From a virus, in IMG/VR virus record IMGVR_UViG_3300029893_000031, positions 14,892 through 39,107 of that record: DNA of 24,216 bases; one strand, 5' to 3'. The position numbers and the translations under genes were made by a program. Of the stretch, positions 1-24,216 are shown in pieces (the stretch's first letter is position 1; every line of letters begins with the position of its first letter). Below the pieces are notes generated by a model that did no database searches, was not told the origin of the DNA, and saw only the letters and a program-made list of their open reading frames with translations.

Positions 1-46
1 GCCTGTCTTCTATCCCTCTACCTCCAATAACTGACTTTTTTTGCCA

Positions 47-89
47 ATAAAAAAGCCACTTCCAGAGGCTATGCCTCCAAAAGTGGCTT
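47..89 (-). terminator. Rho-independent terminator of the leftward operon
   Basis: On the minus strand a perfect 9-bp stem (AAGCCACTT at 81-89 pairing with AAGTGGCTT at 53-61) contains an inner GAGGC/GCCTC hairpin and is followed directly by a run of six T. The orientation fits termination of the leftward packaging transcript. It also lies just downstream of the leftward promoter at 126-154, so a transcript from that promoter would be only about 75 nt unless antiterminated. Confidence 0.85.
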
Positions 90-125
90 GATTTTCTCAA
101 CACCGATTTATGTTACTCTATGAAA

Positions 126-154
126 TCTATACCATAAAATTTTTCATTTGTCAA
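126..154 (-). promoter_or_regulatory. Sigma70-like leftward promoter
   Basis: Minus strand: -35 TTGACA (154-149), 17-nt spacer, -10 TATAGA (131-126), predicted start near 119. It lies after the last packaging gene and only about 30 nt before the terminator stem at 47-89. It therefore makes either a small RNA or, after antitermination, the mRNA of genes beyond the left edge. Confidence 0.6.
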
Positions 155-184
155 GAGTTTTTCTATATGTCATATAGATTTTGT

Positions 185-349
185 CTATATATCCCTTTTC
201 AAATCATCCTTCAAAAACTTATCATACTTACCGACAAATACAACCTTGCCAGCTTCCACCTTCAAAGTAACATCGCAATACTTATCTGTCCTTAATACAT
301 GCTTCAGAAGCCATTTAAACAGTATTAAATGTTCTTCTTCTGCTTTCAA
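185..349 (-). CDS. Small phage protein of unknown function (TTG start)
   Basis: This is a 54-residue frame opening with TTG at 349. A perfect AAGGAGGA ribosome-binding site lies 3-4 nt upstream, within a few bases of the stop codon of the gene before it. The protein is charged, with an N-terminal amphipathic helix (residues 2-19, ending in a basic LKHVLR stretch) and a C-terminal stretch that looks like beta strands (VTLKVEAGKVVFVGKY). It is the last gene of the leftward packaging operon before the terminator. No family is recognised. The strong RBS and tight spacing are the evidence that it is real. Confidence 0.6.
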   Translation of the reverse strand: MKAEEEHLILFKWLLKHVLRTDKYCDVTLKVEAGKVVFVGKYDKFLKDDLKRDI

Positions 350-359
350 CTATCCTCCT

Positions 360-713
360 TCATATATCAGAACACTTATCGCAATAATAATGTTCTACTT
401 CATTTGTTATACGCCAAGTCTCTGGCTCACTCCACTTAATAACATCCCTCTCTATCTGACAGCGAGTAATACCACCACATTCATGAAGAAATACAAGTAT
501 AAATCTCCCAACACGAAATTCATCCCAGTTAATAGCCTTCTGAATGTCAGATGGCAATTTTTCCCACCTGTCATAAACTTTAGCCTCTTTTTTTGAAGCT
601 AATACTCCCTTACAATTCTTATTAAACCAAATAACATCTTTCCACTTATTTATAAACCAGCGAGGCCATTTAATATCGTAACTATCTGTTACAAATGTTG
701 ACCTAAATCCCAT
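360..713 (-). CDS. Hypothetical phage protein, tryptophan-rich
   Basis: The 117-residue protein is rich in aromatic residues, with repeated W/F-K motifs in the first 30 residues (WPRWFINKWKDVIWF). The C-terminal half resembles a helical domain with scattered Cys/His (H77, C79, C84, H108, C111, C114) that could bind a metal through the terminal YCDKC. Its ATG overlaps the end of the upstream gene by 11 nt, so translation is probably coupled. It sits in the packaging operon downstream of the large terminase. I do not recognise a family. Confidence 0.65.
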   Translation of the reverse strand: MGFRSTFVTDSYDIKWPRWFINKWKDVIWFNKNCKGVLASKKEAKVYDRWEKLPSDIQKAINWDEFRVGRFILVFLHECGGITRCQIERDVIKWSEPETWRITNEVEHYYCDKCSDI

Positions 714-978
714 CTGGTAACTCCTTCAACATTATGTCTCTATAAAATTTTGTTCTCTTCCGTTGAGCGTTCCTAACATCTTCTCTGTCAAGAATACAAT
801 CCCCAAATTTTCCTTCTGTCCTTTTAATTTTTTCTATGCGAGCATCTTCCCATACAGTGAACTCAGTATATCCGTTTTTTAGCTTCTCACACAAGCTCTC
901 TGCCATCTTCCTCTTTGCCTCGTCCTCTGATTCAGCTTCAACAGTAATATATATTCCCAACACTCCTGCGTATTTCAT
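703..978 (-). CDS. Small hypothetical protein with mixed alpha/beta fold
   Basis: The start is placed at 978, where AGGAGGAG lies 5 nt upstream of ATG. The longer frame from 1023 has no comparable site. The 91-residue product begins MKYAGVLGIYITVEAESEDEAKRKM, a beta strand followed by a helix of the kind seen in small phage proteins described only as ASCH-like or PepSY-like. That resemblance is too weak for a call. The rest is highly charged (EKIKRTEGKF, KRTKF). The ribosome-binding site lies inside the end of the upstream gene, consistent with coupled translation. Confidence 0.65.
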   Translation of the reverse strand: MKYAGVLGIYITVEAESEDEAKRKMAESLCEKLKNGYTEFTVWEDARIEKIKRTEGKFGDCILDREDVRNAQRKRTKFYRDIMLKELPDGI

Positions 979-979
979 A

Positions 980-1228
980 TTACTCCTCCTCAATCCCATG
1001 TAATAATACTGCTTCAAAAGCATCCTCTCGTTTCCATTGGCGATTTAATAGAATGCCCTTATAGAATGCGAAGTAATAACCTCCAACTTTATAAATAACA
1101 TAGTCAGGTTCTTCTCTTAATGTATATACATATACATCCTTAGCAATCGTTTTCTCAAATAAGCTCCTACAAGATTTCTTAATCCCTTTTGAATTAAAAA
1201 ATAGTTTGTATATGTCTTGGCGTTTCAT
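980..1228 (-). CDS. Small hypothetical phage protein
   Basis: The 82-residue basic protein has an N-terminal helical part (residues 1-30) and a central beta-rich segment (YVYTLREEPDYVIYKVGGYYFAFYKG). Its ATG overlaps the terminase stop codon as ATGA, so it is translated from the terminase message. Nothing in it points to a specific function. Position alone suggests a packaging or head-related accessory role. Confidence 0.65.
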   Translation of the reverse strand: MKRQDIYKLFFNSKGIKKSCRSLFEKTIAKDVYVYTLREEPDYVIYKVGGYYFAFYKGILLNRQWKREDAFEAVLLHGIEEE

Positions 1229-2841
1229 ACAACCCCCGCAGTGTTAAAATTCAGCTTCTTGTAGAACTCCTTATGACTTATAAATCTAAAATCGCTAATA
1301 ATATCATACAGATATGACAACGCATCAAGACAATCGTCATGCCAGTATGGGAATGAATCAAGCTCCTGCATTAGTCTATCTCTGTATGTCTTTGCTATTG
1401 ATTTTGAAATATGTATCTTACTGTTAAACAGAGGCCAAGCAAGAGCAGATTCTATCCTTTTCTGCTTTGACCTTCCAGCTGGTTTTAATGACACAAGAGT
1501 TCCATCGTCAATGCTTATCCTTCTGCCCATCTTTTCAAGTGCATTTGCAACATGCACCTCAACACTACTTAGCCCTACCTTTTCAACTCCAATCCTCTCA
1601 ATTACACCGGAGCTACAATACATCCTTGCTATTGCCTCTATTGCTTCCGTCTCTCTCATAGGACTTATAATCGCATTGGTTATATAAATACTCGATGCTC
1701 CTATGTCATCGGTATTGGGACTTACACCTACTACAATAATAGCCCACGCATCACCTTTTCCATCCTTATCATCACCAGCAGGGTCTATGAGCATGAATTT
1801 ATATATATCCAATGGTATCATCTCAGGGTCTATTTCTTGTAAGAATTTGCTTTCAAGCCTCCTCATACCTTCAGGTGTTGGGTCTAAAAGCTGTTGACAT
1901 GCGAATGTCGAATATAACTTTAACATCTCAAGTCTCTCCTCTGGCAATAATACAGGCTTGCCATTGAAAGTTCCATCCACTGTCGCTGGCTTCTTTCTTA
2001 CATAGTAGGCATTTGTTCCGTCAGGCTTCTTAAGACCCATAATATATACAAGCGGGTCTGCATGATGGTAAAAAGTGCCTACTACCCTATGACACCCCCC
2101 TTCCATAACCCCAAGATTCTGTGAACTGTCAAACTTCCTCTTGACCTTATCCAAAATATCAACGCTCTCTGCAATATCCTCTGTTACAATATCATCATAA
2201 ATGCGTCTGTCAAAGTGCTTACCGGTAGGCATACCCTCAACTAAACCCCATGCCTCAACAGTGCTTTCCTTCCTTGCAGACTTCCTTTTTACAATTAACC
2301 CATCATCCTCACTCCACTTCGGAGCTTCCTTCTCAGGATTCCTATAAAGCACATCCGAAAACAGCACCTTCAATAACTCGCTCTTTTCAAATACCTGCTT
2401 TATAATCCTTAAAAAACTCTTTGCAACATGCCTCGCATAGCTGAATATACAATTAGACTTCTCTGGATACTTCAAAATATATTGAATAGTCTCAGATATT
2501 GTTATAAGCGTGCTTTTAAAATGCTCTCTTGCTACAAGGTCTAAAGTGTAATCTATCGACCCTTTCTGTATCTCACTGGCATAATTTACCACAAAAGGAG
2601 TATTGGCAAGTTCTAATACATCCTCGGGTAACTCAAGACAGAAATATAAAATAAACCATATGTCCTTCTGTATAACATCCCTCAATACTCCAATATCTGC
2701 CTTCTTGCTGTTTACATCATTAAGCAATGCCTCATAGTTATAGGCATACATAGCCTTGTAATTACCAGATAGCCATTCCTGTCTTGTTAAAGCTATGTCA
2801 GGATTCCTTACAAAGTCCCTTATTATTATTTCGTTTGCCAT
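1225..2841 (-). CDS. terL: Phage terminase large subunit (ATPase-nuclease)
   Basis: This is the motor of DNA packaging: it translocates genomic DNA into the procapsid with ATP and cuts it at headful or cos ends. The 538-residue length is normal for the family. The N-terminal ATPase shows a deviant Walker A (AREHFKST, residues 104-111) and Walker B (RRIYDDIVTED, 212-222). The C-terminal RNase H-like nuclease shows D353 in LIDPAGDD, E420 in GVEKVG and the HDDCLDALS motif (501-509). Clear ribosome-binding sequence is lacking, but the start lies inside the preceding HTH gene (16-nt overlap), so re-initiation is likely. A 25-bp stretch coding residues 11-19 recurs at 3115-3139. Confidence 0.95.
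   Translation of the reverse strand: MANEIIIRDFVRNPDIALTRQEWLSGNYKAMYAYNYEALLNDVNSKKADIGVLRDVIQKDIWFILYFCLELPEDVLELANTPFVVNYASEIQKGSIDYTLDLVAREHFKSTLITISETIQYILKYPEKSNCIFSYARHVAKSFLRIIKQVFEKSELLKVLFSDVLYRNPEKEAPKWSEDDGLIVKRKSARKESTVEAWGLVEGMPTGKHFDRRIYDDIVTEDIAESVDILDKVKRKFDSSQNLGVMEGGCHRVVGTFYHHADPLVYIMGLKKPDGTNAYYVRKKPATVDGTFNGKPVLLPEERLEMLKLYSTFACQQLLDPTPEGMRRLESKFLQEIDPEMIPLDIYKFMLIDPAGDDKDGKGDAWAIIVVGVSPNTDDIGASSIYITNAIISPMRETEAIEAIARMYCSSGVIERIGVEKVGLSSVEVHVANALEKMGRRISIDDGTLVSLKPAGRSKQKRIESALAWPLFNSKIHISKSIAKTYRDRLMQELDSFPYWHDDCLDALSYLYDIISDFRFISHKEFYKKLNFNTAGVV
2785..2809. repeat. 25-bp direct repeat, copy 1 (inside terL)
   Basis: These 25 bases occur identically at 3115-3139, 330 bp away. 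Copy 1 encodes part of the terminase N-terminus. Copy 2 spans the stop codon of the gene at 3128-3382. The pair brackets the HTH gene at 2826-3074, as expected for a segmental duplication or a recombinational insertion of that gene. Confidence 0.8.
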
Positions 2842-3074
2842 GTTCTATACTTATGAATATAATCAGACACGCTGATTAAATCAGACATATTCAATTTGCC
2901 CTTGTAAATATCTTTTCTAATCGTCCCTACAGACCTGCCAGTAATATTTGCTACCTCTAAAATGGTATAAAAATACTTTCTATACCCCTTGCCTTTCTCC
3001 CATCTATTGCCCTTGAGATTAGTGGTAAACCAATCTATCGCTCCAAGCATTACCCTTTTGTTTAAGTCAGTCAT
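2826..3074 (-). CDS. Helix-turn-helix protein before the terminase
   Basis: The start is placed at 3074 (GGGAG 5 nt upstream of ATG); an in-frame ATG also exists at 3086. The product is about 82 residues. Its C-terminal half is a MerR/excisionase-like HTH (TILEVANITGRSVGTIRKDI, followed by a KLNMSDLISVSDYI segment). It overlaps the start of terL by 16 nt. The position directly ahead of terL is classical for a small terminase subunit that recognises pac or cos DNA. The longer gene at 3529-4158 is a rival for that role, so the function is left open. Confidence 0.7.
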   Translation of the reverse strand: MTDLNKRVMLGAIDWFTTNLKGNRWEKGKGYRKYFYTILEVANITGRSVGTIRKDIYKGKLNMSDLISVSDYIHKYRTWQTK

Positions 3075-3114
3075 CCTATCTCCCATCTATTAAACATACA
3101 AAGCCTTTTATAAC

Positions 3115-3139
3115 TGTTAAAGCTATGTCAGGATTCCTT
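3115..3139. repeat. 25-bp direct repeat, copy 2
   Basis: This is identical to 2785-2809. It overlaps the 3' end of the gene at 3128-3382. Just beside it, a 13-mer (CCTTTTATAACTG at 3104-3116) recurs at 3416-3428, so two nested repeat pairs mark the borders of the two small genes inserted between terL and the large DNA-binding gene. Confidence 0.8.
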
Positions 3140-3382
3140 TTTTTCCTCATCTATCCTCAGTATCAAACTCCTGTCATTTCCATCAGTCTCATAAGGAACT
3201 ATTGAAGGAATATAACAATTTTGCCGTATCCATCCACCCCTACAATCATAAAAAGAACCAGAAAATATTTGTGCTTTAAGTGGTTTTTCCTCGAAGGTTG
3301 AAAGTATATTCTTTTCAAAATCTGTTTCAGGTGTTATTACCAATTGCACAGTCCCATCTTCAATATAAATCGCTGTCTTCAT
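3128..3382 (-). CDS. Small hypothetical phage protein
   Basis: The start is set at 3382, where GAGGAGG precedes ATG by 5 nt. The 84-residue protein is mostly predicted beta strand (KTAIYIEDGTVQLVITPE at the N-terminus) with two Cys in the middle (YDCRGGW, QNCYIP) and an acidic tail. This opening is common in small uncharacterised phage proteins. It lies between the two DNA-binding candidates of the packaging module. The last codons fall in the 25-bp repeat shared with terL, so its 3' end may have been acquired by recombination. Confidence 0.65.
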   Translation of the reverse strand: MKTAIYIEDGTVQLVITPETDFEKNILSTFEEKPLKAQIFSGSFYDCRGGWIRQNCYIPSIVPYETDGNDRSLILRIDEEKKES

Positions 3383-3528
3383 AAAACCTCCTCTATACTT
3401 TGCCTTTCTAAAAAACCTTTTATAACTGCATCGTGCCAAGAAGGCACTTAACGATATTTCTTGCGATTGCTCTGGAAGCCCCTACCCCCATCCTGCTATG
3501 GCTATGGTTATAGCTACTGCTAAGGAAG

Positions 3529-4158
3529 CTATACATCACTACTCTCTGTATCATCAGCACTATTGTCAGCAGATACCGCATCTGCTTGCATGATATTGAT
3601 ATTATTATCTTTTTCGTCGTTTTGCGGGTCGGGATTGCTTGCATTTGTTTGTAATTGTTCGGAATCATTGGCATATTCTGAAGCTGATTGAGTGCGAATT
3701 GATATGTTGGCAGTGGATTGACCTTTTTCGAGCCTGTTGGCATTGAAAACTTGTTGAAACATATAGGCTAAATTGTTACCAGAGGCTTTTTTAAGTGTCT
3801 CAGGATTAACCATGTTTTTCAAAATCTCTATTTCAGCAGTTGACAGTATTCTTGTTTTATTTTTTTCATATATCCCTAATGTTTGTGGGTCAGCAATAAG
3901 GTTTTTAAAGGGCTGTATAATTTTATGTATGTAAGGAACTGAACAATTAAATGACTTGGCTATGTCTGTTAGAGATACATTTTTTAAGAAATAAAGCTCA
4001 AAGGCTTTAAATTTATCAACCTTTGGGTCATTAGGCATATTTTTTTTAACAACATATTTAACGATAGCTTTGTTTTTTCTTTCTTTTTTAGGAGTAACAG
4101 CAATGGAAGGCTTCTTATGACAGCTATCTATGAGAGTATCTTCTTTTCTCGCTCTCAT
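3529..4158 (-). CDS. DNA-binding protein, possible terminase small subunit
   Basis: Residues about 40-80 form a homeodomain-like HTH (KAFELYFLKNVSLTDIAKSF, NCSVPYIHKII) of the kind used by phage small terminase subunits. A basic N-terminus precedes it, and the C-terminal about 60 residues are acidic, low-complexity and N/D/S-rich. A frame from ATG at 4170 exists, but that codon lies within the -10 box of the promoter at 4166-4194. The internal ATG at 4158 coincides with the predicted transcription start, so I prefer it: 209 residues on a leaderless mRNA. It heads the leftward packaging operon, 0.7 kb before terL. Confidence 0.75.
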   Translation of the reverse strand: MRARKEDTLIDSCHKKPSIAVTPKKERKNKAIVKYVVKKNMPNDPKVDKFKAFELYFLKNVSLTDIAKSFNCSVPYIHKIIQPFKNLIADPQTLGIYEKNKTRILSTAEIEILKNMVNPETLKKASGNNLAYMFQQVFNANRLEKGQSTANISIRTQSASEYANDSEQLQTNASNPDPQNDEKDNNINIMQADAVSADNSADDTESSDV

Positions 4159-4165
4159 GACTGCA

Positions 4166-4194
4166 ATCATACACTAACTGACAATTTTTGTCAA
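4166..4194 (-). promoter_or_regulatory. Leftward promoter of the packaging operon
   Basis: Minus strand: -35 TTGACA (4194-4189), 17-nt spacer, -10 TATGAT (4171-4166). The first ATG that can be transcribed is at 4158, giving a leaderless message. The -35 box is embedded in the palindrome TGACAATTTTTGTCA at 4179-4193, so a dimeric regulator bound there would block it. Confidence 0.7.
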
Positions 4195-4337
4195 TAGGTA
4201 AAAAAAACTGTCATTTTCAGGTGTGCAAATGTTGAACAGCAGAAAGCACTATGTTTTCAATGATTTATCGCTTTCTGTGCATTTTTTGAACAGTAAGTGT
4301 GCAAAGATTGAACAGTTGTAACTGACGATTATTGTCA
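4179..4337. promoter_or_regulatory. Paired operators and iteron-like repeats
   Basis: Two related 15-bp palindromes, TGACAATTTTTGTCA (4179-4193) and TGACGATTATTGTCA (4323-4337), lie in the leftward and rightward promoters. Between them are three copies of a 19-bp element: GTGTGCAAATGTTGAACAG (4221-4239), a diverged copy (4275-4293) and GTGTGCAAAGATTGAACAG (4297-4315). An inverted repeat CAGAAAGC/GCTTTCTG also lies in this stretch. The arrangement suits regulator binding at divergent promoters, or an iteron origin. Confidence 0.6.
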
Positions 4338-4343
4338 TATACA
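4316..4343 (+). promoter_or_regulatory. Rightward promoter with operator in its spacer
   Basis: TTGTAA (4316-4321), 16-nt spacer, TATACA (4338-4343). The palindrome at 4323-4337 fills the spacer. The predicted transcript starts near 4350 and has about 190 nt of leader before the ribbon-helix-helix gene. The leader can form strong stems: GGGCTTG/CAAGCCC (4417-4438), CCGTC/GACGG (4447-4459) and an enclosing CCCCTC/GAGGGG. This accounts for the otherwise gene-free stretch 4171-4538. Confidence 0.5.
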
Positions 4344-4538
4344 AGATATTGTGGTTTTGGCATGACCGGAAGCACTGTATTTTGTGATTGATTTTTTGGG
4401 AAGCTGGCATATTGCAGGGCTTGTCCCGAAGCAAGCCCCTCGTAAACCGTCCTTGACGGTGAGGGGATAGCAAGGGGGCAAGTTGGAGGTAATAAAATTG
4501 GAAGAACTTAAAAATGCTTGAGGGAGGAGGGCTAAAGA

Positions 4539-4706
4539 ATGAAGAAATTGCAAAATAGAGAAAAACCGGCAACAATAACCCTGCGCCTGCCTCTGTCATT
4601 GCACAACGCATTAAAGAAGCAGGCAGCAAAGGAGGGTATGACACTAAATCAATATAGCTTATATCTCCTATCTCGGAGTATAAGTCAGATTTGGAAGGAG
4701 GAATAG
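4539..4706 (+). CDS. Ribbon-helix-helix (HicB/Arc-like) DNA-binding protein
   Basis: This 55-residue protein has a classic RHH layout: a beta strand (PATITLRLPLSLHNAL) followed by KKQAAKEGMTLNQYSLYLLSR, the two-helix pattern of HicB C-terminal and Arc/MetJ-type repressors. A consensus AGGGAGGAGG lies 8 nt before the ATG. The stop is followed directly by the ATG of the next gene, whose ribosome-binding site lies inside this gene. RHH proteins bind as dimers to short palindromes, so this is a good candidate to bind the two related 15-bp palindromes just upstream and to regulate itself and the packaging operon. It could instead be an orphan antitoxin; no HicA-like partner is visible. Confidence 0.8.
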   Translation: MKKLQNREKPATITLRLPLSLHNALKKQAAKEGMTLNQYSLYLLSRSISQIWKEE

Positions 4707-4922
4707 ATGGCTTATCACTACAAATTGGTTAGGATGCGAGCATCATCGGAAAAGTATGGTAAATGTGAAGTGTGTAATGAGTTTTCGTCAGATGTTTATC
4801 TCCAGGTGGAAACGAAGGATTATGTAAATAGGCTGAATGGAATAAGACAAACAGCACATAATTGCATAGACCTTTTTGGTCATTTGGAATGCTTAAAAAA
4901 TAGTCAAAGAAAGGAGGAGTAA
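4707..4922 (+). CDS. Small zinc-knuckle protein
   Basis: The 71-residue product starts at the base after the upstream stop, with GGAAGGAGG in the preceding gene as ribosome-binding site. A CEVC pair (residues 20-23) and an HNC...HLEC cluster near residues 51-62 give enough ligands for one zinc ion. Such CxxC/HxxC mini-proteins are frequent in phages and usually of unknown function. It is the last intact rightward gene here. A short frame (4924-4974, 16 residues) with a good ribosome-binding site follows and runs into the convergent nuclease gene, which suggests a cut-off gene. Confidence 0.7.
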   Translation: MAYHYKLVRMRASSEKYGKCEVCNEFSSDVYLQVETKDYVNRLNGIRQTAHNCIDLFGHLECLKNSQRKEE

Positions 4923-4952
4923 GATGAAAAGAATGACAACAAAAATAATGCC

Positions 4953-5420
4953 TTACACCCTCTCCATACAGTAATAACCCATCAAGATAGCATCTGCCTC
5001 GTCATGGGTAATAGATTTACCGGCGAGGCGTGATGCTATATTTGTGTCCAATGCCTTCGGTCTCCCTGCCTTCCACGCTGTGGCCTCTACTTCCTCGGTT
5101 ACAATACCCCAGTCTGACAACACCAAAAGCAACGCTCCAACAGCCATGCTCAGCTTGTGAAGGGCAGCTTGGTTGAGAGACTTGCCAGAATATTTGGAAG
5201 TCTTTGAAAAGTAAGAAAAACCCTTCCCTACTGTTTCAACATAAGCCCTGTCAATGCTCTTTCCTGTCAGCACTTTCACAAGCTCTTGTTTTAGAGTTAA
5301 TAGCTTCTCGGAAGTGCTATTGCCTTTGGTTTTCAACACTCCCGATTCGAGCAGTTTCCTGCCTTGCCATATTGCATAGCCTGTTTTGTTGATGCTGCTA
5401 TCGAGAGCTATTATTGTCAT
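4953..5420 (-). CDS. RuvC-fold nuclease (Holliday-junction resolvase type)
   Basis: The 155-residue protein has the RuvC/RNase H nuclease signature: D7 in IIALDSS on the first strand, E62 in RAYVET, and D140/D143 in the terminal HDEADAILMGYY. This is the usual length of stand-alone phage RuvC-like resolvases, which cut four-way junctions during recombination or before packaging. Its ATG overlaps the stop of the Tas-like gene (ATGA), so the two are translationally coupled. That makes it either the phage resolvase or the separate nuclease partner of the TIGR-Tas-like locus upstream. In TasR proteins a RuvC domain is fused to the Nop-like domain; here the two are separate genes. Confidence 0.88.
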   Translation of the reverse strand: MTIIALDSSINKTGYAIWQGRKLLESGVLKTKGNSTSEKLLTLKQELVKVLTGKSIDRAYVETVGKGFSYFSKTSKYSGKSLNQAALHKLSMAVGALLLVLSDWGIVTEEVEATAWKAGRPKALDTNIASRLAGKSITHDEADAILMGYYCMERV

Positions 5421-6154
5421 TCGTCTATCGTTTTAACTGTTTGTTTCGCTTCTTTCAGTTGTTCTTTTAGCTCTGCCCATGATAAATACCCACCATGTCC
5501 AAGTTTTTCAATAACATAAGGGGGTCTCGTATCGAACCCTTCCACCTTGCGCCATGCCTCCCATAAATGTGAAAGAAACACCTTAACCATTCTGCGCATG
5601 GCACGATTGTGAATATGTCCTTTTTTGAGTTCTGGATTTAGCCTTGCCTGCTTTTCCTTTTCTTTGTAATAAATATCCTTATAAACATCATCACCCTGCT
5701 TGATGAATTGCTGTGCTATTTTCCACGCAAGAGTTTTGCCCTTCGTGTTAAAAAGAAAATGATACCCTTCCTTCCGCTTGGGCGATTTACCATGCACACG
5801 TTCAATTATTGTGAGCTTGCCACCGCAAACTTCTTTTTGCTGACCATTATTATTATTATTATTATCATTCTGCTTAATCGGTTTCAGGATAGGACAGGAT
5901 ACCCTTTTGTCAGATGCCATGATAATTTTATGACCATGCTCACAATGTGCAATAACATATTCTGCTGTCAGACCAAAGTAAGCCCATAAGCTCGACACTG
6001 TCGGAAATTTCCCAATATCCTGAATTTCTGCAATAAGGGTAGATGCAATAACCTTTCCTATCCCATTGATATGTTTGAAAAATTCATCCCATAAGTTAGT
6101 ATAGTCAACTAACTCCTCACACACCCCTTTTGCTCTTTTCTCTACAAGCTGCAT
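5417..6154 (-). CDS. Tas-like protein (IS110 Transposase_20 / Nop-like domain)
   Basis: The open part of the frame gives 245 residues. Residues 29-61 (HINGIGKVIASTLIAEIQDI, GKFPTVSSLWAYFGL) are the helix-hairpin-helix core of the IS110/IS116 C-terminal Transposase_20 domain. A likely zinc-binding insert follows (HCEHGH...SCP...VCGGK). The final part (GKTLAWKIAQQF, HIHNRAMRRMVKVFLSHLW) is typical of phage homologues. The N-terminal DEDD catalytic domain of a true IS110 transposase is absent, and there are no IS ends. With the 9+9-nt repeat-spacer array just upstream, the best reading is a Tas protein of a TIGR-Tas system, which binds 36-nt tigRNAs. An (ATT)n tract encodes seven Asn in nine residues. 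The frame really extends to ATG at 6301 but is broken by TAA (next entry). Confidence 0.8.
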   Translation of the reverse strand: MQLVEKRAKGVCEELVDYTNLWDEFFKHINGIGKVIASTLIAEIQDIGKFPTVSSLWAYFGLTAEYVIAHCEHGHKIIMASDKRVSCPILKPIKQNDNNNNNNGQQKEVCGGKLTIIERVHGKSPKRKEGYHFLFNTKGKTLAWKIAQQFIKQGDDVYKDIYYKEKEKQARLNPELKKGHIHNRAMRRMVKVFLSHLWEAWRKVEGFDTRPPYVIEKLGHGGYLSWAELKEQLKEAKQTVKTIDE

Positions 6155-6301
6155 TGCATCATAAAGTGATTTTGTTCTTTCGCTTAATAGTCCAGCTTTT
6201 TCTTTTGCTGCTACGATGTTGCCGAGTGCTATTCTCTGTTCTTGAATAGCATATAAAAGCCTGTTCGCAAATTTAATATCCTCTGCTTAAATCTTGTCCA
6301 T
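6155..6301 (-). pseudogene. 5' part of the Tas-like gene with in-frame TAA
   Basis: AAAGGAGGT stands 5-6 nt before ATG at 6301. The frame reads MDKI, then TAA (6289-6287), then 44 sense codons (AEDIKFANRLLYAIQEQRI..., GNIVAAKEKAGLLSERTK...) joining in frame to the open part starting at 6154. The segment after the stop keeps a coherent amphipathic helix and contains no other ATG, GTG or TTG. Without the stop the protein would be 294 residues. A point nonsense mutation is the simplest explanation; readthrough, re-initiation at 6154 or a sequencing error are alternatives. Confidence 0.7.
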
Positions 6302-6315
6302 TTTTTACCTCCTTT

Positions 6316-6505
6316 AAAATCGCATATTGCCATTGGTTCTCAAAAAAACTGTGGCTCGCAAAACTGTTCTGGTTCTCAAGCATACCGTGGCTCGCATTTC
6401 CGTTGTGGTTCTCAAAAACATCCTGGCTCGCAATTGCCTTTCTGGTTCTCAGCTCATTTATGGCTCGCACAGCTTTGTTGGTTCTCAAAACACTCCTGGC
6501 TCATA
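6316..6505 (-). repeat. TIGR-type array: alternating 9-nt repeats and 9-nt spacers
   Basis: In minus-strand sense TGAGAACCA (five perfect copies; plus-strand positions 6334, 6370, 6406, 6443, 6479) alternates with TGCGAGCCA (four perfect copies; 6352, 6388, 6424, 6461). Each is separated by 9 nt of unrelated sequence, with one spacer of 10 nt (6433-6442). Degenerate copies close both ends: TATGAGCCA at 6497-6505 and TGCGATTTT at 6316-6324. That makes 11 repeats and 10 spacers, or a 36-nt unit with two spacers. This matches the dual-spacer tigRNA design of TIGR-Tas systems and is unlike CRISPR (repeats far too short). The array starts 4 nt after the previous stop codon and ends at the ribosome-binding site of the Tas-like gene. 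A 71-codon frame crosses it only because 18 nt is a multiple of three. Confidence 0.88.
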
Positions 6506-6508
6506 AAC

Positions 6509-6727
6509 TTACTGCCCTATCTGCAATGGCATAGAACCATTCAGCTTTTTTACATAGCGATTGTATTCAATTTCCATTTTCGTAATTGATACAATCTTCC
6601 CAACACTGTTCAGAACACTATTTGCAACTGAAGGCGTAATTTCTTTATTAAGTATCTTCTCAATAGTGTCTATGCAACACTACCTTAAGTCATCAGTATT
6701 GTTGATTTTAACTGTATCCTTCGCCAT
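6509..6727 (-). pseudogene. Small conserved-looking gene with in-frame TAG, before the TIGR array
   Basis: GAGGAGGTGAG precedes ATG at 6727. The frame reads MAKDTVKINNTDDLR, then TAG (6682-6680), then 56 sense codons (CCIDTIEKILNKEITPSVAN... to ...LNGSMPLQIGQ) to a TAA at 6509. The helical, regularly spaced sequence after the stop (EKILNKEITPSVANSVLNSV, GKIVSITKMEIEYNRYVKKL) looks like an intact protein rather than noise, so the TAG is probably a recent nonsense change. Its stop lies 4 nt from the first array repeat. Family not recognised. Confidence 0.6.
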
Positions 6728-6731
6728 ATTC

Positions 6732-6833
6732 TCACCTCCTCTCATACCGACATTTTAGTTTACATCCCTTGCACACTGTCCATTTTCTCTGCACAGGACA
6801 CCACGACTGCCCTACTTTTGATTTACTATCCAT
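6732..6833 (-). CDS. Cysteine-rich mini-protein
   Basis: The 33-residue frame starts at ATG 6833 (GGGAGAAG upstream) and overlaps the end of the previous gene. It contains CPV at residues 12-14 and VCKGCKLKC near residues 20-28, four Cys that can form one zinc knuckle, followed by a basic RYERR tail. The gene ends 5 nt before the next ATG, inside that gene's ribosome-binding site, so it is part of the same operon. Function unknown. Confidence 0.5.
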   Translation of the reverse strand: MDSKSKVGQSWCPVQRKWTVCKGCKLKCRYERR

Positions 6834-7017
6834 CTACTTCTCCCTTTTCCTTCAGTTTTTCCGCTTCCTCATCCGTCCCCGGAGTCGGGTCGAGGATGAA
6901 GTCGAGGCACTCCCCTGTCTCCTGTATATACTTTTTGAGGGTATATGCTATTTTCTGCAAGGCAGTTTTAGGGTTCGACTCCCATCTCAGGATTTTTTCA
7001 ATCCTACACAGAGCCAT
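6826..7017 (-). CDS. Small charged protein of unknown function
   Basis: The 63-residue product is a helical, charged protein (RIEKILRWESNPKTALQKIA, YTLKKYIQETGECLDFILDP) with an acidic/basic C-terminus. Its own ATG at 7017 has only a weak ribosome-binding site. A strong AAAGGAGAGG instead serves a 13-codon frame (7045-7004) that overlaps it in another register, so it may be translated by coupling from that leader peptide, or an ancestral frameshift may have changed the N-terminus. Confidence 0.55.
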   Translation of the reverse strand: MALCRIEKILRWESNPKTALQKIAYTLKKYIQETGECLDFILDPTPGTDEEAEKLKEKGEVDG

Positions 7018-7083
7018 ATTTGTCTTTAATTTGTAATTGTATCATCTGACCTCTCCTTTCACCCCCTTAAATGCCCCTGTGCG

Positions 7084-7335
7084 TTAGCCTGAGGCTCTAC
7101 AATCGATTTTTTCGCTTTGCCCTATTTCTTCTTGGGTTTTCGAATTTGAAGCCTTTAAAAAGCCTTTAAATTCGTTTTCTTCCATTTCCTCAATTATCAC
7201 CCCCGCCATTTCAGACGCATCCTCAACGGATATTGGCGTTAAAAAATGCTCACCATCAATGCACTCAATCCAAAACTGCTTGAATTTACTTGGCCTTTGC
7301 AAGCTCCTTGATATGCGTAAGCCCTTTTTTCTCAC
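7084..7335 (-). CDS. Small hypothetical protein (GTG start)
   Basis: The frame opens with GTG at 7335 inside the end of the helicase-loader-like gene (50-nt overlap). The core FKQFWIECIDGEHFLTPISV followed by an acidic helix (EDASEMAGVIIEEMEENEFK) looks like a small folded domain. The N-terminal 20 basic residues may not be translated if a later start is used. It has no recognised family and belongs to the leftward replication operon. Confidence 0.5.
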   Translation of the reverse strand: MRKKGLRISRSLQRPSKFKQFWIECIDGEHFLTPISVEDASEMAGVIIEEMEENEFKGFLKASNSKTQEEIGQSEKIDCRASG

Positions 7336-7903
7336 TGACCTGTCCAGACCATGCGATAGCCTTATTTTTGTCCCCGATATAGACAGTCTCTTGAGATTTG
7401 TGATGATACCCCTTCATGCTATTTTCATGTTCAATTCGACCTATCAGCTTTGGCGGTGCATTAAGATTTGGAATATTACTCAATGCCTTATAAGTCTTGA
7501 TAAAATCCTTCCTTGCGAATTTCCAATCATCAAGGGGCATCATACATATCCCTTCCCATCCACCCTCGAAAGTCTCAATTACAGCATGAATAACAGGGTC
7601 GTCAAAGACAACAGAGCGATAACTGCCTATCTCTCTAATTGCCTTTTCGACTTGTAATAAGGCTTGTAGTGCCTTGTCCTCTCCACCTCCACCACCTGCC
7701 TCCAGAAAATCGGCAGGCTTCGGGAAAAAACGACTGGTTCGGGCAATGGTATTAGCTGCTTGCCTCACCTGTTCAAGCGTCAGGTCTTTTAAAGCAGCAA
7801 AATACAAATTGAGCCTCGTCTCTGTTAGCTGAGTATCGTATATTTCCGCTAACGAGATAAGTATTGTCTCAAATTCTCGTCTATCCTTCTCTGTCATAGA
7901 CAC
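7286..7903 (-). CDS. Replication protein, helicase-loader-like (G39P/DUF6475-like N-terminus)
   Basis: This 205-residue protein begins with a helical domain (FETILISLAEIYDTQLTETR, LNLYFAALKDLTLEQVRQAA) ending in RTSRFFPKPADFLE. That is the pattern of the small G39P-type helicase-loader/inhibitor domain found beside phage replication initiators. A glycine run (residues 71-75) links it to a C-terminal half containing EGICMMPLDDWKFARKDFI. Its start overlaps the end of the replisome-organiser gene by 23 nt, which fits a lambda O/P-like pair in which this protein recruits the host replicative helicase. The N-terminal match is family-level; the loader role is inferred from the neighbour. Confidence 0.7.
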   Translation of the reverse strand: MSMTEKDRREFETILISLAEIYDTQLTETRLNLYFAALKDLTLEQVRQAANTIARTSRFFPKPADFLEAGGGGGEDKALQALLQVEKAIREIGSYRSVVFDDPVIHAVIETFEGGWEGICMMPLDDWKFARKDFIKTYKALSNIPNLNAPPKLIGRIEHENSMKGYHHKSQETVYIGDKNKAIAWSGQVSEKKGLTHIKELAKAK

Positions 7904-8669
7904 CTTCCTCTTGTCGTTTTTTCAGCAGTTCCCAGTTGCTGGCGGTTTTAGGTATTTGTCGTATTTGTCGAGTTGGCGTTTCCGGCTCTATCCACGACCT
8001 CCAGAAGTCCTTTTTCAGAAATCTGATGGCGTCTTTCGCAAACCCATCTGTTACGGTCTTGGAAATAGCATAATTTTCCACCGCCTTCATGAGTAAGGAA
8101 AAGTCCTCATCCTTGATTTTCTCGATAAAGAACTTCTTGGCATCGCCTTTGAGCAGTTTTTTGCCGTTTCGAGCAGGATATATTTCCCAAAATTTTTCGA
8201 AATTTTCTTCTTTAGCGGAAAATAATTTTTCGTTTTCCGCATATGTATTTATATCTTTTTCTTTATTCTTATTCTTATTCTTTATCTTATTCTTAGAGGC
8301 GTTATCATTGCCGTTACATGAATGTGTTTTCCTGTATTTTTTTACCCTTTCATAACTCGTTGAATCAATTTGATATTTTGCCCACTTTTTAAATGTAACG
8401 CTTATCTTGGCGTTATCATCAAGTAGTTTTATTTCTACATTTTTTAATGACATTAAATGAGGTAAAATATCATGTGTTTGACATTGCAATAAATTGGAGA
8501 TTGTGCGGGATGTTAAATCAATTTCTATGTTGCCCTTTTCCCCATTAGCAGATACGAAAACGAGCAGATTATACCAGCGTGCTTGCTGTTCTAATGGCAT
8601 ATCTTGAAAATCATGGTCAATTAAAATTTCATGCCATACTTTCACCCATCTTCGACTTGCAGTTGACAT
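7881..8669 (-). CDS. Phage replisome organiser (O/DnaD-like initiator)
   Basis: The 262-residue protein has an N-terminal winged-helix part typical of phage initiators (RRWVKVWHEILIDHDFQDMP, LEQQARWYNLLVFVSANGEK, TISNLLQC). A Lys/Asn-rich linker (KNKIKNKNKNKEK) follows. The C-terminal domain carries the hallmark FEKFWEIYPARNGKK, DAKKFFIEKIKDEDF and DAIRFLKKDFWRSW, which occurs in many replication O-like proteins. It should bind the phage origin and, with the next gene, load the helicase. GGAAGG upstream of ATG supports the start. The origin may lie within the gene, as in lambda O, but I see no clear iterons in it. Confidence 0.85.
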   Translation of the reverse strand: MSTASRRWVKVWHEILIDHDFQDMPLEQQARWYNLLVFVSANGEKGNIEIDLTSRTISNLLQCQTHDILPHLMSLKNVEIKLLDDNAKISVTFKKWAKYQIDSTSYERVKKYRKTHSCNGNDNASKNKIKNKNKNKEKDINTYAENEKLFSAKEENFEKFWEIYPARNGKKLLKGDAKKFFIEKIKDEDFSLLMKAVENYAISKTVTDGFAKDAIRFLKKDFWRSWIEPETPTRQIRQIPKTASNWELLKKRQEEGVYDREG

Positions 8670-8685
8670 CCGCTATTTTTCCTTC

Positions 8686-8808
8686 CTAATCGTCTTCATC
8701 ATCGCTCATTTCAATATCGAAAATCGCACCACAATTCGCACATCGTTCCATGTAATCAGAACCGTCATACTGATAATGCACTTTGCATTTACATACCGGA
8801 CAACTCAT
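8686..8808 (-). CDS. Zinc-ribbon mini-protein
   Basis: A 40-residue protein with CPVC (residues 3-6) and CANC (23-26), a complete four-Cys zinc ribbon, ends in an acidic SDDEDD tail. AAGGTG lies 7 nt before the ATG at 8808, and the ATG lies inside the 3' end of the preceding Cys-rich gene. Such short ribbons are common among phage early genes. No specific role can be read from the sequence. Confidence 0.65.
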   Translation of the reverse strand: MSCPVCKCKVHYQYDGSDYMERCANCGAIFDIEMSDDEDD

Positions 8809-8992
8809 TAATACACCTTATTTTTTTATCTCCGTCAAAAATGTCAAACTCTGTGTGATGGTCTCCATCTTCCATGCAGAGCCAACAGCCCATATCGCCT
8901 TTGTCAATCTCAACAAGGAGGGATTGAAGGCTTTTATGCCGTGTGTGCGTTATTGCTGCACAGTATTTGCAGTTGTCAATTTTTAAGGGCAT
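8789..8992 (-). CDS. Small zinc-binding protein
   Basis: The 67-residue product contains CKYC (residues 8-11), an HTRHK segment and CWLC (36-39), followed by DGDHHTEFDIFDG. Two CxxC pairs spaced by about 25 residues indicate a structural zinc site. It starts at the base after the radical SAM gene's stop and overlaps the next zinc-ribbon gene by 20 nt. This puts two metal-binding mini-proteins directly after the DNA-modification block. Confidence 0.65.
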   Translation of the reverse strand: MPLKIDNCKYCAAITHTRHKSLQSLLVEIDKGDMGCWLCMEDGDHHTEFDIFDGDKKIRCINELSGM

Positions 8993-8993
8993 T

Positions 8994-9704
8994 TTATAAG
9001 TATCCTCTCAGCGATTCCTTGATGTAATACCTTTTGCCGTATTTCTCTAATAGCGCTACTGCCTTTTTCGTGAAATCCTTCCAATCTATCTCTTTAGCCC
9101 TTTCGTCATAGTTCCACTTGCCGACTTTGTATTCGTCAACACATTCACGTGTCATACGGATAAGCTCAAGAGACTGTTTGGGATCAATGACTGGCTCAAG
9201 AGATACCCATGTATTGATTCCTTTCTGATGTGCAAAATAGAGGGCATTCATTCTTACTCCTGGGTAAGCAGCGTAAGGTTCATATTTTCTTGACATCGAA
9301 TCGTCTATAAAGGTCAGCGTAGCCCCATATTTATCGCCTTGATGCAATAGGTCAAAATCTCCCATACTGCCGTAACCGGCTTTTGCGAGAAGGCAAACAT
9401 TGATATTGTTTCGATGTAGCACAATAATCGCTTCTCTTGTAAGCCTGTATCCGAGATTAATATCTTGATATGGATCGCACGTGAAACATAGAAAGACTTC
9501 TCTGCCTGCATAATTGGGCGCTGATTTTTTTAATTCTTCAATAATGCTCGGTCTCGGCTGTGGGTTAGAAAAATCCTCACGGCTCATATGCAGCATTTGA
9601 GGCGCATAGCAATAGGTGCATCTATGCGAACAGCCTCGATATAGATTAAGAGCTAATTCGCCGTATTCTCTGGCGCGGCCTTTAGGCTGATAGATTGTTT
9701 GCAT
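8994..9704 (-). CDS. Radical SAM protein, SPL/COG1533-like
   Basis: This 236-residue radical S-adenosylmethionine enzyme has the CxxxCxxC cluster motif CSHRCTYCY (C25, C29, C32) bound to a 4Fe-4S centre. The opening LALNLYRGCSHRCTYCYAP and the later TCDPYQ and WVSLEPVIDP motifs place it in the spore-photoproduct-lyase-like COG1533 group. The substrate is unknown. It lies 24 nt after the DpdA-like gene, in one operon with it and the cytosine methyltransferase, so a DNA base-modifying or repairing reaction is plausible. GGAG upstream of ATG supports the start. Confidence 0.85.
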   Translation of the reverse strand: MQTIYQPKGRAREYGELALNLYRGCSHRCTYCYAPQMLHMSREDFSNPQPRPSIIEELKKSAPNYAGREVFLCFTCDPYQDINLGYRLTREAIIVLHRNNINVCLLAKAGYGSMGDFDLLHQGDKYGATLTFIDDSMSRKYEPYAAYPGVRMNALYFAHQKGINTWVSLEPVIDPKQSLELIRMTRECVDEYKVGKWNYDERAKEIDWKDFTKKAVALLEKYGKRYYIKESLRGYL

Positions 9705-9728
9705 AAAATTAAAACTCCATTAATTTTA

Positions 9729-10595
9729 TTAGCTTAATACCTCTTCAAAGAGGTTTTCCATTTTCGGTAATATACCGGTCAGTATTTGATGTTCAAGACT
9801 TGACATATTAAAGGCTGCAAGAGATGCGAACATGTATTTGTTTTTGGACGGAATGCTTAGTCTTACTCTTCTGCCTTCAACATCAATTACCTGAAACATT
9901 GCCGCTGCGAAGGAAGCAGTTGCACTGTCGCAACTATTGATTCCGATATTATTAAGTTCTAAGACCCATACTGGATTGGCAATTCCAAAGGTATGAATAT
10001 GATATTGCTCCGGTACCTGCTCCATAACGAATTTGGTAATGCTATATAGACCTGTTTTAGGTGTCCTCATGCACACGCTGCCAATTCCGAACCATGTCTT
10101 TGCTGGGTCGAGTTCAAAGAAGCCATGCTGCCTGAAGTAATCTATGCTCCTTTCGTAATCTTCTTGCTCATATCCCTGTATGACGAAACACTTAATAGCG
10201 TCCATTTTTTGTTCTTTTAGAAATTCGGCATTTTGCCATGTAATCTCCAATGCCTTTTCTTTTGAGATTTCAGCCATTCTGAGAATGCCGATTTCCATGG
10301 GAATATCAGCATGTGCGATAATGTCAGGGGATATCTGCTGTTGTATTTCCAAAACCCTTTCGGGATGAAGGGAATATTCTTTGATTGCCTCAGGACCTGA
10401 CTTTTTAATCCAGCCTAATAGGCCGCTGTCAGCAAATAAGAGTTTCTTTTTCTCCTGTATCATGCCGATATGCTTTTTCCATCGGCCTTCAAATGTGAGC
10501 ATTGAGGCGGCAATAAGAAGATGTAACGATTTATCGTCAAAAAATCTTAATGCTCTGAATTCAGCACCGCCCATGAGAGTATGAAAGAGTTTCAT
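9729..10595 (-). CDS. dpdA: DpdA-like TGT-fold transglycosylase
   Basis: The 288-residue protein has the TIM-barrel pattern of phage DpdA and tRNA-guanine transglycosylases: LLFADSGLLGW (D56), DIIAHADIP (D97), CFVIQG (139-141), WFGIGSVC (169-175), HTFGIANP (201-208) and the NSCDSATAS segment (D223). DpdA enzymes exchange guanine in DNA for a 7-deazaguanine made from preQ0. No preQ0-synthesis genes (queC, queD, queE, folE) lie in this window, so the base would have to come from the host, or the protein has another substrate. Its ATG overlaps the methyltransferase stop (ATGA), giving tight coupling in the modification operon. Confidence 0.78.
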   Translation of the reverse strand: MKLFHTLMGGAEFRALRFFDDKSLHLLIAASMLTFEGRWKKHIGMIQEKKKLLFADSGLLGWIKKSGPEAIKEYSLHPERVLEIQQQISPDIIAHADIPMEIGILRMAEISKEKALEITWQNAEFLKEQKMDAIKCFVIQGYEQEDYERSIDYFRQHGFFELDPAKTWFGIGSVCMRTPKTGLYSITKFVMEQVPEQYHIHTFGIANPVWVLELNNIGINSCDSATASFAAAMFQVIDVEGRRVRLSIPSKNKYMFASLAAFNMSSLEHQILTGILPKMENLFEEVLS

Positions 10596-12352
10596 GATGC
10601 CACCTTTTCTCTACCAGCAGACGTGGTTGATATGTCAAAAATATCCACAGCATTTGCCCTGACCATAGCCTCTGCGAGATTAGGGGGGACAGAGTTGCCA
10701 CATTTAGCAACTTGCTCGGTTTTGGTGATAGGTTTACTGTCTATATCTCGGTCAATAATGTAGTTGTCTGGAAAGCCTTGAGCTCGGAAAAGCTCTCGAG
10801 GCGTTAACATCCTCATACCGATATCAACAATCTGGTATTCTTCGCCATGGACAGTGACAAGGCCAAATCTATCTTTTGTAGTCACAGTATGCAGCGGGTC
10901 GCGCAATCCAATGCCTTGTTTTTCGTTGCCGTAATACTTCATCAGAAAAGCTCTTACCTCTCCATGGTGTGTTCCCCCTGCAGTAATCGTATGTAATGGC
11001 TCTCTCACATCATGCCCAATATTAGTCCCTTTCAATTTAACTATGTGAGAAGTGATAAGGCTGTATTTATCCTTGCTCGTAATAGTCCTTGCAGGCGATT
11101 GAAGAGACGATCCTGTTCCTTGTCCGAAATGACTTGCCAGATGAGCCACTACCAGCGAATGATGATCAATGCTCGTTACTGTTCCTATAGGGTCTTTTAA
11201 ATCCGATCCGACAACGCCATTACCATAATGCTTTGCAAGGAAGGCGGAAACGAGAGATGTTTTCCCTAAACCTCCTGGCATAATAGTTCCAAGGGGTTCT
11301 GAAGTATTTGAACCAATGCTCTCGCCGAAATTACGAACAAGATAGGGCGCTACCAGAGCATATTCTCCACGGTGCGCTGCAGTGACTGTTGGAAATGGAT
11401 TTTTTAGACTGTTTGTTCTATCACTTCCCTGATGTGTAAGTGGCATTATATGGGGCGTTACCAAAGCATGTCTGTTTTCGGTTGTCTGCGTTCGTATAGG
11501 TTCGTTGATAGGCTGTCCACGAAAGTCTTCCGGGCCTTTTGCGCCGTAATAGGTAACAATGAACGGATCGGCGGCATTAATTACATACTTCATAATTCCC
11601 TTCGCAATTCTCCGCTGCGTTGCCTCGGCTAAAGGCTTTTTTCTTTCAAATATGGAAGGACAGGGGATGCTCCAATCAATACATTCCGCAGCGGTTCTCC
11701 ACGGCTTAAGACGACCGCTTTTGACCGCATCGCTTTTTGGATCGCCGTGGGTCGGTTCCGGCCAGATAATAGGCTGCCCGTCGCAGCGGGCAATGAGAAA
11801 CAGCCTCTTCCGGATTGTTGGCGCGCCGTAGTCACAGGCTCTTAGTTCACGATATTCTATGGCATAACCATGCCGCTTAAGCGCATTTATAAATGCGTTG
11901 AATGTCTGCCCCTTGCGTTTAGGGCATGGATAATGATTACCATCCTCTTTCTTTATGAGAGGTCCCCATGTAACGAATTCCTCGACGTTTTCAAGCATTA
12001 TGATTCTCGGACGGACAGTAGCAGCCCATTTAAGAACAACCCATGCAAGACCTCTGATTTGCTTTTTAACTGGCTTGCCACCCTTGGCTTTGCTGAAATG
12101 CGTACAGTCGGGGGAGAACCATGCAAGTCCGACCTGACGGCCTTTGCAGGCCTTAACAGGGTCTATATCCCATACGGATTCGCAATAGTGCTTTGTATGA
12201 GGGTGATTGATACGGTGCATGGCGATAGCTACGGGATCGTGGTTGATTGCAATATCCACATGGCGACCTAAAGCCTTCTCAATGCCGGTGGAGGCTCCGC
12301 CGCCTCCGGCAAAGTTGTCTACTATTAATGGAATTGATGTTGATTGAATCAT
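10592..12352 (-). CDS. DNA (cytosine-5) methyltransferase
   Basis: This 586-residue C5-cytosine methyltransferase has motif I FAGGGGAS (14-21, AdoMet binding), a variant motif IV WFSPDCTHFS with catalytic C83 (PDC instead of the usual PCQ), the ENV motif (MLENVEEF, 119-126), and C-terminal MLTPRELFRAQGFPDNY plus GNSVPPNLAEAM (motifs IX-X). The target-recognition part (about 270-500) is built from about six related 35-45-residue units of the form EPLxTxTxxxxxxLVxxxLxxxxG. AGGAAGG lies upstream of ATG. The block it shares with the DpdA-like and radical SAM genes is visibly GC-richer than its neighbours, suggesting joint acquisition. Likely role: protection from host restriction. Confidence 0.92.
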   Translation of the reverse strand: MIQSTSIPLIVDNFAGGGGASTGIEKALGRHVDIAINHDPVAIAMHRINHPHTKHYCESVWDIDPVKACKGRQVGLAWFSPDCTHFSKAKGGKPVKKQIRGLAWVVLKWAATVRPRIIMLENVEEFVTWGPLIKKEDGNHYPCPKRKGQTFNAFINALKRHGYAIEYRELRACDYGAPTIRKRLFLIARCDGQPIIWPEPTHGDPKSDAVKSGRLKPWRTAAECIDWSIPCPSIFERKKPLAEATQRRIAKGIMKYVINAADPFIVTYYGAKGPEDFRGQPINEPIRTQTTENRHALVTPHIMPLTHQGSDRTNSLKNPFPTVTAAHRGEYALVAPYLVRNFGESIGSNTSEPLGTIMPGGLGKTSLVSAFLAKHYGNGVVGSDLKDPIGTVTSIDHHSLVVAHLASHFGQGTGSSLQSPARTITSKDKYSLITSHIVKLKGTNIGHDVREPLHTITAGGTHHGEVRAFLMKYYGNEKQGIGLRDPLHTVTTKDRFGLVTVHGEEYQIVDIGMRMLTPRELFRAQGFPDNYIIDRDIDSKPITKTEQVAKCGNSVPPNLAEAMVRANAVDIFDISTTSAGREKVAS

Positions 12353-12364
12353 TATATCACCTTC

Positions 12365-12565
12365 CTATTCAAGCTCTAACTCGTTTTTTAAAGGGTGGAG
12401 TGTATAGCCACAGTTATAGGCAAGCCATATCAACGGCACGATGTTTTGACAGAGTTGTATGAATCGAAGCTTTAGGGCATCTTTTAATGTAGGCTGTGAA
12501 GTGATTACATTAAGCGATACTTTCTTTTGCGAATCCCTTAAAAGTAGTGGCAATTGTTCAACCAT
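12365..12565 (-). CDS. Small hypothetical protein
   Basis: The 66-residue product starts at ATG preceded by GAGGG at about 6 nt. It contains a central helix (TLKDALKLRFIQLCQNIVPL) and a hydrophobic segment that is too short and interrupted to be a membrane span. It lies between the Cro-like regulator and the methyltransferase, 13 nt before the latter, and is the first small gene of the leftward early operon. Family unknown. Confidence 0.55.
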   Translation of the reverse strand: MVEQLPLLLRDSQKKVSLNVITSQPTLKDALKLRFIQLCQNIVPLIWLAYNCGYTLHPLKNELELE

Positions 12566-12628
12566 CAATCACCCTCAAGTAAATTGACTTCTATTGACTG
12601 TCGAAAATAGGCAAAAATTTTTTATGTT

Positions 12629-12847
12629 TTATGCAACAATTAAATTAGCTCGTATTTCTTCGTCAAAATCAGCTTCTTTGAATTTGCCAGCCGTAAGTAT
12701 TTCGAGTCTGATAGCAAGGTCACGGGATGGGTTACGGAAGCCCGACCCAATCTGGTATAAAAAATCTGGCGTAACATTAAGCTGTTTTGCTAATTTAATC
12801 CTCTCTGTTATTGGTAACTGCTTCAAAAACTCTCTCGAATTATTCAT
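12629..12847 (-). CDS. Cro/YdaS-like HTH regulator
   Basis: The product (72 residues from ATG 12847; an ATG at 12862 lies within the operator) has a Cro/YdaS-type HTH: LPITERIKLAKQLNVTPDFL, YQIGSGFRNPSRDLAIRLEI, TAGKF, the SRG-RRPS-AIRIE-xTxGK pattern of that family. It is transcribed leftward from the switch and would be the first early lytic gene, antagonising the divergent repressor. ATG 12847 coincides with the transcription start predicted from the promoter at 12853-12881, so the message is probably leaderless. Confidence 0.8.
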   Translation of the reverse strand: MNNSREFLKQLPITERIKLAKQLNVTPDFLYQIGSGFRNPSRDLAIRLEILTAGKFKEADFDEEIRANLIVA

Positions 12848-12852
12848 GATTA

Positions 12853-12881
12853 AGTCTAACATATTATTAATAATATGTCAA
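12853..12881 (-). promoter_or_regulatory. Leftward early promoter (PR-like)
   Basis: Minus strand: TTGACA (12881-12876), 17-nt spacer, TAGACT (12858-12853), predicted start 5-7 nt downstream at or near ATG 12847. The spacer is almost exactly the perfect 20-bp palindrome at 12859-12878, so repressor binding there would directly exclude RNA polymerase. Confidence 0.65.
12859..12878. promoter_or_regulatory. Perfect 20-bp palindromic operator of the lysogeny switch
   Basis: ACATATTATTAATAATATGT is its own reverse complement. It lies between the divergent repressor and Cro-like genes and inside the leftward promoter, where a dimeric XRE-type repressor would bind. I see only one full copy in the intergenic region. 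Confidence 0.75.
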
Positions 12882-12895
12882 GCAAAAAGCTATTC

Positions 12896-12924
12896 TTGTA
12901 ATATAAATAGCAATTTGTTAGAGT
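12896..12924 (+). promoter_or_regulatory. Rightward repressor promoter (PRM-like)
   Basis: TTGTAA (12896-12901), 17-nt spacer, TAGAGT (12919-12924), then 6 nt to the ATG of the repressor. This is a weak promoter giving a leaderless message, as in lambda PRM. It starts 18 nt from the operator palindrome. Confidence 0.5.
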
Positions 12925-12930
12925 TATGAC

Positions 12931-13353
12931 ATGGGAAAAACGGGAAAAAGTAGTAAGACAGTTTTGTTGTTTGCTCATAATATCAAGCGATTTCGTGATG
13001 AAAAAAGCTGGTCGCAAGCAGAGTTGGGTTTGAAGCTGGGATTTAAGCCTAAATCTGCAAGAAATATGATATATCTATATGAAAAAGGCATGAGGCATCC
13101 TGACCCCAAAATGCTTGATAAAATGGCTGAAGTCTTTGGCAAAAACATAGCAGATTTTTATGATGAAGCAACAGAAGGAATTAAAAGATTGGATATAGAA
13201 GAAGCAGCAATTATTAATAAAATAAGGAAAAATCCAAAAATAAAAAAAGAGGTATATCTTATAACGGAGGCGTTAGCTCATCAGAGAGGCAAGATTATCC
13301 CATTCAGAAGAAGGAAAGAAAACGCAAGACAGCTTAAATGGGGGTTTGTTTAG
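12931..13353 (+). CDS. XRE-family (CI-like) repressor
   Basis: The 140-residue protein has an XRE HTH at about 15-70 (FAHNIKRFRDEKSWSQAELG, LKLGFKPKSARNMIYLYEKG, PDPKMLDKMAEVFGKNIADF). The C-terminal half is short and helical, without an S24/LexA peptidase domain, so induction would not be by self-cleavage. It faces the Cro-like gene across a perfect palindrome and is the likely lysogeny repressor. No ribosome-binding site precedes the ATG, consistent with a leaderless transcript. Its 3' end is overlapped in the +1 frame by a possible 31-residue frame with two CxxC pairs (13346-13441). Confidence 0.85.
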   Translation: MGKTGKSSKTVLLFAHNIKRFRDEKSWSQAELGLKLGFKPKSARNMIYLYEKGMRHPDPKMLDKMAEVFGKNIADFYDEATEGIKRLDIEEAAIINKIRKNPKIKKEVYLITEALAHQRGKIIPFRRRKENARQLKWGFV

Positions 13354-13434
13354 TTGCTCAGATTGTGATATTCCAAATCTCTATCAGAAAATTCGAGAAA
13401 TTATAAATAAGATGGGATGCCTCTATTGTTCATA

Positions 13435-13773
13435 TCAGTAACAAGTTGTGGTGCAATTATAAGGAGTAACACAATTAGTAATGCAATTTACGGGCTTTGA
13501 AGGTTGAGGCACAGGGGCAGTCATAGTCCGAATCCCCATATCCATTAATTGTAACCCTTGTTGCATATCATAATTTCGCTGTTGAAAATAAGGGCTACAA
13601 TCCACCCCTCTATACCTTATCTCATTTGCTATAACTTTATCTGCTTCCGATGAATTAATTAATCTGCCGTATTTATTACATAACTCGCTATCGAGCATTG
13701 TCCTTGCCCTATCAGGTGTTATAGCACATGCGGTTATTAAGAATATCATCAATACTACTAATGAAATTTTCAT
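13435..13773 (-). CDS. Predicted lipoprotein
   Basis: From ATG 13773 the product is 112 residues, with a signal peptide (MKISLVVLMIFLITAC) whose lipobox ITAC should be cleaved and lipidated at the Cys. The mature part has a small helical region (PDRARTMLDSELCNKYGRLI) and a Cys-rich C-terminus (NCITNCVTPYNCTTTCY) that may form disulfides. Next to the repressor and transcribed away from the lytic genes, it looks like a lysogenic-conversion or superinfection-exclusion factor. That role is inferred from position. A TTG at 13779 is an alternative start but lies upstream of the predicted transcript. Confidence 0.75.
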   Translation of the reverse strand: MKISLVVLMIFLITACAITPDRARTMLDSELCNKYGRLINSSEADKVIANEIRYRGVDCSPYFQQRNYDMQQGLQLMDMGIRTMTAPVPQPSKPVNCITNCVTPYNCTTTCY

Positions 13774-13779
13774 ATCCAA

Positions 13780-13808
13780 AGTAAATCATAAAAAGTTTTT
13801 TTTGTCAA
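13780..13808 (-). promoter_or_regulatory. Promoter of the lipoprotein gene
   Basis: Minus strand: TTGACA (13808-13803), 17-nt A/T-rich spacer, TTTACT (13785-13780), then 6 nt to ATG 13773. The message would be leaderless. Confidence 0.6.
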
Positions 13809-13823
13809 TCCCTAACTTTTTGC

Positions 13824-13852
13824 TTGACATTTAAAGAGCAATATGTTATATT
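13824..13852 (+). promoter_or_regulatory. Strong rightward promoter of the structured RNA
   Basis: TTGACA (13824-13829), 17-nt spacer, TATATT (13847-13852): the best match to sigma70 consensus in the window. The predicted start is near 13859. The first product is not a long gene but about 535 nt of structured RNA followed by the Sm-like gene and the recombination operon. Confidence 0.8.
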
Positions 13853-13858
13853 ATTTTC

Positions 13859-14395
13859 ATGAACCAAAAAGCATTAGACAATTAGAAGGGCTAAAGACAA
13901 ATGGTGCAGGCATGGGAAATAGCCGACCTGCTTTAGCCTGATTTACAAAGCCTCAAATGAGGCAAGGGAGTATTTGCCCTCCCTGCACTGAAAGGGCGAA
14001 AGGTAAAGGACGGGCAACCAGTTTGCAACTGGAAGGCAAAGGGGATGGAAATTTTAGTATTAACCTTTTATAAGTAGCTCTGTCAAGGGTGTAGTGCCTT
14101 CGGGTGCATCGGTCAACCGAGCCAATGCGGAGTTACAAACCAGTCAGGTGGTGCGTTGAGCTTGGCAGGCGGCTTAAATCGGAAAGCCATCCGAGCCATT
14201 GACTGGAAAAAAAGGATTTTAGTATTAATGGATTCCCGAAGCTATGTTCGGTTGAACGGGGAAATTGGAGCTTAGTAATGTGTCTTTGGTTACTGAGCAA
14301 ACTCGCTGATGCCCAGCGTTTGAAAGCCAAACAGAGATACGGAGAACATAGCAAAAAAAAACAAAAAAAAGGAGCGGGGAGGCAACCCCGCAAAA
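13859..14395 (+). ncRNA. Large structured non-coding RNA (about 535 nt), class unknown
   Basis: There is no credible reading frame between the strong promoter and the next gene, but many complementary segments. They are GGCTAAA/TTTAGCC (13889-13895 with 13932-13938) stacked on GCAGG/CCTGC; CCAGTT/AACTGG (14018-14032); a GTGCC-TTCG-GGTGC hairpin near 14100; CCAGTCA/TGACTGG (14140-14146 with 14200-14206) enclosing GGCTT/AAGCC; GCTTAGTAA/TTACTGAGC (14270-14298); CGCTG/CAGCG (14303-14317); and GCGGGG/CCCCGC (14374-14391). A 13-mer ATTTTAGTATTAA occurs twice (14051, 14216). The size and phage setting recall ROOL or GOLLD RNAs, but I cannot match it to either. It may be an independent RNA or a very long 5' leader. 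Confidence 0.7.
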
Positions 14396-14398
14396 CCA

Positions 14399-14671
14399 GT
14401 GAGGAATATTGTGAAGAAGATAGTCGAAGAAGTATCTGGTGAGGGATTAGAAAAGCTATTAGGAGAAAGGGTAACGCTTTTCTGTGCTAATTACATCTAC
14501 ACAGGAAAGCTAATTGGTATTAATAACACATGCGTATTGTTGTCTGACCCTGCAATAGTTTATGAAACAGGTGCTTTCACGGAGAAGCAGTGGAAAGATG
14601 CACAGTCATTGCCGTACGATTGGTATGTGATGCTAAATAGTATTGAATCATTTGGCAGGTTGAAAGATTAA
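14399..14671 (+). CDS. Small Sm-like (LSm-type) protein, putative
   Basis: The 90-residue product (GTG 14399; a second GTG at 14411 has better spacing from GTGAGG) has a strongly bent beta pattern: RVTLFCANYIYTGKLIGINN, CVLLSDPAIVYETG, WYVMLNSIESFG. It resembles the Sm fold, with the G-K-L-xG-I-N turn typical of the Sm1 motif and the ESFG end strand. I recall similar phage proteins but have no firm family name. It lies 4 nt after the last hairpin of the structured RNA, so an RNA-binding partnership is possible. Its stop overlaps the next ATG (TTAATG). Confidence 0.65.
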   Translation: MRNIVKKIVEEVSGEGLEKLLGERVTLFCANYIYTGKLIGINNTCVLLSDPAIVYETGAFTEKQWKDAQSLPYDWYVMLNSIESFGRLKD

Positions 14672-14895
14672 TGTTACTGATAAGAACACATAAGGGTTTT
14701 AAAGTATCAAGGTCAGGGTTAGGGTCAGGGTCAGGGTTAGTATCAGGGTCAGGGTCATGGTTATGGTCAGGGTCAGGGTCAAGTTCATGGTTATGGTCAG
14801 AGTCAGGGTCAGGGTCATGGTTATGGTCAGGGTCAGGGTCAAGTTCATGGTTAGTGTCAAGGTCAGGGTTAGGGTCAGGGACACTGACCATATAA
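14671..14895 (+). CDS. Possible Ser/Gly-rich repeat protein over the hexamer array
   Basis: An ATG overlapping the previous stop opens a 74-codon frame: MLLIRTHKGFKV followed by Ser-Gly/Ser-Trp-Leu repeats to the end of the hexamer array. The 6-nt period keeps all six frames almost free of stops, so openness is no evidence of coding. The translational overlap and in-frame N-terminus are the only support. It is equally possible that only the DNA or RNA repeat matters. Confidence 0.3.
   Translation: MLLIRTHKGFKVSRSGLGSGSGLVSGSGSWLWSGSGSSSWLWSESGSGSWLWSGSGSSSWLVSRSGLGSGTLTI
14707..14880. repeat. Telomere-like hexanucleotide array, G-quadruplex-prone
   Basis: This array has 29 tandem 6-bp units, mostly TCAGGG with TTAGGG, TCATGG, TTATGG and TCAAGT variants. 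Higher-order order is visible: a TCATGG-TTATGG pair recurs three times. Four GGG runs separated by exactly 3 nt (14716-14736) form a textbook intramolecular G-quadruplex motif on the plus strand. The array is directly downstream of the Sm-like gene. Confidence 0.9.
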
Positions 14896-14914
14896 AAAGC
14901 CCGTCTTTGACGGG
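14892..14914 (-). terminator. Leftward terminator after the hexamer array
   Basis: On the minus strand CCCGTC-AAA-GACGGG is followed by CTTTTT. No leftward gene precedes it within 6 kb, so it probably stops antisense transcription from the lysis side or the operon. On the plus strand the hairpin lacks a T tract. Confidence 0.6.
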
Positions 14915-14969
14915 TCAAACAGCCGACCATGCAGGCTATAAATGTATGGATTGGTTATCTATTTCAGCA

Positions 14970-14996
14970 CAGGGCAGGTGGTTTCTGCCTGCCCTG
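14970..14996 (+). promoter_or_regulatory. Stable 9-bp stem-loop in the operon leader
   Basis: CAGGGCAGG and CCTGCCCTG form a perfect 9-bp stem with a 9-nt loop. It ends 20 nt before the next start codon and just before its GGGAGGG site. It has no T tract, so it is more likely an RNA-processing or translation-control element than a terminator. Confidence 0.5.
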
Positions 14997-15016
14997 AATA
15001 AAAAGGGAGGGATTAA

Positions 15017-15253
15017 ATGCACAATGCAAGCCTAAAAAACTCTATTAGATTGCAGAAGGTTTATAATTCGCTCTTATCCGGCCCTAAGACAACAAGAGAA
15101 TTAATCAATCTCACGGGATGCTGTGCTATCAACAGCATTATGTCAGAACTTAAAGCTGACGGCATTAGTTATCGTTGTGAATATCTCGGCAAAACGCCAG
15201 ATGGCAATAAGATATATCAATATAGCCTTGAGGGGAGGCAATATGTGGATTAG
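15017..15253 (+). CDS. Winged-helix DNA-binding protein
   Basis: The 78-residue protein matches the small HTH-domain proteins (HTH_39-like) of phages: SIRLQKVYNSLLSGPKTTRE, LINLTGCCAINSIMSEL (recognition helix), then a wing (ISYRCEYLGKTPDGNKIYQY). GGGAGGG lies 6-7 nt before ATG. It is the first gene of the rightward operon after the structured RNA and may regulate it. Confidence 0.75.
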   Translation: MHNASLKNSIRLQKVYNSLLSGPKTTRELINLTGCCAINSIMSELKADGISYRCEYLGKTPDGNKIYQYSLEGRQYVD

Positions 15254-15530
15254 AAAAGGCTTTTTAATAATAGCTTTAATTTCATGCCTTATAATCGGCT
15301 TTGCTGTAGGTGCTTGGATGAAGATGGACAGTGCCTTTGACACTGGCTATAAGCACGCCTACATGGAAATGACCCATCTACTCAAGGAAGGTTCTGAAGG
15401 CAATGTCCAATTTTACATTTCCGATATGCCTTTCAAATTTAGTCCACAGTCCGATAGAAAGGCAATAAAATTCAACATCGCCGGTGCTGGTGATGAAGGC
15501 ATGAGGAGAACATGGGAGGGCAAGGACTGA
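15243..15530 (+). CDS. Small membrane-anchored protein
   Basis: ATG at 15243 has GGGGAGG 5 nt upstream and overlaps the previous gene by 11 nt; this start is preferred over an in-frame start at 15123. The 95-residue product has one N-terminal membrane segment (FLIIALISCLIIGFAVGAWM, residues 7-26) after a basic WIRKG, then a soluble domain of about 70 residues. The probable topology is N-in. Function unknown. Confidence 0.65.
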   Translation: MWIRKGFLIIALISCLIIGFAVGAWMKMDSAFDTGYKHAYMEMTHLLKEGSEGNVQFYISDMPFKFSPQSDRKAIKFNIAGAGDEGMRRTWEGKD

Positions 15531-15721
15531 TGAAGTGGAAGGGAACAAGGAAGGGTTTTTCTTACTTTTCAAGGTTATGTCTTTATAGGCAGAAAACTTT
15601 GGATGGGCATTATGTCTGCAAACACAAAGATAATTACTTTCGCAAATGCAGTCTTATCAAGGTGTTTGTTTGCTCACTAAAGGAATTGTTAGACAAAAGA
15701 GAAAGATGTTACGGCAAATAA
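15530..15721 (+). CDS. Small basic Cys-containing protein
   Basis: The start is set at 15530, where the codon overlaps the upstream stop as TGATG. The 63-residue product is basic (KWKGTRKGFSYFS) with four Cys and two His (LCLYRQK, HYVCKH, KCSLIKVFVC) that could bind zinc. It overlaps the next mini-gene by one base. No family recognised. Confidence 0.5.
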   Translation: MKWKGTRKGFSYFSRLCLYRQKTLDGHYVCKHKDNYFRKCSLIKVFVCSLKELLDKRERCYGK

Positions 15722-15822
15722 TGATGGCAGAGGATTGCACAGCGTGCAATTTGATACCAGATTGCTTGCTATGTCCTGAAAGGGATGAATGTATGTATGG
15801 GGAGGTTAGTGATGCCATTTAG
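15721..15822 (+). CDS. Cysteine-rich mini-protein
   Basis: This 33-residue frame overlaps the upstream TAA as TAATG and contains CTAC, PDC, LLC and DEC, six Cys within about 20 residues. This pattern could hold an iron-sulfur or zinc centre. It overlaps the start of the next gene by 11 nt. Short, so only moderately supported. Confidence 0.45.
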   Translation: MMAEDCTACNLIPDCLLCPERDECMYGEVSDAI

Positions 15823-16078
15823 TTGGGAGACCGAATGTTTTAAGCATGATTATCCCGAAGAAATTAAGGGAGGAGAAGAAATGCGAGAACTAAAACTCAA
15901 ATTACCAGTTGATGCTATCTACAAAAGCGGTGCAATTCAAGCAAGTAACTTGGATAGGGATTTCTATATTAAAGATGTCGTCATGAGGATAGGCATTCCC
16001 AGTCCAGTGCAACAATTCATAAAGAGCAATGAGCTTAAGATAGACGACATGCTTGAGATAACAATAAGGAAGGTATAA
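15812..16078 (+). CDS. Small hypothetical phage protein
   Basis: Two starts are plausible: ATG 15812 (GGGGAGG upstream, 88 residues) and ATG 15881 (AGGGAGGAG upstream, 65 residues: MRELKLKLPVDAIYKSGAIQ...). The second gives a compact domain ending in a beta strand (DDMLEITIRKV). The stop overlaps the YopX-like start as TAATG. Function unknown. Confidence 0.6.
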   Translation: MPFSWETECFKHDYPEEIKGGEEMRELKLKLPVDAIYKSGAIQASNLDRDFYIKDVVMRIGIPSPVQQFIKSNELKIDDMLEITIRKV

Positions 16079-16482
16079 TGAGACAAATAAAATTTAGAGC
16101 ATGGGATGATGATAATAAAAGGATGCACTCTGCAAAAGAAACAGTTATATCATTTTACGGTGGGATGGTGGTGTTAGAGTGCTTCAGATGTGAACCAGAT
16201 ACACCAAGAGGACTGAACGATAAAGGCATTAATATAGAAGCTTTAAAACTCATGCAATTTACTGAGTTGAAAGACAATAAAGGGATTGAAATATATGAAG
16301 GAGATATTGTGGAGATAAAAGATAACATAAGGAGCAAGGATATTGTTACAACTGTGCAGTTCAGTGGCAGTGCTTTTAGGTTGATTAATAAAACTTACGG
16401 GATAGGACGACCTATAGACGAGTGGAAAACGAAAGAAATTGAAATTATCGGCAACATCTACGAAAACCCTGAATTACTATGA
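16078..16482 (+). CDS. YopX-family protein
   Basis: The 134-residue protein matches the YopX family found in many phages: the opening MRQIKFRAWDDDNKRMHSA, the central LMQFTELKDNKGIEIYEGDIVE, and a closing EIEIIGNIYENPELL. The length is normal. The biochemical role of YopX is not established. Its start overlaps the previous stop, so it is co-translated in the recombination operon. Confidence 0.9.
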   Translation: MRQIKFRAWDDDNKRMHSAKETVISFYGGMVVLECFRCEPDTPRGLNDKGINIEALKLMQFTELKDNKGIEIYEGDIVEIKDNIRSKDIVTTVQFSGSAFRLINKTYGIGRPIDEWKTKEIEIIGNIYENPELL

Positions 16483-16626
16483 AATGGTTTGTATGGCTGT
16501 GCTGGTAAGAACATGGCTGTTTTGCAATAATATAGAGGAGGTAGAGAATAAAAAATGATAACAGCAACAGTCAGGGAAATTAGGGAAACACCGAAAGGCA
16601 AGAGAAAAAAAGGAGGAGGAAATTTT

Positions 16627-17163
16627 ATGAGTGAAAAAGAGAAAAAGGAAAGGAAAGTAACACCGATTGGAGAGGCTAAATGGGCGTATCTTGATAAGCC
16701 TAAACCTGCCTTTGCTGACCCCAAAACAGGTAAGTCAAAGGGTGAGCCTAAATATCAGATAGATGTAGTTTTCGACCCGAAAGACCCTGAGTGGGGTGCA
16801 TGGGGCAGAAACTTATCGGAAGCGATAAAGGCTATGGGTGGTAGTCAATCCCCGATAAAAAAAGAGTTCAACCAAAATGATGAGCATACAGGACGGTATT
16901 ATGTTACATTCAAAACTTCCGATAAATTTCAGCCCAAAGTTTTCGATAAGGCTGGGAATATCCTTGAAGGAGTAAAGATAGGTAATGGCTCAAAGGTAAG
17001 AGTAAGCTACATTGAAAACGAATATACGGCATTTGGTGGTGGTATAAACTTATATCTCAACGCAGTGCAAGTTATAGAACTTGTAGAGTTCGGAAACTAC
17101 ACCGCCGAGGCTTATGGCTTTGATGTCGAACCAGAAGAAGTAACCGAGTGGGAGCCATTCTGA
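16627..17163 (+). CDS. Single-stranded DNA-binding protein (DUF2815-like)
   Basis: The preferred start is ATG 16627, with AAAGGAGGAGG 7-8 nt upstream. An ATG at 16555 gives 24 extra residues that encode the ribosome-binding site and look untranslated. The 178-residue product (TPIGEAKWAYLDKPKPAF, PKYQIDVVFDPKDPEWG, GNGSKVRVSYIENEYTAFGG, INLYLNAVQVIEL) has the OB-fold pattern of phage DUF2815 ssDNA-binding proteins. Its acidic C-terminus is typical of proteins that recruit recombination partners. It lies directly before an exonuclease, as expected for a phage recombination pair. Confidence 0.82.
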   Translation: MSEKEKKERKVTPIGEAKWAYLDKPKPAFADPKTGKSKGEPKYQIDVVFDPKDPEWGAWGRNLSEAIKAMGGSQSPIKKEFNQNDEHTGRYYVTFKTSDKFQPKVFDKAGNILEGVKIGNGSKVRVSYIENEYTAFGGGINLYLNAVQVIELVEFGNYTAEAYGFDVEPEEVTEWEPF

Positions 17164-17894
17164 TGAAGATAGAAAGAAAAGCCATAGATCCTGCAAAAAA
17201 AATCGTTCGTATAACAACAGAGGATGAACGCTGGTATGCACTAACAGGCAAGAATGGCAGTATCAATTATATTCCATCAGTAACATGGATTTGTGAATAC
17301 TATCCGAAGGGAATCGGATTTTACAAATGGCTTGCAAACAAGGGATGGGATGAAGCAGAGGCCATTAAAGCAGCAGCAGGAGATAAGGGAAGTGCCGTTC
17401 ACAACGCTGTTTCTGCCTTGCTTGCCGGAGAAACAATAACACATAACTCCATAGTTACTGATGAAAAGGGTGTATCGAGAGAGATTACTACTGAGGAATA
17501 TGAAGGGGTTATCTCATTTGTTGACTGGTGGAAAGAGAATAATCCAACTATTTTATCCTTTGACGAAACTGTTTTTGCAAGGGATAAATCTTATGCCGGA
17601 ACTCTTGATTTAAGGGCAATAAAAAACAATGAGAAGTGGATTATTGACTTTAAGACGAGTGCTTATATCTGGCCTTCCCATCGCTTACAGGTATCAGCAT
17701 ATAAGCACTGTGGATATAAAGACCATAAACTTGGTATTTTGCAATTAGGCTATAAGCAAAATAAAAAGAAGTTCAAGTTTACAGAGGTTGAAGACCAGTT
17801 CGATTTGTTTTTAGCAGCACAAAAGATATGGGCAAATGAGACGGCTAATATTCAGCCATTACAAAGAGATTTTCCATTGGAGGTTAAATTATGA
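17163..17894 (+). CDS. PD-(D/E)XK exonuclease (RecB/Cas4-like)
   Basis: Starting at ATG 17163 (overlapping the upstream TGA), the 243-residue protein shows the PD-(D/E)XK nuclease set: H80 in KGSAVHNAV, E135 in SFDET, D149 in AGTLDLRA, D162 and K164 in WIIDFKTS, and Q176 in HRLQVSAYK (motif IV). Such proteins resect DNA ends for phage recombination and repair together with an ssDNA-binding or annealing protein. An N-terminal IPSVTWICEYYPKG segment is typical of the phage subfamily. It is coupled to the ssDNA-binding gene before it. Confidence 0.88.
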   Translation: MKIERKAIDPAKKIVRITTEDERWYALTGKNGSINYIPSVTWICEYYPKGIGFYKWLANKGWDEAEAIKAAAGDKGSAVHNAVSALLAGETITHNSIVTDEKGVSREITTEEYEGVISFVDWWKENNPTILSFDETVFARDKSYAGTLDLRAIKNNEKWIIDFKTSAYIWPSHRLQVSAYKHCGYKDHKLGILQLGYKQNKKKFKFTEVEDQFDLFLAAQKIWANETANIQPLQRDFPLEVKL

Positions 17895-18178
17895 AAGGAC
17901 AAGTAGGAAAGGTAGAGACTTTACAGGACAACTCAATTAAATTGTCTATTAGCATTCAGCCTGAAAATGTGCCCGATGATGTGAATGTCATCAAATGGCA
18001 ATACAAGGATGTTAATGTCGCAATATTATCTGAGGATATGGTTACAATCAGCAAAGCCGAATATGAAGCATTAACGCAAGGACATAATATCGCAGTCCCC
18101 TACAAGTTTATCGAGGGACTTAAGACAATCCGCACTGTAATAGATGATGCAATAGCGGAGGCAGAACAGAGGGGGTAG
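17891..18178 (+). CDS. Hypothetical protein of the recombination operon
   Basis: The 95-residue product starts with an ATGA overlap on the exonuclease. The sequence KVETLQDNSIKLSISIQPEN, VPDDVNVIKWQYKDVNVAIL is beta-rich and recurs in phages beside recombination genes, as far as I recall. The C-terminal 25 residues form an acidic helix. The function is not known. The neighbourhood suggests a role in recombination or replication. Confidence 0.7.
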   Translation: MKGQVGKVETLQDNSIKLSISIQPENVPDDVNVIKWQYKDVNVAILSEDMVTISKAEYEALTQGHNIAVPYKFIEGLKTIRTVIDDAIAEAEQRG

Positions 18179-18180
18179 CA

Positions 18181-18417
18181 ATGTATAAACCAATATCTTA
18201 CAAAGAATGGCTCGGAGATGATGAAGAAGTTTTTGAAGAATGTTCGGAATGTTACGGGGAAGGCACGCATAAATGTAAATGTGGAGATGAGCATGTTTGT
18301 TGTAATTGCGGTGGAAGCGGGAAAATCAACATGAGCAGATTAGAATACAACAGAAGGGTAGAACTTGATATAGCAAAGGTTAAAAGACATTTAGTAGGGA
18401 ATAAACTTGTGATATAA
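18181..18417 (+). CDS. DnaJ-type zinc-finger protein
   Basis: The 78-residue protein carries the CxxCxGxG repeat of DnaJ-like zinc centres: ECSECYGEG (residues 20-28), KCKCG, and CCNCGGSG (40-47), enough for two zinc ions. No J domain is present. Related small phage proteins are common, with unknown roles in protein or nucleic-acid binding. A helical basic tail follows (RVELDIAKVKRHLVG). It starts 2 nt after the previous stop. Confidence 0.72.
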   Translation: MYKPISYKEWLGDDEEVFEECSECYGEGTHKCKCGDEHVCCNCGGSGKINMSRLEYNRRVELDIAKVKRHLVGNKLVI

Positions 18418-18427
18418 GGGAGGCAGT

Positions 18428-18841
18428 ATGACAAAAGAAGAACTGGCAGCAAAGTTAAACGGCAGGGAATATATGGAAGTGGAAGTGATCACGAAAGAGG
18501 AAGAGGCACAGGCGAAGGCAAGCGGCCTGTGTGTGGCCTTTGGGTATTCGGACGATTGCCTTGAACTGCGTGGCGCATGGGATGACGAGATCAGTGCATA
18601 CAACGGAACGTTGGTGAAGGTAAACGCTGACGGCCCTGTGATAAACGAATGCGATGATGAAGACTGTCCGTATTTCAGGGAGCTGATGGAGAAAACAAAA
18701 GACTTCATCCTTGCGAAATATGGCGAGGAGCCGGGGTTTTCGTGGTGGATAGAATCAAGTCTGCCCTTTGCGCCCTTCGATATGATGGAAGACGGGGAAA
18801 AGTTTTGTAGGGGCATTGTAGTGGAAGTTCCATCTAAATAA
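18428..18841 (+). CDS. Conserved phage protein of unknown function
   Basis: The 137-residue product (MTKEELAAKLNGREY..., ASGLCVAFGYSDDCLELRGA, DDEISAYNGTLVKV) resembles a widespread small phage/prophage protein with no assigned function. GGGAGG lies upstream of ATG. Its codons are visibly GC-richer (many GCG, CTG, GGC) than those of the flanking AT-rich genes, which points to recent acquisition. An ECDDEDCPYF stretch might bind a metal. Confidence 0.75.
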   Translation: MTKEELAAKLNGREYMEVEVITKEEEAQAKASGLCVAFGYSDDCLELRGAWDDEISAYNGTLVKVNADGPVINECDDEDCPYFRELMEKTKDFILAKYGEEPGFSWWIESSLPFAPFDMMEDGEKFCRGIVVEVPSK

Positions 18842-18875
18842 GGAGGTTAGCAAAAAGAAAGAAAATCTTGAAAGT

Positions 18876-19139
18876 ATGTGCGCACGACTTAGGGGAGAAA
18901 TCAGAGACATGGGAGAGCGTGTTAAGGCTCTCCTTAAACATGATGAGTTCAAGGGTGAACAGGCATTTTTAGGGCAACACGCAGTGCTTGTAAGGTGTGA
19001 TTATATGCCTTCCGCTTATATTGATGATTACACACAGAAAACATACACAGCACGCCAAGTCGCAAAGATGATGGAGAAGGCACATGAGAAATCAAAAGAC
19101 CTTGCAGTGGAACTGCGGAGGATTTGTGATTCAATTTAG
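18876..19139 (+). CDS. Small helical hypothetical protein
   Basis: The 87-residue product is mostly helical and charged (RLRGEIRDMGERVKALLKHD; ARQVAKMMEKAHEKSKDLAV). A strong AAGGAGGT lies about 28 nt upstream of the ATG, too far away. The frame stays open back to it (VSKKKENLES), so a non-standard start nearer the RBS, or a lost start codon, is possible. It overlaps neither neighbour. Function unknown. Confidence 0.55.
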   Translation: MCARLRGEIRDMGERVKALLKHDEFKGEQAFLGQHAVLVRCDYMPSAYIDDYTQKTYTARQVAKMMEKAHEKSKDLAVELRRICDSI

Positions 19140-19145
19140 AGGGAA

Positions 19146-19397
19146 ATGAAAGTTTCTAAACCCATAAGACCCATTTCAGTTCTTGCAACTGCAAGGTGGA
19201 TAACCTTGCAGGAGGCATGTGCATATATGTGCCTGAAGTCAATCAAAACAGTTAAAGGACTTATTCTTGAGGGTAAGATTTACGGCACAAAGAAAGGCGA
19301 ATGGGTCGTTGACAGAGAAAGCATTGATAAGTATTATAACGAGGAGAGGGATAAACGCCGAAGCATAATGAAAGAGAGGGGTTATGCGGTTAATTAA
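19146..19397 (+). CDS. Excisionase-like HTH protein
   Basis: The 83-residue protein has a MerR/excisionase-type HTH: ARWITLQEACAYMCLKSIKT, VKGLILEGKIYGTKKGEWVV, DRESIDKYY, the layout of HTH_17 excisionases. It overlaps the integrase start by 14 nt, the usual xis-int arrangement. It would bend attachment-site DNA and bias the integrase towards excision. Confidence 0.82.
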   Translation: MKVSKPIRPISVLATARWITLQEACAYMCLKSIKTVKGLILEGKIYGTKKGEWVVDRESIDKYYNEERDKRRSIMKERGYAVN

Positions 19398-20403
19398 AAG
19401 GAGCAACGGCTTTTATTATATCTATTTTGACCGGATGCACTCCATAAGCCTCAAAACCAAAGACAAGGTTTTAGCAAACCAGATATTCGAACAGGAAAAG
19501 CAGAAGTATCGGGATGGTAAGGTATTCCAGATAGAAAAAACGCAGAGGATAACCCTCTCCCAGTTCAGAGATGAATATCTAAAAAAAAGACAGATACAGG
19601 ACATAAAACCAGAGACAAGGGACAATGATACCCTTGCTTTCCGTAAGTTTATTGATGCAGTAGGGGATATAAGATTAAGACAGGTAACAAAGGATACAAT
19701 AGATGAATTTAAGTTATGCTATCTGAATAAGGGCAATAGCAAGGTCTATATAAATATCCTTATGAGGTCATTAAGAACAGCTTTTAATTATGCCCTTGAT
19801 AAAGGATACATAGACAAAAATCCTTTCCTGAAAGAGAGAGACAAGCAATCAGTATTTTTCAGGATAGACGATGAAATGCCAAGATTCCTTCAGATGAACG
19901 AGATAGAGGCTTTATTTAATGCGATAGACAATCCAGCTTTTCTGCTTGCAATCAAGATATATCTTTATACGGGTATGAGAAGGTCGGAGCTTGTAAGGCT
20001 TACTGTTAAGGATATAGACCTGCAAAATGGCTTTATCTGTGCAAGGAAAACAAAAGGAAAGAAAGACAGACCTATCCCCATAAATGAAGAATTAAGAGCA
20101 GAGCTTCTAAAATATCCTTTGCCTCAAGTTGGCTCTCTATTCCCGCAATGGCGCAATGCAGATACGATAAGCAGGCTATTCCATCATTATTGCAAAAAAG
20201 CGGGCATACAGGCTAAACTACACGACTTGAGACATTCATTTGCAAGCTATCTGATAATCAATGGCGTGGATATAAAGAGGGTAAAGGAACTCCTCGGACA
20301 TAGCGATATTAAGACGACAGAGATATATGCTAAACTGAAAAAGGAACATTTGGTAGAGGCTGTAAATAAGCTGAGCTTTGGAAATGGTCAAAACAAAATG
20401 TAA
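19384..20403 (+). CDS. int: Tyrosine recombinase (phage integrase)
   Basis: The 339-residue integrase has an N-terminal arm-type strand domain (GFYYIYFDRMHSISLKTKD), a SAM-like core-binding domain (about 57-150) and a catalytic domain. Its active residues are R199 (TGMRRSEL), a Lys in RKTKGKKDRPIP (about 222-227), H280 and R283 (LHDLRHSFAS), H306 (LLGHSDIKTT) and nucleophile Y315 (EIYAKL). It should integrate the phage at the tRNA-Gln site whose 5' half lies about 380 bp downstream. Confidence 0.95.
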   Translation: MRLIKRSNGFYYIYFDRMHSISLKTKDKVLANQIFEQEKQKYRDGKVFQIEKTQRITLSQFRDEYLKKRQIQDIKPETRDNDTLAFRKFIDAVGDIRLRQVTKDTIDEFKLCYLNKGNSKVYINILMRSLRTAFNYALDKGYIDKNPFLKERDKQSVFFRIDDEMPRFLQMNEIEALFNAIDNPAFLLAIKIYLYTGMRRSELVRLTVKDIDLQNGFICARKTKGKKDRPIPINEELRAELLKYPLPQVGSLFPQWRNADTISRLFHHYCKKAGIQAKLHDLRHSFASYLIINGVDIKRVKELLGHSDIKTTEIYAKLKKEHLVEAVNKLSFGNGQNKM

Positions 20404-20656
20404 ACGAAAAATAGGGACATCTTTAGCTTTATTTCAGAGAAATAAATATTGGTATATAAGTCTGAGAAGAGGACACTGGTTATCTTTGAAAACAACTGAC
20501 GAGAAGAAAGCACAACGAGCTTTTGCCTTCCTTTATAAAGAATTGCTATTAAAACGGATTGAAGATGTTGATAGTTTTTTGGAGACAGGCAATATGAAAT
20601 ACAAGCAATTAGGCTTTATCAACCGCTTTATAATATTAGAAAATGATAATATTTAA
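20384..20656 (+). CDS. Integrase N-terminal (arm-domain) paralogue, truncated
   Basis: The 90-residue product (ATG 20384, overlapping the integrase end by 20 nt; a TTG at 20378 is possible) resembles the first 55 residues of the integrase. ALFQRNKYWYISLRRGHWLS, LKTTDEKKAQRAF corresponds to LIKRSNGFYYIYF, MHSISLKTKDKVLANQIF. It has no core-binding or catalytic domain. It may be the relic of a second integrase or an arm-site-binding modulator of recombination. Confidence 0.6.
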   Translation: MVKTKCKRKIGTSLALFQRNKYWYISLRRGHWLSLKTTDEKKAQRAFAFLYKELLLKRIEDVDSFLETGNMKYKQLGFINRFIILENDNI

Positions 20657-20677
20657 CATAAATAATTGTATGCAGAT

Positions 20678-20707
20678 TGCAAGCAAATTTAATGCACCTT
20701 GCTTGCA
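20678..20707. repeat. 9-bp inverted repeat in the attachment region
   Basis: TGCAAGCAA (20678-20686) and TTGCTTGCA (20699-20707) are perfect inverted repeats separated by 12 nt. They are followed by a tandem ATCCAATGCC pair (about 20706-20725) and an inverted GGCATTG at 20765-20771. With no T tract they are better candidates for integrase arm sites or excisionase sites than for a terminator. The rest of 20657-20887 holds the tRNA-derived core and no gene. Confidence 0.55.
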
Positions 20708-20785
20708 TCCAATGCCATCCAATGCCATTTTTTACCAATTTATAACTTTAGGCATGGAAGGAAAGGCATTGAAATGATTGAATTT

Positions 20786-20823
20786 TGGGGAGTCGTCCAA
20801 TGGCAGGACGGCAGACTCTGGAT
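20786..20823 (+). other. Attachment-site candidate: 5' half of tRNA-Gln(CUG)
   Basis: TGGGGAG (acceptor), TC, a GTCC-AATGGCA-GGAC D-arm, G, anticodon stem GCAGA and loop CTCTGGA read exactly as the first 38 nt of a tRNA-Gln with anticodon CUG. Homology then stops: the 3' anticodon strand should be TCTGC but reads TATAG, and no T-arm follows. A break at the anticodon loop is the normal crossover point of tRNA-targeting integrases. Confidence 0.75.
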
Positions 20824-20887
20824 ATAGTTACTGTATATTGATTTATAAGGATTTTTTGAGGGTGTGATTGTAGAATGATTGCAATTT

Positions 20888-21304
20888 TTATCTCTGCGGA
20901 GGTATCACTCCCTTAATTCTCTCATAGGTTCTCATACCACCAAGACCCAAGATTCCAAGAACAATCTCCATTAAATTATCGCTATTGATTTCAGGCGGGA
21001 TAATACCACTATTAGTTATTTTAAGTATCCATTCTATTAAAGAAAATCCGATAAAATGATAAAATAAGGCAATAGCTCCGCACCATCCTATTGCTGGTCT
21101 CCAGCCCGCAACAAATATGCTTTGATGCTTGGCTTCTTCTTTATTTATTTCAAGTTGCCCTATTCTTAACTGAAAGTCCTGCGATACAAGTGTCATTTCA
21201 ATCTCATGTTTAGCCTTTTCCCTTGCGTCTTTGTCAGGTATTACCTTATCAAGAATCCCGCCTACTACATTAATAATATCTCCTATTATTGGTATTGGTA
21301 TCAT
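20888..21304 (-). CDS. 3-TM phage holin
   Basis: The 138-residue protein matches the three-transmembrane holin family (GTA/phage holin 3TM). It has an amphipathic N-terminus (IIGDIINVVGGILDKVI), a coiled middle (EMTLVSQDFQLRIGQLEINK), the hallmark FVAGWRPAIGWCGAIALFYH (residues 75-94), and a final hydrophobic NLMEIVLGILGLGGMRTYER. It opens the inner membrane at the end of infection. It lies downstream of the M15 endolysin in the leftward lysis operon. Confidence 0.88.
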   Translation of the reverse strand: MIPIPIIGDIINVVGGILDKVIPDKDAREKAKHEIEMTLVSQDFQLRIGQLEINKEEAKHQSIFVAGWRPAIGWCGAIALFYHFIGFSLIEWILKITNSGIIPPEINSDNLMEIVLGILGLGGMRTYERIKGVIPPQR

Positions 21305-21305
21305 T

Positions 21306-21473
21306 TTATACCCTCCTATAGTCTCCCTTCAGAGTTTTCTTAAACTTTTCATAACATTCAACACATTTCATATCCGACCTTCTCGGCAAGCAGAATTGAA
21401 GGTCATAGATACACCTCTTGCCATGCTGGTATTTCTCCCAAGTTTCCCATGAACATTTTTGACTTTTAGACAT
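21306..21473 (-). CDS. Small Cys-rich protein of the lysis operon
   Basis: The 55-residue protein (ATG 21473, overlapping the endolysin end by 8 nt) has Cys at positions 7, 21, 28, 37 and 40 (the last two as CVEC). Its tail (EKFKKTLKGDYRRV) overlaps the RBS of the holin gene (TATAGGAGGG). Translation is probably coupled to the endolysin. No family is recognised; a zinc-binding accessory is likely. Confidence 0.6.
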   Translation of the reverse strand: MSKSQKCSWETWEKYQHGKRCIYDLQFCLPRRSDMKCVECYEKFKKTLKGDYRRV

Positions 21474-21843
21474 ACCACACCACATTTTGAGGTAAATCCT
21501 GCCTCATATCAAAGTGTATGAATGTCTTATATATTCCTATCCTCTTAATTCCGAGACTAAACGCTTTCTCAAGGAACTTCCATCTTGTCTGACTGTCAGG
21601 CATAGCTACATCAAGGGCATAAGTATAGCCATCTGAATAAGGCATATGTGCCGAGTTATCCTCACCACCTACCTTAGTATTATACTCCTTGCATCTGCAT
21701 CCTGAATTGATAGTTAATGGCTTGCCTATATGCTCACGAATTAAATCAAACATGCCAGCAGTCTTAGGGCTTAGATTAGAAAGTCCACAGCCACATTTAC
21801 AGGCTATCTCAGACCTATTCAAGTATTTACTTAAATCACCCAT
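21466..21843 (-). CDS. Endolysin, M15-type zinc peptidase
   Basis: The 125-residue peptidase M15_3 protein cleaves peptide bridges of peptidoglycan. KYLNRSEIACKCGCG and INSGCRCKEYNTKVGG are family signatures. The zinc ligands are H66 (NSAHMPY), D78 (TYALDVA) and H110 (TFIHFD). This is the single-domain length, without a signal peptide, so it needs the neighbouring holin to reach the wall. Confidence 0.9.
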   Translation of the reverse strand: MGDLSKYLNRSEIACKCGCGLSNLSPKTAGMFDLIREHIGKPLTINSGCRCKEYNTKVGGEDNSAHMPYSDGYTYALDVAMPDSQTRWKFLEKAFSLGIKRIGIYKTFIHFDMRQDLPQNVVWYV

Positions 21844-21846
21844 TTG

Positions 21847-22038
21847 TCAGACCCCCAAATTAGCCTCGTCTATCATGGACTTTTTCTTAGCCTTCTTTGC
21901 CAGTTTCTCTACAAGGTCATTATAGGCTTCGCTTACCTCCTTATAAGCCTTCTCAACCTTATTCTTTTTCCTTCTGTCAAAAAACAGACCTGCTACAAAA
22001 CCCAAAACAAAAGCCAAAGCAACTAATCCATACATCAT
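21847..22038 (-). CDS. Single-span membrane protein, possible i-spanin
   Basis: The 63-residue product has an N-terminal membrane span (GLVALAFVLGFVAGLFF) followed by basic residues and a coiled coil (KVEKAYKEVSEAYNDLVEKL, AKKAKKK). This resembles the inner-membrane spanin (Rz) layout, although short. GGAGGTG precedes the ATG pair. It lies next to the endolysin, as spanins do. No outer-membrane partner is evident. Confidence 0.65.
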   Translation of the reverse strand: MMYGLVALAFVLGFVAGLFFDRRKKNKVEKAYKEVSEAYNDLVEKLAKKAKKKSMIDEANLGV

Positions 22039-22217
22039 TTTACACCTCCGATTTTAATATTTTCAGGACACTCACTATCTGGCATGTGAGTGAGCATTAA
22101 TATTAATCTCTCAATGCCAAATTCCCTTTTCAAAAAGTGCAGAAATTCGCACTTTTCCTTATCCGTTGACCTTCTCCATAATCCTATATTTGGGTTTTCC
22201 TGTTTGCCGTAATCCAT
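22035..22217 (-). CDS. Small hypothetical protein of the lysis operon
   Basis: The start is set at ATG 22217 (AAGAGG 4 nt upstream); a GTG at 22250 would add 11 residues and overlap the previous gene. The 60-residue product is charged, with a helix KEKCEFLHFLKREFGIERLI. Its stop overlaps the next gene by 4 nt. Function unknown. Confidence 0.55.
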   Translation of the reverse strand: MDYGKQENPNIGLWRRSTDKEKCEFLHFLKREFGIERLILMLTHMPDSECPENIKIGGVK

Positions 22218-22225
22218 ATTTCCTC

Positions 22226-22471
22226 TTATTTCAATTGATTCCTTATCCACGCAATAAAGCCTAATACTATGATTGTCAGTAGTCCTACAACACTACTTAT
22301 TGTAATTGTTTTACAGGCTGTGCCTGTAACCTTTTCTGCTGTAGTCATTACTACATCAATAAACTGGTGATGCTCAAAGTGTTTTTGCCTCTCAATGTAA
22401 AACTCTCCGAGCTTCTCTTCTATCGCCTCCATCATTGCCAGCTTCATATCTTTTATATCTTTTTCTGTCAT
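22226..22471 (-). CDS. C-terminally membrane-anchored phage protein
   Basis: The 81-residue protein has an acidic helical N-terminal half (KDMKLAMMEAIEEKLGEFYI), an HFEHHQF motif, and a C-terminal membrane span (ISSVVGLLTIIVLGFIAWI). Similar HxxHH-plus-TM proteins sit in many phage lysis cassettes and may act as holin partners. AGGAGGTG precedes ATG. Confidence 0.7.
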   Translation of the reverse strand: MTEKDIKDMKLAMMEAIEEKLGEFYIERQKHFEHHQFIDVVMTTAEKVTGTACKTITISSVVGLLTIIVLGFIAWIRNQLK

Positions 22472-22510
22472 ATCACCTCCTATTCGTTAATGTCTGAAAT
22501 TTTTCTGTTA

Positions 22511-23026
22511 TTACTGCGGAGTTCTTTTTCTTAAAGTCCTACCAAACCCACCGCTCGCACACCGCCAGCCCAAATACCACTCTATCTTAGAGCCTTTATA
22601 ACTAATGAAAGGAACAAACAATACAGTAACAAATCTCCACCACGACAGATAAGCAAGTATTTTCACAAGATAAAAATACCAACCACTTAATAAAGATGAC
22701 CCAAGGAAAAAGACATTGGCAAGCACAAGAAACATGAGCAAAGGTCTATAATCCAAATGCAATCCAATTCCGAAATTCCATTTGGCTGGCTGTGTTGCCC
22801 ATACCTGCCCTTCAAATCTACAATATCTTCTTACCTGCTTTCCTTCTAAACCTATAAAACTGTGCGTGTAATTGTGTAAAGGGTTTCTGATAAAGAACCA
22901 ATAAAATTCCCTCCACCATTGAGGATGGCATGGCTTAAACCAATCAGGCGGTAAAGGGTCTCTATCATTTCCAAAAATATTCCACATAAAGTCATTGCAT
23001 TGTAACATTTTCTTTATAAAAGCCAT
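22511..23026 (-). CDS. Phage membrane protein, DUF7338-like
   Basis: The 171-residue product has the characteristic opening DPLPPDWFKPCHPQWWREFY and FFIRNPLHNYTHSFIG, followed by membrane segments near residues 93-112 and 117-138. I recall this motif set as an uncharacterised family in lysis or tail-adjacent phage genes (DUF7338-like). GGAGGG precedes ATG. Its role is unknown; placement suggests late expression. Confidence 0.7.
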   Translation of the reverse strand: MAFIKKMLQCNDFMWNIFGNDRDPLPPDWFKPCHPQWWREFYWFFIRNPLHNYTHSFIGLEGKQVRRYCRFEGQVWATQPAKWNFGIGLHLDYRPLLMFLVLANVFFLGSSLLSGWYFYLVKILAYLSWWRFVTVLFVPFISYKGSKIEWYLGWRCASGGFGRTLRKRTPQ

Positions 23027-23041
23027 TTTCGTTTTACCCTC

Positions 23042-23374
23042 CTAAATTACTTTCGAAGATGGCGGTATAATCTTCCCTGCAACAGTATCAATAGACCATA
23101 TCGTATTTGTCAATTTTTCCGCTAATGCTTTCGCAGAGTCTAATGTCTTCAAATGAGCGCCCCACATTTGCAGTCCTTCCAGAATTACGTCCCGATGTTC
23201 TAAAGTATCCGTCTCAATCTCATACAACCACCTTCCGTCATCATTAGCCCCACCGCACAAACATTTCCAATTCAAAGGCAATCCTTTAAAACCATTATTC
23301 AGGTGATGTTTGGGACTTAACAACCTCGTTCCTTCCGTTAATATCGGACGGATTGAAACATAAAAAGTTATCAT
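23042..23374 (-). CDS. Small late protein of unknown function
   Basis: The 110-residue protein starts at ATG 23374 with AAGGAGGAG 4 nt upstream, inside the previous gene (80-nt overlap in another frame). The central WKCLCGGANDDGRWLYEIET and the helical C-terminus (KTLDSAKALAEKLTNTIWSI) show no known family. Because the overlap is long, one of the two frames may be restricted at its end. The excellent ribosome-binding site argues that this start is real. Confidence 0.6.
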   Translation of the reverse strand: MITFYVSIRPILTEGTRLLSPKHHLNNGFKGLPLNWKCLCGGANDDGRWLYEIETDTLEHRDVILEGLQMWGAHLKTLDSAKALAEKLTNTIWSIDTVAGKIIPPSSKVI

Positions 23375-23918
23375 CGTGCTCCTCCTTTATGTATGCAATT
23401 TCACCTTTTTCGTTTTTTCCTACTTTGATGCCAATCTGCTCAAGCGATTGCATCGTATCTTTAGTTACATATCCCAAAGATAAAACCTCTCTTTTCATAT
23501 CTGCGAGCAACTTCTTTTCCCAATAAACACCCTCTGCATTTTCAAACTGTTCTCTTGTGAAGTCAGGCAACTGATTGAGGATATTCTCGTAGGCTTTAAT
23601 CTCAATATAACAATCCTCAATCAATTTAACCTCTTCATCAAGAAGGAACTGTTTTTCCTCCATATCTATTTCAAGCCTTTTTGCTTCAAAACCTTCTGCC
23701 GTCTTCAGCTTTTCCCTAATTTCTTCCATATCGATTTCAATCCTTCGCCTTCTAAATTCACATTCTTTCATAGCCCTTATTTTCTGATTGAGTTGTAACA
23801 AGCAGTTGCGGTATGTTCGCTCTGGTGTTTCAAGCCCACGACTGAATTTCTCGATTTGAAATACGGAATTTCCAAAAGGAACATTTCGCATTTTTTCTTT
23901 GAGTTTACAAATATCCAT
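23295..23918 (-). CDS. Coiled-coil late protein
   Basis: The start is set at ATG 23918 (GGAG 7 nt upstream), overlapping the adhesin gene's end; a TTG at 23939 is possible. The 207-residue product is highly charged, with long heptad-like helices (RRRRIEIDMEEIREKLKTAE, AKRLEIDMEEKQFLLDEEVK), suggesting an oligomeric rod. The near repeat RxxxIDMEE occurs twice. Position after the kelch-type tail gene suggests a tail-fibre assembly or chaperone role; this is inferred. Confidence 0.65.
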   Translation of the reverse strand: MDICKLKEKMRNVPFGNSVFQIEKFSRGLETPERTYRNCLLQLNQKIRAMKECEFRRRRIEIDMEEIREKLKTAEGFEAKRLEIDMEEKQFLLDEEVKLIEDCYIEIKAYENILNQLPDFTREQFENAEGVYWEKKLLADMKREVLSLGYVTKDTMQSLEQIGIKVGKNEKGEIAYIKEEHDDNFLCFNPSDINGRNEVVKSQTSPE

Positions 23919-24216
23919 ACTGAACTCCTGCACCATCAAATTTTGCCGTATCCAAAGTTGCAGCTATAGCTTGTGATGTTTCATTTGAAAATATCAAGTC
24001 TTCAATAACTGCTGTTGCTGCCCCTGTGTATCCACCCATTATGTAGCCCTTCGTTGAACTATTCACACCTGCTACATAATACCTTGCCGTATCCAAAGTT
24101 GCAGTGATAGCTTGTGATGTTTCATTTGAAAATATCAAGTCTTCAATAACTGCTGTTGCTGCCCCTGTGTATCCACCCATTATGTAGCCCTTCGTTGAAC
24201 TATTCACACCTGCACT
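23905..24216 (-). CDS. Kelch-repeat tail/adhesion protein (3' end; N-terminus beyond the window)
   Basis: The frame is open to the right edge, so this is the C-terminal end of a larger gene. It has two almost identical 47-residue units (GYIMGGYTGAATAVIEDLIF, SNETSQAI, ATLDTA, AGVNSSTK) of the kelch/beta-propeller kind seen in phage tail or receptor-binding proteins. The DNA repeats (about 130 bp, 141-bp period, starting near 23943 and 24084) differ at only a few bases. Confidence 0.75.
   Translation of the reverse strand, partial: SAGVNSSTKGYIMGGYTGAATAVIEDLIFSNETSQAITATLDTARYYVAGVNSSTKGYIMGGYTGAATAVIEDLIFSNETSQAIAATLDTAKFDGAGVQYGYL
23943..24216. repeat. 141-bp tandem repeats in the kelch-type gene
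   Basis: Two copies about 97-98% identical by eye, with the second running to the window edge. The near identity implies recent duplication or ongoing recombination. Repeat number is probably variable and may be miscounted in short-read assemblies. Confidence 0.85.

What the first reader, a model, noticed from the sequence alone, without database searches (positions are those of the whole stretch)
6316..6505. A TIGR-type dual-spacer guide array in a phage genome
Seen: TGAGAACCA and TGCGAGCCA alternate 11 times, with 9-nt unrelated spacers (one 10-nt), giving a 36-nt unit with two spacers. The array is flush against the ribosome-binding site of a Tas/IS110-C-domain-like gene. Known: TIGR-Tas systems use 36-nt tigRNAs with two 9-nt spacers, bound by Nop-domain Tas proteins related to IS110 and box C/D RNPs. 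Inferred: this is such a locus, giving ten potential 9-nt guide segments. The repeats differ at only two positions (A/C at 3, A/G at 6), as expected for distinct edge and loop repeats.
Basis: partly seen in the sequence, partly recalled or inferred. Interest (0 to 1): 0.96.

Follow-up and report, generated by a model that had tools for sequence, protein, structure and literature searches.

The report
TIGR guide array with interrupted TasA
This unclassified virus carries a five-unit TIGR-Tas RNA-guide array, a kind of programmable DNA-binding system first described in 2025, but the partner protein gene has an early stop codon in this assembly, so this copy may be switched off.

Summary
There are ten spacers, nine of 9 nt and one of 10 nt. 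Both repeats start UG and end CCA, the published boxes D and C. The next gene encodes a nuclease-less Nop protein (TasA): it matches solved TasR by sequence (E 6.6e-28) and its model by fold (Z 21.5, 1.8 Å over 199 residues). Six other viral contigs carry the identical repeat pair with other spacers, and at least 33 other virus records carry a Tas gene with an open frame, most beside a dual-repeat array.
New here: tas has an in-frame TAA at codon 5, next to a perfect Shine-Dalgarno and ATG, the clearest nonsense candidate in the 39-kb record; the small gene before the array also has an in-frame TAG. Either TasA was lost very recently (the repeats are still perfect) or the assembly is wrong there. 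No target was found above chance. A new member of a known kind, possibly decayed.

The parts
6497..6502 (-). 5'-truncated edge repeat GAGCCA (array start)
   Evidence: [quoted passage not shown]
6461..6496 (-). unit 1: spacer A1 GGAGTGTTT, loop repeat 6487-6479, spacer B1 ACAAAGCTG, edge repeat 6469-6461
6424..6460 (-). unit 2: spacer A2 TAAATGAGC, loop 6451-6443, spacer B2 GAAAGGCAAT (10 nt), edge 6432-6424
6388..6423 (-). unit 3: spacer A3 GGATGTTTT, loop 6414-6406, spacer B3 CAACGGAAA, edge 6396-6388
6352..6387 (-). unit 4: spacer A4 CGGTATGCT, loop 6378-6370, spacer B4 GAACAGTTT, edge 6360-6352
6320..6351 (-). unit 5: spacer A5 CAGTTTTTT, loop 6342-6334, spacer B5 ATGGCAATA, 3'-truncated edge TGCGA 6324-6320 (array end)
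6307..6315 (-). Shine-Dalgarno AAAGGAGGT of tas, 4 nt after the array
   Evidence: sequence
5417..6301 (-). tasA frame: 294-aa solo Nop protein (read through), with an in-frame TAA at codon 5 (6289-6287). The first later start codon is M49 (245-aa ORF at 6154)
6509..6727 (-). small upstream gene, 72 residues, with an in-frame TAG at codon 16; ends just before the array
   Evidence: weak PHROG match only
4953..5420 (-). RuvC-like Holliday-junction resolvase, 155 aa, overlapping the tas stop by 4 nt (ATGA)
   Evidence: link to Tas weak

Best explanation
This is a dual-repeat TIGR-TasA locus of an unclassified double-stranded DNA virus. The array sits in the leader of the tas mRNA. By homology, its transcript would be bound by a TasA dimer and cut by a host RNase in the middle of each edge repeat, giving five tigRNAs of about 36 nt. 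Each would guide TasA to a site of about 18 bp, spacer A pairing with one strand and spacer B with the other. TasA has no nuclease, so it would bind, bend or block DNA, not cut it. In the assembled sequence tas carries an ochre stop at codon 5, so this copy is probably not, or only poorly, expressed. The perfect repeats imply that the loss, if real, is very recent. Shown: array anatomy, homology, predicted fold, absence of a nuclease domain, and the stop codon in the assembly. Inferred: transcription, processing, targeting and loss of function. The confidence given is for membership of TIGR-TasA; that this copy is inactivated I put at about 0.6.
For: Array with truncated edges at both ends. 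Tas protein matches TasR 9mty at E 6.6e-28 and TasH 21kl at 4.8e-11, and PHROG 4285 at 4.7e-38. The model has pLDDT 87; the best PDB match is TasR in complex with tigRNA and DNA, Z 21.5, rmsd 1.8, 199 residues aligned to TasR 112-322, so the RuvC part is absent. The identical repeat pair occurs with different spacers in L008, L009, L014, L016, L017 and L019: 80 distinct spacers in seven loci, two shared, both between sister contigs. Dual-repeat arrays lie beside most tas relatives, with the same array-then-tas layout in L024, L037, L043 and L045. Stop codon. All three stops end genes elsewhere, and this TAA is the strongest nonsense candidate in the record.
Against: There is no RNA evidence. 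No terminator follows the array, unlike typical TIGR arrays. Free-RNA folding of the units is no better than shuffles, though published tigRNAs are not expected to fold alone. No target is found above chance. The premature stop argues against a working system in this assembly, but an assembly error cannot be ruled out without reads.
Confidence: 0.93

Rival explanations
1. The TIGR locus is intact and working: the TAA at codon 5 is a sequencing or assembly error, a minor-strain variant, or is bypassed (stop readthrough, or initiation at a non-standard codon such as AUU at codon 9).
For: All nine full repeats are perfect, the rest of tas is open and conserved, and codon 5 lies in a non-conserved stretch just before the first helix. 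No other tas examined is clearly interrupted within its coding frame.
Against: A second in-frame stop lies in the adjacent small gene. All three stop codons are used normally in the record and no tRNA gene, hence no suppressor, was found. There is no ATG, GTG or TTG between codon 5 and M49 (sequence; ORF start).
Confidence: 0.4
2. The repeat is a protein-coding repeat.
For: Units of 36 nt keep frame and some frames are open across the array.
Against: One unit is 37 nt, which shifts the frame. The same repeats occur elsewhere with unrelated spacers, some of 10 nt. The truncated repeat at each end follows RNA-unit logic.
Confidence: 0.02
3. An IS110-type transposase remnant with a bridge RNA beside it.
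For: The only Pfam hit is Transposase_20 (E 8.7e-7), and IS621 and ISCro4 match by fold at Z about 14.
Against: There is no DEDD domain, the match to TasR is much stronger (Z 21.5), and the dual-repeat array does not resemble a two-stem bridge RNA.
Confidence: 0.02
4. Split TasR: the solo Nop protein works with the separately encoded RuvC-like nuclease that overlaps it by 4 nt, giving RNA-guided cleavage.
For: RuvC-like gene translationally overlapping tas. RuvC-like genes lie within about 3 kb on the same strand in a few other Tas loci (G006, G007, G020).
Against: Most Tas records show no RuvC-like gene near tas. RuvC-like resolvases are ordinary phage genes.
Confidence: 0.04

Closest known systems
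TIGR-TasA (dual-repeat clade; e.g. Flavonifractor plautii FpTIGR, PMC12045711)
   Same: Solo Nop protein; alternating repeats with UG and CCA ends; 9-nt spacers; truncated edge repeats at both ends; found in viruses.
   Different: tas has a premature stop; no terminator after the array, which runs straight into the tas ribosome-binding site; a zinc-ribbon-like insertion (about residues 114-168) in the protein. Not compared residue by residue with FpTasA, whose sequence was not at hand.
TIGR-TasR (PDB 9mty)
   Same: Nop fold, Z 21.5; same repeat ends UG...CCA.
   Different: The N-terminal RuvC nuclease domain is absent here.
TIGR-TasH of Salicola phage CGphi29 (PDB 21kl, 9w04)
   Same: Nop fold, Z about 20; phage-borne; dual-repeat array.
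   Different: No HNH domain here; different repeat sequences.
IS110/IS621 bridge-RNA recombinases and box C/D Nop5
   Same: Shared Nop fold (Z about 14 and 7.5-9).
   Different: No DEDD domain, no bridge RNA, no fibrillarin partner.

Membership tests
TIGR-Tas, dual-repeat type | two alternating 8-12-nt repeats separated by about 9-nt variable spacers | tested here: met
   9-nt repeats, nine 9-nt spacers and one 10-nt spacer
TIGR-Tas, dual-repeat type | box D (UG) and box C (CCA) shared by edge and loop repeats; extra pair in the edge repeat | tested here: met
   TGCGAGCCA and TGAGAACCA against the rules
TIGR-Tas, dual-repeat type | 5'- and 3'-truncated edge repeats at the array ends | tested here: met
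   GAGCCA at 6502-6497 and TGCGA at 6324-6320
TIGR-Tas, dual-repeat type | rho-independent terminator after the array (described as typical, not as defining) | tested here: not met
   none between array and tas; arrays in L037 and L043 also run into tas
TIGR-Tas, dual-repeat type | adjacent gene for a Nop-domain Tas protein | tested here: met
   (on the frame read through codon 5)
TIGR-Tas, dual-repeat type | Tas gene intact and expressed | tested here: inconclusive
   TAA at codon 5 in the assembly; no reads available
TIGR-Tas, dual-repeat type | array processed to about 36-nt tigRNAs | not testable with these tools
   no RNA data
TIGR-Tas, dual-repeat type | tandem spacer pairing with the two strands of a DNA target | tested here: inconclusive
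   no target above chance
TasA subtype | no RuvC or HNH domain fused to the Nop domain | tested here: met
   model residues 7-281 align to TasR 112-322; 294 aa in all
IS110 transposase | DEDD catalytic domain plus bridge RNA | tested here: not met
   only Transposase_20 matches, at residues 74-112; N-terminus is a coiled coil

The most novel reading that the evidence does not exclude
In this and some related loci the array is the 5' leader of tas and ends at its ribosome-binding site, so Tas binding and the cut in the last edge repeat could control Tas's own translation. TasA might also recruit the overlapping RuvC-like nuclease as a split TasR. Neither is shown.
Probability: 0.08. Interest if true: 0.65.

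Novelty: new member of a known kind. Interest (0 to 1): 0.42.

Why it matters
TIGR-Tas systems were described only in 2025, and their natural role and targets are unknown. The locus adds a member from a virus with no close relative in the phage collection. It comes with a set of viral loci that share exactly the same repeat pair, which is useful for studying how spacers turn over. The interrupted tas next to perfect repeats, if real, would be a natural example of loss of the effector with its guides kept.

Tried and rejected
Stop-codon reassignment: rejected, because TAA, TAG and TGA all end long genes in the record, and tas stands out as interrupted. Self-targeting: best hits have 3 mismatches of 18, the same as shuffled sequence. 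Targets in viral contigs, in the A plus reverse-complement-B geometry that I deduced from the reported 8-nt 3' overhangs, for three of the five units: 3, 1 and 3 hits, about what chance gives at this database size (my rough estimate), in contigs with no close kinship. Free folding of the units: no signal. RuvC partnership: not recurrent enough. Rfam: no match. tRNA and suppressor search: none. Close phage relatives: none in the phage collection by megablast; terminase relatives up to 54% identical, in stretches with no tas match. The first protein-only scan for relatives failed because its exact peptides were too specific.

Full report
WHAT IS THERE. The window is part of a 39,107-base virus record (positions 14,892-39,107). 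On the minus strand between 6502 and 6320 lies a strictly regular array. It holds five copies of TGAGAACCA and four full copies of TGCGAGCCA in alternation, with ten unrelated spacers, nine of 9 nt and one of 10 nt. An exact 9-mer recurs five times at a period of 35-37 nt, against at most two in 60 shuffles.

MEMBERSHIP. The primary TIGR-Tas paper (PMC12045711) describes the arrays as alternating edge and loop repeats of 8-12 nt, 9-nt spacers, UG (box D) and CCA (box C) at the ends of both repeats, and 5'- and 3'-truncated edge repeats at the array ends. All of these are met. TGCGAGCCA is the edge repeat: its truncated forms bound the array, and it can form the extra C3-G6 pair. TGAGAACCA is the A-rich loop repeat. 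The expected unit, cut inside the edge repeat (GAGCCA-A-loop-B-TGC), is 36 nt, or 37 nt for unit 2. The terminator that typically follows an array is missing.

THE PROTEIN. The next gene (6301-5417, minus) has a Shine-Dalgarno AAAGGAGGT 4 nt after the array. Read through its codon 5, the product is 294 aa. It matches TasR (PDB 9mty, E 6.6e-28) and TasH (21kl, 4.8e-11), and PHROG 4285 (4.7e-38), which PHROGs calls 'transposase' but which here behaves as a Tas family: 35 of 36 records searched match it, most of them beside dual-repeat arrays. Most of those records were collected by Tas homology, so their matching is expected; their arrays were not part of that selection. The predicted structure (pLDDT 87) aligns to TasR bound to tigRNA and DNA at Z 21.5, 1.8 Å over 199 residues, and to IS621 at about 14. 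The alignment starts at TasR residue 112, so the RuvC domain is absent and this is a TasA. An insertion at about residues 114-168 carries Cys and His residues; at the same place L025 has CPEC...CPICG and L039 has CAAC, so a zinc-ribbon-like insertion recurs. Zinc binding is inference.

RELATIVES. The identical repeat pair occurs in real arrays in six other viral contigs (L008, L009, L014, L016, L017, L019); the other six pattern hits are single chance-like matches. Their spacers differ: 80 distinct spacers in seven loci, with two shared between the sister contigs L008 and L016. This rules out a conserved coding repeat, as does the 37-nt unit. A profile search brought 34 loci with Tas relatives. 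Arrays lie up- or downstream of tas. The layout seen here, with the array running up to the tas ribosome-binding site, recurs in L024, L037, L043 and L045.

THE INTERRUPTION. Codon 5 of tas is TAA (6289-6287): MDKI*AEDIKFANRLLYAIQ... There is no ATG, GTG or TTG before M49, and a start there would remove the first long helix (residues 6-35). All three stop codons end long genes in the record and no tRNA gene was found, so recoding is unlikely. In a codon-usage scan of the whole record this TAA is the best nonsense candidate. No other Tas record shows a clear interruption: the one other stop reported (G020, one TGA) lies before the start codon of an open 242-aa frame. The small gene just upstream of the array (6727-6509) also has an in-frame TAG, at codon 16. 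All repeats are still perfect. Either the loss is very recent or the assembly is wrong here; reads would settle it.

HOW IT WOULD WORK. By homology with the published systems, the transcript is bound by TasA and cut in the edge repeats by a host RNase, giving five tigRNAs. Each pairs spacer A with one DNA strand and spacer B with the other. TasA has no nuclease, so binding, bending or blocking DNA is expected, not cutting. All of this is inference here. No target was found: none in the own genome above shuffles, and chance-level hits in viral contigs.

OTHER IDEAS. A RuvC-like resolvase gene overlaps tas by 4 nt, which suggested a split TasR. RuvC-like genes are near tas in only a few records, so the link is weak.

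VERDICT. A new member of TIGR-TasA, correctly spotted from raw sequence, probably with an inactivated effector gene in this assembly.

Noticed in passing
L017 record (G002, 104,444 bases): 22553-22937, about 82,795-83,503, and 98,662: One large viral record with a single tas gene (23121-23927) carries TIGR-type repeats at three separate places, two of them some 60-75 kb from tas, suggesting one Tas serving several remote arrays.
   Followed up: partly
L014 7937-8183 (record G001, 19,326 bases): A regular TIGR array with the same repeat pair, some 10-nt spacers and a hairpin with T-rich tail after it, but no Tas homologue in the fragment.
   Followed up: partly
L008 6136-6685 and L016 3754-4087: Sister loci with near-identical Tas proteins share only two spacers: a handle on TIGR spacer turnover.
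   Followed up: no
window 8994-12352: Gene cluster of a radical-SAM protein, a TGT/DpdA-like protein and a probable C5 cytosine methyltransferase (the last from its sequence only), suggesting modified viral DNA (for the first two).
   Followed up: no
window 1 (record 14882-14891): A run of 10 N lies just before the window, so the record is scaffolded.
   Followed up: no
L025 and L039, at the position of window Tas residues 114-168: Zinc-ribbon-like insertions (CPEC...CPICG; CAAC) recur at one place in the Nop domain of several TasA proteins.
   Followed up: partly
L064 280-1746: The closest terminase relative in the genome collection (54%) lies in a contig filed under a Candidatus Kaiserbacteria metagenome bin; the host is unproven.
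   Followed up: no
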